From IMG/VR virus record IMGVR_UViG_3300048597_000118, positions 1-64,000 of that record: a DNA stretch of 64,000 nucleotides; one strand, written 5' to 3'. Source of the stretch: a virus. The position numbers and the translations under genes were made by a program. The notes beneath the pieces are model-generated. The model worked only from the letters and a program-made list of their open reading frames with translations, had not been told where the DNA came from and ran no database searches. Shown here piece after piece: positions 1-64,000 of this stretch. Every line of letters starts with the position of its first letter. Within the stretch, counting starts at the first letter, position 1.

Positions 1-3000
1 CTAATGGTCTAGAGGTAACAGCAACCTCAGCCCCCTTAATGTCTTTCGGCAATGTAGGGGACTTAAGATAGTTATCTTCTCTTTTGTTCTTAGCAGTGTC
101 ATTTGATATTGTTCTAGGTGAAAGCAACTCAGAGCTATCTAATGCTGATAAGGTAGAACCGCGCCTAAAGCCCGCAACATTATTCTTTGGCGTAGAAGAC
201 TCTGGAGTAACTATTTGTGTAGTGGTTGTTTTACTGGAAGTTGCTGTGTTAGTGGTCGCAAATGCTACTTTTTGTCCGCCTGAGTGTCTAGATAAAGCTT
301 CAACTCGACGTTGTTCTTTCTCTACCTTTTTCTTCTTATATTTCCCGCTAAAGTCAAATACTTCTACGGCATCACTGGCGCCATGCTTGTTCTGTTTAAC
401 CCAGTCTCTACCTACCTTTTCACCGTATATAGAGCCGGCTATAGAGCCGACTACAGACCCTACTTGAGAACCTATCTTAAAGCCGACGGCAGCACCAGCT
501 GCTATGCCAATACCACCAAAGAAAAACCCGATGGCAGCACCTGCGGCAGCACCTAATAAACCTCCTGCCACCCAGCCAACACCTTGTCCTACAACATTGC
601 CAGCTAAACCACCTAATGCTCCGCCTACATCTTCTTTAGCTTTCTGGTATTCTTCTGCAGTAGTAGCAGTGTTAAGCCTATAAGCACCGTATCCTAGGGA
701 GATAGCGTCAGCAGCATAGTTAAGATAAGGTAGTGCTTTAGTAGCTTTAAGCCCTCCCTTTAGAGTTAAGTAAGTTGTAGCGTAGCCAGCACCAGACTGA
801 GACAGATACTCAAAACCATAGGATTTCTGAAAGTCAGTAGTATCCTTCTTAGCTAAAGTAGTTACCCCTCTATAAAGGTTGAAAGTTGCCATACCGGCGC
901 TAAGACTACTACTGGCATACGTAGACCTCGTTTGCCAGTCAGCTTCTTTAACTTTATCTATAGTATTACCTACTAAGCCACGGCCGGAGCGCCCCATTAT
1001 AGTAACCGGGTCGGAGTATTGAGGGGCGCCGCCAATACTACCCCGATTTTTGTTGCTTGTTATATCATCAACATCAATAGAAGGAGCTACACTTTTAGGT
1101 AAGTCTTTTTGCAAAGTAATATCTGATGACTTAGTCAAAGTCACTTGCTTCTGTACATCAGATGGCAAGTCGGCAACGGTGTATAACGGTTCGCCCCACT
1201 TTTGGTAATCACTTAGATGTTTTTTATATTGTTGCAGCACTTCGTCTGATTGAGAGCCGCTCATATCCATAAGCCCCTGTAAATCAGAACCTACGGTTCT
1301 AGGTCCAAGACTTCCATCTTGGTTAGGTACAGAAGTAAAGTCACCACGTTTAACAGATTCTACAGTGACCTCATCGCTGAACATAGAGAACGCTTCACTT
1401 TGTTCTGCAAATCTGGAGTAACCAAAGTCTAATACCATGGTCTCACCGCCTGGTCTGACCATTACGTTCCTGCCGTGTACGTCCCCGTGTACTATACCCT
1501 GTGAGTGTAACGACGCCAGCTTTTTAGCCATAGATAGTCTGGCGGCGCGCCTAACTTCTACACCACTAATATCATCACTAATATCATCAAAAGTAACACC
1601 GTAGTGCTTGCCCATATCAAAGCTGCGCTCATCAATACCATAAACAGGAGGAGCTAAGTTCGTCTCGGCTGCTAACTTTTGTATATTGGCTTCTACTTGT
1701 ATTGTGTTGGCTATCTGTTTATTTACTCCAGACTCTAACAAGGTTTTTCTTATTAGAGTCCGGCCACCGACTTCAACTTCTGTCAAAGTGCCATTTCTAC
1801 CAGACATGGGTCCTGACACCTGGTTAGTAGGTATACTAGGTGCCTCACTACGAACAGTACCGCTTGAAGCTTGTGACTCTATAACTGAGGGAGGTGCTTG
1901 TGGATTAGTAACCGTAGCAGTGCCACCGCTGCCGCCGCCTCCAATAGGGCGACCGCCACCGCCGCCGGGTTTGGGACTACCACCACTCTTATTATCTCTA
2001 TCTATACTGGGCTGCTTTGGAGAAATAACGCCTTCTTCTCCAATTGACACGTCAGACGATACGCCAGGGCTAAGATTTTCTAATATGCCTTTAGCTCCTG
2101 AAAAATGGTCACGCAGACGCTTAAACATCTTATTAGCACCTACGTTTAATGCAACATGGGCCGCCGCCCATATATACCCAGAAGGCCCAACACCATAAAT
2201 CAAGTCGTCGACCATACCCTCGCGACCATATTCATCCCCTTCGCCCTTCAAAATATTCCGGGACCTATGCCGGGCAATATTAGTCTTGGCTATACTCTGA
2301 GTCCGCACACCAGTAGCCAAACTGGTGGCAGCACCTTGCACCATACCAACTGGTCCACCAGTAAATAAACCAAACGCGGTATTAATAGCCACGCTGGCTA
2401 TCAGCGCCCCCAAACCGACTGCCTTGTCAGGAGCACTAATACTAGTCAAATACTTCTTGGAAGCCCTGTTAGCTCGAGCCAAATTCCTACTGCTGAGGTC
2501 TAAGTCTTCTCTATTCTCTTTAATCCAGTTACGTTCAGACCTTACTTCCCACGTGTCAAATCCTTTAGATACAGTACTCTGAACGAGGTTATAGCCAACA
2601 GCACTCATAGCCAGCTTAAAGATACTGGAAGACCCAGGCAAGTAAGAAGCATACAAACCTTCACTTGCTTTACTATAAGCACGACGAGACATAGCCGTTG
2701 ATTGTAAATATTGGGCTACACTCATGCGCCCGGCCCCGTATCTATTAGACTGCTTCTCTATTTCTTTCTGTGCTCCTTGAGCTGAGAAATGATATTGCAC
2801 TAAGGGTAATAAATGCGTCCCTGCCTCGGCACCTACAGACAAAACAGATAATACTTTTTGGCCTGCGGTCATGGCGGCGGCATTACCCACCGCCCTACCT
2901 GGTATAGCAAAACTAGGCTTGACATGTTGTCGGAATGTTATTCCCTTACCTGCTTGATACTTGAAGTTAGTTAAAGCATATGTAGTAGCACCAGCAACAC

Positions 3001-6000
3001 CTTGTATACCACTGGCATAAGTTACATACTCTCCATATTTATTATTTAGCTCCCGGTCCTGAGCGGCGTGTGTCATTTCTTCCGTGATAAACCGGGAGTT
3101 CAGACTGCCCAAACTGATGCCAGCCCCAGCAGAATTCTTTCTTAGTTGATTACGAGCATTAAATGCAGCCGGGTTTTGCAATTGCCATTGCATTCTATTC
3201 TGCATAGTATCCTTCCAACTATCAGGAACATACGACCCGCTCTCTATCCACTTCTCCCTCTCTAACCACTGCTTGGCGGATATCCCGTCCTTATACTTTT
3301 CTATACCCTGACCTAGCGAATACTGGTAACCAAAGAAGCTAGTAGCCGCCGCAGCAGTAGCCCCAGATAAAAGCACATAGGCTCCTTTACTGAAGGCCTG
3401 ACCTACGCTGGTGGGAATCTTACCTTTAGTGACCGCCAAGGTACTCAAAGTGATAGCTGCCCCAGCTCCGATAAGCCCCCAACCTAAAGTATCTTCTGCA
3501 GCTTCTCTTTGGATTAAATTCTTAACATAGACGTCCTTGATTCCTGCCTCACGCACAGCTAAGGTGTGCCTTTTAGCAAAGTACCGGTCAGTGTGGTCCA
3601 TAGCAAAAGCGGATGCTGTAAGAGTACCTACTGCTAAGGTTCTTAAAGCAAGACTCTTGTTGCCAGCGCTAGGTGTTTTAGACATCAGCGCCAACACAGC
3701 ACCACTGAATAACGCCTGCTTACCTAAATCACTACTCTTTTGACCTGCTAAATAGTTAGGGTTAGTGCCACTATATTGTTGTCTATCCTGACGCCAGGTT
3801 TCTTGCCAGTTATAGGTCGTGATAGCTGACTGGGCTACAGGTAGGATATGCGGCGCTACTTTGTTAGATACGCTTGCCCATTTACTGGAACCAAACCAAC
3901 CAACTTTATAGTAAGACGCCGTAGCAATCCCACTAATTGCTAGAGCTCCTAGTCCGGCAACGGAGTCTTTATTAAGATAACTGTCCCGACCTTGACGTTG
4001 CTCTGTCAATAAACGCCCAGAGTATAGGTCTTTAGCAGCCCATTCTTCGGCATTGCGACCGACTATTTCATTAACCTGACTAGTGATTAAAAGGGTGCCG
4101 ACCAAGCCAACTTTATTTTCTCCTTGGCTGAATGCACTCAACACACTACTAGTAGCCGTCATAGCCGCCGCTTGGTAATAAGCACGATAAGACTCCTTAT
4201 AGTTGCCCATATGGTCTTTTGGGTCTACCTTTGCAAATCTATGATGGGCAGCGGTAATAGTAGCCACGTCCAGCACAAACGGAGCCAGTTTTGTAGCATG
4301 GCTGCCTATAGTTCCCCATTTACTAGACCCACCTTCTTTTAATGCCTGGTTAGCCAGTTCTCTTTCGTCAAAGGCTAATAGCTCAGCTCTGGTAGGACTA
4401 TTATTGTTTTGGCTATCTACCAGCTTATTAAGAGAGTCTACAGACCACCGGGCAAGATCGCCCCATTTACCTTTAGATTTATAAATGTTCGTCCAACTGA
4501 TACGTAAGAAGTCAGTTAACGAAAACCCTTTAAACCAATAAGGAGCTCCTAGGGTAACTGGAGTAAGTATATTTTTAATCGCAGTGCGAGCATTAAACTG
4601 TATGGCTTTCCAGCCTACTTCCTTAGTTTGGTCTTTTACAGACTTTTTCAGTATGTTCTTAGTGACTGCATTACTTAGCTGAGTCACTAAGTCTTTACCA
4701 CGAATCATGTTGTAGGCATAACCGCCGGCCATGGCAGCAGCAACGCTACTACTTGCAAACTCATAGGCTTGGGCTTTAGTCCTGCCTTCTGAATCATCTT
4801 CTAGATTTAGTCCGGCATAACCAATGTTAAAGATACCTTTGGGTATGAAGCCAGCTACATCACTGTTTAATAACACCTTACTTAACTTAAATACAGCCAA
4901 AGTAGTCACGCCAAAAGTTGCTAGTTTGGTGGTAAACCCGGTAGCTTTACCAGCCCAAGAACCGGCAACGTCAGGTTTCATACCTGCTCCGATGCGAGCT
5001 AATAACGATACACCAGCAGTAACACCTATAGCTGCAAGCCGACGGCGGTCTAAGAATTTACGGTCATCTTCGTCCTCCTGATCGCCTATCCACCCAATCA
5101 TGTCATCAAGTGCAGGACTTAATAATGCTGTAGCTCCAGCAATAGCTACGCCACTATAAGCAGTGTTAGCAGCTATCCTCGACCAAGACCTGGTTTTGGC
5201 CCATTGCGTTGCTAGAGCTAACCCCGCCTTTACTCTTTTATGGGCCCATATGCCAGCTCCTACAACGGAATTACTTATGAAGCCAAAGTTTATCTTGCGT
5301 ACTTGTCTTATAGACTTACTGATTAGATGGTCTTGATTCCCTATGTAGTTATAAGCAGCGCCGGCATAGGGTCTAGCTAAAGCACCAGTAACACCAGCCC
5401 CCACTTGTAACCCCAACACATGCCAACGTTTGTCTTTATCTTCAGACCAACCTAATTTATTGGCTAGAATAGACGCCCCTATAACAGCAGTGGCAGACCA
5501 TACAAACATTTGATTATTAGGGGCGGCACCGGCCCCACCTATTGGCTTAAACACCACTCCCTTAACTTTGTCTAATATTTCGCCAGCCTTGATAAACGAG
5601 TCGATAGTTATAGCAGCGCTCTTACCTGCTACATCCATAGGTGCTTGAATAAGACTACCAGTGCTAAACAAGCTGTATCGCATTACGTTAGTAGCTTGGG
5701 ATAACCAGGGTGCTGCCGATGGTCTAGTCTTAGGCACTAAAGGTCCTAACAGTGCATTACCGTAACTATCTATTTCCTGTTGACGACGTTTGACTGCTAA
5801 ATGAGTGAGAGGAGATACATAGCTGTATCCCATGTGCTCACTGGATACTCGACCAGCCCCTTTAGTTAGCCGTTCCATGGTCAAGGAACCTATTATCGTA
5901 GTAGTCGGTTTACCTTGAAGGAAACTGGACATCAGTTCAGTAGTGATGCCGGCGTTAAGTTGTCCACCACGACGACGCCGGGACTCGATTCTATTCTTAC

Positions 6001-9000
6001 GGTCTTGTTCTATTTCTGCCCGGGTATATAGCCACATCCTGGGTCCATACGCTGTTTGCTCTGGTGCCCGTTCTGACCAACGGTCGTAGAATGACTCTTT
6101 AGTCTCAGGGACAAACAGGTCAGCTAAGAAACTAACCCCCGGCATTTGTGCCGCCCTACGACGCATATTAGTAAACATAGGGTCTAACCCAGCAGTTATT
6201 ACCCTTAATGGAGATAACAATGCCTGCACTGGGGCCAGACTACCTATGGCATCTAATGAGCTAGCTGTAGCTCTAATAGATGGTCTTACTATATTTTTGT
6301 CTAGCCATTTAAACTTAGGCTTGAAGAACCCAGTCAAATTCTTACGAAACCCTTTATTAGCATAAGCAACACTGCCTACAGCTACTGCCGCCACCATAAC
6401 TGATACAGCCAGTGTGGGGTTTTTAGTTAGAGTGCCTAGTATTACTTGGGCCGGTATTATCATCCCAAAGGTTTGGAATAGACTGGCAGCGGCGGCATAG
6501 GATGACCGGCGGCGTTCTAATTCATCCATTGGGTCTGATGCTGCCGCTGCATAACTTATAAATTCGTACCCTGCTTTAGCATCAAACAAAGCAAAGGATG
6601 CTCGGAATAACCCACCCGTCGCCTGTTTAAATAACCCAGAGTATCCTTCTGTGTCTATAAGATTTCGAATACTCTCAGAATTAGCACTAATATCTGGAAT
6701 TTCTACAGAACGGTTCACTACAAGCGATTTATTTACAGGGGCTTTGTCTAAGGCTTTAAAAGAGCCAGTCTGACGTAAGACCTCCATTTTGTTCTGTAGA
6801 TGTCTTTGGAGTAGAGTTTCAATCTCCTGACGACGTATGTCATCACCTTTAGCATTGCGTAAGACGTTAGTCAATCCTTCTACTAAGGCGTCGTCTGTGA
6901 CATCGTAAATGCCTTTAATCATTTGTTCAAAGGCATCGCCTTTGCCTTTCATGCCGTAGCCAATTTCTAGTTGAGCCACGCTCTCTTTAAACTTTGACCT
7001 AATTTCATTAAGGATTTCAGTTATTTGTGGTGCTTGGTCTGAGCTTAAAGCAGCTAATCTACCAGAAAATGTGTCTAAAGACTTGCTGAAATTCTGTAAT
7101 GAGCCGACGGCGTTATGCTTACCAAATACTGCATTCAGTGCTGATATAGCTTCGTCACTGACCGGTCCACTCATAGACAATTCAGACATCACTGAACCCA
7201 CTTGTTTAATCAAGCGGTCTCCATCAGCAGTGAATGACGTACTTCGTAAAGCATGGGTCACATTCTCTCTGGCCTGCCCCAAACTCCGAGAAGAATCTAC
7301 TAATGTCCCATATACCTGTAATGCTCCTAATGCGCCTAGACCTTGAACAATAGAAGTTATACCGGTACCGGCTAACATACCAGTTAACCCTACTGCGCTA
7401 AACGCTAGGGCAGCTGCCGGTACAATGTTGTGATAATTGGCTCCATACTCATCTAAGGTACGGTCATAGAAGGTGCCAAAGGCGTAGTCCATAATACCGC
7501 CGAAGTACCCAGTAACAGGATTGGGTCCTTTATCTTGTACCCGTTCAGAGTCATACAACAAAGAATTTAGGTCTTGTTGGGTAGACCGACCTTTAGCCAT
7601 GGCGTACATTGCACGGGCAAATTCAGCATTAGTCTGCACACTAAATCTAATAGGATTACCCGAGATATTTGTTGACTCAATTCGGAAGTTATTACCTACA
7701 TAGTCATAAATTGTGGCGATGCTTGGCGATATAAAGTTTGTAGTTGCTTCTGTTTTAATACGACCTGCGCCGGCCATTACGGTCATTAGGTCTAACATAT
7801 GACCTTCACCACTCTGCCATGCTAGTCTTCTAATTTCATCGCTACGACGACCAATGGCCATCTGTAAGGTTGGGCTGGATATAGCAGCAGACTCACCGGC
7901 ACTTATGTTGTTCTTATACGTGGCGCGGGACTTTCTCATTAAAGTAGCTCTATATAAAGCCACTACCCTGGAAGCCGGCATGTTCGGGTCTTTCTGAGCT
8001 GCTGCTAATAAAGGTCCTATAGATTTAGCATTATTAAACTCAGATGCCATGGCAGGCATTAAGTAAAATGACCCACTAACGTCTGCCGCCACAGACTGAG
8101 ACTGCATATACGATTTAACCATGTCCTGTTGAGCAGATACCCCCAACGGACCACCTATACCTAAGAAGGGCGACGGCGCATCTTGATAGGTACCCATTGA
8201 CTTAGATGGGTTACCCATAAAGAATACAGACCGTAAAATATAATCTCCTACATTAGCTATGGCTTCGTTTACATTTTTAGGTTGGTATCTGGCACCACGG
8301 ATACCCAAGTTAGTGAGCATGGCTTTCTGCTCTCTAGTCATTTGAGCGCCACGGCCAGTGTCAGTCACCGCCCTTAATAGGTAACTGAGAGGATTAGAGT
8401 GGTCGTAAAAGTCCGTTAAGGATAAAAACTGGGCAGCAATAAAAGAGCCTAATAGAATAGGAGCTAATACCCTAGAAGCCATTCCTAACCTGGCGGCACC
8501 AGATTGTAATAAAGGTAGTTCAGTCCTACGGAACTGTCTGAGTAAGGGCTCTACAACTTCATCTGATTGACCTTCTTTAATGGCTAGCATTAACGCTTTT
8601 TTACTGTCGGCAGCGGCTTCTATAGTGATTCCGTTGTTACTGAGGTGTTGTTGATATGCCTTATATATCTCTTGCTTTTTACGTCCTATATACCCAGTGC
8701 CAGTTTCATTAGCCCAATCAGTCACAGATTCAAAGGCGCCGGATGCCATTAATGCGCCGCCGAAGCCTGCTGCTCCTATAGCAGTACCCAAAGCGTAATT
8801 AGCTAAATGATTTTGCTCTAATTTGATAGTGTTAGTAGTGTCTCCTTTAATAAGACTGCCTACCAAAGCATCCATGTGGTCACTTTGATGCTCAGTGGTT
8901 GTCTGTCCAGGACGTAACATGCCAGCTACTAACATAGCGCTTAGGTAGAAAGGCATTAACTTTCTAGCCATGGGGCCGGCTTTAAATAAAGCCTGCTCTC

Positions 9001-12000
9001 CTCTACCTAAGAAGGCAGTTATTGAGTGAGTAAGATAATTAACACCGACAAAACTTAGAGAGTAGGCCCCTCTGGTTAACTGGTCTGTTACAGTCAAGCC
9101 TGTGCTTGTCAGACTATAAAGCCCTTTATAGTTTTCTAACTCTCTGTATATAGGAGAATTCTTATCTAGACGACCGACAACTTTGCTTAATGATTGTTCA
9201 GCGCTTTGTAGAGCAGTCAATCCGCCTATGAACAACACAGGCCGGTAATCAAAGGTTGGGTTTAGCCCAGACCCTAAGGCTAAAGAAAGGATGCCAGAGG
9301 AAGCCTTAAGTGTGCTATAAGCTTCTTTACGCTGTTCTACGTCAGAGTTATCACCTATAAGACCTCTTTGATTCATACCAGGTTGGAGGTCAGTCAGTTG
9401 ATTGATTAAGAATCGTTCAGCTACAGACGGGGTATATTTAGTAGCTGGGTTAAACATAGAAGGCACCATAAAGCCGACCCCAGATAAGGGATAAAGCTGT
9501 AAACCAGACTGCATAGATATCTGGTTGGTGCTGGGGTCTAGTTTGCCAACCATAGCAAACTGATAAAATGGCGCAGCTATCTGTGTAGCAAACGGGTAAA
9601 ATAACCGCCCTGGTTGTTGGTCACTTACTGTATATGCAGAGGCTAATAACCCAGCGACCACCATGCTACTTCTAGATACATAGTCCATATCCTTAGTAGC
9701 TTTCTCTGCTGATTGTCTATGAGCTTTAGCAAAGATAGCGGCAGCAGAACCTTTAATAGGGTCTAGCTCTATGCCTTTACGGGGGTCATGCCACCGTTGC
9801 CTGAAGATAGTATCTCCTAGGGCTATCAAAGGCTCTAAAGTAGATGCGGCTACAGAAGTAATAGCTTGTGTAGCTAATAGGGCCAAAGAGGCTCCTACAA
9901 AAGCACCGGCATAGCCAAACCGTAACTTATTGGACCCCCAGAATGCGTTGGAGCCTGCTCCTTTAAGCAAACCAGTTAATTCTTCAGCGTTCTTAGTAGC
10001 AGATATACCTTCAACACCGTTTACAACACCAGATGCTACTTGAGTGATTAACTTGACTTGGTCTTCAGAGAATTGTGACCCGTATTTGGCAGAAGTCCAG
10101 TATCTTAGATGGCTAGACTGATGATAGACAGAAGGAAAGACTAAACCACCTAATACATAACCAGCAGTAGCCGCCGGGTATTTTAAGATTGCTGGAGCGC
10201 TATGACTGTAATTCTGGCTATAGCCAGCTAACACCTTAGCGTCTGCTTCCCTACCTTCTACTTCGGGAGACTTAGTGCCAAAGATATGGCTCATTATGCT
10301 GTCTCCTATGTCTAAACCTTGCGGTTTGACGAAGAAGTGGTCAATAATACGGTCTGCGATCAGGACCGCACCGGTGCTGAATAAGAATTTACGGAACCCA
10401 GCATAAGCATCATCTCCAGGAGGGCCAAGGTCACTATGCCCAGTGGCGTATTTTATACCTGGTGTGTCATTGATTTTTGTTTGAATATCAATATGTAGTT
10501 GTTTTAACTTAACTACGTCTTCTTCGCTAATGCCAGAGTCTGGGCTTGTTAACTTATTAATAAAGGCTTGTAATACATCATCGAACTTTACATTAGCTGC
10601 CCCTCCTTGAGCACTGCTCAACACGTTAAAGGTGTCCTTAAACGACTGGGCTACTTTCAGCTCAATAACAGACGCCTGGCTTTGTAATTTAAACGTCTCC
10701 AGGGTATCAGTTACATATTTACCTACACCTACTGAGGCAATATTCCCTATAGTCCGGGCCACTTCTCCTTGTAGGGAAAGTAGTCCAGTAAAACCAGGAC
10801 CGATTAACTGTTTAAAGTTTCGGCGGTTACCTATTATGTCATCTTGAGATTTACCTTGAACTACCTCATACCGGTTAAAAGCGTCTCTTATTGGTTTTAT
10901 CCACAATAAAGGATTAGCAGGTAGGTATTCAGCTAGGCTATCAAAGGTACGAGCTAAGTCTGTTAAACGGTCATAACCGTAGTGAAGTATTCTATTGACT
11001 TGGTCTTTTTGGGCGCTGGAATCAAAACGTAGCACAGGTTTAGCCCGGGCTAAGTCTATTAATTCTTCTCTTGCTTTTATATACCCAGCTTTTAATTTAT
11101 CTGTTGGTATGTCTACCGCGTTATCTAAAAACGGTAGGAACATGTTAGCCAAGTTAGCGCTGTCTAAGCGACGTACAGCCCCTAAATTCTTGAAGCCTAC
11201 AATATCAGGTATGTTGGGAGCTCCAGGATTAGGGTTGTCTAGAGAACGCGCTAGGTCTATGCTACCGCTAATTCTATGGGTGTCTTTATCTATAGCAAAG
11301 GTTATGCCTGTTTCTCTAAGTACTTCTCTAAAAGTAGCCTCAAACTTCTCTGGTGTTAGGTCGTCTGCTGACTTACTCTTAAGCTTCTTACGTACCAAGC
11401 TTATTAAATCATCTTTAAGATCTGTGTTGGTGTTAGACCTGTTATATATGTCTTCTAAGAACTTAAATAATTCTTCTTCTACCCCTGCTAATGCCTGTGC
11501 ATTTGCGCCTGTTCGGGCAGTATACCAATCAAAAAGACTGTTCTTGGCTCCTGTTACGTTCTTACCGGCTGCAAAATCCTGTACAGTCAGTAAATACTCT
11601 CCTAGAGCTAAACCTTCTTTTGCCGGCGTAAGGGCTGCACCAGTACTTCGCGCCAGACGGTCTAGTGTCCTTGCTTGCGAGAACATTCTTCTGTGACCAG
11701 TGTCTAACATCAAAACACCCGTGTAGTCACTTCCTTGTTCTGCTACTTTAGTTACTACGTCTACTACAAAACGAGACCCACTCTCTTCAATTTGAGACTT
11801 GGCTATAGAATAAGCGTGGGTCACACCAAAGTAACTAGCCATAGACAAAGACGTCTCAGCAATAGTCGTAGTTACGGTATTGAATAGATTTTCAAAGAAG
11901 CCCCGCTGCTGTTTGTCTCTAAAATACTCCTGCTCAATAATCTTCTGTTGGTACTCACCTATAGAGCCAGACAAATCTCCTTCGTGTTGTTTCTTAATGC

Positions 12001-13978
12001 GTTGCATCGTATAATGCCCGCTGACAGTGTCAAAAACACGACCAATACCAGACGCTAAGAACCCAGCTAAACCCTCTCCTGGAGTATAAAGGTCGTCTTG
12101 TCTAAACAGTTGGTTAAGGCTCATACCTAACCCGGGCGCACTTAATTTGGAATCAAGTCGCGAGAGTACATAACCCTGAATACCCTTAGCTTTAGTACCG
12201 TATAACGCCTGGTACCGGTCAGAGTAAATGCCTGTCGAGATGCCTTGGTGGTACTCATAAAAATCAGCGGGCATTTTATTAGGCATTACTGGCAACAGGC
12301 CTAACTCTTGGAAGTTGCCGCTTTGTATGTCTCTATAGGTAGGCTTATAAAAAGAAGATAGGTCGGCGCCACTTGGTCCTTGGTAAACGGCATCTTTGCG
12401 TAGTCTATATACGGCTCCTACATTTAGTACACGACCAATAGAACCCATAATGGCGTTAGTGTAAGCATCCGGTGCCGTGTCTAAGTCAACCATCATCCCT
12501 AACTCGTAAGCAAGGGACCCAATTACGCGGGCAGTGCCTATATTAAGAAAGCCGACTATACTGCCGTCGAAGTCTTGAGGGATTAGATTATCTTCTTTAA
12601 ACCTTTTAGCTAACTCAGACTCTTTGTTTAGATTAGGTATAACTAACCCAGACACGTTATGGTGCGCTGCTTGTTTACCAACCCATGTATGGGTCTGGAC
12701 TATATACGCATCTTCTAATAGACGCCGCTTTTCTCTAGGGTCTATATCCATACGGTCAATATCTGTATGGAGCACTGTCTTAACCCCTAGCTTTTTCAGG
12801 GTATTAATCTGGTCTAATGTTTGCTTGACTTGTTCTCGTCGTATGCCAGCCACTGTATTGTCAGCTAAGCTGGTCTCTGAATAACCCATAGCAGGGCCAC
12901 CCATGAAATACATGGCTCCTGAATTCTGCATCTCTTGCTGAATGGTGTCTAAATCTGCATGGAGTTCGTCTCGTATTTTGGCTAAGTCTTCATTGGTAAT
13001 AGAGTTAGAGTCACCTAGTCTTTCAGCAGTGGCAGACCTAGGCGCAGCCGCCCGAATAAACCTGTCAGTTTCGCTAATTGCTTCTTCGTGAACAGAAACG
13101 TTCCGTAATAACTTGACTCCTTCTAAATCCTTTTGGCCTGGCGCTGTATAATCTTCACTTTTAAAAACACCTCTGGTGGCGTATTTATCTTCAGCCCAGT
13201 CGTCCAGCATTCGATTATACCGAGGGTCTTCTATATGAAAAGAAGTGTCAGTATACCCTTGTCGGTATACCCCTCCCCAAAGGTTAGTAGTGCCGTCGTC
13301 ATGACGTTTAAAGGATACAGACCCACCTACTATGCCCGGCGCCATCCAGAATTGGAAGTTACCGTACATAGCTGTAGTTTGTACAGCCACTTTAGTAGGC
13401 TGCTCTACTAAGTTATTATCGCTGTCCCGTATATCAGCGTATTGAGCTGCACTTTCAGCACTAATTTCCCCAATGCTAAGTTTGAAGTGCATTAACTTCT
13501 GTTGTATTTCTTCAGGTAAGTTAGGGTCTATACCTGCGCTTGATACTTGTGGAGCTGGCATCCCTGACCTAGGGTCGTGTCGCTGAGTAAAATAACTATT
13601 TAACTTTTGAATATTCAGGGTTTCTGCTGGTGCGTCAAAAAGATTCTTACCTTGCTTAAAGGAGAACTCACTTTGAGTAGCTCTTTTAATGCCAGCATCA
13701 CCTAGAACCTGAGCCTCATTTTTACCGAAGAGTTTATTGAACCACCCTTGAGGCGGAGCTGTAATCAAAAAGTTATCTGTTTCTACAGTGCCTCGCCTAA
13801 ACCTAGATAATGACCTTTCTAGGTTAAATACAGTGTGAGTCTCACTGTAGACTACATAGGGATTATCTCCAGACTCAGGACTAGTCTGACCAGTCCTAGC
13901 TGAACTAAACCGGTCAGGCACATTAAAGCGGAGCTGGTGGTCATTGCTGACACTGCTAAACCCAAAAGTCCCGGCCAT
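1..13978 (-). CDS. Giant multidomain virion-type protein, partial (runs off left edge)
   Basis: The frame starts at ATG 13978 (MAGTFGFSSV) and stays open for 4,659 codons to the window edge, so the C-terminus is missing. A GGGGA stretch a few bases before the ATG may be the ribosome site. The first ~1,300 residues are mixed and soluble-looking. The remainder alternates Lys/Arg/Gln-rich helices with many Ala/Gly/Val/Leu segments long enough to be membrane-seeking, as in tape-measure or ejected inner-virion proteins. A Gly/Pro/Ser-rich linker (about residues 4000-4055) precedes a kinase-like domain (about 4060-4195), then a Gly/Ala zipper (about 4450-4520). The gene follows the terminase and a small ORF in the late operon, with about 40 bp between. 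Its role is not established. A virion protein entering the cell with DNA fits best; a tape measure is the alternative. Confidence 0.85.
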   Translation of the reverse strand, partial: MAGTFGFSSVSNDHQLRFNVPDRFSSARTGQTSPESGDNPYVVYSETHTVFNLERSLSRFRRGTVETDNFLITAPPQGWFNKLFGKNEAQVLGDAGIKRATQSEFSFKQGKNLFDAPAETLNIQKLNSYFTQRHDPRSGMPAPQVSSAGIDPNLPEEIQQKLMHFKLSIGEISAESAAQYADIRDSDNNLVEQPTKVAVQTTAMYGNFQFWMAPGIVGGSVSFKRHDDGTTNLWGGVYRQGYTDTSFHIEDPRYNRMLDDWAEDKYATRGVFKSEDYTAPGQKDLEGVKLLRNVSVHEEAISETDRFIRAAAPRSATAERLGDSNSITNEDLAKIRDELHADLDTIQQEMQNSGAMYFMGGPAMGYSETSLADNTVAGIRREQVKQTLDQINTLKKLGVKTVLHTDIDRMDIDPREKRRLLEDAYIVQTHTWVGKQAAHHNVSGLVIPNLNKESELAKRFKEDNLIPQDFDGSIVGFLNIGTARVIGSLAYELGMMVDLDTAPDAYTNAIMGSIGRVLNVGAVYRLRKDAVYQGPSGADLSSFYKPTYRDIQSGNFQELGLLPVMPNKMPADFYEYHQGISTGIYSDRYQALYGTKAKGIQGYVLSRLDSKLSAPGLGMSLNQLFRQDDLYTPGEGLAGFLASGIGRVFDTVSGHYTMQRIKKQHEGDLSGSIGEYQQKIIEQEYFRDKQQRGFFENLFNTVTTTIAETSLSMASYFGVTHAYSIAKSQIEESGSRFVVDVVTKVAEQGSDYTGVLMLDTGHRRMFSQARTLDRLARSTGAALTPAKEGLALGEYLLTVQDFAAGKNVTGAKNSLFDWYTARTGANAQALAGVEEELFKFLEDIYNRSNTNTDLKDDLISLVRKKLKSKSADDLTPEKFEATFREVLRETGITFAIDKDTHRISGSIDLARSLDNPNPGAPNIPDIVGFKNLGAVRRLDSANLANMFLPFLDNAVDIPTDKLKAGYIKAREELIDLARAKPVLRFDSSAQKDQVNRILHYGYDRLTDLARTFDSLAEYLPANPLLWIKPIRDAFNRYEVVQGKSQDDIIGNRRNFKQLIGPGFTGLLSLQGEVARTIGNIASVGVGKYVTDTLETFKLQSQASVIELKVAQSFKDTFNVLSSAQGGAANVKFDDVLQAFINKLTSPDSGISEEDVVKLKQLHIDIQTKINDTPGIKYATGHSDLGPPGDDAYAGFRKFLFSTGAVLIADRIIDHFFVKPQGLDIGDSIMSHIFGTKSPEVEGREADAKVLAGYSQNYSHSAPAILKYPAATAGYVLGGLVFPSVYHQSSHLRYWTSAKYGSQFSEDQVKLITQVASGVVNGVEGISATKNAEELTGLLKGAGSNAFWGSNKLRFGYAGAFVGASLALLATQAITSVAASTLEPLIALGDTIFRQRWHDPRKGIELDPIKGSAAAIFAKAHRQSAEKATKDMDYVSRSSMVVAGLLASAYTVSDQQPGRLFYPFATQIAAPFYQFAMVGKLDPSTNQISMQSGLQLYPLSGVGFMVPSMFNPATKYTPSVAERFLINQLTDLQPGMNQRGLIGDNSDVEQRKEAYSTLKASSGILSLALGSGLNPTFDYRPVLFIGGLTALQSAEQSLSKVVGRLDKNSPIYRELENYKGLYSLTSTGLTVTDQLTRGAYSLSFVGVNYLTHSITAFLGRGEQALFKAGPMARKLMPFYLSAMLVAGMLRPGQTTTEHQSDHMDALVGSLIKGDTTNTIKLEQNHLANYALGTAIGAAGFGGALMASGAFESVTDWANETGTGYIGRKKQEIYKAYQQHLSNNGITIEAAADSKKALMLAIKEGQSDEVVEPLLRQFRRTELPLLQSGAARLGMASRVLAPILLGSFIAAQFLSLTDFYDHSNPLSYLLRAVTDTGRGAQMTREQKAMLTNLGIRGARYQPKNVNEAIANVGDYILRSVFFMGNPSKSMGTYQDAPSPFLGIGGPLGVSAQQDMVKSYMQSQSVAADVSGSFYLMPAMASEFNNAKSIGPLLAAAQKDPNMPASRVVALYRATLMRKSRATYKNNISAGESAAISSPTLQMAIGRRSDEIRRLAWQSGEGHMLDLMTVMAGAGRIKTEATTNFISPSIATIYDYVGNNFRIESTNISGNPIRFSVQTNAEFARAMYAMAKGRSTQQDLNSLLYDSERVQDKGPNPVTGYFGGIMDYAFGTFYDRTLDEYGANYHNIVPAAALAFSAVGLTGMLAGTGITSIVQGLGALGALQVYGTLVDSSRSLGQARENVTHALRSTSFTADGDRLIKQVGSVMSELSMSGPVSDEAISALNAVFGKHNAVGSLQNFSKSLDTFSGRLAALSSDQAPQITEILNEIRSKFKESVAQLEIGYGMKGKGDAFEQMIKGIYDVTDDALVEGLTNVLRNAKGDDIRRQEIETLLQRHLQNKMEVLRQTGSFKALDKAPVNKSLVVNRSVEIPDISANSESIRNLIDTEGYSGLFKQATGGLFRASFALFDAKAGYEFISYAAAASDPMDELERRRSSYAAAASLFQTFGMIIPAQVILGTLTKNPTLAVSVMVAAVAVGSVAYANKGFRKNLTGFFKPKFKWLDKNIVRPSIRATASSLDAIGSLAPVQALLSPLRVITAGLDPMFTNMRRRAAQMPGVSFLADLFVPETKESFYDRWSERAPEQTAYGPRMWLYTRAEIEQDRKNRIESRRRRGGQLNAGITTELMSSFLQGKPTTTIIGSLTMERLTKGAGRVSSEHMGYSYVSPLTHLAVKRRQQEIDSYGNALLGPLVPKTRPSAAPWLSQATNVMRYSLFSTGSLIQAPMDVAGKSAAITIDSFIKAGEILDKVKGVVFKPIGGAGAAPNNQMFVWSATAVIGASILANKLGWSEDKDKRWHVLGLQVGAGVTGALARPYAGAAYNYIGNQDHLISKSIRQVRKINFGFISNSVVGAGIWAHKRVKAGLALATQWAKTRSWSRIAANTAYSGVAIAGATALLSPALDDMIGWIGDQEDEDDRKFLDRRRLAAIGVTAGVSLLARIGAGMKPDVAGSWAGKATGFTTKLATFGVTTLAVFKLSKVLLNSDVAGFIPKGIFNIGYAGLNLEDDSEGRTKAQAYEFASSSVAAAMAGGYAYNMIRGKDLVTQLSNAVTKNILKKSVKDQTKEVGWKAIQFNARTAIKNILTPVTLGAPYWFKGFSLTDFLRISWTNIYKSKGKWGDLARWSVDSLNKLVDSQNNNSPTRAELLAFDERELANQALKEGGSSKWGTIGSHATKLAPFVLDVATITAAHHRFAKVDPKDHMGNYKESYRAYYQAAAMTATSSVLSAFSQGENKVGLVGTLLITSQVNEIVGRNAEEWAAKDLYSGRLLTEQRQGRDSYLNKDSVAGLGALAISGIATASYYKVGWFGSSKWASVSNKVAPHILPVAQSAITTYNWQETWRQDRQQYSGTNPNYLAGQKSSDLGKQALFSGAVLALMSKTPSAGNKSLALRTLAVGTLTASAFAMDHTDRYFAKRHTLAVREAGIKDVYVKNLIQREAAEDTLGWGLIGAGAAITLSTLAVTKGKIPTSVGQAFSKGAYVLLSGATAAAATSFFGYQYSLGQGIEKYKDGISAKQWLEREKWIESGSYVPDSWKDTMQNRMQWQLQNPAAFNARNQLRKNSAGAGISLGSLNSRFITEEMTHAAQDRELNNKYGEYVTYASGIQGVAGATTYALTNFKYQAGKGITFRQHVKPSFAIPGRAVGNAAAMTAGQKVLSVLSVGAEAGTHLLPLVQYHFSAQGAQKEIEKQSNRYGAGRMSVAQYLQSTAMSRRAYSKASEGLYASYLPGSSSIFKLAMSAVGYNLVQSTVSKGFDTWEVRSERNWIKENREDLDLSSRNLARANRASKKYLTSISAPDKAVGLGALIASVAINTAFGLFTGGPVGMVQGAATSLATGVRTQSIAKTNIARHRSRNILKGEGDEYGREGMVDDLIYGVGPSGYIWAAAHVALNVGANKMFKRLRDHFSGAKGILENLSPGVSSDVSIGEEGVISPKQPSIDRDNKSGGSPKPGGGGGRPIGGGGSGGTATVTNPQAPPSVIESQASSGTVRSEAPSIPTNQVSGPMSGRNGTLTEVEVGGRTLIRKTLLESGVNKQIANTIQVEANIQKLAAETNLAPPVYGIDERSFDMGKHYGVTFDDISDDISGVEVRRAARLSMAKKLASLHSQGIVHGDVHGRNVMVRPGGETMVLDFGYSRFAEQSEAFSMFSDEVTVESVKRGDFTSVPNQDGSLGPRTVGSDLQGLMDMSGSQSDEVLQQYKKHLSDYQKWGEPLYTVADLPSDVQKQVTLTKSSDITLQKDLPKSVAPSIDVDDITSNKNRGSIGGAPQYSDPVTIMGRSGRGLVGNTIDKVKEADWQTRSTYASSSLSAGMATFNLYRGVTTLAKKDTTDFQKSYGFEYLSQSGAGYATTYLTLKGGLKATKALPYLNYAADAISLGYGAYRLNTATTAEEYQKAKEDVGGALGGLAGNVVGQGVGWVAGGLLGAAAGAAIGFFFGGIGIAAGAAVGFKIGSQVGSVVGSIAGSIYGEKVGRDWVKQNKHGASDAVEVFDFSGKYKKKKVEKEQRRVEALSRHSGGQKVAFATTNTATSSKTTTTQIVTPESSTPKNNVAGFRRGSTLSALDSSELLSPRTISNDTAKNKREDNYLKSPTLPKDIKGAEVAVTSRPL
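418..630 (-). other. Glycine-zipper / hydrophobic segment near C-terminal end of giant protein
   Basis: About 70 residues (roughly 4450-4520) are almost entirely Gly, Ala, Val, Ile and Phe with GxxxG spacing (for example GGLLGAAAGAAIGFFFGG). This is typical of membrane-inserting glycine-zipper modules. It lies about 265 residues after the kinase DFG motif and could insert the C-terminal part into a membrane (inference). Confidence 0.6.
1394..1801 (-). other. Protein-kinase-like domain inside the giant protein
   Basis: Residues about 4060-4195 of the giant frame read as a compact kinase. There is a Gly-containing beta-hairpin (GRNGTLTEVEVGGR) followed by a candidate ATP-binding Lys (K4078 in LIRKT), and a helix with a candidate partner Glu (E4096). 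The catalytic loop is HGDVHGRN (H4164, D4166, N4171) and the metal-binding motif is LDFG (D4184). The HGD...N loop resembles RIO/Bud32/ABC1-like and aminoglycoside-phosphotransferase-type kinases more than canonical HRD kinases. All key catalytic residues appear present, so activity is plausible. The substrate is unknown. Confidence 0.75.
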
Positions 13979-14017
13979 TTAGTCCCCATAGACGTTTGTA
14001 TACCTCTAATATTTAAC

Positions 14018-14638
14018 CTAAGCGCGACGCCTAGATAAGTCCTTGATCGAATCAAACCTTAATTCGTCATCATCTACTATATCTGCTAAAGTCAATGCTG
14101 GTTGAAATACAACCCTGACATATTCTCCGGGCACTGGGGTTTGTCCAGGCCAACTCAACACATTATAGTTAGCACTCCATAAGTGGTCTTGATTACCTTT
14201 TACTGACCTAACTAACCAAACGTTAGTGGGTAATTCATAAGGATTAGCCCCAGTATAAACAAAGTCATGGCTCGATTCCATACCATCAAACTCAGGAACC
14301 AGCCACCGCTGGGTCAATAACGGCGCTCGGGCACCCTTACGATGATAATCAACAATGTAATGACCATTAGGTAAGTCAGCACAACTGGAGGCCAACTGTA
14401 ACCTAATAAAACCGTCGGGCGGCACTTCCAAAACAAATGGCTCTGGGATTATGTTTTGTACGCCTCTATGGACCACCGCAGGTGGGTGGACTTTGAGGTA
14501 GTACTGACTCGGAGATTGGACTTGGGAACCGTCTGGGGCTAACGCCGGTGGCCTGAAGTGAATGACTATAGGTGTATATTTTAGTTGACCGGCATTGAGC
14601 GACCGGGCATATATATCCATTTGGTTAAAGTTAGGCAT
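14018..14638 (-). CDS. Conserved-looking structural protein, unknown function (206 aa)
   Basis: This 206-residue protein has no signal peptide or membrane segment. It is rich in Pro, aromatic and beta-forming residues (VIHFRPPAL, YYLKVHPPAV, YIVDYHRKG), consistent with a beta-sandwich adaptor, and ends in a basic tail (SRRRA). It lies between the large terminase (27 bp upstream) and the giant ORF (about 40 bp downstream), co-directional with both, so it belongs to the late operon. I do not recognise a family. A fibre-attachment or neck protein is possible, but that rests on position only. Confidence 0.75.
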   Translation of the reverse strand: MPNFNQMDIYARSLNAGQLKYTPIVIHFRPPALAPDGSQVQSPSQYYLKVHPPAVVHRGVQNIIPEPFVLEVPPDGFIRLQLASSCADLPNGHYIVDYHRKGARAPLLTQRWLVPEFDGMESSHDFVYTGANPYELPTNVWLVRSVKGNQDHLWSANYNVLSWPGQTPVPGEYVRVVFQPALTLADIVDDDELRFDSIKDLSRRRA

Positions 14639-14665
14639 ATTATTATCTATAGGTGTTTCGAAGGA

Positions 14666-17600
14666 TTAGAAACCAAAGCCGCCGTCATCAAAGTCATCGG
14701 TGAAGCTTTGCCCCTTAGTTCTAGCTTGTCTTACTAATGAACGTCGCTGGGAATCAGAGCCCCAGTCGCGCACTTTATTCCTCATAACCGACGGTCTACC
14801 TACCATCTTAGGCAGTGCTTTAGTAGTCATAGGAACCCCAGCTATTTCCCAGGCTACTGAACATACTGAGTCAATTAGGTCTTTAGAGTTATGTACTATA
14901 ACCCCAGCAGCCAACGCAAAGTTATCCCACTCATCTACTTCTAAGTCATATACGTCTACAGGTTCTAGAAGAGTGACTTTTATAATTTCGCGAACCTTAT
15001 GGTTTTCGCCCAGCCCACCCTTGACAAAATCATTCCAAGTCTCATAACCATTTCTCTTAAGAATGATTCTTAGAGTGGATACAGAACACTGCAGCTCTGC
15101 GGCAACATCCTTCATCATAGAGAGCCCAGACTGTACTGCGCCGTGTATATCTTGGATACTTACCTTAGGCGACCTGGTTCTATCAGAATCAACCATAATA
15201 ACTTTTCCTTTAAAGGAAAAAGTGCCTGCTTTAGTGTCTTTTCTGTCTATGTATTTATTTTCAAACTCCTGCCAATCAGAAAAGCCCTCGTCTCTTAAGA
15301 CTCGAGTGATAGTATTTCTGGACTCATCTAAAAAGATAGCAGCTTGGTATGCATTAGACGCACCATGCTCTAACGAACGTAGTAGAGAGTCTAAAGTAAC
15401 ATTTGCTCTGAAGAAACTAGCTTTCCTGTTCCTCTCCACATAGAACTCTTTAGGCTGGCTCTTCATATACGCTGACCTTTTTGCTCTCGTCTCAGGACGC
15501 TTATTAAATTCGATAGTCCCTTCAGAGAGCTTTTTACGGAACTCTAAGTCATTATTATGTGCGAGAGTGGAGTGATATGAGCAGTGTTCACTATGGTCTA
15601 ACACCTCTAGGTTTTCGGGTCTGTTGTCTGTTTTAATATGGTTAATATGATGGACAATTTTACCTCCTTTTAAATCTGGGTAGTTTAAGGACATATGGTG
15701 AGTTAAGTATCTGCCTTGTATAGAAGATACCTTTTCATATCCTCCCTGAACTGGCCATTGAAAGTTTATAGGCATCAACCGTGTAAACCCAGGCACTATA
15801 TCCTCAGCTTTTATATAATCTCCATTTCGTAACATAAATGGGTGCTCAGGGGTACATCTGATTACAGCTCCACTATCTAGAACTACATCAAGTAACTCAG
15901 TCACTTGTTTAGTCTTTCTGCCTCGCGCTTTGCCAGGCACAATTGTACCATCAGGTTTGGCCGAATACACCCATACCTCTTTGCCCTCTAGCTCAGAAAT
16001 CATAGGTCTAGTTCCGTCCAATAAAGGTATTCGAGTTTCCCCTACAAAACAACCATCTGGTGGGTGCATAATCTTACCGCGTTCTGTGTCATGGATGATG
16101 CCCATCATTTCTGACTTCAATAACGCTGTCCAATAGGAGTCTTTAGGTAATATCAGCCGACCTTCGTGGACTAATTTCCTTGTAAAGTCATATATTTCTA
16201 CTTGGACTCTATTACTCCAGAAACGGCTACTAGCGTTAATGCCAAGCAACCTTAACCGTTGAATAGTTTCATGTTGTTGAGCGTGGTCAGTAGTCAACTT
16301 ATATATAGGTCTAGAGGCGTGAATGGTGGTGATGATGTCATAGACATTAAGGATACTAACTACAGAACCTCCTTCTGGTTCCCAAGCGGCTAATCCATCA
16401 ATAACTACTACGTCTTGGTCATCGCGTCGCTCACCGTGACCAAATGCCATAGCATAGGCATCTTTGACGAATGCCGGGTCTAAGTGCATGTAAGTGTGAT
16501 GGCTATAATTCTTTTCTAGACTGTGTAGTTGTAACCTGACCATTTTGTCAGGCATTAACTGCATAGGCTCTAACTTGATTACTGACCGTCCTGTAGTTGC
16601 TTCTAACACCTCAGTTTCACTGAAGTAGGTAAAGGCTGAAGTGGTGCGGTCCCCTTCAAATTCAAGACGGGCTGAGGCAGGGTTGAGGGTGTACTCAGAG
16701 GCGACGATAGGATTGTTGCGGTTCATTAAAGGATTCAAATCCCAAGTGCGGAATCTGAAGCCAATCCAAGAGTCTTCTGCCATAGCAGCAGTGTATAACC
16801 TCTGTATGGCATCTCCATCACGCCAGGCACTACTAATAGCCACGCGGCGGGCATGTTCTCCAAAAGTAATACCAGATACACCGATGTTAGACCAGAGTTC
16901 TAGTGCGTTAGATTTACCGTCTTTATTTTCAAAACGGGCGACTTCATCCATGACTAAAAGTATTACCCTAGACCCTACTTGACTAGAGCCTTTAGAGTTA
17001 CCTGCGTATATGTAGAGTAGTTTGTCGTGATATTTAATCTCTTCTTCACCGATAATTATGCTTTTGTTATCTATAAGACGTTTTACTTTAGGGATATAGT
17101 TAAGGAATGCCCGCGCTTGACCAAAGATAGTCTTTTTTACCTGACTGGCTGCTGGAGCCAAGCAATATATACTAATAAGAGTTGAGCTGGCTACACCGAA
17201 GAATTGTTGGGGATTCGGCAGCATACATAGCTTATACCACTCATAACCTATAATGATTGCCCCTAGGAAGGTATTGTGATTGGTCATACCCTGAGCTACG
17301 TACTGCTGATGTCCTGGAACCCAAAGGTCCACACAGAATGCGGTCGACTCCTCTACAGAAACTACAGGAGTATAAAAATAATCACAGTCTAGTAAGTGTT
17401 GAAAGTGCTTTACAGCTTCTTGGTCAGAACTATACTGCTCTACCAGAGGCAAAAATCTCTCAACTCGCTTAGAGCTTAGCTTTTCCCCAGTAGATTTTTT
17501 GATGGCATTGCCAACTATAGCCCTATATTCAGAGCGGACATTAGGTGGGTCTCCTGGTTTTTTATCAAAATACTGCCCAGTATTGTCTGGTAGAGAACCC

Positions 17601-19066
17601 CTTAATCTTTGTAGCCAGTGTATCTGATAGGGAATAGCATTTACTTCACTAGAAGACTTAGAACTGCTAGAACTAAAATAATTAGCTATTCTGGTAGCGC
17701 GCCGCTGTACTCTCAGCCCGGCTTCTTCCATAAAGATTCTTAAGCTATCCTTACCAATGATGGTTAACTGATAATAATCCTCTTTATTAACAGTAGAAGT
17801 AGTTATAGAAGACACCACCCCAAAGTTAAGTAAAATTAACTGGGTCTCTCTAATGAGGTCTAAAGAGGCTGAACTCAAGCTTAAGTTATGCCCTCTCTTA
17901 TCAACAAATCCATCACCGTCGAACAATCCTGATAGATAAGCTGCTTGCACGCTTTTAGGTGAGCTACGTATAACCCATGGTGTCAGCTTAGTTTTCGGTT
18001 TAGCCTGCAATGAGTAGCCCAGATAGTCTAAGAAATCTCTGACCTCTACACCATAATAAGTTAGAGCCCTCCCAAAGGTAGAACGTTTATCAACACTATA
18101 TGTTGGAGATAATCCACAATCTGTAAATGCCTTGGTAGCGTTCTCCACATCCTCTTCGTGGCAGGATATCTGTAGCCTATTAGGCTGCGTCCATAACCCA
18201 TCAGCTACTAGCAGTCCTATTAGATATCCCCAAGCTTCGTTTATTACAGGTGGCGGTGTAAAAGACTTCTGATTGTTTGTAGCTTGATGTCTTTCTTTAG
18301 GAGTCCACCCATTAGGGATTACATACTCTGTAGGGAACAAGTTAGTGTTCTTATGGATAGCTATGTAGTCACCGACCTCAATATCGCTAAAGTACTTCCA
18401 AGCAATCACCCCGTCTTGAGTAAGAACTTTTACTCTGTGCTCCGGTGTGCCTTCTATGTTATAACCGGCCTTAGTAGTGATCTTTTTAGTCTTGCTTAAT
18501 CCTTTAACAAAAAAACGTCCTGTGTTAGCTCGTTTAGATTTGCCTTCTAACGCTACTCCTTTGATATACTCAAAGTCTTTACCTACAATACCCAGTTGCT
18601 GCGCTATGCTCTGTGCTTCCTGTGCAGTCTGAGTTATAGTAAATAGCTGGCTACCTAAAACTTCGTTAAGTATCTCGTAGCCTCGCTTAATTCCATCGGA
18701 CAGAATAAAAGTAGTGCGAAAATCGGAACACTTTGAACCGTTGCGGCCACATTCCAAGACAAAAGACTGACGTTTTTTAGGCCCTACATCTAAATCATAA
18801 GTAGTCCTGCCTAGCGCCTTCCAAGCTTGCATTAGAGCTATCTCGTTATCCTCTAAAGGCATCCCATCATAAGCTTTTAGTAAAGTTAGCTGCCTTTCAT
18901 TTAAAGCGCCGCCGGGACCCAACCACGCTTCTATATCTACCTCTGTCTCTAAAAACTCAATGATGTTACTAGCTCTGTAGTTAGCAGAAAACTCCTGACT
19001 TAAATCCTCTAAAAAGTCACCAAAGAAGTCGTCTGTTAAACTATCAAAGCCTTTTACACTAGCCAT
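14666..19066 (-). CDS. terL: Terminase large subunit interrupted by two inteins
   Basis: The 1,466-residue precursor should splice to a 592-residue packaging ATPase/nuclease, a normal TerL size. The extein segments are 1-112, 599-1005 and 1394-1466. After splicing, GRNGSK (107-112) joins T599 to form Walker A. Walker B is LLVMDE (D707, E708). The RNase-H-like nuclease Asp residues are D863 (HLDPAF), D927 (TTDH) and D1396 or D1399 (SKDLIDS). Intein 1 splits the P-loop between K and T. Intein 2 sits directly before SKDLID. The ATG overlaps the upstream gene's stop (TGATG), which suggests translational coupling. TerL translocates DNA into the prohead through the portal and cuts the concatemer. 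Both insertions are in-frame, with canonical Cys first and His-Asn last residues. Confidence 0.95.
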   Translation of the reverse strand: MASVKGFDSLTDDFFGDFLEDLSQEFSANYRASNIIEFLETEVDIEAWLGPGGALNERQLTLLKAYDGMPLEDNEIALMQAWKALGRTTYDLDVGPKKRQSFVLECGRNGSKCSDFRTTFILSDGIKRGYEILNEVLGSQLFTITQTAQEAQSIAQQLGIVGKDFEYIKGVALEGKSKRANTGRFFVKGLSKTKKITTKAGYNIEGTPEHRVKVLTQDGVIAWKYFSDIEVGDYIAIHKNTNLFPTEYVIPNGWTPKERHQATNNQKSFTPPPVINEAWGYLIGLLVADGLWTQPNRLQISCHEEDVENATKAFTDCGLSPTYSVDKRSTFGRALTYYGVEVRDFLDYLGYSLQAKPKTKLTPWVIRSSPKSVQAAYLSGLFDGDGFVDKRGHNLSLSSASLDLIRETQLILLNFGVVSSITTSTVNKEDYYQLTIIGKDSLRIFMEEAGLRVQRRATRIANYFSSSSSKSSSEVNAIPYQIHWLQRLRGSLPDNTGQYFDKKPGDPPNVRSEYRAIVGNAIKKSTGEKLSSKRVERFLPLVEQYSSDQEAVKHFQHLLDCDYFYTPVVSVEESTAFCVDLWVPGHQQYVAQGMTNHNTFLGAIIIGYEWYKLCMLPNPQQFFGVASSTLISIYCLAPAASQVKKTIFGQARAFLNYIPKVKRLIDNKSIIIGEEEIKYHDKLLYIYAGNSKGSSQVGSRVILLVMDEVARFENKDGKSNALELWSNIGVSGITFGEHARRVAISSAWRDGDAIQRLYTAAMAEDSWIGFRFRTWDLNPLMNRNNPIVASEYTLNPASARLEFEGDRTTSAFTYFSETEVLEATTGRSVIKLEPMQLMPDKMVRLQLHSLEKNYSHHTYMHLDPAFVKDAYAMAFGHGERRDDQDVVVIDGLAAWEPEGGSVVSILNVYDIITTIHASRPIYKLTTDHAQQHETIQRLRLLGINASSRFWSNRVQVEIYDFTRKLVHEGRLILPKDSYWTALLKSEMMGIIHDTERGKIMHPPDGCFVGETRIPLLDGTRPMISELEGKEVWVYSAKPDGTIVPGKARGRKTKQVTELLDVVLDSGAVIRCTPEHPFMLRNGDYIKAEDIVPGFTRLMPINFQWPVQGGYEKVSSIQGRYLTHHMSLNYPDLKGGKIVHHINHIKTDNRPENLEVLDHSEHCSYHSTLAHNNDLEFRKKLSEGTIEFNKRPETRAKRSAYMKSQPKEFYVERNRKASFFRANVTLDSLLRSLEHGASNAYQAAIFLDESRNTITRVLRDEGFSDWQEFENKYIDRKDTKAGTFSFKGKVIMVDSDRTRSPKVSIQDIHGAVQSGLSMMKDVAAELQCSVSTLRIILKRNGYETWNDFVKGGLGENHKVREIIKVTLLEPVDVYDLEVDEWDNFALAAGVIVHNSKDLIDSVCSVAWEIAGVPMTTKALPKMVGRPSVMRNKVRDWGSDSQRRSLVRQARTKGQSFTDDFDDGGFGF
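14888..16051 (-). other. Intein 2 of TerL, with HNH endonuclease (388 aa)
   Basis: This covers residues 1006-1393 of the precursor. It starts CFVGET (C1006) with a regular block A and ends VIVHN1393, with S1394 as the +1 nucleophile. Block B is CTPEHPF (T1072, H1075). Instead of LAGLIDADG it holds an HNH nuclease centred on VHHINH...DNRPENLE (H1139, H1140, N1148, N1152). Two helix-turn-helix-like DNA-binding repeats follow, around the NTITRVL and SVSTLRII segments. Splicing restores HPPDG-SKDLIDS, the third acidic motif of the nuclease. Confidence 0.9.
17273..18730 (-). other. Intein 1 of TerL, with LAGLIDADG endonuclease (486 aa)
   Basis: This covers residues 113-598 of the TerL precursor. 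It starts with C113 and ends ...TNHN598, with T599 as the +1 nucleophile. A block-B TPEHR motif (T207, H210) is present. The central part has two dodecapeptides, GYLIGLLVADG (acidic D289) and AYLSGLFDGDG (D383/D385), the signature of a DOD homing endonuclease. The block-A region after C113 (CSDFRTTFILSDG) is atypical, and about 90 residues lie between it and block B. Excision would regenerate Walker A exactly, so an unspliced precursor should lack ATPase activity. Confidence 0.9.
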
Positions 19067-19899
19067 CAGGTAATAAGTCGTTGAAACTCAAAGGTCACAC
19101 TCAAATAAGCACTGTAGACGTTTTCTGGTAAGACCAGGCTATTAACTAACAGTCTTAGGTCTTCTTCCGGCGTAATAACGTCTAACGGGTTATCTAAATA
19201 CACTCTATTGGTATATTCGCTGGTAGCAAGTAGAGCTTGGTTGTCTAATATCTTTGTGGTTTCTTGTTCTGGGTCATAAGTAGCCAGTGTAAAATTGCCT
19301 TCGCCTAAGCCATTAAACTGTAGCTGTACACTAAGTACCCGCACCGCTATTACTTTTGGTGTGTGTACAACAATAGCCGGCAAATCTTCAACGTCTGGCT
19401 CTTCTGGGTATTGAGCGCTATTAAGATAGAAAAGTTGGCTGGCTTGAAATGAACTTAAAGACTCTACTTGTCTAGTGTCTAAGAAGCCAGCGCGGTCAAT
19501 ATCTGGGTTAAAGGATATAACATTAGAACCTAATGTTAACTGAACACCCCAGATGATAATTGGCGGCGTGTCAGGAGAATTTTTAGGAGACCCTACGTAT
19601 AGCTTTGTATTGCTTAGATTTGTAGTAGAGGTAACGCTGACAATTAAATAGTCCTTGTTGAGAGTAGTAATAACCGGCGCGTCCACTATGTTAAAAACTG
19701 ACACGTCGTCTTCGTCATAGACGTATACTCTGTCTCCTAGTGATATGCGGTAGGCTCTAAAATCGTCGGGGCTATAGGTGCGGTGGGTGTGGGCATTGTA
19801 TTTACGGAATGCCTGCGCCGTATCATCGGCACCTTGCCCTGTAGCTGGGTTGCCTATGATGATTTGTGGTGTAGTGGACAGTGGATTTAGGTAGTCCAT
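19066..19899 (-). CDS. Structural protein upstream of terL, unknown (277 aa)
   Basis: This 277-residue, mostly beta-rich soluble protein contains a His/Tyr-rich patch (NAHTHRTYSP) near residue 40 and ends in a strand-like tail. Its stop codon shares a base with the terL start (TGATG). The previous gene ends 3 bp upstream. Position between the fibre cluster and terL, and a beta-rich sequence with no enzyme motif, suggest a fibre or virion accessory component. The NAHTHR-type motif recalls His-containing motifs of fibre connector proteins that bind metal, but I cannot confirm this. Confidence 0.75.
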   Translation of the reverse strand: MDYLNPLSTTPQIIIGNPATGQGADDTAQAFRKYNAHTHRTYSPDDFRAYRISLGDRVYVYDEDDVSVFNIVDAPVITTLNKDYLIVSVTSTTNLSNTKLYVGSPKNSPDTPPIIIWGVQLTLGSNVISFNPDIDRAGFLDTRQVESLSSFQASQLFYLNSAQYPEEPDVEDLPAIVVHTPKVIAVRVLSVQLQFNGLGEGNFTLATYDPEQETTKILDNQALLATSEYTNRVYLDNPLDVITPEEDLRLLVNSLVLPENVYSAYLSVTFEFQRLIT

Positions 19900-19902
19900 A
19901 GC

Positions 19903-20385
19903 TTAAGGTTGTCCTCTGATTACCGAGACAAAATCAACAGGCAGATTAAATTCTTGCGCTTGATTAGCCCATTCATTACGGTGTTCTGTCGTAACTTCTA
20001 AAGCTTGACAAAAATAATTCCAATAAGCACCAAAACCACTACCGCTAACACCAACATCAGCAACTTTTCCGTACCGTTCCACAATGCCAGGAACTAGAAA
20101 TGGGTTGGCACTAGAAACGCCCAGTCCATACGCAACAAATGAAGGATGGGTTAATAGATAAAAATTAAAATTTTCCCACTGTGGCGGTGGTATTTCCTCT
20201 ACTGGTTCAGGGTCAGGTACTATCTCCAACTCAGTGCCGCTATCAAGAAACTGTTGCCAACTGTTTTGCAGAACTGACAGTGTTGGTTCCGTAAAACCAG
20301 AAAAATCAGGTTCACCATTTACCCATGGAATGGGAGTAGTAGCACCGGGGGACACGAGGAATAAAGTAGTTGAATTTCTAATCAT
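19903..20385 (-). CDS. Small fibre-cluster protein, possible fibre chaperone or tip (160 aa)
   Basis: The 160-residue ORF overlaps the end of the fibre gene by 4 bp, which implies coupled translation and a joint function. It has a Pro/Glu-rich linker (about residues 75-90) followed by an aromatic-rich C-terminal half (YWNYFCQAL). No catalytic motif is seen. Genes in this position in many tailed phages encode fibre assembly chaperones or fibre-tip caps. That is an inference from location only. Confidence 0.75.
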   Translation of the reverse strand: MIRNSTTLFLVSPGATTPIPWVNGEPDFSGFTEPTLSVLQNSWQQFLDSGTELEIVPDPEPVEEIPPPQWENFNFYLLTHPSFVAYGLGVSSANPFLVPGIVERYGKVADVGVSGSGFGAYWNYFCQALEVTTEHRNEWANQAQEFNLPVDFVSVIRGQP

Positions 20386-23195
20386 ATTATTGTTCTATAT
20401 TTTAATTTAGCTCTAGTCATACTAAGAGTTCCTTCTGGAGGAAATCCTACGGCAGTAAGCGTGTACCTCAGTCCCTTAAAATGAGCGAATTGAAATGTTC
20501 CTAAATCAAGCAAAACTACTTGGTTTATAGGCACAATAACGTTGAAATCCCCAATCGCCGTTCGTCCTGCGTAAGATCTGCCGTATAGATCACCAACGCC
20601 CGTAAAGGTGTTATAAGTAGGAATTGTCCCAAAATCAACCCAACCTCCTGTGTTCTGAATAAAGGACACGTTAACAAAATGGTGATTTGAAATATTAATA
20701 TTATCAAAATAAGAATAGCTATAGAGAATAAATTCAGTAGATACAATTAGTGCTGATTCTTGTAAAGGTAAATATACTCTAAGATCAGAGAGTGAACCAG
20801 ATGCGTCAGAGGTTATAACTTTTTCTGCGCTCAACCAATAAGTGCCATTCCACCACCACTCAGTCCCATCATCAGTTTTATACCATCTATCACCAGCCAC
20901 CAAAGCGGAACTATCACCCCTTACTGTTGGCTTAGTAGAACGATAAAAATGCTCCACTCCATTGATGCGAGAATTATCGGGGAGGATAAGGGGAGAAGTA
21001 AAGGTCTTTTTCCCACCAATACTTTGGTCCCCAGTTAACTGCACTGCATTATCTGCTTTAGCGCCTTGTGCCGCTAAAGCATAATTACTGGTGTCAGTTA
21101 ATGCTGCACTACCGAAATTGGGTTTATCTAATATGTCTCCCCACTCTGGCCCCACACGCAACGCCGGCACCGTTAAATCTATAATCCTCCAATCATCGCC
21201 AACAAGACTAATAATTACATTGGCGCCGCCAGCGTCTAACACCAAATCATCCTCGCCACCAGCAATGGTCTGTGCCCCTTGAGGTACCAAAGTAACCGGG
21301 TTTACCCCAAACCCAGTGTTTATGTCAGTTCCTACTACGTCTACTATCTTCAAAGACCCAGTGGTGGGCAGCGTAATAGTAAATGAGCCGCCGCTAGAAT
21401 CACACGGGACTAAAGTCTTAGTTACTGCTGTATGGTTACTAGTAACAGTAGGAACAGGCAAAAAGTATAGCGAGGCTACTTTAGCTTTCTCAGTATCATC
21501 GTAAGCATTAGTATTAGGCTGAGCTTCATACAGTGATTTTATTTGTGACCCTGTTTGGACTGCGCTATCAGCTTTGCTTAAACTAGTATTGACTCCAGTA
21601 GACAGTTTAGCTGTGTCAATACTAGCGTCTTTGACTATACCAGTTATATTTTGACCGGTCAGAGTAAAGTCGATAGTGCTGGAGTCTGTGACACTGACTG
21701 CAGAGTGACGAGCGGCAGTATTAGCGGCTACGTTTGTGTTTGTGGTGACAGCTGACTGAAAGTCAGAAATAGTAGAAGACGTTTGAGTACCAGTATGATT
21801 ACTCCTGGCTCGATTAGCAGTATCTCTGTTGTTTAACTGCGTAGTAGTCTCAGTGTTAGACAGCTTTGTTTTTTCCGCATCTGTAAAAACGTTAGTATCT
21901 TCTTGGGACTCATATAAGCTCTTTATTTCTGCCCCAGATACTTCTACTACGTCGCTCCAATTAACTTTGGAACTAGCCCGCCCATATATAGTCTCCCAGC
22001 TACTACCCCCTATCTTACTTAGGATTATGTAGTCACCAACGTTAGATAGAACAATGTCGTCTGTAGAACCGTTAATACTTACACCGGTGTCAGGGTGAAT
22101 TCTACATTCTCCACTACCCTTCTTTAAGATAGTGACCTTATATCTATCATGGATATTGCTGTCCTCTTCCGTCGGGACTATATACTCTATATCACCTGAG
22201 TTATCTTTAACCAACAGCCAATTATCGTGGCGCTGCTCTAAAGTATACTCAGAGTCCCAGTTGACTGTTTCCCTATATTGATACTTAATGTTATGGCGAC
22301 TGGTTTGTATCTCACCGGCTACTCCGCCACTTAACGAATCAGTCGTATAACCAGCAATTTGTGCCTCATCATATACGACAAAACGCCTGGTACCATCTCT
22401 TAGAGTTCCTTCAAAAGAACCAAACTCTACTTTGGCGCTGTCTTCTAAATTGATTAAAGAGTAAAAATTAGCCTCTACGAAGTTTATATAGTAGACTTTG
22501 GCTATTACGTCATCTTGGGCGTATAGAAAGTCACCGTTAGAGTTTACATTCAGCTCATTGCCTACAACTGTACAGTCTTCTATGTCAAGTCTTGTGGCGC
22601 CGCTTAAATATAGACAACGACACTCACCGTACTGAGGCAGCTCAAATTTGATTTCTTCTATATCTAACTCATACTGCCCGTAGGACCTAAAGGCTGAAGT
22701 CCAATACCAATGGTCGACTGCATCATTATCGTGGGTGATGACAAAGTTTTGGAAAGAGACTACTCCAGTAGCGTTCCTTATAATAAAACCGTAATCATAA
22801 GAGCCCTCTACAAATCTAACTACTGTAGTGTCCCAATCATCCCCTCTTATGGATAGCTCTCTGCACCGCGAAGGAGGTACAACAATCCACCCATTTTCAG
22901 GTACGTCGAAGGTGCCTTCAAAATTTATGGTTATTCGATACCCGTTGGCGTCTAAAGTAGAGAGTATAGAAAAAGCTTTATCTAAAGTAGCAAAAGCTTC
23001 GCCAGAAGCCCGGCCTGAGTTAGAGTCGTCTCCCGAATCTGAATTAACGTAATAACTCCGATTAGCAGTCAGAATATCATACTCAAGCTTAGTGAGATAA
23101 TAGCTGGGTAACTGACCACCTAAGCGTTCTGAATTATCGACAACACCAGAGTTGTCGACGTCCATTTTAGATACTGGAGAGTAATACTGACCCAT
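20382..23195 (-). CDS. Tail fibre/spike with beta-helix and fibre-repeat modules (937 aa)
   Basis: This is a host-recognition fibre. The N-terminal ~60 residues form a probable attachment part. Residues about 45-330 are strand-turn repeats with a YYVNSDSGDDSNSG start, typical of right-handed parallel beta-helix spikes. Two copies of a fibre-shaft module follow near residues 427 and 553 (SLYESQEDTNVFTDAEKTKL and SLYEAQPNTNAYDDTEKAKV), with RSNHTGTQ and STISDF signatures common in phage fibre shafts between them. Near residue 770 lies an aromatic module (GDRWYKTDDGTEWWWNGTYW) of the kind found in distal receptor-binding parts. No catalytic residues for polysaccharide cleavage could be assigned. 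Confidence 0.88.
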   Translation of the reverse strand: MGQYYSPVSKMDVDNSGVVDNSERLGGQLPSYYLTKLEYDILTANRSYYVNSDSGDDSNSGRASGEAFATLDKAFSILSTLDANGYRITINFEGTFDVPENGWIVVPPSRCRELSIRGDDWDTTVVRFVEGSYDYGFIIRNATGVVSFQNFVITHDNDAVDHWYWTSAFRSYGQYELDIEEIKFELPQYGECRCLYLSGATRLDIEDCTVVGNELNVNSNGDFLYAQDDVIAKVYYINFVEANFYSLINLEDSAKVEFGSFEGTLRDGTRRFVVYDEAQIAGYTTDSLSGGVAGEIQTSRHNIKYQYRETVNWDSEYTLEQRHDNWLLVKDNSGDIEYIVPTEEDSNIHDRYKVTILKKGSGECRIHPDTGVSINGSTDDIVLSNVGDYIILSKIGGSSWETIYGRASSKVNWSDVVEVSGAEIKSLYESQEDTNVFTDAEKTKLSNTETTTQLNNRDTANRARSNHTGTQTSSTISDFQSAVTTNTNVAANTAARHSAVSVTDSSTIDFTLTGQNITGIVKDASIDTAKLSTGVNTSLSKADSAVQTGSQIKSLYEAQPNTNAYDDTEKAKVASLYFLPVPTVTSNHTAVTKTLVPCDSSGGSFTITLPTTGSLKIVDVVGTDINTGFGVNPVTLVPQGAQTIAGGEDDLVLDAGGANVIISLVGDDWRIIDLTVPALRVGPEWGDILDKPNFGSAALTDTSNYALAAQGAKADNAVQLTGDQSIGGKKTFTSPLILPDNSRINGVEHFYRSTKPTVRGDSSALVAGDRWYKTDDGTEWWWNGTYWLSAEKVITSDASGSLSDLRVYLPLQESALIVSTEFILYSYSYFDNINISNHHFVNVSFIQNTGGWVDFGTIPTYNTFTGVGDLYGRSYAGRTAIGDFNVIVPINQVVLLDLGTFQFAHFKGLRYTLTAVGFPPEGTLSMTRAKLKYRTII

Positions 23196-23200
23196 GGCGT

Positions 23201-23665
23201 TTATTTATACCTCAAACTAATATGGACAGGATTAACAACCGCAGTGGTGTTGTTGTCTGCTAATCCTGCAGTAGCAGCTATAGTCAAACCTGTAGTAAAT
23301 ACTTCGTGAGGCACACCAGAGGGTTCCATATAAAATGCACCAGGCACCACAGTGTTGCCCGGCGGAACCATTAATGTCAGCTTAGGAAGCGTAGTGCCGA
23401 CTACTACGTTGACGGCCAGTGCATCATAGAACTTGATATAAGAGCAAGTCGTATTTGGGTTGATAATATTCCAAGCAAACAGTTCTGTGGCTCCGGCTTT
23501 AATTTGTGCCGGTGTAGCAGTCAAGTTAGTCTGACGAGCACTTAATATGCCCGGGAACTCCTGTTGGAAGACAGACACATACGGGTCTTCTTCTACACCA
23601 GTGCCTTGGGCTTTAAGATAGACAAGGCTTACATTATCAACGTCTATAGCCTTTATGTTAGCCAC
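23201..23665 (-). CDS. Fibre/baseplate-associated protein, unknown (154 aa)
   Basis: This is a 154-residue beta-rich protein. The pattern AWNIINPNTTCSYIKFYDA...VPPGNTV resembles small jelly-roll-like tail proteins that cap fibres or attach them, but no family is certain. It lies 5 bp upstream of the fibre gene and abuts the 83-residue gene before it, so it is translated as part of the fibre cassette. Confidence 0.75.
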   Translation of the reverse strand: MANIKAIDVDNVSLVYLKAQGTGVEEDPYVSVFQQEFPGILSARQTNLTATPAQIKAGATELFAWNIINPNTTCSYIKFYDALAVNVVVGTTLPKLTLMVPPGNTVVPGAFYMEPSGVPHEVFTTGLTIAATAGLADNNTTAVVNPVHISLRYK

Positions 23666-23917
23666 TTAGAAGACCCTCCTTAACAAACTGTTACGCGCAG
23701 AGAAATTCATAATGAATGATGTCCGTTGCATTACTAACTTAGTCTGACCGGAGTAATCAACGAATAAACTATTTAAAAGCGCGCCGGCAGCTAGAGCCTC
23801 CGCTTCGCTCTTATATAAAGGTAGATTTATCGTATTTACACCGGCAGGGTCATCTAGATAGATATTGACTAGCCTAGTTGTATAACCTGGGTCTGGGGAT
23901 AAATAAACATCAATCAT
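23666..23917 (-). CDS. Small structural protein sharing a C-terminal motif with the 850-aa baseplate protein
   Basis: The 83-residue ORF overlaps its upstream neighbour by 8 bp and abuts the downstream one. Its last 19 residues (RTSFIMNFSARNSLLRRVF) closely resemble the last 19 of the 850-residue protein encoded at 24543-27095 (RTSFYLNFSSHYTLLRRAW). A shared C-terminal tag on two baseplate-region proteins suggests that both dock to the same partner. The function is otherwise unknown. Confidence 0.8.
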   Translation of the reverse strand: MIDVYLSPDPGYTTRLVNIYLDDPAGVNTINLPLYKSEAEALAAGALLNSLFVDYSGQTKLVMQRTSFIMNFSARNSLLRRVF

Positions 23918-24254
23918 CTGTATATCCTTGGCTAGTGGTGAATGTGCCAGCTATCAAATAATATTCTTTGCCTAATGGGGTAAACATCTTTAAGTCATAA
24001 GTGCCTACTGTGGGAAGTAAAGCAGTCTGATCACTAGTCAAACTAAGTCTTATAATTCCTATATTTAAGTCCAATATATCTACCGTCACATCCATATATT
24101 TGGTCGACCTTTGACGGTCCCATAGTTGAGCCATGAACGTATTACCAGTCAAATCCATAGGTTCCTCAGCACCGAGGTGTGAGTAAACTCGAATGACCTC
24201 ATCCCAGTCACTACGTCTGATTATTTGTATGGAGACAACACTAGGTCTAATCAT
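23910..24254 (-). CDS. Ig-like baseplate protein, BppU N-domain-like (114 aa)
   Basis: The 114 residues follow the pattern of small immunoglobulin-like baseplate domains: DLTGNTFMAQLWDR, then a ...GIIRLSLTSDQTALL... strand pair, then GTYDLKMFTPLGKEYYLIAGTF. This pattern occurs in BppU N-terminal domains and related phage adaptors that link fibres to the baseplate. It overlaps the next gene by 8 bp. The assignment rests on pattern resemblance, not on a search. Confidence 0.7.
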   Translation of the reverse strand: MIRPSVVSIQIIRRSDWDEVIRVYSHLGAEEPMDLTGNTFMAQLWDRQRSTKYMDVTVDILDLNIGIIRLSLTSDQTALLPTVGTYDLKMFTPLGKEYYLIAGTFTTSQGYTDD

Positions 24255-24263
24255 GATGCAGTG

Positions 24264-24503
24264 TTACGGTTTGGGAGGAGAAGGAGCTTTACGTGTAGCA
24301 CGTCTTTTAATAGCCAAACTAGGGTCTGTATATTTATAAGCAGTGCCGCCAAGTGCAGCTAAACCAGTACCACCTAAAATTAAGTCTCTTACTTGATCAG
24401 GGGGATTAGGTTTAAACGCAATAATTAGACCGGCGGCAACCATAACTAATGCCCCACAGCTTACTGCTACAACTGGAAATACATTGTCTGAGTTAATCAT
24501 CAC
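24264..24503 (-). CDS. Small membrane protein, holin-like (79 aa)
   Basis: The 79 residues hold a clear membrane segment at about 9-30 (VFPVVAVSCGALVMVAAGLI), a short polar turn, and a second weaker hydrophobic Gly/Ala-rich segment at about 41-56. A Lys/Arg/Pro-rich tail (KRRATRKAPSPPKP) follows. Two membrane segments with a basic C-terminus fit a class II holin, which would time lysis by forming inner-membrane holes. No endolysin is recognisable next to it, so a structural membrane or pilot peptide remains possible. Confidence 0.65.
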   Translation of the reverse strand: MMINSDNVFPVVAVSCGALVMVAAGLIIAFKPNPPDQVRDLILGGTGLAALGGTAYKYTDPSLAIKRRATRKAPSPPKP

Positions 24504-24542
24504 TATCCGCCTTTATAACGTCACCTACAAACAACTTAGGTC

Positions 24543-27095
24543 TTACCAGGCTCGCCGTAACAACGTGTAATGAGAAGAGAAGTTTAAGTAGAACGAGGTC
24601 CTAGGAGTAGTAATCCTGAAATCTCCTAAATAAACCGATTTATTTAAGTGATATAAAAAGACGTCTTTGTGTATAACTCGGTAAGATACACCAGCAGTTA
24701 TCAATTTGCTCAATATAGGCTTTAAGTCAGGACCAGCTGGTCGGTCTAATACTATCTCTAAGACAGGCACAAACTGCTCTAAGGGTTTAATGAGCATTGT
24801 CCCATCCTTAACATACAGGTCAGGGTTGGTCCATTCTGGGTAAGAGCAGTCTATCTCATTGTTAGACGCTAACGTACCAGGTGGATACATTAACCTTGGC
24901 ACTGTAGCCAATTCATCATATTCAACGCTCAAGATAGTTTCTGGAGCGGCTAATTCAGTACTTGACACCAGTTGGTTACGGTAAGGAAACCCTGGTCGTC
25001 TTCTAGGAGCTAATCCTCCCCAGTCATTAATCAAAACACCACTAGCTGAATTAGGCGTGGAAGTTCTATTAACTAACTGCCTCGGCGCTGGACGGTATAC
25101 AATGCACCGCCGCTCCAACTCATTAAATGCTTGGTCACCACGTAATTGATTGACTTCTACTGTATAGTTGTCCAGCCCATCGCTGACTAGCTCGTCATCT
25201 ATGAGCAGACTATATGGACGTGGCTTAAGATAGTTGACCTCTGCCCCTAAATATCCTAAAGACTGTCTAATAAATAACTCAATGTCAGCCTTATTGCCGT
25301 TTATATAGTCATCTACATAATCATTACCGAACTTATCTGTAACTAAATGCTCAGAGTCTGCAATGGTATATAAGTCTAACCAACCTTTGCTATATTGACC
25401 TTGACTACGACTCAGGTAATTAGCGTCATCTGTTAAACACTTAGTCAAATAGTAGTCAAAGTATAGCCACGCTTCAGCCTTAAATAAAGAACCCAGAAGA
25501 GATGTAGTAGAGTTAATGACTTCGACTGTACCCCAGCGCAAGCCAGTGGGCCACATTCTCCTTAATTGACTTAACACCCATTGAACTAAAGCCTCGGCTT
25601 CATGCGCCTTCAGGTCAAAGTTTGCTGGAGCTTTTAATGAGTAGTCATAGATTAAACACGTTAATGGTAAGTATTCTTTAGTATGCAACCCAGCAGATAA
25701 CCCTAAAGCATATTCTTCAGGTGTTTCGAGCCATACCCAACTAGGCACAGGTTCTGAGGCATACTGTTTGGTCATATACCACAGATAAGAAGATAGTGAA
25801 CGACCATAACCAGTTAGTTCACTTCCATCACCATAATTATCCTGAAGGTATTCGTGAGCTTGCTTAGCCTTACCTTCTATCTGCCATAACCACCAAGCTC
25901 TGTCTGCTATTGCTTGAACATCCGTATCTTTAAACAAGAACGGGTCTAAATCATTAGACTCCGGGTCATACTCATATAAAGCAAGGTGTATTTTAGCCGC
26001 CTGTAAGTGAATGTATTGGTCATAGACTAGGGGTAATAGCTCGTTAAAGAATATAGCCGACCAATAGGTGCCCGACTTTGAACAAACTCCGTAGTTATAA
26101 ACACCATACTCTACGGTGTCTGCACACCAACCAAGTCCGTCTACTACAGCGCCAGCACATAACTCCCCAAGGTTTAATAGTAACTGTCTAACACCAAGTA
26201 AGAAGGTGTCGTATGTGCCTCTTAGTAAATATGGATTTAACGGACGTTTATCATTCAGGTATCGTATAGCGTGACAAATAGCCCAACCAAGTACGGCGTT
26301 AGACCTTATTTCCCTTCTTTGGTCGTCTTGTGTAGCACCCGGCACAAAAGTCTCTTCAAAGCCTGGTGACCGGCGGTTATTCTCAGCTACTAATCCTTTA
26401 AGTGTGTGTAAGACCAGCAGTTTGTTGTCTAAGCAACAGGCAGTTAATAACCCCCAAGCAACACTAATAGGTGTTCTAGCAGTAGTGTCATGACTTATTG
26501 TGGGCGCCGCCAGTAACCCATCATTGCTAGATGGTATGTCTAATCTGACTGCTACACGCCTTGGGTTTGTTAAGCCTTCTGGTTCTTCTTCATCAGTTAG
26601 TGTCTCAGTTACTTCTAGAGCCACACCACGAACGTCGGGAATAGACCCGATGATACGTTGACAATACTCACTAGTGTCATCAGAACCTACAGCAATATGT
26701 TGATTATCAGGAGTCCCTACTTCTACTGTCCGGCTATTAACATATATCTCGTATTGTTCTGGCGGAGTATAACTAGCTGTTCTTATCTGTGTTGGGTCTT
26801 CTGAAGATTCAAAGTCTATCGTGTATCTACTACACGTTAAAATCGACCTGATTTTGGCACCGCCATTTACCCTTAAGGGGGCTCTTACTTTTACTTTGCT
26901 GGTGACAGGCTGGAACTCTAGTCTTTGAAATCGTTCTAAATTGCGCCGGTAGTTTAAACATAATGCCCTCACACCAGCAGAGTATGAACTTAACTCCCAG
27001 TCTATGTATAAAGTAGGCGCTAGATTCTCGTCTATCCCCAAGTGGGTAAATAGATAATCAATAAAACCTGACTTAGGAGGGCTAGATACGCTCAT
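24543..27095 (-). CDS. Large baseplate protein following gpJ, unknown family (850 aa)
   Basis: This 850-residue protein lies 2 bp after the gpJ-like wedge gene, where P2-type tails have gpI and T4 has gp7. Residues about 1-190 are mixed. About 200-640 are strongly helical with many Trp/Tyr/Leu (WWLWQIEGKAKQAHEYL, LYFDYYLTKCL), suggesting an alpha-helical toroid or repeat. About 640-830 are beta-rich. It ends with RTSFYLNFSSHYTLLRRAW, nearly matching the end of the 83-residue gene nearby. A baseplate wedge role is inferred from position. I do not recognise the family. Confidence 0.8.
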   Translation of the reverse strand: MSVSSPPKSGFIDYLFTHLGIDENLAPTLYIDWELSSYSAGVRALCLNYRRNLERFQRLEFQPVTSKVKVRAPLRVNGGAKIRSILTCSRYTIDFESSEDPTQIRTASYTPPEQYEIYVNSRTVEVGTPDNQHIAVGSDDTSEYCQRIIGSIPDVRGVALEVTETLTDEEEPEGLTNPRRVAVRLDIPSSNDGLLAAPTISHDTTARTPISVAWGLLTACCLDNKLLVLHTLKGLVAENNRRSPGFEETFVPGATQDDQRREIRSNAVLGWAICHAIRYLNDKRPLNPYLLRGTYDTFLLGVRQLLLNLGELCAGAVVDGLGWCADTVEYGVYNYGVCSKSGTYWSAIFFNELLPLVYDQYIHLQAAKIHLALYEYDPESNDLDPFLFKDTDVQAIADRAWWLWQIEGKAKQAHEYLQDNYGDGSELTGYGRSLSSYLWYMTKQYASEPVPSWVWLETPEEYALGLSAGLHTKEYLPLTCLIYDYSLKAPANFDLKAHEAEALVQWVLSQLRRMWPTGLRWGTVEVINSTTSLLGSLFKAEAWLYFDYYLTKCLTDDANYLSRSQGQYSKGWLDLYTIADSEHLVTDKFGNDYVDDYINGNKADIELFIRQSLGYLGAEVNYLKPRPYSLLIDDELVSDGLDNYTVEVNQLRGDQAFNELERRCIVYRPAPRQLVNRTSTPNSASGVLINDWGGLAPRRRPGFPYRNQLVSSTELAAPETILSVEYDELATVPRLMYPPGTLASNNEIDCSYPEWTNPDLYVKDGTMLIKPLEQFVPVLEIVLDRPAGPDLKPILSKLITAGVSYRVIHKDVFLYHLNKSVYLGDFRITTPRTSFYLNFSSHYTLLRRAW

Positions 27096-27097
27096 CT

Positions 27098-28192
27098 CTA
27101 ATAAATTTGATAGTTGACTTCAACGTTGCCTAGCATAGCCCGCTCCTCTACCCCTACATATACATCAGACTTAGGGTCAGCTAAAGTAATTTGCGGGGCT
27201 AACGGCTTCAATAAAGTAAGCAGTGGTGCAGACTGAAAGTCTTGGTTAAGGTATTGTTGGTTAAAATAAGCAGCGCACAAATCCCTAATCCTAGTAGATA
27301 AAAGGTCTAGATTGGCGTTGAAGAAAGGCTTTACATCAAAGCGCAAGTCAACATATTTGCGGACTATATCTCCGATAGTTATAAAGATACCTTCAGAGAC
27401 TACAGGACGTAGCCACTGAGTCAACTCTAGTTGTTGCTGGGTATTCATTCTTTGTCCTACTGGCAGTCCCATGTCCACCCAAATCTCTAACACGCCGCCA
27501 GCTTTAGTCCTGGTATAAGCGTTAGTGACACCAGGAAAACTAAGCACACGCTGCATAATATTATTTCTAGCAGTAGTAGACCTAGACGAAAGCCAATCAG
27601 CAATTCTTTGTCTATATGAATCATCTGACTCCCTAGCACGTCCTCCAGTCAAGTCTCCATAATACGCGTTATCAGGCGTATGGGAGTTACCAATAATAAA
27701 CTGAATAGACGAATGTCTGCTGCTATATAATCTGGTGCCGGCGGCTAAGTTAGCTGCCGTAGTGCTTTCAATAGATTGAACAGGTATAAGAGACTCTAAA
27801 TAACCGACTCGTACCGGCGCAGTGTTAGTGGTGCGGTATTGTATAGCCGTTTGAGGTTCTGTTAATACTGTATCAGGAGCTATAGTCTCACTACGGGTAG
27901 TATTAGATATAGCCAGAATAGAGCCCGTTGCTTTGGCTGCTGCTATACGACTTATGCCGTATGAAGAATAGGCGTCTAAGTCTATCCCCTTGGCTTTAGA
28001 CAGAGTGATTGATTCTGCTAAACGTTTTAGGTCTACACCTTGGGTGGCTGCTACAGCGGCAGAACTCCGTGCCAGGGCATATAACACGGACCCTTGTGTA
28101 ACATCGAATGCAAGACCAGAACCAGCGTCGGCTAATGCTCGTATGTACTCACTTTGATATTCTTCTACAGACCTAGGATTATATAACACCAT
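27098..28192 (-). CDS. Baseplate wedge protein, gpJ-like (364 aa)
   Basis: The protein belongs to the baseplate J family (P2 gpJ, Mu gp47, related to T4 gp6), which forms the ring of wedges around the hub. Supporting features are an N-terminal helix region with FDVTQGSVLYALARS, a central beta part with ARESDDSYRQRIADWLSSRSTTARNN, the FPGVTNAYTRTKAGGVLEIWV segment, and a C-terminal beta domain, in the usual order and length. Its ATG shares one base with the previous stop (TAATG), indicating coupled translation with the gp25-like gene. Confidence 0.85.
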   Translation of the reverse strand: MVLYNPRSVEEYQSEYIRALADAGSGLAFDVTQGSVLYALARSSAAVAATQGVDLKRLAESITLSKAKGIDLDAYSSYGISRIAAAKATGSILAISNTTRSETIAPDTVLTEPQTAIQYRTTNTAPVRVGYLESLIPVQSIESTTAANLAAGTRLYSSRHSSIQFIIGNSHTPDNAYYGDLTGGRARESDDSYRQRIADWLSSRSTTARNNIMQRVLSFPGVTNAYTRTKAGGVLEIWVDMGLPVGQRMNTQQQLELTQWLRPVVSEGIFITIGDIVRKYVDLRFDVKPFFNANLDLLSTRIRDLCAAYFNQQYLNQDFQSAPLLTLLKPLAPQITLADPKSDVYVGVEERAMLGNVEVNYQIY

Positions 28193-28707
28193 TAATTTAG
28201 ACCCCCTAAGGGTAGAACAAACTGGTAATTGGTATTTACAGTGCCCACAGGCAACCCATTTAAATCAAACTCACCTACAGTAACTGTCTGGCTTGGTTCA
28301 GGCTCTACACTGCTGTATAACTGAAGCTTAACTTCACTCATCTCTACGCCAGTGATGTTTCCTTGGGTAGTAGCTATTCTGGGGTCTTGTAACGCTGTCT
28401 TTTCTGCTTCTTCGACTACAGCAGATAAGAATTCACTGGTTATAGGGGCTGATAAATAAGTCATAAGATATGACCCATAGTTAGTATCAACGGCTCTATA
28501 ACCATTAACAGTCTTAACCATCCTAGTAAAACCTTGAGGCGTGGTTGTTAGGCGACGTCTAAGACTAGTGGCTACAGTTCTAGGACCTACGACTGCCGCT
28601 AAATCAGGCTCATACGTATCTAACGTTAAGTCTTTAGTTCCGTCTAACAACAAGTCCACGCCATAGGCCTGGTCTAATTGAGAGATGGGTAAAGTGATGC
28701 TAGCCAT
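28192..28707 (-). CDS. Baseplate wedge protein, gp25/gpW-like (171 aa)
   Basis: The core LRRRLTTTPQGF...NYGSYLMTYLSAP matches the gp25-like family, whose small proteins connect sheath and wedges and help trigger contraction. The paired arrangement with the gpJ-like gene directly downstream, with overlapping stop and start, is standard for contractile tails. The 171 residues are slightly longer than typical because of a C-terminal beta extension. Just upstream lies an IS-derived remnant instead of a gene. Confidence 0.82.
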   Translation of the reverse strand: MASITLPISQLDQAYGVDLLLDGTKDLTLDTYEPDLAAVVGPRTVATSLRRRLTTTPQGFTRMVKTVNGYRAVDTNYGSYLMTYLSAPITSEFLSAVVEEAEKTALQDPRIATTQGNITGVEMSEVKLQLYSSVEPEPSQTVTVGEFDLNGLPVGTVNTNYQFVLPLGGLN

Positions 28708-28751
28708 AATATTTAATTTAAAGACCTATTAAAACCCTAGTGGGTGAACTA

Positions 28752-28781
28752 CCCAGCGCTGACCTTGGGGTACAGCGTAGG
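28752..28781 (-). repeat. Inverted repeat (right-end hairpin of the IS remnant)
   Basis: Arms CCCAGCGCTG and CAGCGTAGG pair imperfectly around an 11-nt loop. On the minus strand the hairpin is followed by GGGTAGTTCAC. Its sequence resembles the upstream hairpin, as if the same end motif were present twice. Confidence 0.55.
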
Positions 28782-28972
28782 CTTCCCAATTCATCGGCAA
28801 TTGCCGCCAGAACACCGTAGCTCTTTTGGTCTTACATTGCCTCCAAGGGCAGGAGTCCTGGTTCCCAAGACCCAATTCTTCTCTTGCAACACGTCCCGTT
28901 TAGCTTGGTTTTCGCTTAGGGAGTTAGTGGTCAAGATTTGTTTATCATAGCAAAAGTTAAGCTTGCTATCAT

Positions 28973-29004
28973 CCCACCGCCGAACCAAAGATTACGGCGT
29001 GGGG
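28973..29004 (-). repeat. Inverted repeat (upstream hairpin of the IS remnant)
   Basis: Arms CCCACCGCCG and CGGCGTGGGG pair with one bulged base around a 12-nt loop. The hairpin lies immediately after the stop of the 93-residue gene, so it may also stop or slow transcription of the baseplate operon. Confidence 0.6.
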
Positions 29005-29021
29005 CTTCTCGCTCGCAAAAG

Positions 29022-29303
29022 CTAAAACACTTTAACGGCGTACATGCGCGATACCACTTCGGTGCCCTCAGACCTTTTACTCAATAAAGCTAAGGAGTCT
29101 TTGGTTTTACCAGAGTTTCTAATAATAATCCCACGGTATACCTTCTCTCCGTTATAAAAAAAGTCCACTAATTCTCCTAACCCCAGAGCAAAACTAACAG
29201 TCGCATATTGTCCTGACAGCTCTTTTACTGAATAAGTAGGTGTTGGCTTTAGTCCCGGGTCAGTATCGTCTTGTAGATGAGCGGGCAAATAAATATTATC
29301 CAT
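29022..29303 (-). CDS. Small baseplate-region protein, unknown (93 aa)
   Basis: The protein has 93 residues. The N-terminal ~25 are Pro/Asp-rich, and the rest is a compact beta domain (TVSFALGLGELVDFFYNGEKVYRGIIIRN). Proteins of this size next to gp25/gpJ genes often carry LysM-like or PAAR-like functions, but no such signature is clear. It lies 5 bp after the 748-residue spike-like gene and is co-transcribed. Confidence 0.7.
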   Translation of the reverse strand: MDNIYLPAHLQDDTDPGLKPTPTYSVKELSGQYATVSFALGLGELVDFFYNGEKVYRGIIIRNSGKTKDSLALLSKRSEGTEVVSRMYAVKVF

Positions 29304-29308
29304 CGTTA

Positions 29309-31555
29309 TTAAGAGGCTGGGTATATAGGACTAGTGACAATACCATTGTTAGGCTGTGCCACAGGGGCAGGTAACGGAGACTTAGGATAATCTAACAGGG
29401 AGTAAGGAGTAGTTATAAAACCAGGGGTTGGTTCTGGGCTTTGCTCTACTACTACAGCATACTTAATTAATGGTCCTTCAGTTTCTATTTCTTCTGTTGG
29501 GGGCTCTTCTACTTCTATAGGTATTGCTCCTTCAGCAGGTATAGAATCTATTGAACCTAAAGGCTCGGGTCCCATAACTTCAGGCGGACCTTCTACTCCG
29601 ATAGGTGTACCTCCTCCTGCTGATACGTCGTCTATGCCTGCTAAGTCTTCAGGCGGACCTTCTACTCCAATAGCTTCTCCTACTTCTCCTGATATGTCAT
29701 CTATAGGAGCTAAGTCTTCTACTGTAGTAACAAATAGCTCAGGTAGGCGCATTAAGTCAGGATTTTCTACCTGTGTTAATCCAACTATACTTTCTTGCAT
29801 ATAGGTAGGGCCTTCTCCAATGTAAAACTGGATAGGTTGCGGGCTACGGAAAATAATTTCTTTAGCATCTAAGATTAACTGCCCATCTCTACAAGTGATA
29901 TTTAAGTTGTCCGTTGATTCTAAAGCTAACTTTTCTGCCGCCCGAATAAAGATATCTTTGGTGGCATCTAATACTATATCTGTAGCGAGAGCCAACACAG
30001 ATTCTTTAGCTTTAACCAATAAGCGCCCTAGTAGACTGAATAAGTTTACGTTTCCTGTGGCACTAAGTGTGTAATTGGCCTTAACTGGCTCTAATGGCTC
30101 CAATGTTTCTTCTCCATCGACTGGCACTTCACCTTCCAAACCTTCTTGCATACTAGCTGGTCCATTCATACCATCCTCTACCGCCCCTGCTACCGCTCCT
30201 GCTCCTGCTCCTGCTACAGCCCCTGCTCCTGCTCTTGCTGAAGCAGGTCCGCTCATACCATCATCTACAGAAGTAGCACCGCCAGCTGCCCCGGCTGAAG
30301 CAGGTCCACTCATGCCGTCATCTGTTGTAAGTGCTTCTTCTTCGTTACCGCTTTCATCAGACTCACCTCCAATAGACGAGCCTAGGCTAGAAAGACTAAA
30401 CCCACCTATACGGACATCCACGCCGTCTAAATACTTGTAGGTAGCCACGTTATATACTTCGTTCAACGCGTTGCCACCATTAACTACTTGGTGAGTGGCG
30501 TAGTTATATAAGTTCTTAGTTTGGTTGACCATGGCATCTTCTGCGCGATGCCATTGATAAAAACAGCTGAGTTGGTCTATACCTGTTTGTCTAAACGTGG
30601 CCGACGATGATTGTTGAATTAAATATTCAGTGTTAATCATCGTAGTTGGGGCATAAATGTCAAACACTGTACCAGAGTTAAATCTGTGACTCTGAGCTGA
30701 AGAGTTATAAGCATTGGAACTTTGTACGACTACGCTACCTTTATTAGTGAAGTCATACTTCTTCATAATGAAGCCGAGTCGGGACATAGAATACGCCAAA
30801 GTAGTGGAATATTCGCCTATCTCACTAGCTACGCTTAAGTCTCCTACTCCAAGTCCAGTCAACCATAGTCTCAACTTCAGCATCTCATCTGCTTTATGGC
30901 TGCCATTTAATAAATTAGTTAATCCGTTATACCTAGATACTGCTTCTTTAGCCGCCCCTCTTAAAGGCTCTTTGCGTAAAATATCATCTTTAGCTTCAAT
31001 AGGTACTTTGCCTGAAGCGGCTAAATCACCTAATAAAGAACCGGGACTTGATTGACCTCCACCACCTGCGGCACTTAAAGCAGAACCAGCTTGAGTATAC
31101 AAACCGACAAGTTCTTCAGAAGCCTGATTAGCTTGGTAAGGAGGCAAACTAGGGTATGCTCCGTCACCGACAGGCAAACTATTACTCTCAGCATCCAGGT
31201 AATTTACTACCACTTGTGAGCCGTCTTTGAAATCACTGGGTAGTCCAGGGCTAATTCTGAATGTATTTGGCTGATCAGTGGGTTGTATATTATCTATAGG
31301 CAGTCTTACAGAAGTAGTCTGGTCAGGACTAATAGCAGTGACTGTAAAATTGTTAGTGTTTGGCAAGGCACTAGTGTCGCCTAATATGCTTACATTTATA
31401 GTGTTATCTGTGGCACCTTTTACTAGCGGCACGTCAGTAGAAGAGCTAACTGTAATTCCGGTGTCAGGACCTACTGTGCCATAAGTTAATGGCGCACCAC
31501 TATCTCCAGGAAATAATAATTCGTTTAAGTCGTAAGTTTGGGGTAAGACTGCCAT
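29309..31555 (-). CDS. Spike/hub-like baseplate protein with low-complexity and repeat tracts (748 aa)
   Basis: N-terminal ~130 residues are beta-rich (Ig-like, with NTINVSILGDTSALPNTNNF). A helical middle follows. Residues about 410-475 are Ala/Gly low-complexity with three DGM(S/N)GPAS units. Residues about 490-575 form strand repeats (DIVLDATKDIFIRAAEKLAL, LILDAKEIIF) like the triple-stranded beta-helix needles of gp5- or VgrG-type spikes. The C-terminal ~130 residues contain Asp/Glu/Pro-rich repeats ending EGPPE or EEPPT. The most likely role is part of the membrane-piercing spike or hub. The low-complexity part looks like a flexible tether. Confidence 0.72.
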   Translation of the reverse strand: MAVLPQTYDLNELLFPGDSGAPLTYGTVGPDTGITVSSSTDVPLVKGATDNTINVSILGDTSALPNTNNFTVTAISPDQTTSVRLPIDNIQPTDQPNTFRISPGLPSDFKDGSQVVVNYLDAESNSLPVGDGAYPSLPPYQANQASEELVGLYTQAGSALSAAGGGGQSSPGSLLGDLAASGKVPIEAKDDILRKEPLRGAAKEAVSRYNGLTNLLNGSHKADEMLKLRLWLTGLGVGDLSVASEIGEYSTTLAYSMSRLGFIMKKYDFTNKGSVVVQSSNAYNSSAQSHRFNSGTVFDIYAPTTMINTEYLIQQSSSATFRQTGIDQLSCFYQWHRAEDAMVNQTKNLYNYATHQVVNGGNALNEVYNVATYKYLDGVDVRIGGFSLSSLGSSIGGESDESGNEEEALTTDDGMSGPASAGAAGGATSVDDGMSGPASARAGAGAVAGAGAGAVAGAVEDGMNGPASMQEGLEGEVPVDGEETLEPLEPVKANYTLSATGNVNLFSLLGRLLVKAKESVLALATDIVLDATKDIFIRAAEKLALESTDNLNITCRDGQLILDAKEIIFRSPQPIQFYIGEGPTYMQESIVGLTQVENPDLMRLPELFVTTVEDLAPIDDISGEVGEAIGVEGPPEDLAGIDDVSAGGGTPIGVEGPPEVMGPEPLGSIDSIPAEGAIPIEVEEPPTEEIETEGPLIKYAVVVEQSPEPTPGFITTPYSLLDYPKSPLPAPVAQPNNGIVTSPIYPAS
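30156..30322 (-). repeat. Three DGM(S/N)GPAS-coding repeats with Ala/Gly spacers
   Basis: Near-identical 24-nt units occur at 30156-30179, 30243-30266 and 30299-30322. The spacer between the first two encodes an alternating Ala/Gly/Val tract. This is internal duplication within the 748-aa gene and a likely site of length variation. Confidence 0.8.
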
Positions 31556-31563
31556 AAAATTGG

Positions 31564-32685
31564 TTAGTTAAAAAAGTTAAGTCTGTATTGACTAGAGTCT
31601 AAATCTAAGTCTGGTTTGTCGAGTCCGGCTAATCTCAACCACAAAATAAGATTTTCATTACGCTTAAATAGCTTACTGTCCTTAACAACGTCAAAGTAGT
31701 TCTGTATATAACGCGCGTCAGCAATTAAAGCCCATAACCCGGCTATATGTGACTTGACTGCTGCCGGTAAGGTATCTAACTTGTCTTGCTGTAGGTTTTC
31801 TGTTAAGGTCTCTCCTATCTCTAATAATGTCTCTACTATTACTGCTTGTAGTATTTGTCTTAGCCCGCCAGGTTTAGTTAAACTTAACAGACTATTACTG
31901 ACTCTATGGAACTCACGACGTATCTTATCGGGAGCTTCAGACATGATTAAATCCCAGCTATAAGAGTCATATTCGCCCAGTAAAAATCTTTGCTTAATTA
32001 ACTCTGGCTTAGTCAGTACCCCAGCTTGTCGTAAATTTGATTGTATTTCAGGGTATTCCCAATACGCAGTTAATGCCTCTTCAAAGACATCTAAAGTTTG
32101 GCTGGTGAGCCTTATCTTCCATTCAAATAGGTCTGTGAGTCTTTGATTAGCGTTAATCTCACTGGGATAACGATGTCCTACGGTAGCCCATATAATCTTC
32201 AAACACCCTTTAATTAATGACAGCCAATCATAGTCATTACTACTGTTAGACCCTAGATGATAGCAATAAAACGCAATGGACCCTAAAGGTCCCCAGCCGT
32301 TGGCTAAATTAGGTTCTTGTTGTGGTTCGTAACCTGGCCATAATTCTCTGTAGTCATACCTTGTCCATACTTTAGTGGCATGTCCAGTAAGCGTCTCATT
32401 AATATAATATTGAGTGTTATGTAAAGATTCAGATAAGACTAGTGAGAAGATGTAATCCCTATATTGTATAAGAGCTGGTCGTCCCATACCCTGTCTATAA
32501 GATTCAGCGTATTGCGTAGATAGTTTACTTAATACCCCAATGCCCCTTAATACATCTAAGGTGCGGTCTCTATCTAACTTGTAAGCGTTGTTAGAGTCAT
32601 AGCCTACTCGTTGTGCTTTAGGGTCTATAGCCAACCCGGCTAGCTTAGATAACTCAGGCTCCTTAACTTTTGTGATTTCAAGCAT
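31564..32685 (-). CDS. Baseplate-region protein, unknown (373 aa)
   Basis: The protein is 373 residues and largely helical, with many Leu/Trp/Tyr (ALTAYWEYPEIQSNLRQAG, LWALIADARYIQNYF). No signal, membrane segment or catalytic motif is seen. It sits between a 211-residue unknown protein and the spike-like gene, with 4 and 8 bp spacing. The helical, aromatic-rich character resembles the middle of the 850-residue baseplate protein, though I see no clear sequence repeat between them. Confidence 0.75.
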   Translation of the reverse strand: MLEITKVKEPELSKLAGLAIDPKAQRVGYDSNNAYKLDRDRTLDVLRGIGVLSKLSTQYAESYRQGMGRPALIQYRDYIFSLVLSESLHNTQYYINETLTGHATKVWTRYDYRELWPGYEPQQEPNLANGWGPLGSIAFYCYHLGSNSSNDYDWLSLIKGCLKIIWATVGHRYPSEINANQRLTDLFEWKIRLTSQTLDVFEEALTAYWEYPEIQSNLRQAGVLTKPELIKQRFLLGEYDSYSWDLIMSEAPDKIRREFHRVSNSLLSLTKPGGLRQILQAVIVETLLEIGETLTENLQQDKLDTLPAAVKSHIAGLWALIADARYIQNYFDVVKDSKLFKRNENLILWLRLAGLDKPDLDLDSSQYRLNFFN

Positions 32686-32689
32686 TGAA

Positions 32690-33325
32690 CTACTTTCCTT
32701 CGGTAGACGTAAATAACCTTAGCATAGTAGCTCCTAGTGTCTTAGGTATCTTGTCCTGACCCATAGACAACAATATAGACTCTATAAAAGCTCTACACCC
32801 ATAATGATGAAAAGGGTACAACCCCTTTAGTTGATATTGATACCCAAGTGTGTCTGACATCCAGTCTATATACATTCTAGGATTGTCTATGACTGACAAA
32901 GGGTCAACAAAATGGGTGTACCCAAACCAAGTTGATATAAGGTCTAAGTCTTGTTGTTTTGTTAAATGTGCCCGCTTAAGGTTTTCTATTTTTGGCAATC
33001 CTTGTTGGTATGCGGTAGTCAGTAAACTTGGCTCAAGTAAAGCCTCTAAGTCAGCTAGCTCTTTTTGCGGTTCTCTACCAAGTAATACCATCAGAGCTGA
33101 GCAACAATAACGTTGACCAAAGTTACCAGTCAACTTAACTAGATTAATTAGGTCGTATAGTGAATGAGTAGCGTGATAGTCAATTAATACGAGCGCTGTT
33201 TGAAAACCTCCTGGTATGCCTGCTGTGTGCATGGCCATACAGAACCTTAATTCGTCGTTAGATTGTCTCGTAACTGTATTTATAGGCTGCCCAGTGGGTA
33301 AAAACATAATATTATTCGAATTCAA
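32690..33325 (-). CDS. Baseplate/tail protein, unknown (211 aa)
   Basis: This 211-residue helical protein is rich in Leu, His and Cys (MAMHTAGIPGG, CCSALMVLLG). It overlaps the end of the OB-fold spike gene by 14 bp, so translation is coupled. No family is recognised. Helical proteins directly after the hub/spike gene can be hub-assembly factors, which would fit, but nothing in the sequence proves it. Confidence 0.72.
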   Translation of the reverse strand: MNSNNIMFLPTGQPINTVTRQSNDELRFCMAMHTAGIPGGFQTALVLIDYHATHSLYDLINLVKLTGNFGQRYCCSALMVLLGREPQKELADLEALLEPSLLTTAYQQGLPKIENLKRAHLTKQQDLDLISTWFGYTHFVDPLSVIDNPRMYIDWMSDTLGYQYQLKGLYPFHHYGCRAFIESILLSMGQDKIPKTLGATMLRLFTSTEGK

Positions 33326-35156
33326 ACTGGCTAATGGTTTCTGTGGGCACGGTATAGTCTGACGTATTAGTTATAGGAGGTGGTCCTCCATTAGTTGGGT
33401 CAAATATAGGTAGCTTAGTGCCGTCAGTAGAAACAGCACAAGATAAGTAAGACGTTGATGTAATGACCTTAGGTTCTAATGGTAGCCCTAAAGACTCTAA
33501 TAACCCACTGAATAGCGAACCTATATTTAACTCTTCCCATAGAGCGAGGGCCAGCATCTGAAGTGGCTTTGGTAGCTGGTTAAGTAAACCACCAACAAAG
33601 TTTTGTAACTGCTGTGTAAGCATTTCCATAAGGTCCATAGGGTTAAAGGACAGCATCTGTTCTGGGTTACTTAGGTCTAAGGTTAACGGACCTACCTTAA
33701 TAACTGGAGCGCCATTAGCCCCAAAACTATAGCTTATTCCCATACCGGGCGGTAACTGACTATTTAATTCACTTAAAGGCCCATCTACTACGTTACCTAT
33801 CTGATTTACAGCTATTTCAGTTAAATTGACTACTTCAGAGTCTCCTATCATAACTCTCAAACCTCCATCTTCTCCCATTACAATATCTAATGGTCCTACG
33901 CCTCTAGACTCTCCAGGACCTAAGCCCTGCATTTCATCAAAGTAGACTATGTCATCTCCTAAACCTATAGAATCTGGTGTTATATTTACACCTAGGAAGT
34001 CAGGAAGCATGCTATTCAGCTCTGCTAATGGTTTTTGTAGTGCGGCACCAAAAACCTTACCGTCAAAACCTATTTGTCCTGTTTCAGTGTTTATAGCCAA
34101 TGGACCAACTTGTATATTGCCATCTTCTACACCTACCTGTAAGAAATCAGGTAACACAGAATTAAGCATGTCTAGCACTGCGTCTACTAAAGGACCATCT
34201 AGACCGAATAAGTTTCCTAGTATTTGACCAAAAGGACTTACACTTTCATCTACGTTCTGTCCTATACAGGCTAATAAAAACTTGGCATGGTCTGACTCAA
34301 CCTGAGCTTCTTCTAAAATCATCTCAGGTGTTTTAACAGGAAACACTTCTTGAGACTTTTGGATTAGAAAGTCGAAGTGTAGCTGTGTCCCTTTAGGACC
34401 TACAGGGTAATCCACTTCCTCCCATTTATAATCAAATGTTGGTTGTAGTCTTAAAGGGTACTCCATCTCTTCGCTGACCTTTAAGACTTTAATCTTGTCG
34501 TTGGCCTCGGCAAACGGACTTAATACAGGGTCAGTAGATTCAGCCGGTGCTCTGACTATGTGTTGTATCTCTGTAGATTTAATAGCAAAAGTGTGTGATG
34601 GGTAATGAAATTCATTACCTAATGAATCTACCCAATGTGCTCCTATAGGATGGTAATTAGAATGGAACGGGTCGTCTGGACCAAACCGCATCCGATGTAC
34701 CGTGCCACTAACCTGAAAATTATTATTGATGGCACCTGGTATAGTTCCTTGTGGTGCAGTACTGGGTAAATTAGGATTGCCTGATACGTCAGACTCTACT
34801 CCTATAGTAGGAATAATATCGTTTAATAACTCAGCTTCACAGTTATGGTGCGGTATGGTAGTTATCACCACAGGACGTTCCGACTTGCCATTAACAAAAG
34901 CTATTAATACATGGTCGCCTTCGTAATAGTCCCTAGTCTCCCCTACGAAGTAAGAACTATAAGGGCCAGAGGCATCACATTTAAGGATGCTATGTAAGTC
35001 CGGTACCCTAACATTTACAGTCCCATTAACTCTATTTAAAGGCGATATAGTCTGTACAACACCTGAGTATAAGACGTTATTGCGCTGGTCTTGCTGTGGC
35101 CAACGCTGCATCTCAGTAAACTTATTATCGAAGAAAATCTCGTCTGCTATAGCCAT
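33312..35156 (-). CDS. Baseplate central spike protein with OB-fold (gp5/gpV-like, 614 aa)
   Basis: Residues about 20-105 match the OB-fold that caps contractile-tail spikes: YSGVVQTISPLNRVNGTVNVRVPDLH, then VGETRDYYEGDHVLIAFVNGKSERPVVITTIPH. The middle (about 150-260) contains DSLGNEFHYPSHTFAIKS, typical of spike proteins before a needle. Residues about 300-560 hold repeated beta strands with periodic DG/GPL turns, possibly an elongated beta-needle. No lysozyme domain, as in T4 gp5, is visible. The protein would lie at the end of the tail tube and puncture the outer membrane. Confidence 0.8.
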   Translation of the reverse strand: MAIADEIFFDNKFTEMQRWPQQDQRNNVLYSGVVQTISPLNRVNGTVNVRVPDLHSILKCDASGPYSSYFVGETRDYYEGDHVLIAFVNGKSERPVVITTIPHHNCEAELLNDIIPTIGVESDVSGNPNLPSTAPQGTIPGAINNNFQVSGTVHRMRFGPDDPFHSNYHPIGAHWVDSLGNEFHYPSHTFAIKSTEIQHIVRAPAESTDPVLSPFAEANDKIKVLKVSEEMEYPLRLQPTFDYKWEEVDYPVGPKGTQLHFDFLIQKSQEVFPVKTPEMILEEAQVESDHAKFLLACIGQNVDESVSPFGQILGNLFGLDGPLVDAVLDMLNSVLPDFLQVGVEDGNIQVGPLAINTETGQIGFDGKVFGAALQKPLAELNSMLPDFLGVNITPDSIGLGDDIVYFDEMQGLGPGESRGVGPLDIVMGEDGGLRVMIGDSEVVNLTEIAVNQIGNVVDGPLSELNSQLPPGMGISYSFGANGAPVIKVGPLTLDLSNPEQMLSFNPMDLMEMLTQQLQNFVGGLLNQLPKPLQMLALALWEELNIGSLFSGLLESLGLPLEPKVITSTSYLSCAVSTDGTKLPIFDPTNGGPPPITNTSDYTVPTETISQFEFE

Positions 35157-35162
35157 GGTGTT

Positions 35163-36764
35163 TTAGAAACAGCTTAATAAAGTTAGTTCGGTGTAATATC
35201 CTTCAGTACCATCATTAAACCTGTCTACCACTCCTTCCACGCGCCACATAGTAGGAGGCTCAGGTTTGAACATAATAGTGTTTCTATACAACTCTTGGCG
35301 CTCTTGAGCCGCTAAAGTTAACACTTCAGGCATATCAGTCGCATTCGGTGTCGTTTCTAGTTTTACTGGTCCTCCATTAGCATCGTCAGCAACTAGTAAA
35401 TCTATCAACTCCTTAGCCCCACCTTTATCTGAGGCGACTTCCTCTCCTTTTATCCCTAACATTGACCCTAACTGATTTAACCACCCGCCACCGCCGCCGC
35501 CGCCACCGTCGCCCCCTTCACTTGGAGCAGCTGCTTTAGCTGTAGCTGCAGTCTCTGTTCTCACTAAATCAGCCATTCTCTTATACGTGTCTTCATAAGC
35601 TTGATTCATACTGAAGAATACTTGACGGTCAGCAGCTATCTTATCTGGGTCAGTATACCCCTGGTGCATAGGTGAGCCTATTACCTGTATAGCCTCCCCT
35701 GGGATGATGCTCGGGTCCCCTAACATAGTTGCTGCAGCTGCTTTTACTTCCTTGCTTAATACCCTGGCATAAGCAAAAGCTACAGCTATAAGCGCCCCTG
35801 GGCTGTCTACAGCAGTATCATCAGTAACTGTAAAATAGCTACACGCAAAGGCTCGGTCTCTCCAACCGTGCGGAATTATGGACAAGTGGATTAAATTGTT
35901 CTTCTCACCATTGTTGTCACTTATAGAATGACTCTGAACGATAATATTAGTTCTCATGCTTATAGCTGAACGCTCTTCCCTAAAAGAATGCAGCATAGTA
36001 GCCATATGTGGGGCCTTACCAGCTGGGTATTGTCTAAAGTAATAAGTCCTGTTAAATCTAGACGAGTCAGTTAGCCCACTAATGTCTAGTCCGCGCACTA
36101 CATACCAATACTCTCCGGTGCGACTATCAGCAAATACTATGGTCGGCCATGGCTCTTGTTGACTTAAGAACTTGATAAACTCTAATGGTCCGCGCTCAGT
36201 CACTACAAAGTTGGTACCAAAATAGGATTCTACCTGGCTTTCATACGCAGTACGCCCTGTGACAATATTAAACTTCAGCTCTTTACTCACCGCTTTATTT
36301 CTAGTGCTACCCTGTAAAAATGCAGAATAGCTCAGCTGAGTAAAATTGTTATTCTTATCAGCTGTTGTTAGCGGTACTGACGAGTTTTGATTGGACAATA
36401 TGTAGTTGCTAAAGTCCTCTTTAGTGATGGCAGCTATATCCTTGTTGTAAAACTCAGCAATATTTTCTAGTAAAACATTGTTCTTTCCTTGTGCCTTTTG
36501 GGTAACCTGGTCATCCATTACATCTTCGTAGTATTCCTCGAAGTTACCAGCGTTAGGGTTTAGAATGACGGCGTTCTCTGTTTCGTTAGTCATCACAGAC
36601 TCATTATTAGAGTCTATTGTGACGTTGGTAGACTTAGTGCTTGAGCCGCCTGCCTTCCAAGGTATAAAAGGGTCAAAGCCGCCGGCCTCTAGTTTCTTTG
36701 CCGGGGTTACTGCTGGTGTTTCGGTAGTAGTTGGTTGTTCTGCCATGTTTAAAAAATACCTCAT
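35163..36764 (-). CDS. Tail hub or tail-tip protein, unknown family (533 aa)
   Basis: Two start codons are possible: 36764 (MRYFLNMAEQ) and 36746 (MAEQPTT). The latter gives a more typical polar N-terminus. A Thr/Pro-rich leader is followed by beta domains (YWYVVRGLDISGL, IPGEAIQVIGSP) and a poly-Gly stretch (35483-35515). The position before the OB-fold spike and after the tube matches the gp27/gpD hub in other contractile tails, so a hub role is inferred. No distinctive motif was found. Confidence 0.72.
   Translation of the reverse strand: MRYFLNMAEQPTTTETPAVTPAKKLEAGGFDPFIPWKAGGSSTKSTNVTIDSNNESVMTNETENAVILNPNAGNFEEYYEDVMDDQVTQKAQGKNNVLLENIAEFYNKDIAAITKEDFSNYILSNQNSSVPLTTADKNNNFTQLSYSAFLQGSTRNKAVSKELKFNIVTGRTAYESQVESYFGTNFVVTERGPLEFIKFLSQQEPWPTIVFADSRTGEYWYVVRGLDISGLTDSSRFNRTYYFRQYPAGKAPHMATMLHSFREERSAISMRTNIIVQSHSISDNNGEKNNLIHLSIIPHGWRDRAFACSYFTVTDDTAVDSPGALIAVAFAYARVLSKEVKAAAATMLGDPSIIPGEAIQVIGSPMHQGYTDPDKIAADRQVFFSMNQAYEDTYKRMADLVRTETAATAKAAAPSEGGDGGGGGGGGWLNQLGSMLGIKGEEVASDKGGAKELIDLLVADDANGGPVKLETTPNATDMPEVLTLAAQERQELYRNTIMFKPEPPTMWRVEGVVDRFNDGTEGYYTELTLLSCF
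35483..35515 (-). repeat. GCC/GGC trinucleotide tract encoding poly-Gly
   Basis: A run of CCG/CCA triplets encodes about nine Gly in the hub-like protein. Such simple repeats can change length by slippage. Confidence 0.75.
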
Positions 36765-36775
36765 ACATTTTGTAA

Positions 36776-38227
36776 TTAGCCAGAGCTATCAGCTTTATCT
36801 TCGTCACTAGCACTAGTATTTTCTTCGGTCTCACTTTTTTGCTCTGGTACATAATCAGAGATATCTAAGATAAAACCTTTTTCTATAAACCTACCGCCAA
36901 CATTGTAGTCCCCTAAATCTCCTATACCCGTCCGCGCTATATAAATGATGGCCAGCGACCTACTATTCTTTAATTGTGTCGGCTCTACTTTTGGCGCTCC
37001 ATTCTTTGCATTGTTATCACCAGCGCCGCCGCCGCCGGTATCATCACCAGCACTACCAGCACCACCTTCTGCTGGTATACCCGGCTTTTGAGCTAAGATA
37101 TCCCCTATTAACAAGTCATTATTGGCAGCAGTGTTAAAGGACCCAAGAGTATCCATTAAATACTTTAAGCGGTCTCTACACTGTACAGTCCATACTATGC
37201 CAGCTGATGCCCCACCACTTTTAGTTACAGTGTCAACTACCCAAACCCCGCGCCGTAATAATCTATTCTCAGCTATATCCTTCTGAGTAACAGGACGCAT
37301 GGTGTCTAAATAACCGAAGAAGATACATACCTCGTCTAATATGTCTAAAGGGGGAGCCTCTATTTCATCTTGGGTGGCTACTTTTTGTACTTCGGCCTGC
37401 TCCGCACTTTGTTCTACTTCGCTAGCTGCGCTGAAGAATTGCGACAAGCTAGAATTTTTGTCACCTAAAACCGTCTGTATATTCTCTTTAGAGACGACTT
37501 TACTAACCTCTCCATTAACAGATGTTCCCAACTCCTGTAATTCTTTTACCAGGTCTCGTATTACCGGCGTATATTGTTTCTTTCCTTCCTCGTCCAATCC
37601 ATCTTGAGAAGTACCTTCTTCTATCCCAGGCAGTCTGTTTATAAACAAGTCTTGGATACGGCTTATAGGAATACCTACTATCTTCCCGCCTTGGTTTCCA
37701 GGTTCGGTGTATTCCCTGTAAAGGCTGTCATTTAATAGTTCTAACTTGAGCTCTTCCGCTCTTTTCGGGCCATACCTTTTAGCTAACGTCTCTCCTGCTT
37801 GACTAGCGTCTGAGAATTTAACACCACCACTAAAATTCTGTCTATTCAGCATATGTCTAGCTATGCCACCAGGACTAGGAGGGATATCAGTGGTTGTATC
37901 TGTGGCAGACAGCGTACATTGAAAGAAGGCGGTTGATGCGTCCCAATAATTGTTGATATTCGTTCTAGCCTTAAGCACAACCCATTCACCAGCTTTATTG
38001 GTGTTGCTCATTATAATCTTGTTCTCTAAGTCTGTAATGGCACAGACTGGTACCGCCGCAGGCCTTTGTTGATGACAAAGCGCCCCAAAAGACGGAGCAG
38101 AATTACCTTTGTCGTCAGTAGTATACCCATAAAAATACGGCGCAAGTTTATTAGGTTTAGCTACTTGTTCCGTCTTCTTTTCTGTAGATGGCGGCGCTGG
38201 AGGAGTAGTATTAGGTTGAGTAGCCAT
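36776..38227 (-). CDS. Tail protein between tube and hub, unknown (483 aa)
   Basis: The protein has 483 residues. N-terminal ~25 are Pro/Lys-rich. Segments such as VWVVDTVTKSGGASAGIVWTVQCRDRLKYLMDTLG suggest a beta barrel of the hub-domain type. A Gly/Asp linker (GGGGAGDN) around residue 395 precedes a short domain, and the tail is acidic (SASDEDKADSSG). Lying between the tube and the hub candidate, it probably belongs to the hub or tail-tip complex. I do not recognise a named family. Confidence 0.75.
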   Translation of the reverse strand: MATQPNTTPPAPPSTEKKTEQVAKPNKLAPYFYGYTTDDKGNSAPSFGALCHQQRPAAVPVCAITDLENKIIMSNTNKAGEWVVLKARTNINNYWDASTAFFQCTLSATDTTTDIPPSPGGIARHMLNRQNFSGGVKFSDASQAGETLAKRYGPKRAEELKLELLNDSLYREYTEPGNQGGKIVGIPISRIQDLFINRLPGIEEGTSQDGLDEEGKKQYTPVIRDLVKELQELGTSVNGEVSKVVSKENIQTVLGDKNSSLSQFFSAASEVEQSAEQAEVQKVATQDEIEAPPLDILDEVCIFFGYLDTMRPVTQKDIAENRLLRRGVWVVDTVTKSGGASAGIVWTVQCRDRLKYLMDTLGSFNTAANNDLLIGDILAQKPGIPAEGGAGSAGDDTGGGGAGDNNAKNGAPKVEPTQLKNSRSLAIIYIARTGIGDLGDYNVGGRFIEKGFILDISDYVPEQKSETEENTSASDEDKADSSG

Positions 38228-38298
38228 AGGTTATGTTTATACGGCAAAACGCTGAGCTATTACTAGTCAGCGTCTTACATTACATATTAGCTTATAAG

Positions 38299-39054
38299 CT
38301 ATTGCCCTACAGTGGGCACAATTAGGTCTTGATATTCGTTTAACCAAGAAGGAGCTGTATTCTCAAAATCACCGGTGGCGCGAATGACGTTATCAGCTTC
38401 AATTTGATTACGGTCATAAGCGTAATTAGTGTCACGATCACCAAGGTCAGTTTGACCTGTTTGGATACCAGCCCAACCACTGACTTCGTCAGACCGGTAA
38501 ATACCTTCACATAATCCTTCCCAACGGTTAGCTACGACAGAACCACCAGCCATAGCACCGAATGTTAACGCGTCAGTCTTAGCATAAACTAAGCGGATAC
38601 GACCCTTGGCCATCCGAGTAGAACCACTAGCACCTGCGTCATTATCAGTGCCAGCTTTTACATACGCCACGCTTCCATCAATGGGGTTACCATCCAGTTC
38701 CGGCGCATTCATTTCCAAAGTGATTTGGAAACGAGGGCTTCGGTTAACACGAAGTTCCCTACCAATAGAACGGAACCCAAAGGTTTGTTCAACAAACCGA
38801 ACATCTAAGCAACCACGTTCTAATACCCAACCAAATTGGAATACACCGTCTAATAGGCGGGGCACACGTTGATTTAATTCTAGATAGGGTTCAGTGGCAT
38901 TCCGCATGGTGAATTGGAACGAGGTAAAGGAGCCTGCCAGAACCTGAACACCAGTAGCTTGGTCTTGTACAAATACGTCAATGTCAAACCCTTGAAAAGG
39001 GTCTAGGATGGCGTTGTTAATTGCCGCCCGAGAAATAATATTGCCAGTAGCCAT
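38299..39054 (-). CDS. Tail tube protein (251 aa)
   Basis: The tube forms the inner channel through which DNA leaves. The 251 residues are beta-rich with FDIDVFVQDQATGVQVLAGSF at the start and the compact strand pattern of tube/hub-type proteins. The gene lies next to the sheath, the usual neighbour. An intrinsic terminator separates the two, so the tube is probably also transcribed separately or at a different level. The assignment rests on size, fold pattern and order. Confidence 0.78.
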   Translation of the reverse strand: MATGNIISRAAINNAILDPFQGFDIDVFVQDQATGVQVLAGSFTSFQFTMRNATEPYLELNQRVPRLLDGVFQFGWVLERGCLDVRFVEQTFGFRSIGRELRVNRSPRFQITLEMNAPELDGNPIDGSVAYVKAGTDNDAGASGSTRMAKGRIRLVYAKTDALTFGAMAGGSVVANRWEGLCEGIYRSDEVSGWAGIQTGQTDLGDRDTNYAYDRNQIEADNVIRATGDFENTAPSWLNEYQDLIVPTVGQ

Positions 39055-39067
39055 ATAATTTTAATCC

Positions 39068-39108
39068 GAAAAAGTAAATGGGGCAGGCACCGCAAGATAC
39101 CTACCCCA
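39068..39108 (-). terminator. Intrinsic terminator/attenuator between sheath and tube genes
   Basis: A 13-bp stem (39079-39091 with 39096-39108, three G-U pairs) encloses a 4-nt loop. On the minus strand it is followed by a T-rich stretch (TTTACTTTTT). It lies just after the sheath gene and would reduce read-through into the tube gene, allowing different stoichiometry. Confidence 0.7.
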
Positions 39109-39132
39109 TAACTAGAACAACAGATACTCTAT

Positions 39133-42100
39133 TTAGAACTGGTCGACACGAGGTCCAGGCAGTGCATTAATAGTTAGGGAAGAACGGAAGTCTAAAATGT
39201 CCGTAACCTTCAGATAATCTCCAGGGAAGATAGGACGAGCTTGAATCAAAATGTTGATGATACCCCGGCGGGCATCGTCTTCAGAGTTGTTTCGCGCATC
39301 ACAAATGGTTGGCTGGTAAGCAGACAACATTTCATTCCGTACAAACTCAGCCAGCACAGCGTCACAAGCACTTGCAATACGACTTAGTAACTGAGGGCTG
39401 ATGTTCTGAGAGCGGTAGCTCAACAAAGACTTGTAGATGCGGTCACGTGCTTGGTCCCAAGAGTGGACTACAGACACATGACGTAACAAGTTATTGGTGG
39501 TAGAGCTAATACCGTTCAAGAACTTAAACACATTCAATCCGGGGTCTAAGTAAAAGACTTCAGTGCCGGACTGAGTGTAAGCTTCTAAGTTAGACGGAGT
39601 AGGATTGATAGAGCTATAAGTAAAGCCGATTACAGAACGTTCACCGTAGGTAGACGCGGGGCTCAAGTGAGGTCCACGGCTAGCACCTAGTCCGATGTAT
39701 GCACCAACTACGGGCTCACTACGATAAGCAATACCGCTCATGCTCCGACCTTGAGCCATCCCTGCAATTTGGATGAACCGAGGAGAGTTAACTTGGGTAC
39801 GCATGGTACCGGCAGAACGAGGAGTAACCGTAGGAGATAACTGGACTACCGCCCGACGGAAACCACCAGTAGAAGGTCCGCTAGAATCTACAATCTCTTT
39901 GAGCTTCTCAAAGACTTCTTTGTAGTCATTGTCGCCGTAGTAAATACCTACGACACCAATCCAAGTAACGTCAATAGAGCGGACTAATTCTAACGCTTCT
40001 AAATAGCCGGCCTTACGGGCTTCAATAGCAGACGTTGCATCTCCAGCTGCCGAGAAGTTAGTTCCTTTACGAAGGAACACATCTGAAATAGTAGAAGACC
40101 CTTGAGCTCCAAATCGAGTAAACCCAGTGGAGTAGGAATTGTCCTGAGCTTCTAGCGCAGGAGCTAAGCGTAGAGGTAGCTGAGTGTAAATGTCAGGTGT
40201 TAACCGTGCAGCACGCACTATAGGATTACTAGGCTCAATAGCAGGAATCAAGTAAACTCGAACCAAGTTAGAAGTTTCGGTCTCTACATAAACACCAGTG
40301 TCAGTGTTGACAGCTTTGTTATCCAGGTAGAAAGACTCTACTTTGGGTCCGCCTAAGCTTACTTCAGCAGAGGTATCTTCTACTTGTAAGTAAAACCGAG
40401 CACTGCCTTCGCTTACTTCATCTGGGATAATGGTCACGCGGATGTTATTACCATAATCACCAGGGCTTAAAGCTTGTATACGGACTAAAGGGCGCCCGTC
40501 TAAAGCGTAGAAGTCACGGTATGCAAAGGAGCCGCTGTCCCGTCCACCCGTATAAGCATAATACTTATCAGGACCATAGTTATCCTGAGTGTAAATGCCG
40601 TCTTTAGTTAGAGACATCAACACATCACGAGTTTGGTCTTGACTTTCTAAACTAATAAGAGCTCCAACGTATAACTCGTCAGAGAATGCGCTCTGAACTT
40701 CAGAGGGCATGTCAAACTCTACATAATTGGTGCTAGCTGCACTAATGGGGTAGTAAGTACCGTTAAAGGTTACGCCGTAGTCCTCGTAGTTGTTAATAAC
40801 AACATTAGACACAGACTCGACCATGAACTTGTCATCGTCCATTGCTGAAAACACTAGCTCAGGTCCAGCAACATAACGAACTAAATTCCACAAGCACCGG
40901 TTAGATTCCAATCCAGTGATGCTGGGTCGCACTTGGAACATGTACGGCGTCATACCAATGACATTTTCTACCGCACTAGTCATAGAAGAGAATGCCGGGT
41001 CAGCGTAAATGGCATACTCTAAGTCCCGCATAATGTTAGCCAGTGGAGTGCCTTTTGCATACGCTTCTGGGGTACCGGCTCGACCACCTACAACAACTTG
41101 AGTCCGCACAAAAGGTACGGTCCATTGCGTGCCCTGAGTTAAGTTCAGGCGACTATCATTAGGAAGTCCATAAAGGATTTTAATGCCGACAGATTCCTGA
41201 CCTAAGACAGTAGCAGTGGAATAAGATAAAGGCGCTACTAAGTATTTGAACTCGATAGCTTTATTGCCGTTACCTTCAGTTAACACATAGTAAGCGTCAG
41301 CACCGGTCAGGTTAGGCACTTTGAAGTAGTTGTAGCCATCCTGTTGTGCAGACAAGTTGGCGAAAGTATCAGTCTGTACATATCCATAGGAAACTAAGAT
41401 TTTACTCTTAGAAGGAAAATGTACACGGAAAGGTTTAGTTACAGCGGCGGTGTTGGGCGCAGTTAACACAATGTAATCATTTACTTTGGTTTTTTCTGCG
41501 ACGTTGCCTGCTACAGTAACGGTAACCAACCCAGTAGTGGCTACATAAGGAGTAGTAACGGAATCAACTACAAAGGTTTCTTTAGAGTGACCAAAGGTTA
41601 ATTTAGTTCCTACTACAATAGTTGAGCTAGTTAAACCTTTAATAGCAACCGTAGAAGTCGTGGCTCCAGGAGTAATTGAAGCAACTCGTGGTGCGATAGT
41701 AACCCTAGAGTCTTCCTCCACTGTGGAGCTTAAGTTGTTACCAAGTTCCAAAGTTACCGATGCATCGGTGTTAGCAGCGCTTTCAATTAGATATACAGAC
41801 TCGTTAATTAACAATGCCGAGTCTTCTAAGATAGTCAGCTGATCAGCAGTAGGTTCCCAATCTGCTCCTAACGCACCAAAAGTGGCGTCAAAGGTAATCT
41901 CACGTAGTCCAGAAATGGAAGTTACAACACCGTTAACAGTGGTACTGGGGCTAAAATGACCAGTTACTACGATGCCTTTTAGTCCAGCGTCTTCGTTAAT
42001 GTAAAAGGGCTGTGAGGCAATAGTCAGTCCTTCTTGCTGCCCATTTTCGCTAGATAGTAGTGAGAAACCAGGATTAAGGAAATTCTCAACGTAGGCGTTG

Positions 42101-42732
42101 TTGCCTTCAGTGTAAGAAACAATCTGGTACTCTTCAGGTGCTGTATTACGAACAGTCATTTGTAGAGCCTGTACAGAGTCTTCATACACTACAGGCTCAG
42201 CAAAGTTACCCTTTTGAATATATTGAGCATTAAAGTTAAATTGACCGCGCCCAAAGAAATTGGGGTGGGTCACATGACCAGTTTCAGTACGCAACTCTCC
42301 GTAATGAGTCACAGCACTTACCGGGCTGCCAATATAATCAAAAGTCAGTCTAAGACCTGTAGTGCGGTTGAATACGTCTAATACGTTAGTAGTGCTGACG
42401 CCAGACTCAAAACCAGTCTTAGGAACTACGTTGGGGTCTTCACCGGCCAAATAAAACCGGAGATAGCCAGGCTGGGTGCTGGGTACAACACGAATAGCAG
42501 TAGCGTTGGCAGCGCCCTGTTGTAAGGCTTGCTGTAACGCAATAGAACCAGAGCTACTATCTTCACCAAAAAGAGAGGCTAAAACAGAACGTTGTTTAGA
42601 AGTTACAGGGCGCAAAGGACCACGGTTAAATTCCCCGATGATAGCGTAACCATCACGCCAGGGAGCAGTAGAAGGAACGGGGCCTAAGATCCGAGAATCA
42701 AAAGAAATATGTGGGAAAGTATAATCAGCCAT
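39133..42732 (-). CDS. Contractile tail sheath protein, unusually long (1,199 aa)
   Basis: The sheath contracts to drive the tube into the cell. The N-terminus (GYAIIGEFNRGPLRPVTS, then SLFGEDSSSGS) and the C-terminal ~250 residues (SPRFIQIAGMAQGR, RIASACDAVLAEFVRNEM, DDARRGIINILIQARPIFPGDYLKV) are standard sheath ends that form the inter-subunit handshake. The length is about twice that of T4 gp18. The extra ~500 residues lie centrally and are beta-rich, so they would be exposed on the sheath surface. A 252-bp leader precedes the gene, and a terminator follows it. Confidence 0.92.
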   Translation of the reverse strand: MADYTFPHISFDSRILGPVPSTAPWRDGYAIIGEFNRGPLRPVTSKQRSVLASLFGEDSSSGSIALQQALQQGAANATAIRVVPSTQPGYLRFYLAGEDPNVVPKTGFESGVSTTNVLDVFNRTTGLRLTFDYIGSPVSAVTHYGELRTETGHVTHPNFFGRGQFNFNAQYIQKGNFAEPVVYEDSVQALQMTVRNTAPEEYQIVSYTEGNNAYVENFLNPGFSLLSSENGQQEGLTIASQPFYINEDAGLKGIVVTGHFSPSTTVNGVVTSISGLREITFDATFGALGADWEPTADQLTILEDSALLINESVYLIESAANTDASVTLELGNNLSSTVEEDSRVTIAPRVASITPGATTSTVAIKGLTSSTIVVGTKLTFGHSKETFVVDSVTTPYVATTGLVTVTVAGNVAEKTKVNDYIVLTAPNTAAVTKPFRVHFPSKSKILVSYGYVQTDTFANLSAQQDGYNYFKVPNLTGADAYYVLTEGNGNKAIEFKYLVAPLSYSTATVLGQESVGIKILYGLPNDSRLNLTQGTQWTVPFVRTQVVVGGRAGTPEAYAKGTPLANIMRDLEYAIYADPAFSSMTSAVENVIGMTPYMFQVRPSITGLESNRCLWNLVRYVAGPELVFSAMDDDKFMVESVSNVVINNYEDYGVTFNGTYYPISAASTNYVEFDMPSEVQSAFSDELYVGALISLESQDQTRDVLMSLTKDGIYTQDNYGPDKYYAYTGGRDSGSFAYRDFYALDGRPLVRIQALSPGDYGNNIRVTIIPDEVSEGSARFYLQVEDTSAEVSLGGPKVESFYLDNKAVNTDTGVYVETETSNLVRVYLIPAIEPSNPIVRAARLTPDIYTQLPLRLAPALEAQDNSYSTGFTRFGAQGSSTISDVFLRKGTNFSAAGDATSAIEARKAGYLEALELVRSIDVTWIGVVGIYYGDNDYKEVFEKLKEIVDSSGPSTGGFRRAVVQLSPTVTPRSAGTMRTQVNSPRFIQIAGMAQGRSMSGIAYRSEPVVGAYIGLGASRGPHLSPASTYGERSVIGFTYSSINPTPSNLEAYTQSGTEVFYLDPGLNVFKFLNGISSTTNNLLRHVSVVHSWDQARDRIYKSLLSYRSQNISPQLLSRIASACDAVLAEFVRNEMLSAYQPTICDARNNSEDDARRGIINILIQARPIFPGDYLKVTDILDFRSSLTINALPGPRVDQF

Positions 42733-42984
42733 GAGAGTGCTACTAGCGTGATGTTTATTACACTACAAAGGGTTATTAACCGTTCACAAAACCTGTAGAA
42801 ATACGAGGTAATGCTTTTAGATTGGATTAACCAATTTAGGGCACAACGGCTGGGCCTCTATCAACTCGGAGATAATCTCGTCGCTGAATACTTTTAGTGT
42901 GATGTTAATGGAATTACGTTGTGTAACCCCTATTCATATAATTAGTTGATTTTCACTGAATATCAGTCCGTGAGCCTAAAATCC
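42733..42984 (-). promoter_or_regulatory. 252-bp intergenic leader upstream of the sheath gene
   Basis: This is one of the few sizeable gaps in the operon. It has two copies of a 15-nt element with 2 mismatches: minus-strand ATAAACATCACGCTA (42744-42758) and ATTAACATCACACTA (42895-42909). The copies are 151 bp apart. It also contains a 37-codon open stretch without a start codon (ending at 42817), possibly gene debris. The gap may hold a promoter for the sheath. No clear -35/-10 pair could be fixed. Confidence 0.4.
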
Positions 42985-43827
42985 TTACGGCACAAAGGAT
43001 TCCACATTGTCTATTTCTGGGTTACCAGACTGCAATACAAAATTCGGCTTCGGTAAGACATAGTCTTCGGCGCGGGGCGGCTCGTATAAATCATACGATA
43101 CCAACATATACGCAGAGTGGAATACTAAGTTCAACTTATCATTACCTTCCCAGTTAGGAGTCTCGTAATTCACAGACATAATGTTAGGATTGCGGACTGT
43201 AAAAGGTTTTAATACGTTGATGTCTCGTATGACGCCGCGCAATATAGCCATCCAATTCCTTAATATCTCCTCCCCGGGTAAGATGTTAACCTGTAACATC
43301 TTTTGCTCTACAAAATGCGTCTCAGGTAAATGCTCTTGTAATGTATCTCCTGGTAGATCTACAGGAGTGTCAAACCCTTCTTTATACTGCAGTATCCTAC
43401 CATGAGGTAAAGCGTTGACTATATCATTGATAGGATTAGACTGTTCAGAATAGATAATACTTGGAGCGTTGTAGCTAGACTCCCGATAATATAAGTGGAC
43501 GACTAAGCGCACGGTGGCCTTAACAGACCACTCCTTCATAGATGCATTACCCAGATTATGGTTCTCATAGGTTATTGCCCGCCCTAATCCTTGGTTAGTT
43601 CCAGGCAAATATACAGATAGCGTTAGCCCATCTTCTATATACTCAGTACCTGCAAAAGTACGATATGAGGCTAACGGTATCTTACGCGCTATATTACGGT
43701 CACCTGTGATATACGGGTAATAAACATCAGCGTTGGCTATGTCTCTATGGTTAGCTATGGCGTTAATTAAGGCTCTTACTATTTGCCCCTCAGTGGGGTA
43801 TAAAGATTTGATTCTAGGGTATCCCAT
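42985..43827 (-). CDS. Neck/tail-completion protein, unknown (280 aa)
   Basis: The protein has 280 residues with mixed helix and strand. It begins with a helix (TEGQIVRALINAIANH) followed by beta segments, and has no membrane part. The position between a 572-residue head-tail protein and the sheath matches neck or tail-terminator proteins. P2 gpR/gpS- or T4 gp15-type completion proteins are similar in place but not evident in sequence. Confidence 0.75.
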   Translation of the reverse strand: MGYPRIKSLYPTEGQIVRALINAIANHRDIANADVYYPYITGDRNIARKIPLASYRTFAGTEYIEDGLTLSVYLPGTNQGLGRAITYENHNLGNASMKEWSVKATVRLVVHLYYRESSYNAPSIIYSEQSNPINDIVNALPHGRILQYKEGFDTPVDLPGDTLQEHLPETHFVEQKMLQVNILPGEEILRNWMAILRGVIRDINVLKPFTVRNPNIMSVNYETPNWEGNDKLNLVFHSAYMLVSYDLYEPPRAEDYVLPKPNFVLQSGNPEIDNVESFVP

Positions 43828-43832
43828 AATTA

Positions 43833-45551
43833 TTAGAGCCTAAAGTCCTGTACAGATTCGTGTTCGTCCACAATGGCCCGCCATAAGTTATTTGGCTTAC
43901 GACTTACTAATTTAACTGTCTCATTAGCAGCCATAGCACCTAATTCTTGGAAGTAACTGCGGGATTTAACAGAAATCACTAAACTCCTGGGTTTACTACT
44001 AAACGGCGTTCTAGGTCCAACGTAGTCACCAGTAGCTATTTCTATGTCCGGCGGCACTTTGATAATATCCATGGTGATGTGAGACATACTTTTGGTCAAA
44101 GACCAACCAACTAACTCTACAGCAGACATAGGTTGAGCTACTTCTGTTGGGTCATTCCGTATGATGGCCCCCGTAGCTTTAGTCTTAAGATTTATGCGCG
44201 CTAACCCTTCTAACAATTGCAATGCTATCTGTGAGAACCTAGAGTTGTCTAAGTTTAATTGTTCTGTAGCGTCTCCACTGCCATCCATAATCCTGTCAAA
44301 GGTCTCTTCTAGCAGAACTGGTTCTTCATCTACTTCAGATAGATTAGGCTGCCAAGGTTGCAGTCTATAAGCAAACTCAGTCATCTGTAAGGGCGGCGCA
44401 TCTCCTTCTTCGTACACCTTCTTATTACGGAAATACAAGACTATAGGTGTATAGGCTTCATTTAACTGCTTAGCGTTGAGGGAAGACGCACGGTTAAAGT
44501 AAAGGATGATTATAGAGCCATTTACTGGATAGTCCTGTAAAGACTCAGGAGAGGTGCCCCATCTAAAAGGAGGTTTACCAAAAACAGACCCGCTAGGATC
44601 AGTCTTGGTAGCGCCAATTACTAATTGCTCAGTGTCAGGAGTGGTTATAGGTTTAGTCTGTATCCTGACATTAATAGAATGACCCACTACACCATTGATA
44701 GGCCTCCGGGGATAGAAAGATAGAGCGTGGCATTTACCTTCATTAACTACGTCCCTACCTCCTAACTCAGCTATAGCTAATAGCGCGCCATCAACACTCT
44801 GAATCGTATATTGGTTTATGCAATCAGCTAAATCAGACACTAAATGCCAAGTAGATACACTACCTCTATAAGTTTGGACAACAGACCAAGCAGTGGTAAA
44901 CGAAGGGCAGTACCACTCAAGGACTAATTCTCTATCGTTAGGCAATTCAAAGTCGGCAGGTACAAAATAAAACGCTACTGGCGGTTTGTCTTCGTCTTTA
45001 GCTGTAGACCCACCGCCTGTAGACGCTTCAGACCTTTGATAGGTGACTACAATACGGTCTATATCCGCAATGGCGTCAGCTCTTAGTTCTGATGCATATT
45101 CTCGTTGTACTTCCGGTAACTTAGCCAGTAAAGTAGCGGCAGTTAAAGCGGCGCTAGCCCTACGAATACCATCAGAAAACAAGGTCATATTCAACTTGTT
45201 CTGGTTGATGGCCCCTGCTGCTCTATTTGGGTCGCCAAACATCAGAGTTTGAATTTCATCTAACCCTGAAAATACATTGTTGTTGGTGTTTTTATCTTTA
45301 GCCCCTGCTAACTTCAAAGCAATCTTAGGGTCTGACTGCTTAGTGATTACGTTAAATATTTCTAAGGTACGGGTTCTATTAAGCAAGACTGAATAATCCC
45401 TGACCATCTGGGCCATGGTGGCCAGTTCTGGAGAGACTGCTTCTAAATCTGCGTCCTCTAGCTCTTGGGCAGTAGAAAAAGAGATACCAGACCCTACACC
45501 GTCTGCCTCGGGGTAGCTAAATCTATTTCCAAAGGAGTAGTTAGTGCTCAT
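43833..45551 (-). CDS. Head-tail region structural protein, unknown (572 aa)
   Basis: The protein has 572 residues. The N-terminal ~190 are helical and Ala/Leu/Arg-rich (LELADL-type helices, LTAATLLAKLPEVQREYASELRA). The C-terminal part is beta-rich with aromatic strands (FELPNDRELVLEWYCPSFTTAW). It lies 5 bp before the neck-type gene. A connector or neck component is inferred from position. No enzyme motif or signal peptide is visible. Confidence 0.75.
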   Translation of the reverse strand: MSTNYSFGNRFSYPEADGVGSGISFSTAQELEDADLEAVSPELATMAQMVRDYSVLLNRTRTLEIFNVITKQSDPKIALKLAGAKDKNTNNNVFSGLDEIQTLMFGDPNRAAGAINQNKLNMTLFSDGIRRASAALTAATLLAKLPEVQREYASELRADAIADIDRIVVTYQRSEASTGGGSTAKDEDKPPVAFYFVPADFELPNDRELVLEWYCPSFTTAWSVVQTYRGSVSTWHLVSDLADCINQYTIQSVDGALLAIAELGGRDVVNEGKCHALSFYPRRPINGVVGHSINVRIQTKPITTPDTEQLVIGATKTDPSGSVFGKPPFRWGTSPESLQDYPVNGSIIILYFNRASSLNAKQLNEAYTPIVLYFRNKKVYEEGDAPPLQMTEFAYRLQPWQPNLSEVDEEPVLLEETFDRIMDGSGDATEQLNLDNSRFSQIALQLLEGLARINLKTKATGAIIRNDPTEVAQPMSAVELVGWSLTKSMSHITMDIIKVPPDIEIATGDYVGPRTPFSSKPRSLVISVKSRSYFQELGAMAANETVKLVSRKPNNLWRAIVDEHESVQDFRL

Positions 45552-45582
45552 ACAGGGTCTGGTTATCTATGTTGTTGGATTA

Positions 45583-46161
45583 TTATTCTTCAACAGTAGG
45601 CTCAACTTCAGCCCCTTCTGTTTTAAGGATGCGGTCACATTCACGCACTACGGCCTGCATGGTATCAAACCCTTCTTTGATTTCCCGAATGGCGTCATAG
45701 TCAATAGGAGTCTCGTCTTCTAGCTCTAGAACACGAGAGCGAACCTTAGACCAATGAGCTTTAGGATCTAGACCAGCTATTAACTCTGCTTCTTCTGCTT
45801 CAATAACAGGTTCGGGTTCGGGCTGGGGTTCCGGTTCAGCAGGAGCAGAATACTGAGAGTTAGGGTCAGCTAAAGTCCCAGGAGCGTAAGGAGTAGCCCA
45901 TTCAGCATGTTTAGTAATCTTAGGTACTTCTACCTTAGGTTTTACTACTGGACTAATATTGCGTTTATGAATAGTTAAAGGAGTGCCTTGAGCAGAAGAG
46001 GATACTAGACGGAAGTTACCGCCAGCTTCTGACCCTAAAATGGCTCGGGCTTCGTTATCTGGTAATAGCAAGGATTCCCCCACATTTTCGTTGGTAAATT
46101 GATAAGTTTTGCCCGCTACAGTGACCTTAGTCGGGGCGGTGATAATAAGTCGATACGCCAT
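45583..46161 (-). CDS. Small head-region protein with acidic tail (192 aa)
   Basis: The protein has 192 residues. Residues 1-60 form a beta domain (MAYRLIITAPTKVTVAGKTYQF). A Pro/Glu linker (PEPQPEPEPVIEAEEAE) follows near residue 110, then a helical C-terminus. Lying after the decoration-like gene and a hairpin, it could be a head-completion protein. Function unknown. Confidence 0.72.
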   Translation of the reverse strand: MAYRLIITAPTKVTVAGKTYQFTNENVGESLLLPDNEARAILGSEAGGNFRLVSSSAQGTPLTIHKRNISPVVKPKVEVPKITKHAEWATPYAPGTLADPNSQYSAPAEPEPQPEPEPVIEAEEAELIAGLDPKAHWSKVRSRVLELEDETPIDYDAIREIKEGFDTMQAVVRECDRILKTEGAEVEPTVEE

Positions 46162-46193
46162 AATACTTTCTAGTCTAAGTGGTTATAAGAGAA

Positions 46194-46222
46194 TGCCCAG
46201 CCCTATTCAATAGAGCTGGGCA
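46194..46222 (-). terminator. Palindromic hairpin after the 349-aa gene
   Basis: A near-perfect palindrome (TGCCCAGC ... GCTGGGCA, inner CTATT/ATAG also pairing) follows the end of the 349-aa gene. It is followed on the minus strand by TTCTCTTATAA, which is only moderately T-rich. It probably acts as an attenuator or RNA-stabilising 3' end for the abundant capsid transcripts. Confidence 0.55.
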
Positions 46223-46251
46223 AACTCCCAAGGCTATTCTAAGTTATTAGC

Positions 46252-47301
46252 TTATACAGCTAATACTCCGTGAACATCAAGTAAGTCACTCTTATTCCGG
46301 TCGAACAAGTAGAAACGACCAGCAGTTTGAGGCTCGATCACAAACACAGCATCAGTCATATTACCAGTCAGGTTGGCAGCCACCGTTACGGTGTTGCCAG
46401 TAATGCCAGTAACGTTACTAGATACAGTAGCGGGACTACCTGCAAAAGCAGCGGTGGTGTGGGTGAGCTTAACAGCCAAATTACTTACGTTGCCGGCAGC
46501 AGCGACCATATCGGCCAAGATGGCGGCGGTATCATCATCTACCAGCAAGTCATTATCACCAGATACACCAGTAGCTACAACGCTAAGGGGCAAGGTGTAA
46601 TAGTAGAGGCTTAACCGACCTAACTCTAAAGAAGCGCCCGCACGGAGCAGTGCTTTAGAAGCAGAGTTGGTGTAAGGAGGATAGTTGGGCTCGATGTAAA
46701 CCCGTTTCTCTAAGGCGCCAACAGTAAAGTTAGTAGCAGCCACAGTAGGCAACATGTCATTGCCGAAACTACGGTTCTTACCTTTTTGAGCAGGCAGAGA
46801 AGGAGCACTGAAAATGGGGTTGAATTGTTCCCAATTAGCCCCGTCATACTCGTAGAATTTGGTGGCACTGAGGTAGTCACCGAAGTCAATGCACTCAGCG
46901 TATTGAGCGCCTTTACCCACAGAAGCACCATTGAGATAAGTAGTGGGAGCAGAGTCGCCCATAGGAACAGGTTGAAGTACCCGAGTGGGGTTTAGATAGA
47001 TGTAATAGTCGTTAACACCGTTAACCGGGGGCATAACAGACAGAGGAGCAACAGTGACGTTAGCGCTAGAGGCTAATACTGCTAGCTCACCGTCTAAATA
47101 CGCTTTGCCGGCGGCTACGGCAACTGTGTAGCTAGGAGTGGCTACGGGTCCAGCGGCGGCGGGTTTAGACCAGCTTAAGCCGAGACCAGAGAGGATCTCA
47201 GTGTACTGAGAGTAGTAGCTGAGACCTCCAGTCCGACCAGAGGGCCATAGCTGCCATAGAAAGCGGTACCCGGGCGTGCCATTGAGTGGAATAGTAGGCA
47301 T
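46252..47301 (-). CDS. Probable capsid decoration or head protein (349 aa)
   Basis: This 349-residue beta-rich protein is next to the major capsid gene. It contains an N-terminal region (YRFLWQLWPSGRTGGLSYYSQYTEI), strand-turn segments, and a C-terminal part with repeated Val/Thr strands (GITGNTVTVAANLTGNM). Like the capsid gene it uses CGG, GGC and GCC triplets more than the surrounding genes, as expected for strong expression. Decoration or head-fibre roles fit. No family is recognised. Confidence 0.7.
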   Translation of the reverse strand: MPTIPLNGTPGYRFLWQLWPSGRTGGLSYYSQYTEILSGLGLSWSKPAAAGPVATPSYTVAVAAGKAYLDGELAVLASSANVTVAPLSVMPPVNGVNDYYIYLNPTRVLQPVPMGDSAPTTYLNGASVGKGAQYAECIDFGDYLSATKFYEYDGANWEQFNPIFSAPSLPAQKGKNRSFGNDMLPTVAATNFTVGALEKRVYIEPNYPPYTNSASKALLRAGASLELGRLSLYYYTLPLSVVATGVSGDNDLLVDDDTAAILADMVAAAGNVSNLAVKLTHTTAAFAGSPATVSSNVTGITGNTVTVAANLTGNMTDAVFVIEPQTAGRFYLFDRNKSDLLDVHGVLAV

Positions 47302-47346
47302 GATTAATTATCAGTTAGTCGAAGAATAAGAAACAGGAGAACGAGT

Positions 47347-48642
47347 TTAGAAGGTACCGAAGCTGAGGTCAGACTGGAGAATCTGATTAGCACGGATATC
47401 ATCGGGCTCGCACACATCCAAGATGCAAATCCACTCAGGATATACAGCAAACGGTAAGAACGCGTCACCCATTTGCATAACCCGTCCAGGAGGTGCGGGA
47501 GGCTCTTGGGTTCCACTAATCCGAACGTATACGCCGGGGTTACCATCTTCAGCTTCACCCACACAATGTTGAGTCATACCCAACTTCGCACTGGGGTCAT
47601 TCATGTGCTGAGCAGCAACTAAAGCAACCTTATGAGCAGGCCACCAATGCTTAATAGTGTTGTCTACAGGGTCACGATACAGACCGTTAACTACCCGAAT
47701 CCGGAGACCACCTAAGGAATAAAGGTCGCCGCCAGGACCCAAGGTTACAAAAGAGCTGGGGGGTTGTTGATTAGCAGTAGCAAAATCAGCACTGCCATTG
47801 TTCATAAACAAAGCAGCCGGAATACCCATGTAAGACTTGACGAGGTTATTCTCTTGGAGAATGGTCAACAAGTCAGAGTGCATGATGATCTCAGTCACCA
47901 TGTTTTTGTTGGTGTTGAGCAACCACTGCTTCAACTGACGGATAGTGTAAGCGAGGTCAGCTCTATCATCAGTCCAGGGCACACCAAAGCGCTCATCAGT
48001 AGACCGGAATAAAAACGCTTCAGGGCGTCCTTTATCGTTGGTCATAGTTTGGTTAGCAGTGTAACCATGGAATAGACCACCGGAAGCGATATCACCGCTA
48101 AACCCTTTATAGGAGAAAAAGTTGTGCGCGGGAATCTGGGTGCTGACATCAATGGAGTAGTTAGTCCGAGGGTCAGTGTAGCTTACTCCGCCTAAGAGGA
48201 TTTTGGCACGGAATAAGTCAACGGTACGACGGTGACGGTTAACAAGTTTTTGAATCCGACGTTCAATAATTTGTTGAGGACTCCACTGGCTATTCATGGT
48301 GCCAGGTTGACGGAGTTGGTTAATGAAAGACTGTTCGATGAAGTCTTCTTCACGTACAACTACAGGAGTAATCAACCGACGTTGAATCCGGTCGTCTTCG
48401 ATGAAGCCGCCGCCGGGCACACCGAAGCGGACGATGGGCATAATACCCAGTCCTTCTACGATTTGCTCGATGACGATGGTGCGTTCGTTGATCATCGTAG
48501 AAGGGAATAGGTCGTCAAATTGACCCTGCTCTACAATGTCAAAGCCCCGCGCTAGCATAGTCAGCTGGAGACTACCTAAAGAATGTAGGTCTCCAACGTA
48601 ACTGTAATCTGTAATCTCAGGATGAAACTCTTGGACTGGCAT
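47347..48642 (-). CDS. Major capsid protein, lambda gpE-type (431 aa)
   Basis: The capsid shell protein (HK97 fold) is recognised from an E-family pattern: an N-terminal TMLARGFDIVEQGQFDDLFPS, a VIEQIVEGLGIMPIVRFG segment, then a central HRRTVDLFRAKILLGG helix. The C-terminus has KHWWPAHKVALVAA and VRISGTQEPP features. It directly follows the protease/scaffold gene, the order seen in lambda and Mu-like heads. The 431 residues are within the family range. High expression is expected, and a hairpin follows the next gene. Confidence 0.85.
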   Translation of the reverse strand: MPVQEFHPEITDYSYVGDLHSLGSLQLTMLARGFDIVEQGQFDDLFPSTMINERTIVIEQIVEGLGIMPIVRFGVPGGGFIEDDRIQRRLITPVVVREEDFIEQSFINQLRQPGTMNSQWSPQQIIERRIQKLVNRHRRTVDLFRAKILLGGVSYTDPRTNYSIDVSTQIPAHNFFSYKGFSGDIASGGLFHGYTANQTMTNDKGRPEAFLFRSTDERFGVPWTDDRADLAYTIRQLKQWLLNTNKNMVTEIIMHSDLLTILQENNLVKSYMGIPAALFMNNGSADFATANQQPPSSFVTLGPGGDLYSLGGLRIRVVNGLYRDPVDNTIKHWWPAHKVALVAAQHMNDPSAKLGMTQHCVGEAEDGNPGVYVRISGTQEPPAPPGRVMQMGDAFLPFAVYPEWICILDVCEPDDIRANQILQSDLSFGTF

Positions 48643-48681
48643 TGCTTTAACTGATTAGGAAGAAAGGATAGGATTAAACTA

Positions 48682-49851
48682 CTAAACAGGGAGATTAAAC
48701 TCTCTACCTAAGTCAGTAGCACGCTGCTTGAGTCGCTCAAGAGTGCTCAAGTAGGGAGTCATTTCTACCGTGGTAGATTTAGCGGTAGGAGCACCATTTA
48801 CATTGGTGAACTTGTGGGCTTCAGAGGTAGACAGCTGATTTAACAGTTGCCACATCATTTCTTCAGACTCAGGGCTCATACCAGCATTTAGCTTATTGGT
48901 GTACAGCTCTTTAGTCTCAGCGGAGATGTTCAACTTATTAAGACGTTGCAGCTTAGCGTTGGTCTCTTGACGACGGAAGGTTTCCGTATGCTCGTTAAGA
49001 GTGGTTTCTAAGTTGGAGAACTTTTCTAACAATTCGGAATACTTACGGTCACGGTCTGCGAGCTCTTGGCGGAGAACTAAGTTCTCTTCTTTAAGAGTTT
49101 CAACATCAGCAGCAGGGTCGGCTACAGCGCCACTAAACGCTTGGACGGAACCTTGCTCGTTGACTTCAGTATTAGTAATCGGGGCTGTAGAGCTTTGCTC
49201 GGCCGCCGGCGTAGTAGTAGGCGTAGTAGACGTCGTAGTCATAATAGAGGGTTGAGAAAATACTTCTTCTTCTTTAGATATAGTAGATTGTTGAGTAAAT
49301 ACAAAACGCACTGTTTCAGTAGGCTGTGTAAACGCTTCAACTTCAACTACTTCTACCCTAGGTAATTTGGTAAAAAAAGGCTCATTTGTCAAAGCGTGAC
49401 GCTCTAGTACAGTGCCTACTTTCTCTCCATTCTCACGATTAACAGCATTACGGGCTAACTCAGGACTGGCATATCTATACTTCCCAGATTCCACGTCATT
49501 TAATGCTTGCTCATCTACAGGGTCATATAACCCAAATAACGCTTCGCCTTCCTGCACAATGTTATCTAAAAAGGCTACTGCGGGCGTTCCCCCAGAACTA
49601 AAAACATTATTAGGGTGACCAAGATACAAAGGCGGTTCATAACCTAAGACCCCAGATTCCCAATTACTGATAATCTGGTCAAAGTCTTTCTGGTCTTCTA
49701 CTACCTGACCGTATTTAGGGTGTTCCCACGAGCCAATACGACTGATAGGCACCTTGATTAATTTCTTGCCCTTAGACTCAACCACCTCAGCAGCAGGAGC
49801 CGGGCTAAGCACTTCTAAATTTTCCATGGGTGATTCCACACTATTAGGCAT
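48682..49851 (-). CDS. Prohead protease with scaffold domain, Mu gpI-like (389 aa)
   Basis: The N-terminal ~165 residues match the Mu gpI protease family: ISRIGSWEHPKYGQV, then NWESGVLGYEPPLYLGHP with a conserved His, then GLYDPVDEQALNDVESGKYRYASPE with the catalytic-type Ser. Thr/Pro-rich residues 200-225 form a linker. Residues about 245-320 form a coiled coil (LREELADRDRKYSELLEKF type) that serves as scaffold for capsid assembly. The protease removes the scaffold during maturation. The gene lies 39 bp upstream of the capsid gene. Confidence 0.85.
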   Translation of the reverse strand: MPNSVESPMENLEVLSPAPAAEVVESKGKKLIKVPISRIGSWEHPKYGQVVEDQKDFDQIISNWESGVLGYEPPLYLGHPNNVFSSGGTPAVAFLDNIVQEGEALFGLYDPVDEQALNDVESGKYRYASPELARNAVNRENGEKVGTVLERHALTNEPFFTKLPRVEVVEVEAFTQPTETVRFVFTQQSTISKEEEVFSQPSIMTTTSTTPTTTPAAEQSSTAPITNTEVNEQGSVQAFSGAVADPAADVETLKEENLVLRQELADRDRKYSELLEKFSNLETTLNEHTETFRRQETNAKLQRLNKLNISAETKELYTNKLNAGMSPESEEMMWQLLNQLSTSEAHKFTNVNGAPTAKSTTVEMTPYLSTLERLKQRATDLGREFNLPV

Positions 49852-49864
49852 AACTGATTACCAC

Positions 49865-50542
49865 CTATTCCAAAAAGGCGTTGTCTAAATTACCGTGTTT
49901 GGACTCATACGCCCGACGGTAACGCAGCTTTAGAAACTCATCGGCATACGCACTCCGAGTACTAAACCTTTGGACTACTACATCCAAAGCCTCAGAAGCC
50001 AAGTCCCCATCACTAAACTTTTCTAAAATAGGCTCGTAAGCCTCCGCTGCCTTAGAAATACTACTGTCTTTACTGCCGGTTTCTAACGGTTCTAAACTCT
50101 GAGCTTCCTTAGGTTTCTCAAAATACTCAGTAGTCTTTACAGGCTTAAGCTCAAAGTCCCCGCAAGAATAAAGATGGTGATTGGGAAAAGAATGTAACTT
50201 ACATCCGCCATAGTCGTCGTAAGCACAATTTCCACAAGCCTGTGCTGGACCGTAACCATTAGGAATAGCTCCGACCAGGTTATAGCCAAATTTCTCTACC
50301 TCTTTAGCAGGTGTAGTGACTGTTACCTTTGGTTGAGATTTTACTTCAGTCGTTGGAGCGGGAGGTTGTGATTCTGGCTCTACATTACTAAACTTCTGAG
50401 TTTGTGCGGGTGCTAGAGTAGTAGCCCTACGAGTATCGTAATTAGTAGAGTTAGCTACTCCTAAGTTACTAATCACATCCTTCGGAGGCTTAACGTTTGT
50501 CGTAGACAACTCTCGGAGCACATTAAGTTCATTACTGCTCAT
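49865..50542 (-). CDS. Cys-motif protein of head module, unknown (225 aa)
   Basis: The protein has 225 residues. A Thr/Pro-rich N-terminus precedes a four-cysteine motif CGNC...GGC...SC (C103, C106, C114, C127; spacing C-x2-C-x7-C-x12-C) that could bind zinc or an iron-sulphur centre. The C-terminus is helical and Arg/Lys-rich. It lies 13 bp before the protease gene. Phage genes with a similar Cys cluster often stand next to head proteases, but the function is unknown. It is divergent from the plus-strand SWIM gene, with 66 bp between. Confidence 0.75.
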   Translation of the reverse strand: MSSNELNVLRELSTTNVKPPKDVISNLGVANSTNYDTRRATTLAPAQTQKFSNVEPESQPPAPTTEVKSQPKVTVTTPAKEVEKFGYNLVGAIPNGYGPAQACGNCAYDDYGGCKLHSFPNHHLYSCGDFELKPVKTTEYFEKPKEAQSLEPLETGSKDSSISKAAEAYEPILEKFSDGDLASEALDVVVQRFSTRSAYADEFLKLRYRRAYESKHGNLDNAFLE

Positions 50543-50608
50543 TTGTTCCTAGCTTGGGGGAGTGGTACAAAAAGAAATTAGACAAGGCAACCAAAACGAT
50601 TATCAACC

Positions 50609-51238
50609 ATGGAAAGTAACAATCCTACGTACCTATTAGCCACTTTAGACCAACTACGCTCATATCTAACAATTACAGAGTCCTCTTTCAGTGAAGGAGC
50701 TTTCAACTGCTCTCTAATAACCCGCAACACTAAAGTAGCACCTCTTAAATTTCAAGCCCTTGAATTAGCGAAGAAATTAACCTATGAGTGGGACCAACTA
50801 AAGACTAGAGTCAACGTATATCAAACATTAACCGACTTACCGGAGTCAAAAGACTTGGCTAGTGCCGCCTGCTTTTATTACTGCCACAGTCTTATCCTTG
50901 ACTCTGTGGGTTGGGCTAATTTTGTCTCAGGAAAGCTACGGTACCGCATATATGGTACCCCTTATATGCGAGAAGAATCAGAATTGTTAGACCGTAAAAC
51001 CGTAGTAGGTGCAGCAGCAATATTATACGGGCTGTCCATAAATGAATATATAGGCTCCCACTACACAGTCAAAACACCAGAGGGGAAAGAACACTTCCTT
51101 CGTGGGGCAGAAAATCATTGCTCTTGTAGTAGATACTCAATAGGACCCAATGGATTCTGCGAGCATTCTGCTTTAGGTAAAGTCTATTGTGATAATAGAG
51201 CTTTGCTGGTTAATACTGGTTTAGCCTCCTTCTTTTAG
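50609..51238 (+). CDS. SWIM zinc-finger-like protein on the opposite strand (209 aa)
   Basis: This is the only plus-strand gene inside the minus-strand head module. Residues 171-186 are C-x-C-x10-C-x-H (C171, C173, C184, H186), the SWIM signature, which binds nucleic acid or protein. The rest is helical (TKVAPLKFQALELAKKL, KDLASAACFYYCHSLILD). It overlaps the 3' end of the portal gene by 18 bp, tail to tail. ATG 50609 follows a short gap shared with a divergent neighbour. It may be an early-expressed regulator, since it is transcribed independently of the late operon (inference). Confidence 0.72.
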   Translation: MESNNPTYLLATLDQLRSYLTITESSFSEGAFNCSLITRNTKVAPLKFQALELAKKLTYEWDQLKTRVNVYQTLTDLPESKDLASAACFYYCHSLILDSVGWANFVSGKLRYRIYGTPYMREESELLDRKTVVGAAAILYGLSINEYIGSHYTVKTPEGKEHFLRGAENHCSCSRYSIGPNGFCEHSALGKVYCDNRALLVNTGLASFF

Positions 51239-52708
51239 GTTCTTTTTGGGGTTGCCGGCGGCCGGCTTAGCTGGCTGTCGGTCTTGTTGTTGAGGCTTGA
51301 CATTACCAGTAGGTCTACCAGGCTCTGCTTTCTTAACCGCTTCACCTGTGGGCTTTTGTAGTGGCTCAATTAATATCTGTTTAATGAACTTAACGTCAGC
51401 AGAAGTTTGTTCACGCTCGCTAAGACCAGCCATTTGACGCACCATGGCCCAGTCCATACTATCCAATGGGTTAAGATAAGCCTTCTCAGTTAGACCAGTT
51501 ACTACTTGCATAGTAGCTACCCGGTCTTCAGGTCGGTCACTATATTGATTAGCAAAAGTAGGCGGTATCTTAGCCGAAGCCCTATTAAAATTCCATTGCT
51601 GTACAGTCATTAGACACTTCTGTACAACATGGTTGATTAAAGCCCGCCGCTCATTATAAATGGTCTTAAAGTAAACCTCCATACGACGCTCACGAGCAGC
51701 CTCTAAGGAGTTAGTGTCCATAATCAGAAAGTATGGCACTATATGCCGGATAGACTCAGCATCTACAAACCGGAGGGTGTTTAGAAACACATCACCAAAG
51801 TTGTCACTAGAAGGAATAGAACCAATTTCCGGCTTAAAGTCGTTACCAGCCTGAAGTTGCGGCAGTAGTATATGCCGTAAGTCTTCTTGGTTAATTTCTA
51901 GCTGCTCTTGGATATACTCCAGAGTAGTCTTTGGTCTTTCATTACCAGTGGCTGGGTCTAATATCATCTCATCTCCTAAAGAAGTAGAGGGAGACCTAAT
52001 CCAGGTAACACGTTTCCCTACGTCATTCATAGCGCTGACCATCATTTCGACCAGCACCTCTTTTAACCGGAACCACTTATACGAGGGCGCCACTAAAGAA
52101 TGACCATAGTAATTCCCATACTCAGAGTTAGACGCCAGATAGATATGCTTCCACATCTGTAATTGACGTTCACCCCTAGGGTCTAAAGTATGATGTTGGA
52201 AGATGCCAGACTTATGACCGCTTAACGTCTTAGAGCCTTCAGTTAAGAGCCCATCTTTATCCGGGTAAATAGTAATAGTGGTTGGATGATAAGTTAAAAC
52301 ATCTTTTAAGGTGAGCGCCCCAAAGGTTAAGTTATAGCAAACCTCAGATACAGAGAAGCCCGCCCAGTCCTTAGTAAACTGTATTTCCCGTAAAACTTGT
52401 TCCCATGCTTTTCCAGAGTGGTCTTCTAAGGCTAATAGACTATTACGGTGGAACTCTTGAATTTCTTCATCTGGATGAACTGGAAGCCCAATAGACCCAA
52501 CAATAGAGTTAACTCTTGTCTGTTCTGCTGAGTGAATGGTTAAGTCTTGTCGCACCATCTTTTCATAGGTACGGAGCTTAGCTTGTAGCGGTCGGTTTAA
52601 TAATAGTTGGTTAAACTGGCCTTGTTGTTGTAGTTTGTACCGTGCGCTGCGTCTATCTGCGTAGCGTATATCACCGGCCGGGAACGGATTAGTAGGTTGA
52701 GTAGGCAC
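51221..52708 (-). CDS. Portal protein, Mu gp29/DUF935-like (495 aa)
   Basis: The portal forms the dodecameric ring for DNA entry. The protein matches the Mu-like portal family: KAWEQVLREIQFTKDWAGFSVSEVCYNL, a helix pair at RLKEVLVEMMVSAMNDVGKRV, and ESIRHIVPYFLIMDTNSLEAARERRMEVY. It starts with GTG (52708), since no ATG fits in frame nearby. A Pro/Lys tail follows residue 460. It overlaps the plus-strand SWIM gene at its 3' end. It is the first gene of the late minus operon. A hairpin (52757-52790) lies upstream. Confidence 0.85.
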   Translation of the reverse strand: MPTQPTNPFPAGDIRYADRRSARYKLQQQGQFNQLLLNRPLQAKLRTYEKMVRQDLTIHSAEQTRVNSIVGSIGLPVHPDEEIQEFHRNSLLALEDHSGKAWEQVLREIQFTKDWAGFSVSEVCYNLTFGALTLKDVLTYHPTTITIYPDKDGLLTEGSKTLSGHKSGIFQHHTLDPRGERQLQMWKHIYLASNSEYGNYYGHSLVAPSYKWFRLKEVLVEMMVSAMNDVGKRVTWIRSPSTSLGDEMILDPATGNERPKTTLEYIQEQLEINQEDLRHILLPQLQAGNDFKPEIGSIPSSDNFGDVFLNTLRFVDAESIRHIVPYFLIMDTNSLEAARERRMEVYFKTIYNERRALINHVVQKCLMTVQQWNFNRASAKIPPTFANQYSDRPEDRVATMQVVTGLTEKAYLNPLDSMDWAMVRQMAGLSEREQTSADVKFIKQILIEPLQKPTGEAVKKAEPGRPTGNVKPQQQDRQPAKPAAGNPKKNLKEGG

Positions 52709-52756
52709 AAGAATAGGAGTTTGTTTACTAAGCTCTACTGTTAATATTAGTTTATT

Positions 52757-52790
52757 GGCTAGCCCAGACTAACGATAAGCTGGGCTAACC
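52757..52790. repeat. Inverted repeat upstream of the portal gene
   Basis: Two 11-nt arms (GGCTAGCCCAG and CTGGGCTAACC, one mismatch) flank a 12-nt loop. There is no U-run on either side, so it is not a strong terminator. It may bind a regulator or end transcripts coming from the IS-like element. Confidence 0.5.
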
Positions 52791-52854
52791 TATAAATAGT
52801 AGTACCGAGTCTGTTAAGCTCCTTGCTAAGGACCACTTAACTTGACATCCTCCA

Positions 52855-52870
52855 CTTCCCTAAAGGGAAG
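52855..52870. repeat. Right-end hairpin of the IS605-like element
   Basis: CTTCCC-TAAA-GGGAAG pairs perfectly, 14 bp inside the inferred boundary. This matches the position and form of recognition hairpins at ends of IS605-family elements. Confidence 0.65.
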
Positions 52871-52876
52871 GGATTC

Positions 52877-52993
52877 CTACGAAGCAAACAGATTTAACTG
52901 AATAGCTTTTCGGTGGGTTGACGCTTCACAGGATGCCGCTACCGAAGTAGTCTTACGCTTTCCTCCACGTCCGTTTTCAGTCTCCGAACGTCC
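52877..52993 (-). pseudogene. tnpB: TnpB C-terminal remnant
   Basis: The minus-strand frame ending TAG at 52877 reads RSETENGRGGKRKT...CEAST...IQLNLFAS. This is the tail commonly seen in cyanobacterial IS605-type TnpB, after the RuvC-like domain. Only about 39 residues remain, so no nuclease activity can come from it. The HNH gene's stop codon lies directly before the remnant. In intact elements this 3' part also encodes the start of the omega RNA scaffold. Confidence 0.75.
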
Positions 52994-53553
52994 TATGAAC
53001 TTACAGATACAATATTTGACCCCTGACATCGACTTTTGTGGCGGGACCAACCGTTAATTGTACTCAAAGGAATATCTAAATTTCTTGATATATCACTTTG
53101 CGTAACGCCTTCGTTTAAGAGACTTAACACAGTAGTGATGGTGGAGTCTCTATATTTACATTTACCGTGTTTTTCCCCCGTTACATATTTAGCTCGACCA
53201 TTCTTTAACTTATGGTCTGTGTTTGCTTGGGGCGTTACCCATTCCAGGTTAGAGACGCAGTTGTTTAATGGGTTTGAGTCTATATGATTCACCTGTAAAT
53301 TAGAGCTTATCGGTCTGCCGATAAACGTTGTGGCTACTAGCGTATGGACACATATATGCTTTTTGACAGCATTCTTACTTAAAGCTACGCAAGGATAACC
53401 TTTTCTAAGAGTAGGACTTAACTTTTTGCGTGGAGCATGTCTGTAAGAGCCTCCTTTAGCCTTAACCATCTTGTCCGTAGCGTAAATTGACCCATCAGAC
53501 CCGCACTCATAGAGTCCCTCATAACCTGCTATCGGTCTAAATTCTATTTCCAT
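52993..53553 (-). CDS. HNH homing endonuclease with NUMOD4 and helix-turn-helix parts (186 aa)
   Basis: The protein has a NUMOD4-like N-terminus (residues 1-60: FRPIAGYEGLYECGSDGSIYA). An HNH_3 nuclease follows (CVHTLVATTF ... VNHIDSNPLNN ... NLEWVTPQ, with H70, H90 and N98 as likely catalytic residues). A C-terminal HTH (about 135-172, with GVTQSDISRNLDIPLSTIN) likely binds DNA. This is a typical free-standing phage homing endonuclease, intact in length. It lies within the IS605-like shell in the position of tnpB. It might drive spread of the region by cutting genomes lacking it. Confidence 0.88.
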   Translation of the reverse strand: MEIEFRPIAGYEGLYECGSDGSIYATDKMVKAKGGSYRHAPRKKLSPTLRKGYPCVALSKNAVKKHICVHTLVATTFIGRPISSNLQVNHIDSNPLNNCVSNLEWVTPQANTDHKLKNGRAKYVTGEKHGKCKYRDSTITTVLSLLNEGVTQSDISRNLDIPLSTINGWSRHKSRCQGSNIVSVSS

Positions 53554-53613
53554 AATTAATAGTTTAAGTCGTGATTATGTTATTATAACAATCTGTACGT
53601 ACATTGGCTACCC

Positions 53614-53751
53614 ATGGCAAAAGAAAGATTAAACCTGCGAATAGAAGTAGGGCGTTTAGATAAGTTAAGGAAGCTTGCGTCTAAGAAGAAAAAGACAATG
53701 ACACAGATAATAGAAGATTGGCTTGATACTCTTGATATAGATAAAGATTGA
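53614..53751 (+). CDS. Small ribbon-helix-helix protein (45 aa)
   Basis: ATG 53614 to TGA 53751 encodes MAKERLNLRIEVGRLDKLRK...MTQIIEDWLDTL. This has the strand (RLNLRIE) plus two-helix pattern of RHH/CopG-type DNA-binding proteins, with a Lys-rich linker. It is divergent from the HNH gene, with 60 bp between, so it may autoregulate that promoter. Its last codons overlap the TnpA remnant in another frame, suggesting that the 3' end was created by a deletion junction. Similar small RHH ORFs occur next to IS605 genes in my recollection, so it could be an original element gene. Confidence 0.65.
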   Translation: MAKERLNLRIEVGRLDKLRKLASKKKKTMTQIIEDWLDTLDIDKD

Positions 53752-53950
53752 GTTTCCGCCCAAGTTGTCTGTATCGCAAATAGTAAATGCCCTCAAGGGT
53801 GTCTCTAGTCGTCGCTATGGACAAGCTAATTTACCAAAGCCATACGGTAAGGATGCCCTCTGGAGTCCGTCTTATTTTGCTTCTAGTGTTGGCGGCGCAC
53901 CCATTAAAACCATTAGACTGTACATAGAAAACCAATTAAAGCCGTCCTAA
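53744..53950 (+). pseudogene. tnpA: TnpA (IS200-type Y1 transposase) C-terminal remnant
   Basis: The plus-strand frame reads KIEFPPKLSVSQIVNALKG, SSRRYGQANLPK, LWSPSYFASSVGG and IRLYIENQ. This is the C-terminal half of Y1 HUH transposases including the tyrosine of the YIENQ helix. The first half with the HUH motif is absent, so no transposase is made. TTG 53765 could start a 61-residue fragment. The end hairpin overlaps its stop codon, as in intact elements. Confidence 0.85.
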
Positions 53951-53957
53951 AGGACGG
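53942..53957. repeat. Left-end hairpin of the IS605-like element
   Basis: CCGTCC-TAAA-GGACGG pairs perfectly next to the TnpA stop codon, 20 bp inside the inferred boundary (about 53977). It has the same TAAA loop as the opposite end's hairpin, as expected if both are bound by the same transposase. Confidence 0.7.
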
Positions 53958-53998
53958 GGTTTTAAACCCATTCTTTTGATAATTAGGATTTCTCCTCA

Positions 53999-54802
53999 AT
54001 GAATCGTCTACCAGAAACTATCACTATCAGCCGTGAAGACCTTCCCTCCGGCGAGTATGATGTGATCCTTAAATGCCCGTACTTTGGAGATTGGCGTAAA
54101 GCTCGTAAACTTTACCCCAACGATATGGACTCCCAAGGTCGTCGCAAAAGCCCTGGTTATGCCGCCGAAGAACTCCTGCTCTGTCAGCAGATTGTTGATG
54201 TTGTAGACAAAGATAATCGCTCTGCTATGGGTCGCCGCCCTAAAGATGTTATTGACCGTCTTAAGTTATTCACTATCCCAGACCGTCAAGCTCTTCTAAC
54301 CATCTTTTTGGAATTGTTCTGGGTAGGTGCAGACCAGGCTAAACAAGCCCGCGATTTAGCCAATGAATTCATGGTGACTGCTGCTCTTACTTACACTATC
54401 GAAGCAGATAAAATGCCCATGGCTGGGGTCAGCGTTACCTATAATGCTGTTAACACTGGTACTCAAATGGCGGCAGACCGCCGTTATATCGGAGTGCAAG
54501 AACAAGGTTGCACCCTAGAAGAACTTCTATTTGCTACTTGTGTGGCAGCAGTAGATGGTGACCCAGTAGAGCAACCTAAAGACAGTATCAGTCTGTTAGA
54601 TGAATGGACTATCTCTGATGTTCAGTTTGCTAAGTTGGTCTTTGTTAACCAATTTACTTTAGATGAAGCCGGAGAAGACCGGGCAAAGGAAGCGGGAAAG
54701 CGCTACTTGGAAAAACTTGGTTTGAGCAAGCTCGCTTCAACGCCCGCACCCAAACCCAAGCAAACCTCCAAGCCGCCGGCCAACAATGTTCAAGAATTGT
54801 AA
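53999..54802 (+). CDS. Tail assembly chaperone, G-type (267 aa)
   Basis: First gene of the plus-strand tail operon. The 267-residue soluble protein contains DRLKLFTIPDRQALLTIFLELFWV near residue 90. Chaperones of this position bind the tape measure and tube subunits during tail assembly. The main evidence is the lambda-type slippery heptamer near its 3' end and an open -1 frame for 191 further codons, followed by a giant ORF. The zero-frame tail (residues 235-267) is Pro/Lys-rich and looks unstructured. The start is only about 20 bp from the IS605-like element, so any native promoter lies beyond or inside the element (a GATAAT at 53978-53983 is a weak candidate). Confidence 0.75.
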   Translation: MNRLPETITISREDLPSGEYDVILKCPYFGDWRKARKLYPNDMDSQGRRKSPGYAAEELLLCQQIVDVVDKDNRSAMGRRPKDVIDRLKLFTIPDRQALLTIFLELFWVGADQAKQARDLANEFMVTAALTYTIEADKMPMAGVSVTYNAVNTGTQMAADRRYIGVQEQGCTLEELLFATCVAAVDGDPVEQPKDSISLLDEWTISDVQFAKLVFVNQFTLDEAGEDRAKEAGKRYLEKLGLSKLASTPAPKPKQTSKPPANNVQEL

Positions 54803-55275
54803 ACTCCGCTCTTCTAATTAACCCCGGTTTATTCGAGTGTGGTGTAGCCTCATACGACCCAGAAATACCTACTGCAGGTAGATTCTGGATTTTACCCACA
54901 GGCTACCCACATCGACGCTGGGATATCACCGAAGACCAACTAAAGAATCTATCTATTGTTAGGTCCCGGGTAAATGAAGACGCAGCTAAAATTCTTAGCC
55001 AGAGATACCAAATAGCCAATTGGCTCTCAGTTAGTCAGTTAGCCCCAGTATCGTTAGCAGAATGGTTAGGCGTTAGTGAAGACCCTTTTATAAGACAATA
55101 TGGCTATCCCATGTTGATTATAGAAGCAGTCAAAATGGAAGTAGAGAACCTAAGCCGCAAGATTAAGCAAAAGCAAGCTGAACAAGAACAAAGACTAAAA
55201 GAAGCCGTCCATAATCCTACCTTGTCTGCCCTAGGAGGAAAACACGGTGACCCGCTATCTAAAGTCTTCCGTTAA
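53999..55275 (+). CDS. GT-type frameshift fusion of the tail assembly chaperone (about 425 aa)
   Basis: Residues 1-234 are shared with the 267-residue product. After -1 slippage at 54694-54700, reading continues in the -1 frame from 54700 to TAA at 55273 (191 residues). The extension has no upstream start codon of its own; its first ATG is at 55111. It contains RFWILPTGYPHRRWDIT and a Gln/Lys/Glu-rich C-terminal helix. In lambda the T domain recruits tube subunits to the tape measure. The same G/GT arrangement in front of a giant gene supports this role. Confidence 0.75.
54694..54700 (+). promoter_or_regulatory. Slippery heptamer GGGAAAG, programmed -1 frameshift site
   Basis: The zero-frame codons are GCG-GGA-AAG, giving G-GGA-AAG in the required X-XXY-YYZ phase, identical to the lambda G/GT site. 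The -1 frame is open from before the site (54670s) to 55275. Confidence 0.8.
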
Positions 55276-55283
55276 GTTTGCCG

Positions 55284-55316
55284 AGCCCGACTCAACTAGA
55301 GCCGGGCTTCTTTTTT
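55284..55316 (+). terminator. Intrinsic terminator between the GT gene and giant ORF
   Basis: Stem AGCCCGACTC/GAGCCGGGCT (55284-55293 with 55299-55308, one mismatch), 5-nt loop, then TCTTTTTT. It lies 9 bp after the GT stop. It would uncouple chaperone expression from the giant gene, which then needs read-through or a promoter in 55317-55363. Confidence 0.8.
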
Positions 55317-55363
55317 AGAAGTAGAGTAAGACTATAGCCCCCTCTATTTGAAGCGCCCTTACC

Positions 55364-58300
55364 GTGTCAGATTTTACTTACACTTCAGACCCGGCTCTAC
55401 AAAAACTTATAGAGCTTCTAAAAAACCAAGAAATAGTCCAGGCAGTTAAGGAGAAGCTTGCTGCTAGTGGACCGGCTATGACAGCCACTATCTTCTCAAG
55501 ACAGTTAGCACAAGCCTTAAATGAAGTAGTAAGTGATAAAGGACTTCAAGCTGAATATAGTATCACAGTAGAGCTGGTAGACGCCTATTTAAAATCGGAG
55601 AACAGAGAAAGAGATGTTTTTCCAGAACAACAGGCACAATGGGCGCGGCTTAGATCCAACGTAGCTGGACATTCTATAACCGCCGACTTTGTAGAAGATG
55701 TACACACTAAGCATTTAGACCCTTACAAAGCCATAAAGGACTTCTCAGATAAGTTCAAAGGCAATGTAGAGACTAAGGGGTTTGCTTCTAGCATCGGAGC
55801 CCGTGGACTAAACGTAGACCAAAGTTCTGAGCGGACGTTTACTTACTATGACGACAATGCCAGATTCCAGGGTAATAGACTAGCTGAGTCTATAGATAGT
55901 GACGGTAGGTTTAGTAGGCAACTAAAACTTACTTCTGATAGTTACGCTACCCCGCAAGGGTATATCAGTAGACCAGCTACCCAAGATTATTACAACCTAT
56001 TTGCCGATAAAGAGCGGTCTGGTATGGGCTTTAGAGGCTCTATCTTCCAAGTTCAAGAGGCGGGCTTTATGTCGGGTATAACACAGCGCACTGGCAGTAC
56101 TGAGTTAGTCACCCAAAGATTATCTTCTGTACAAGTCATATCAGCTGCATATGACAAAGAGGAAGAAGCTTCCAGCCCTATGAACTTATATGGATCTAAC
56201 GATGTCAGCATATATGCTTCTGAAGTCTTAGCCGAGCGTCACAAAAGACCATTAAAAATGATGGGCATAGAAATGCCCGGAGGGTCTGTACACGCTAAAT
56301 TGGGTTACTGGTATAAAGAAGGTACAGCCGGCGATGTAAACGATGTGCAGTCTTTCTTCATCAGCTCTCAGAACTTAACCCATACTTTATCTCGGTCTAA
56401 CACAGTAGAAGACATGCTGTTGATTAATAGACCGTCTGACGAAGCAGGGCTGTCTACTTTTAATTCTGTAGCTAAAGAATTAAAGATAGCCGCCGATGCT
56501 CTGATTAGTGTCGCCAGAGACCAAGCTCAGAATAATACTGCTATAACTAGCCTTTCTGATATATCAGCCTCTAGGAGCTTCTTCAGACGTTTTACAGACA
56601 ATATAACGGCAGCAGCGGGTACAGAGGTTAACAAAGAAAACCGGACTATCTTCGCTAACCAAGAGATTAAAGGTCAGTTTAGCCGTATGTTTAAGGAAGC
56701 TGCTGAGTCTAAGTCTAACAAGCTTATCATTACACAACAGTACTTTGAGCAGTCCTTAATAGGCAGAGAAGGAGATTTTGGCTCAACATTACTATCTGAC
56801 TCTGATGTTGGTTATTTACAAAGTTTGGCGTCTAGAGGCGGCATCAAAATTGGTGTGACCGGCTCTAGTATGGGCGGCGACTCCCAAGGTCTTTTTAGTT
56901 TGTTAGATAAGTTCGAAGCTGCAAAACCTGGAAAGCTGACTGGGTCTCAGCTAAAGCGGTATAACCTGCTTAAAACATTAATTAGTGGTCAGCCTGGTCA
57001 GGAAAGTGCCTTCACCTTAATGCCGAGCCAATATCTACATAGTAAGTCTATGGCTATGTTTAGTGGCTCTGGAAGACTATTGGAGTACGCGTTGGGCTCT
57101 GCCAACTTCAGTGAAAAAGCTCTGGTGCCAGCGTCGAGGCAAGAGCCATCAGATGAATTTGGGTTAAAGACTACAGACAACATAGAAGTAGCTGGTTTCT
57201 TTAGGACTAAAAACAATAGTCTGAGTCTGCTATCCAAAGCTGACCAACAGCGTATAAAAGACAATTACTTCTACGGCATAGGTAGATACCAAGAAGGAAA
57301 AGAGTCAGAGGAAGAGATAGACGACCCTAACGGTCGATTAATTAACAGGTATGGTCGTGATTTACGCCACCGCTATCAAGGTGCCCAAGTACAGCAAAAA
57401 GGCAGCGCTAAATTCGTTAAGTCTGCCATAGAAATGATAGAAGGTATGGGCGGCAAAGAATATTCTGCTGAAGGGTCTTCAGATGCACTGTTCAGGTATA
57501 AAAAAGAATATATCCTCGACTCCCAGTCTGACTCTGGGTACAGATTAGTAGGGCTGAAATTAAACATAGCCCAGCCAATTTCAAGTGGCAAAGACTACTC
57601 TATTAGTCTAACCATAGGTTCAGAGTTCAAATCTATACAAACTGGTCGTGGTGGAGGGTATAAGACTGTAGAGTCGCCTATGGTCTACATCAATAAGACC
57701 CAGCGCTTTATGACTGGTGCAGTCTTTAAAAACGCCACGGATACTACCTTCCATTTCATGCGCTACAACGAACTGGATGGAAAAATAGGTTTGGCGGCGC
57801 TCAAACCACAAGAAAGTTATGAAGCTAACTCTTTAGATGTGTTGGGTGGCTTCCTAACTACCATGCAAACCAGCATGAATTACGAAGCTAAAGTCCGTGG
57901 TATTGCTTATACCTATGAAGCATTAGGCGCAGACATAATGAAAAAGTCCGCCGAGAGGGTAATTGCAGAAAAAGTAACTGCTTTATACCTATACTCTTCT
58001 GCTGGTGAAACACCTACAGAAACCCAAATAAGGACTGTACTCGACGCCAGACGACAAGGGCTAGGTGCTTTGTTGTCGTTGGTCCAAAAGAGTGGACGAT
58101 TAGGCGACGTACTTCAAAATACACAATACGACTTCTCTGGCAATATCACTAAATCGGACATCATACCTAATAACTGGGGTGACTCTTCCGCAGTCAGACG
58201 TGAAAGGAGAGTAGGTTTACAAAACATATTTAAAGATGTTATTCGCGACGCCAACTCTGCTAACACTCAAGACTTAGCAAAAAAACTAGTCAACAACTTT

Positions 58301-61300
58301 AATGCCGCCCTACAGAAATCCGTCGGACTTCTACCTGACGACATACGAGACTATACTTCCGGCTTCACTGGGCAATATAACGACATCATCATGCAGATAT
58401 TTGCTGCCACTCCAGTAGGCATGCAGATTTATAAGGATGCTGTTAGCGCCGGTTATAGCGAATCTTACTCCAGACAAGTAGACGCTTATTCTCAACCACA
58501 CACCGAAAACTATAGCCACGGTCAGTCCTTGCACTCTAAACCAGTGGTAGGTATCACTCCAGAGAATATGGACCTATTCCGCTTAGTTTCCCCTATGTTA
58601 GGAGCTAACCCTGATGCTGTGGGCGGTAAAGTTGGTGGTTTAATCCTTAATCCTTATCCTTTAAGTCATGGAGAACAGTTAGGTAATAGCACCGGCGGAC
58701 AATATCTACGCACAGTAAGTAAGTCAGTAGGGCGTGCCCAGGTCCAACCATTTACACAACAAATAGGTGGCCTCACTAAGATTCAAGGCGGCGCCCCAGT
58801 CGTCTATAACATGCTTGGCGTGGCCAGCTCTATGCCCACACTCCAAGCTATAGACCGCCAAGGGTATAAGGAGAGGTCTGCCCAAGTCTTGTCAAAAATG
58901 GGACTCAAGGACGCGGAGGCAACTAACATAGTTAAGAGCTTAGAATCTCAAACCTTTGACCCTGTATTTGGTGGGAAAAGTAAAGAAGAAGACGAAGAAG
59001 CTAAAGAGTACGACCTGCTCTACTACTTCCCTTATGCCAAGACAGAGCAAATCATGCAACGGATGAAGAACCTACTCTCCACCCGTCCTATGTTTGACGC
59101 TTCTAGGGAATTCATAGACTACTCTTATTCTCTAGGGCTTTTAGGTCGTTATTCTAATTACCAAATGGAAGGGGGTGATAAGAAAGACTTCTTAACCTCT
59201 CCATCTGACCTGATCGGTGGTCGGCTCTTAGATAGCATGCCAATCCAACAATTTGAATCCATAGTAGCCAGAACTGAGGCTAAATACACAGACAAGCAAA
59301 GAGAAGCAGCAACTGAATATAAAAAGATACTTAGTGACCCAAAGGCTAGTCGTGAACAAAAGATAGCTGCCGGTCGAGCATTACAGGAAATAGACCAGCC
59401 TATAATGCTCCAACTGGCTAAAGACAATGCTATTGATGTCTATGCAGTTGGCAAAGGGTATATGGGTAGTGAGCGCCCACGACTTAATATCCTTGTGGCC
59501 GGAGCTACTCAATTAGCAGACTACGGGATATATAACACTAGTTACCGTAAAGACACCTATAAATATGGGATGAAGTTGTTAAAACCTCACCCAGTTCAAA
59601 CGAATATCACTTTGAGTGGGGGGCAGATAGGTCCGGCGTCTTTACAGAGCGCAGTTCAGAAATATCTACAACCTGGTACTGTCTTCATCGCTAGAGATAC
59701 CACCATACAACACACGCAAGTAATTCAAGCCTTTAATGAGCAACTTAAGGATGCTTTAGAGGTTTCAGTTAAAGAAGTAGGTGTCACTAAAGGTCTGGAG
59801 GCAGTGAAGTTTAGTGTAGACACCAGTAGTAGTCTTACTAGACAAAGCATTAGGCAGAGTATAGTAACGGCTTTAGGGAGCGCAAATATAGACAACACTG
59901 AGATAGATGCTATATACAAAGGTGCCGTAGCTAAACTAAGGGGCGAAAACCAAGGTATTCGTGTAATAACTGACTACAAGACCGGGCAAGTTGGGTATGT
60001 TTTGGGTCGTGGGGCTTACCAAAGCGGACGCCAAGTAGGGGAAGTATCTTCACTAAATACCACTAACGTCAAAATAGGGGATTTAGACCCTGGGGACGCC
60101 GCATTTAAGATGTGGGGTTTTATGTCTTATGACGGCGGACATGCTCAACCTCTACAAATTAGAGTGCCTGCTATTACTGGGGATGAACTTAACTCCATAA
60201 GTGTTTTAGGTGAGACTACCGTTATAGCTATGACAGGTAATACTGCCACTATAGATACCCAGTTCTACAACGTAGAAGATTTTATGAGTGGTATGCGGGC
60301 CGGCTCTATCATTCCTAAAGGACCTATGAAGGGCGGTAAGAGAGAGTTATTCGAAGCCGCTGTTGGTCTAATAGGTCAAGAGTCTATTAACTTACTTCCG
60401 TCTACGGTAAAAGGACCTGGCGAGACTAGTATCAAAGCCGAAGATGTTTACTCTATGATCAGCCCTTCTCAAGTCAAAGCCTTTAACTTTGAGATTGGTT
60501 TGATGATGCTTGCCGATAAACAAGAGAGTGGCATCTATAAACGTCTGACTGACGCTGATACGGGCGGCGTTAACGTGGCCATGGCGCTGTCTATGCTATT
60601 CCTTAACTCCAAAGCAGATGATATTGGAGGTAAAGATAATCTGGCTATGTTATATGACCGTCTCAGTAACACTTTATCTAGTGAGCAAAGAGATGGTAAA
60701 AGTGCTTATGGTAAGCAATATGCCGCCGCCCTACGGGCTAAAAAGTCTCTATTAAAGTTAGGGCAGACAGACTCAACTACAGCCTTTACTTCTTTTAGTA
60801 GTGCGCCAGGCTCTGCATCTTTAGCTATGTTCAGTGCTTTGGCGGGCTTTGGTAAATGGACTAGTGACTCTGAAAGTATAGAATCAGCACTTCTAAATCA
60901 AATCATTACAGCCTTAGGTACTGATAAGAAAGAGGCTGAAGCTGCTCAAAAGAGACTATCTGACGCAGCTAAAGGTCTGATGGACTATGCCTTTGCTGAA
61001 AAGTCTCGGGGTGGTGTCATTATAGAAGACTTTGAGACTAAGCCTTTAGGGCTATTGTCGTTCTTAACTAAAGCTAGTGCTGATATTTATAGAGACTTAG
61101 ATAAAGAACAGTTGAGGAAAACCCGCGCCTTGGGCGAAGTTATTCTCAGCAGCAAAAGCCTATTTACCTCGCCAGAGAGTCTAATAGTTGATGTTGATGG
61201 TTTAGATGAGACTTATAAAAAATCCAGGGATTCCGTTCTGGTAGCCCTGAGTAATCTATTCTCTGTAGGAGAATCTACTTCTCGTAGGAAGCAAATACAA

Positions 61301-64000
61301 GTAGAGATGCAGCGCCGTAAGGCTTACTTGTTAGCAGGAGAAATCCATAAGATATCAGGGGGTGATATAGATGCGGCACAGCGAATACTTAATCCGACCC
61401 TAAGCGTAGACGAATTCTTAACTAGAGCAGGTATAGCACAGCAACGTAGGATTCTACCTGAAGGTATGAAGCCCCGCACAGGGTTAGAATCCCGCTTTGC
61501 TACTGTAGACCTCTGGAGCTCCATGCAGAGTATGTATGCTAAATCAGGGTCGGAACCAAGTCTAAAACAGCTGGGTGTCAGAGAGTTTAATCCTTACTTA
61601 GAAGCCATCAATCAATTAGTAGGCAAAGGTCAAACTCAAAGGTCTGTCTTAGATGACCTTATTGCTTCTACAGGAAGTACCGCTACAGATTCTCAAAAGA
61701 CGTTGCGGTCTAATTTCGAAGACACCCTCCGCAAATTAGTTGTTCGACGTAGTGCTATGGGTCCACAACTCCTTGAAGTGCAGGAAAGATTGGAGAAACT
61801 GGGTATTACCGACTTTTCTGCTAATTCTGAATTTGGCAAGCTACTAGGTTCTTATCAAGAAGGAATAGTGGAGTCTATAGACACCTATGAGGTATCTAAG
61901 GTATCTACAGTAGACGCATTGATGGGCTTTTATAGTTCTACAGAAGCCTACGCCGGTTTAGCTGATGAGACTATACAGAAGGCTATGCTGACACAAGCTC
62001 AACGTATGGGATACTCTTTGCCTAGTCAAAAACTAATCAGAAGCATACTAGATAAAATCAGTAAGAGCACCCAAGATTCTGACATTACAGAAGGTGAGTA
62101 CCGGGCGTTAAAAGAAGTGGAGTTGGTGTTTGAAGGTATTACGGCGGCTATTCAGCAGGCCCGCACCATTACTCTACCAATGGAGACTAACTTCAGCAAA
62201 ATTAGCACGCCGGCGGGTAGTAAAGACTCTACGGCCCTAGAAGGTCATCTTAGTCGTTCTATGACTGAGCGGCAGCTAAAACAGTATACTTATGCGCTGG
62301 AAGAGTTTGCTGATTTAACCTCCGTACAAAACGCTCTGATGAGTCTTACTAAGGCTTACTACGGCTCTATACCAAACGCTAAACAGCGACAGTCTTTAAT
62401 CAGTATGGACTTGTCTAACATCAATTCTTGGCGTTGGAATGACTTAGAACGTAATAAACAGGGCAAATTGGTTAGGTCTCAAGGTGAGGCTAAAGGTCAA
62501 ACACAGGACGCTCACTCTAAACAGTTCCTATGGGATTACTTGGCTAATTACAACAGTCTTTATCGTAATGCACTACCTGGAGAAGACAGTGAAGTCGGCT
62601 TCTCTCGCATAAGCATAGACAATTTTATTAATACGGGTAGGGCTCAAACAGATGTTATGAGCACAATGGAGCGTATTAATATCATCGCCTACGGTCCAGC
62701 TGGTAAGTCTGATGACCCTGCTGAAGAATTACAACGCCGTGCCACTAATTCAGCCACGTTTACTTTTGATGAGCTCAGTGAAGGTATTTCACGTAAACGC
62801 ACTACGGATAAACTCGTTAAATTGGCTTCTTCTGGTTTAGACCAGTATCTAGCATATATAGACAGTACCGATTTACCTGAATCAGATAAAAAGGCAGTAA
62901 GTGAGATACTAGCTAAAGAAAGAGGGCTATATAAGTCTCAAATAAACTACTTTGTCGCAGAGAGTATTAAAGGGAAAAGGTCTAAAGATGAAATTCTTGG
63001 CGATGATATATTCAGACAAGGTATAGATGACGCAGAAGTGCAGCGTATTAAACCATTTATTCCTGGAGATAGAGGGATATTAGGTTACTTCAACTTCTTA
63101 GAAGAGTCACTAACGCCATTGAAGGAAAGCGAATCTAAGACTTGGCTGTCTACTGTTTTAAGTGGTGATTCTGCAAGAGCTAACGCCAAACTGCGTCAAG
63201 ACGAGATAGAACGACTGGCGGCGCCTGGTGGTAACATACACCAGAAAATACAACACGCCCAGGCACAAGACCAAGGCGCTGCGTATTTAGAAGGAATGAA
63301 AAGTATATATAAGACCCTTCAAGGTATGCCTACAGGCAGGAAGTCTGTTAGCACACGAGGCAGACGTATAAATGCACTAAAACGAAGCATTGAAAAAACA
63401 CAGTTTATATCGCTCTACTCCTATGAAATAGCTTCTACTGAAGGTGGGCTACTAAGACTACAGCACCGCACTAACATGCGCGGCGAGAAGTACAGTGAGA
63501 CCGGTTTAATCTTAGGGTTAGATGTCTTAGAGAAGATGTCTCTACTATTCCAAAACAGCAGTCACGAGGCCTTGGTAGCTCAACAGGATTTGGTGACTAA
63601 GTTAGCTGCTGCTAAAAACATCATTGACCGCGTAGAAACTGGTTTAGTTAAAGGTTATCTAGGCGAAGAGGTAGATGTTAAGGCCACTGGTGTCACTCAA
63701 GAAGAATGGCAGCAGTTACGCGACCTTCAACAGGCCATGATGGCGTCCAAAATAACCGCTGTCAGTATTTTGCAGAATGAGAACAGTATTAGACAAGCCA
63801 CTGGCAACCGTCTTAATATGATGGGCTCTTCTTTCATTGCCATGAATAGCTTCTTAGTAGGCGCTACTGAAGTGGCATTAGGGGCACGGTTTGATTCCGC
63901 TGCTGGTGTAACTACAGCCGGTGGGTATATGCGGTTTATGGCTAACGTAGCGCCGCGCACCAGAGATATGGATAAATACCTTTTGGTAGACCCAGACCAA
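55364..64000 (+). CDS. Giant tail/ejection protein with PLD-superfamily domain, partial (runs off right edge)
   Basis: GTG 55364 follows an in-frame TGA at 55349, so it is the first usable start. The frame stays open for 2,879 codons to the edge. Residues 1-280 are mixed. About 300-600 are a phospholipase D-like domain. The rest is a long mostly soluble alpha/beta and helical stretch (for example 1380-1500, with GYMGSERPRLNILVAGATQL) with few membrane segments and no obvious coiled-coil rod. The place after a G/GT chaperone is that of the tape measure, but domain content is unlike one. It may be a tape measure fused to ejected effector domains, or a separate virion protein. Confidence 0.85.
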   Translation, partial: MSDFTYTSDPALQKLIELLKNQEIVQAVKEKLAASGPAMTATIFSRQLAQALNEVVSDKGLQAEYSITVELVDAYLKSENRERDVFPEQQAQWARLRSNVAGHSITADFVEDVHTKHLDPYKAIKDFSDKFKGNVETKGFASSIGARGLNVDQSSERTFTYYDDNARFQGNRLAESIDSDGRFSRQLKLTSDSYATPQGYISRPATQDYYNLFADKERSGMGFRGSIFQVQEAGFMSGITQRTGSTELVTQRLSSVQVISAAYDKEEEASSPMNLYGSNDVSIYASEVLAERHKRPLKMMGIEMPGGSVHAKLGYWYKEGTAGDVNDVQSFFISSQNLTHTLSRSNTVEDMLLINRPSDEAGLSTFNSVAKELKIAADALISVARDQAQNNTAITSLSDISASRSFFRRFTDNITAAAGTEVNKENRTIFANQEIKGQFSRMFKEAAESKSNKLIITQQYFEQSLIGREGDFGSTLLSDSDVGYLQSLASRGGIKIGVTGSSMGGDSQGLFSLLDKFEAAKPGKLTGSQLKRYNLLKTLISGQPGQESAFTLMPSQYLHSKSMAMFSGSGRLLEYALGSANFSEKALVPASRQEPSDEFGLKTTDNIEVAGFFRTKNNSLSLLSKADQQRIKDNYFYGIGRYQEGKESEEEIDDPNGRLINRYGRDLRHRYQGAQVQQKGSAKFVKSAIEMIEGMGGKEYSAEGSSDALFRYKKEYILDSQSDSGYRLVGLKLNIAQPISSGKDYSISLTIGSEFKSIQTGRGGGYKTVESPMVYINKTQRFMTGAVFKNATDTTFHFMRYNELDGKIGLAALKPQESYEANSLDVLGGFLTTMQTSMNYEAKVRGIAYTYEALGADIMKKSAERVIAEKVTALYLYSSAGETPTETQIRTVLDARRQGLGALLSLVQKSGRLGDVLQNTQYDFSGNITKSDIIPNNWGDSSAVRRERRVGLQNIFKDVIRDANSANTQDLAKKLVNNFNAALQKSVGLLPDDIRDYTSGFTGQYNDIIMQIFAATPVGMQIYKDAVSAGYSESYSRQVDAYSQPHTENYSHGQSLHSKPVVGITPENMDLFRLVSPMLGANPDAVGGKVGGLILNPYPLSHGEQLGNSTGGQYLRTVSKSVGRAQVQPFTQQIGGLTKIQGGAPVVYNMLGVASSMPTLQAIDRQGYKERSAQVLSKMGLKDAEATNIVKSLESQTFDPVFGGKSKEEDEEAKEYDLLYYFPYAKTEQIMQRMKNLLSTRPMFDASREFIDYSYSLGLLGRYSNYQMEGGDKKDFLTSPSDLIGGRLLDSMPIQQFESIVARTEAKYTDKQREAATEYKKILSDPKASREQKIAAGRALQEIDQPIMLQLAKDNAIDVYAVGKGYMGSERPRLNILVAGATQLADYGIYNTSYRKDTYKYGMKLLKPHPVQTNITLSGGQIGPASLQSAVQKYLQPGTVFIARDTTIQHTQVIQAFNEQLKDALEVSVKEVGVTKGLEAVKFSVDTSSSLTRQSIRQSIVTALGSANIDNTEIDAIYKGAVAKLRGENQGIRVITDYKTGQVGYVLGRGAYQSGRQVGEVSSLNTTNVKIGDLDPGDAAFKMWGFMSYDGGHAQPLQIRVPAITGDELNSISVLGETTVIAMTGNTATIDTQFYNVEDFMSGMRAGSIIPKGPMKGGKRELFEAAVGLIGQESINLLPSTVKGPGETSIKAEDVYSMISPSQVKAFNFEIGLMMLADKQESGIYKRLTDADTGGVNVAMALSMLFLNSKADDIGGKDNLAMLYDRLSNTLSSEQRDGKSAYGKQYAAALRAKKSLLKLGQTDSTTAFTSFSSAPGSASLAMFSALAGFGKWTSDSESIESALLNQIITALGTDKKEAEAAQKRLSDAAKGLMDYAFAEKSRGGVIIEDFETKPLGLLSFLTKASADIYRDLDKEQLRKTRALGEVILSSKSLFTSPESLIVDVDGLDETYKKSRDSVLVALSNLFSVGESTSRRKQIQVEMQRRKAYLLAGEIHKISGGDIDAAQRILNPTLSVDEFLTRAGIAQQRRILPEGMKPRTGLESRFATVDLWSSMQSMYAKSGSEPSLKQLGVREFNPYLEAINQLVGKGQTQRSVLDDLIASTGSTATDSQKTLRSNFEDTLRKLVVRRSAMGPQLLEVQERLEKLGITDFSANSEFGKLLGSYQEGIVESIDTYEVSKVSTVDALMGFYSSTEAYAGLADETIQKAMLTQAQRMGYSLPSQKLIRSILDKISKSTQDSDITEGEYRALKEVELVFEGITAAIQQARTITLPMETNFSKISTPAGSKDSTALEGHLSRSMTERQLKQYTYALEEFADLTSVQNALMSLTKAYYGSIPNAKQRQSLISMDLSNINSWRWNDLERNKQGKLVRSQGEAKGQTQDAHSKQFLWDYLANYNSLYRNALPGEDSEVGFSRISIDNFINTGRAQTDVMSTMERINIIAYGPAGKSDDPAEELQRRATNSATFTFDELSEGISRKRTTDKLVKLASSGLDQYLAYIDSTDLPESDKKAVSEILAKERGLYKSQINYFVAESIKGKRSKDEILGDDIFRQGIDDAEVQRIKPFIPGDRGILGYFNFLEESLTPLKESESKTWLSTVLSGDSARANAKLRQDEIERLAAPGGNIHQKIQHAQAQDQGAAYLEGMKSIYKTLQGMPTGRKSVSTRGRRINALKRSIEKTQFISLYSYEIASTEGGLLRLQHRTNMRGEKYSETGLILGLDVLEKMSLLFQNSSHEALVAQQDLVTKLAAAKNIIDRVETGLVKGYLGEEVDVKATGVTQEEWQQLRDLQQAMMASKITAVSILQNENSIRQATGNRLNMMGSSFIAMNSFLVGATEVALGARFDSAAGVTTAGGYMRFMANVAPRTRDMDKYLLVDPDQ
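56270..57210 (+). other. PLD-superfamily domain, Tdp1-like HxK...N pair
   Basis: Two half-sites are visible. First: VHAK (H310, K312), then ISSQNLTHTL (N337). Second: LHSK (H559, K561), then LGSANFSEKAL (N581). Each is followed by a Glu-containing strand (NTVEDMLLI, NIEVAGFF). The usual HKD Asp is absent in both halves, as in tyrosyl-DNA phosphodiesterase 1 (HKN). This suggests a phosphodiesterase acting on nucleic acid, perhaps on protein-DNA links. The residues between the two Hxk motifs (about 250) are consistent with a two-lobed PLD fold. Confidence 0.75.

What the first reader, a model, noticed from the sequence alone, without database searches (positions are those of the whole stretch)
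52841..53977. IS605 shell with tnpA/tnpB interior swapped for an HNH endonuclease and an RHH gene
Both transposon ends with matching TAAA-loop hairpins and both transposase 3' tails survive, while everything between was replaced by a homing endonuclease and a small DNA-binding gene. The endonuclease occupies the position of TnpB, itself a homing-like RNA-guided nuclease. The result is a hybrid: a potential Y1-mobilisable cassette with a protein-guided nuclease.
Basis: partly seen in the sequence, partly recalled or inferred. Interest (0 to 1): 0.8.

Follow-up and report, generated by a model that had tools for sequence, protein, structure and literature searches.

The report
Jumping-gene shell carrying a swapped nuclease
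In a cyanobacterial virus, both ends of a small jumping gene (an IS605-type insertion sequence) survive exactly, but the gene for its RNA-guided DNA cutter (TnpB) has been replaced by a protein-guided DNA cutter (an HNH homing endonuclease), next to a small regulator gene that elsewhere travels with TnpB.

Summary
Window 52842-53978 (1,137 bp) is an IS200/IS605-family element of the divergent tnpB/tnpA type. A related phage contig, L094, carries the matching empty site (CCTAATTAT|GTTAA), so the element inserted cleanly 3' of TTAT without duplication. Both end hairpins remain, with the tnpB 3' tail (about 38 codons) and the tnpA 3' tail (67 codons, HUH motif lost). The closest intact relative, L088, has 1,342 bp of tnpB/tnpA where the window has 759 bp: an intact I-HmuI-like NUMOD4-HNH gene and a 45-aa ribbon-helix-helix (RHH) gene.

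(1) The RHH is not arbitrary: in cyanobacteria its homologues mostly sit divergent to tnpB, often end in the same LE hairpin, and DNA homology runs into the intergenic promoter. The HNH start lies 60 nt from the RHH start; tnpB starts lie mostly 34-66 nt away. So HNH occupies the tnpB slot. (2) The TnpB guide-RNA (omega-RNA) scaffold is still present, with all 14 covariation-supported pairs.

The element is non-autonomous. I found no second copy, so mobilisation, RHH control and HNH homing remain inferred. New variant of a known kind.

The parts
52842..53978 (.). Whole chimeric IS605-type element, 1,137 bp. Read on the minus strand it runs LE to RE; target 5'-TTAT is at 53979-53982.
   Evidence: Empty site in L094, CCTAATTAT|GTTAATTGG, against window CCTAATTAT[CAAAAG...GATGTCAA]GTTAAGTGG.
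52842..52876 (-). Right end (RE) with hairpin CTTCCC-TTTA-GGGAAG (minus strand) and terminal GATGTCAA; any guide would read on into 52841 and leftward.
   Evidence: the same terminal GATGTCAA in L023, L026, L088 and L173.
52877..52996 (-). Remnant tnpB 3' end (about 38 codons, open frame ...NGRGGKRKTTSVAASCEASTHRKAIQLNLFAS*) overlapping the omega-RNA scaffold.
   Evidence: 77% nt identity to L088 and 78% to L173 over 153-159 nt including RE; alignment.
52919..52976 (-). Omega-RNA (TnpB guide-RNA) core: three helices, e.g. hairpin CUAC-UUCG-GUAG. All 14 pairs kept in the window copy.
   Evidence: Covariation over 22 sequences: 96.1% of cells paired, 8 pairs with changes on both sides, 49 such cells against 15.7 +/- 3.6 in shuffles, 0/500 shuffles reach the score.
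52993..53553 (-). HNH homing endonuclease gene, 186 aa: NUMOD4 (5-59), HNH_3 (69-111), C-terminal helix-turn-helix-like part (143-172).
   Evidence: Pfam, PHROG 59 E=5e-39, I-HmuI 1U3E E=2e-9.
53554..53613 (.). 60-nt divergent promoter/operator region between HNH and RHH. The part from 53580 is homologous to the RHH-tnpB intergenic region of L143 and L144; a degenerate copy of a conserved 17-mer (consensus GGGTAGCCATTGGGTAG) lies 19 nt upstream of the RHH start.
   Evidence: blastn E=5e-8 (L143) and 2e-7 (L144) from 53580; motif score p about 0.008-0.02 against random phage 60-mers.
53614..53751 (+). RHH (Arc/CopG-like) gene, 45 aa, homologue of the TnpB-companion RHH.
   Evidence: Homologues in 40 of 386 cyanobacterial genomes, neighbours; two predicted helices in RHH layout, Foldseek top hits Arc and CopG (E about 1, so fold-level only).
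53747..53950 (+). Remnant tnpA 3' end (67 codons plus stop). HUH (HIH) motif absent; YIENQ helix with the presumed catalytic Tyr kept.
   Evidence: Y1_Tnp and transpos_IS200 matches; 82% nt identity to L088; dN/dS 0.06 against L088.
53940..53978 (-). Left end (LE) with hairpin CCGTCC-TTTA-GGACGG and terminus 5'-CAAAAGAATGGGTTT (minus strand).
   Evidence: Shared with L007, L088, Microcystis phage Mic1; the hairpin family occurs in 24 of 386 cyanobacterial genomes.

Best explanation
This is a non-autonomous IS605-type transposable element that was inserted into the cyanophage genome by a Y1 transposase (TnpA) at TTAT. In it, the tnpB coding region, from its start codon to about codon 355, has been swapped for a free-standing HNH homing endonuclease gene. 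The HNH gene now uses the divergent promoter/operator that an RHH protein shares with tnpB in related elements. The RHH protein most likely represses that divergent promoter, as Arc/CopG-type proteins do. The HNH enzyme most likely does TnpB's job by other means: it cuts phage genomes lacking the element, so that repair or recombination copies the cassette in. The element can move only if a related TnpA acts in trans on the preserved ends, and a TnpB in trans could still load the retained omega-RNA scaffold. Shown: ends, empty site, target, gene contents, junctions, RHH-tnpB kinship, intergenic homology, omega-RNA pairing. Inferred: mobilisation in trans, repression by RHH, where HNH cuts, use of the omega-RNA.
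For: Clean empty site in L094. Intact divergent relatives with the same ends, L088 closest. RHH homologues are multi-copy; 21 of 30 loci inspected have TnpB adjacent by tblastn, and L142-L144 and L171 carry a more distant TnpB-like ORF (Pfam OrfB_IS605 tested for L142). Several RHH genes end in the same LE hairpin family (L148-L152, L154, L172-L174). Window DNA homology to L143/L144 extends into the intergenic region, and the HNH-RHH spacing (60 nt) fits the tnpB-RHH spacing. HNH is intact and I-HmuI-like. Omega-RNA pairs are kept. The tnpA tail shows dN/dS 0.06 against L088 and no stop or frameshift, so loss of tnpA is recent relative to the split from L088. Elements without transposase genes but with such ends occur in cyanophages (L007, Mic1) and cyanobacteria, so trans-mobilisation in this family is plausible.
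Against: Only one copy of the hybrid is known, so there is no direct evidence that it moves as a unit. The HNH target site is unknown. The insertion itself has the signature of TnpA, not of HNH homing. The RHH operator match is weak. On the window branch the tnpA tail has 8 nonsynonymous to 9 synonymous changes against 2 to 9 on the L088 branch, consistent with loss of constraint (small numbers).
Confidence: 0.45

Rival explanations
1. Passive wreck: an ordinary IS605 element inserted, decayed by internal deletion, and a selfish HNH gene (with or without RHH) landed in the safe, non-essential space. The ends are bystanders and nothing moves as a unit.
For: Unique arrangement. Internally emptied shells are common here: 14 of 29 elements with both ends hold no matching gene. 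Core-deleted divergent IS605 remnants keeping only the two C-terminal tails are described in Haloquadratum (PMC3119063). The phage is rich in homing elements (intein and LAGLIDADG/HNH domains inside one large ORF).
Against: The HNH start sits at the tnpB start position relative to RHH, the stop codons lie at the joints, and the RHH is of the TnpB-companion kind; chance landing does not predict these. All omega-RNA pairs and both ends are intact.
Confidence: 0.35
2. RHH-HNH was already an independent two-gene homing module that recombined into an IS605 shell as one piece.
For: The two genes are adjacent, divergent and fill the whole gap between the tails.
Against: None of 11 HNH relatives in 386 cyanobacterial genomes has the RHH nearby. 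None of the RHH homologues inspected has an HNH partner; the usual partner is TnpB.
Confidence: 0.15
3. Metagenome assembly chimera of an IS605 element and an HNH gene.
For: The window is an IMG/VR virus record; reads cannot be inspected here.
Against: Clean empty-site match on both flanks, open frames throughout, both joints inside one 1.1-kb stretch, and no other copy of the HNH in the collection to recombine with.
Confidence: 0.05

Closest known systems
IS200/IS605-family divergent tnpA/tnpB element, cyanobacterial type (closest: L088, IMGVR_UViG_3300032092_004214)
   Same: Both ends, hairpins, TTAT target, tnpB 3' tail with omega-RNA, tnpA 3' tail (77-82% nt identity).
   Different: tnpB body and tnpA HUH half absent; HNH and RHH genes instead.
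RHH-TnpB elements (tnpA-less, IS1341-like) of cyanobacteria and their viruses (L142-L153, L172-L174)
   Same: Homologous RHH, divergent promoter region, spacing, and in several the same LE hairpin family.
   Different: HNH in place of TnpB; a tnpA tail still present after the RHH gene.
Palindrome-associated transposable elements and core-deleted IS605 elements (Haloquadratum, PMC3119063)
   Same: Shell with both ends and, in some, only the two C-terminal tails of divergent tnpA/tnpB.
   Different: Those are non-coding; here two open genes fill the core.
IStrons (group I intron plus IS605/IS607; PMC4227781)
   Same: Chimera of an IS with an unrelated type of mobile element.
   Different: The partner is a ribozyme, not an endonuclease, and an IS with transposase genes remains.
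I-HmuI-like NUMOD4-HNH phage homing endonucleases (1U3E)
   Same: Domain layout and sequence over residues 4-135.
   Different: Lies inside an IS605 shell next to an RHH gene, not in an intron or free intergenic space.

Membership tests
IS200/IS605 insertion sequence | Subterminal hairpins at both ends matching family elements | tested here: met
IS200/IS605 insertion sequence | Insertion 3' of a short fixed target, without target duplication | tested here: met
   Empty site in L094, TTAT target; TTAT also borders LE in the aligned relatives L088, L090 and L091.
IS200/IS605 insertion sequence | Encodes a functional Y1 (HUH) transposase TnpA | tested here: not met
   Only profile positions 57-121 remain; HUH lost; no other TnpA in the record. 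So it is a non-autonomous derivative.
IS200/IS605 insertion sequence | Mobilised by TnpA (in cis or trans) | not testable with these tools
   No second copy found; needs an excision assay.
TnpB / OMEGA system | TnpB with RuvC and zinc-finger domains | tested here: not met
   Only about the last 38 codons remain.
TnpB / OMEGA system | omega-RNA scaffold at the RE, next to target-derived guide sequence | tested here: met
   14 of 14 pairs kept; expression not tested.
HNH homing endonuclease (I-HmuI-like) | NUMOD4 plus HNH_3 with intact motif | tested here: met
HNH homing endonuclease (I-HmuI-like) | Cleaves and homes into the element-free allele | not testable with these tools
   Biochemistry needed.
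RHH (Arc/CopG) regulator | RHH fold | tested here: inconclusive
   Window Pfam hit below cut-off; homologues hit DUF6364 or RHH_1 at or just below cut-off; predicted fold most like Arc/CopG but E about 1.
RHH-TnpB module | RHH homologous to the TnpB companion, with a shared divergent promoter region | tested here: met
RHH-TnpB module | Divergent partner gene is TnpB | tested here: not met
   The partner is HNH.

The most novel reading that the evidence does not exclude
A working mobile element in which a protein-guided homing endonuclease has taken over the retention/gene-drive role of the RNA-guided nuclease TnpB, in the same regulatory slot (RHH-controlled divergent promoter) and between transposase-recognisable ends, while the omega-RNA stays available for TnpB in trans.
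Probability: 0.25. Interest if true: 0.85.

Novelty: new variant of a known kind. Interest (0 to 1): 0.58.

Why it matters
TnpB is often compared to a homing endonuclease that keeps its transposon in place; here an actual homing endonuclease stands in TnpB's slot. If functional, it makes that equivalence directly testable in one element. The recurrent RHH-TnpB pairing in cyanobacteria and their viruses, which my literature searches did not find described, suggests a dedicated regulator of TnpB.

Tried and rejected
HNH peptide scan of viral contigs: no relative. HNH in phage and plasmid records: many distant I-HmuI-like genes; the features listed under the best hits show no IS605 link, but their neighbourhoods were not opened. 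RHH in phage and plasmid records: none. RE pattern in viral contigs: none. Omega-RNA pattern in viral contigs: two near-identical TnpB-less shells, L183/L184. Omega-RNA pattern in 386 genomes: mostly TnpB or TnpA/TnpB neighbours, no HNH. Rfam: no family for this RNA; a sub-threshold rhtB match at 52740-52807 (27.5 bits, gathering 55) lies at a plain inverted repeat in the flank. Considered and dropped: HNH as part of an IscB/IsrB-type RNA-guided nuclease; it is a NUMOD4-HNH protein without a RuvC domain hit.

Full report
What is there. The window is part of a 101,169-base IMG/VR virus record. Between a minus-strand Mu-type portal gene (51221-52708) and a plus-strand 267-aa gene (53999-54802) lies a 1,137-bp insertion, 52842-53978. 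The related contig L094 (80% nt identity on the portal side, 73% on the other) has the same two genes without the insertion. Its intergenic sequence reads, on the minus strand, CCTAATTAT|GTTAATTGG, where the window reads CCTAATTAT[element]GTTAAGTGG. This is a clean IS200/IS605-style insertion 3' of TTAT, without target duplication.

The shell. On the minus strand the element starts CAAAAGAATGGGTTTAAAACCCCGTCC-TTTA-GGACGG (LE) and ends CTTCCC-TTTA-GGGAAGTGGAGGATGTCAA (RE). Next to LE are 67 codons of tnpA 3' end (Y1_Tnp and transpos_IS200); next to RE are about 38 codons of tnpB 3' end. Intact divergent tnpB/tnpA elements with such ends were recovered from cyanobacterial genomes and viral contigs. 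The closest is L088: 77% identity over the tnpB tail plus RE and 82% over the tnpA tail plus LE. In L088 the two conserved blocks are 1,342 bp apart; in the window about 759 bp.

The joints. Homology to tnpA begins at ATTGAG, directly 3' of the HIH motif in L088, so the catalytic histidines are gone. Homology to tnpB ends at about 52996. The RHH stop codon (TGA) falls in the first joint and the HNH stop codon (TAG) in the second. The tnpA tail has no stop or frameshift, and dN/dS against L088 is 0.06. Polarised changes are 9 synonymous and 8 nonsynonymous on the window branch against 9 and 2 on the L088 branch, which fits recent loss of function but rests on small numbers.

The HNH gene. It has NUMOD4 and HNH_3 domains above Pfam cut-offs, belongs with PHROG 59 (HNH endonuclease), and aligns over residues 4-135 with I-HmuI (1U3E). 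It is open, 186 aa, and has a C-terminal helix-turn-helix-like stretch. Eleven relatives in 386 cyanobacterial genomes have no TnpA, TnpB or RHH match nearby.

The RHH gene is a TnpB companion. Its homologues occur in 40 of 386 cyanobacterial genomes, up to 18 copies per genome. Of 30 loci inspected, one per genome, 21 have TnpB adjacent by tblastn. L142-L144 and L171 have a more distant TnpB-like ORF (Pfam OrfB_IS605, 64.6 bits, tested for L142). Viral contigs L172-L174 show the same pair. In L148-L152, L154 and L172-L174 the RHH gene ends in the same LE hairpin family as the window. A separate viral contig, L095, has a distantly similar RHH gene between tnpB and the same LE. Window DNA homology to L143 and L144 runs from 53580, 34 nt upstream of the RHH start, to 53729/53738 (E=5e-8 and 2e-7). 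A 17-nt motif (consensus GGGTAGCCATTGGGTAG) lies about 20 nt upstream of most RHH genes; the window has a degenerate copy at the same place. TnpB-RHH start spacing is mostly 34-66 nt where the detected start is ATG; HNH-RHH spacing is 60 nt. So HNH stands where TnpB stands in these elements.

The omega-RNA. The tnpB 3' end overlaps a structured RNA. In 22 aligned copies a three-helix core forms 96.1% standard pairs; 49 cells are changed on both sides against 15.7 +/- 3.6 in shuffles, and sliding the partners destroys it. The window copy keeps all 14 pairs (read from the alignment). Calling it the TnpB guide RNA is inference from position and from established knowledge of TnpB omega-RNAs; Rfam has no model that matches.

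Rarity. In a census of 29 elements with both ends among the fetched loci, 14 held no matching gene, 9 tnpA plus tnpB, 3 tnpB, 2 tnpB plus RHH, and 1 (the window) HNH plus RHH. The census is limited by its end patterns. No second hybrid was found in viral contigs, phage or plasmid records.

How it most likely works. The element was placed by a TnpA. It is now non-autonomous but has both ends. The HNH gene uses the promoter region that tnpB used, probably under RHH repression, and probably favours the cassette by cutting element-free phage DNA. These functional steps are inferred. The main rival is a passive wreck in which a selfish HNH gene settled; the tnpB-slot position and the intact omega-RNA argue against it but do not exclude it.

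Known relatives. Core-deleted divergent IS605 remnants with only the two C-terminal tails are described in Haloquadratum (PMC3119063); IStrons are chimeras of a group I intron with an IS (PMC4227781); TnpB has been likened to homing endonucleases and reported to drive IS spread in plasmids (PMC11870625). Searches for TnpB with ribbon-helix-helix or CopG, and for HNH homing endonucleases with IS605, found no description of either the RHH-TnpB pair or this chimera; only titles and abstracts of most hits were seen, and the library lacks most subscription papers.

Noticed in passing
L142-L171, L172-L174: Small RHH gene (45-68 aa) divergently paired with tnpB, multi-copy in many cyanobacteria (up to 18 copies per genome), with a conserved 17-nt motif upstream; apparently undescribed TnpB companion.
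   Followed up: partly
L095:9399-9545: A different RHH gene (RHH_1/NikA-like) occupies the tnpA position next to a distant tnpB and ends inside the same LE hairpin.
   Followed up: partly
window 14666-19066 (-): 1,466-aa ORF with two intein-like insertions, one with LAGLIDADG and one with an HNH_3 domain (probable large terminase; that assignment was not tested).
   Followed up: partly
L005:2765-3050 (Microcystis phage Mic1, record about 23340-23630); L007:789-1150: Gene-less mini-elements with this LE hairpin in cyanophages; in Mic1 it sits just upstream of Mic1_19, whose protein resembles that of the neighbouring Mic1_18.
   Followed up: partly
L183:7600-7730, L184: Viral contigs carrying a TnpB-less omega-RNA plus RE (solo guide-RNA remnant).
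   Followed up: no
L176:3001-3464: RHH homologue in a phage followed directly by an unrelated 107-aa ORF, without TnpB: possible domesticated copy.
   Followed up: no
window 52751-52796: 17-bp inverted repeat upstream of the portal gene start, just outside the element; L094 has a different short inverted repeat in the same interval.
   Followed up: no
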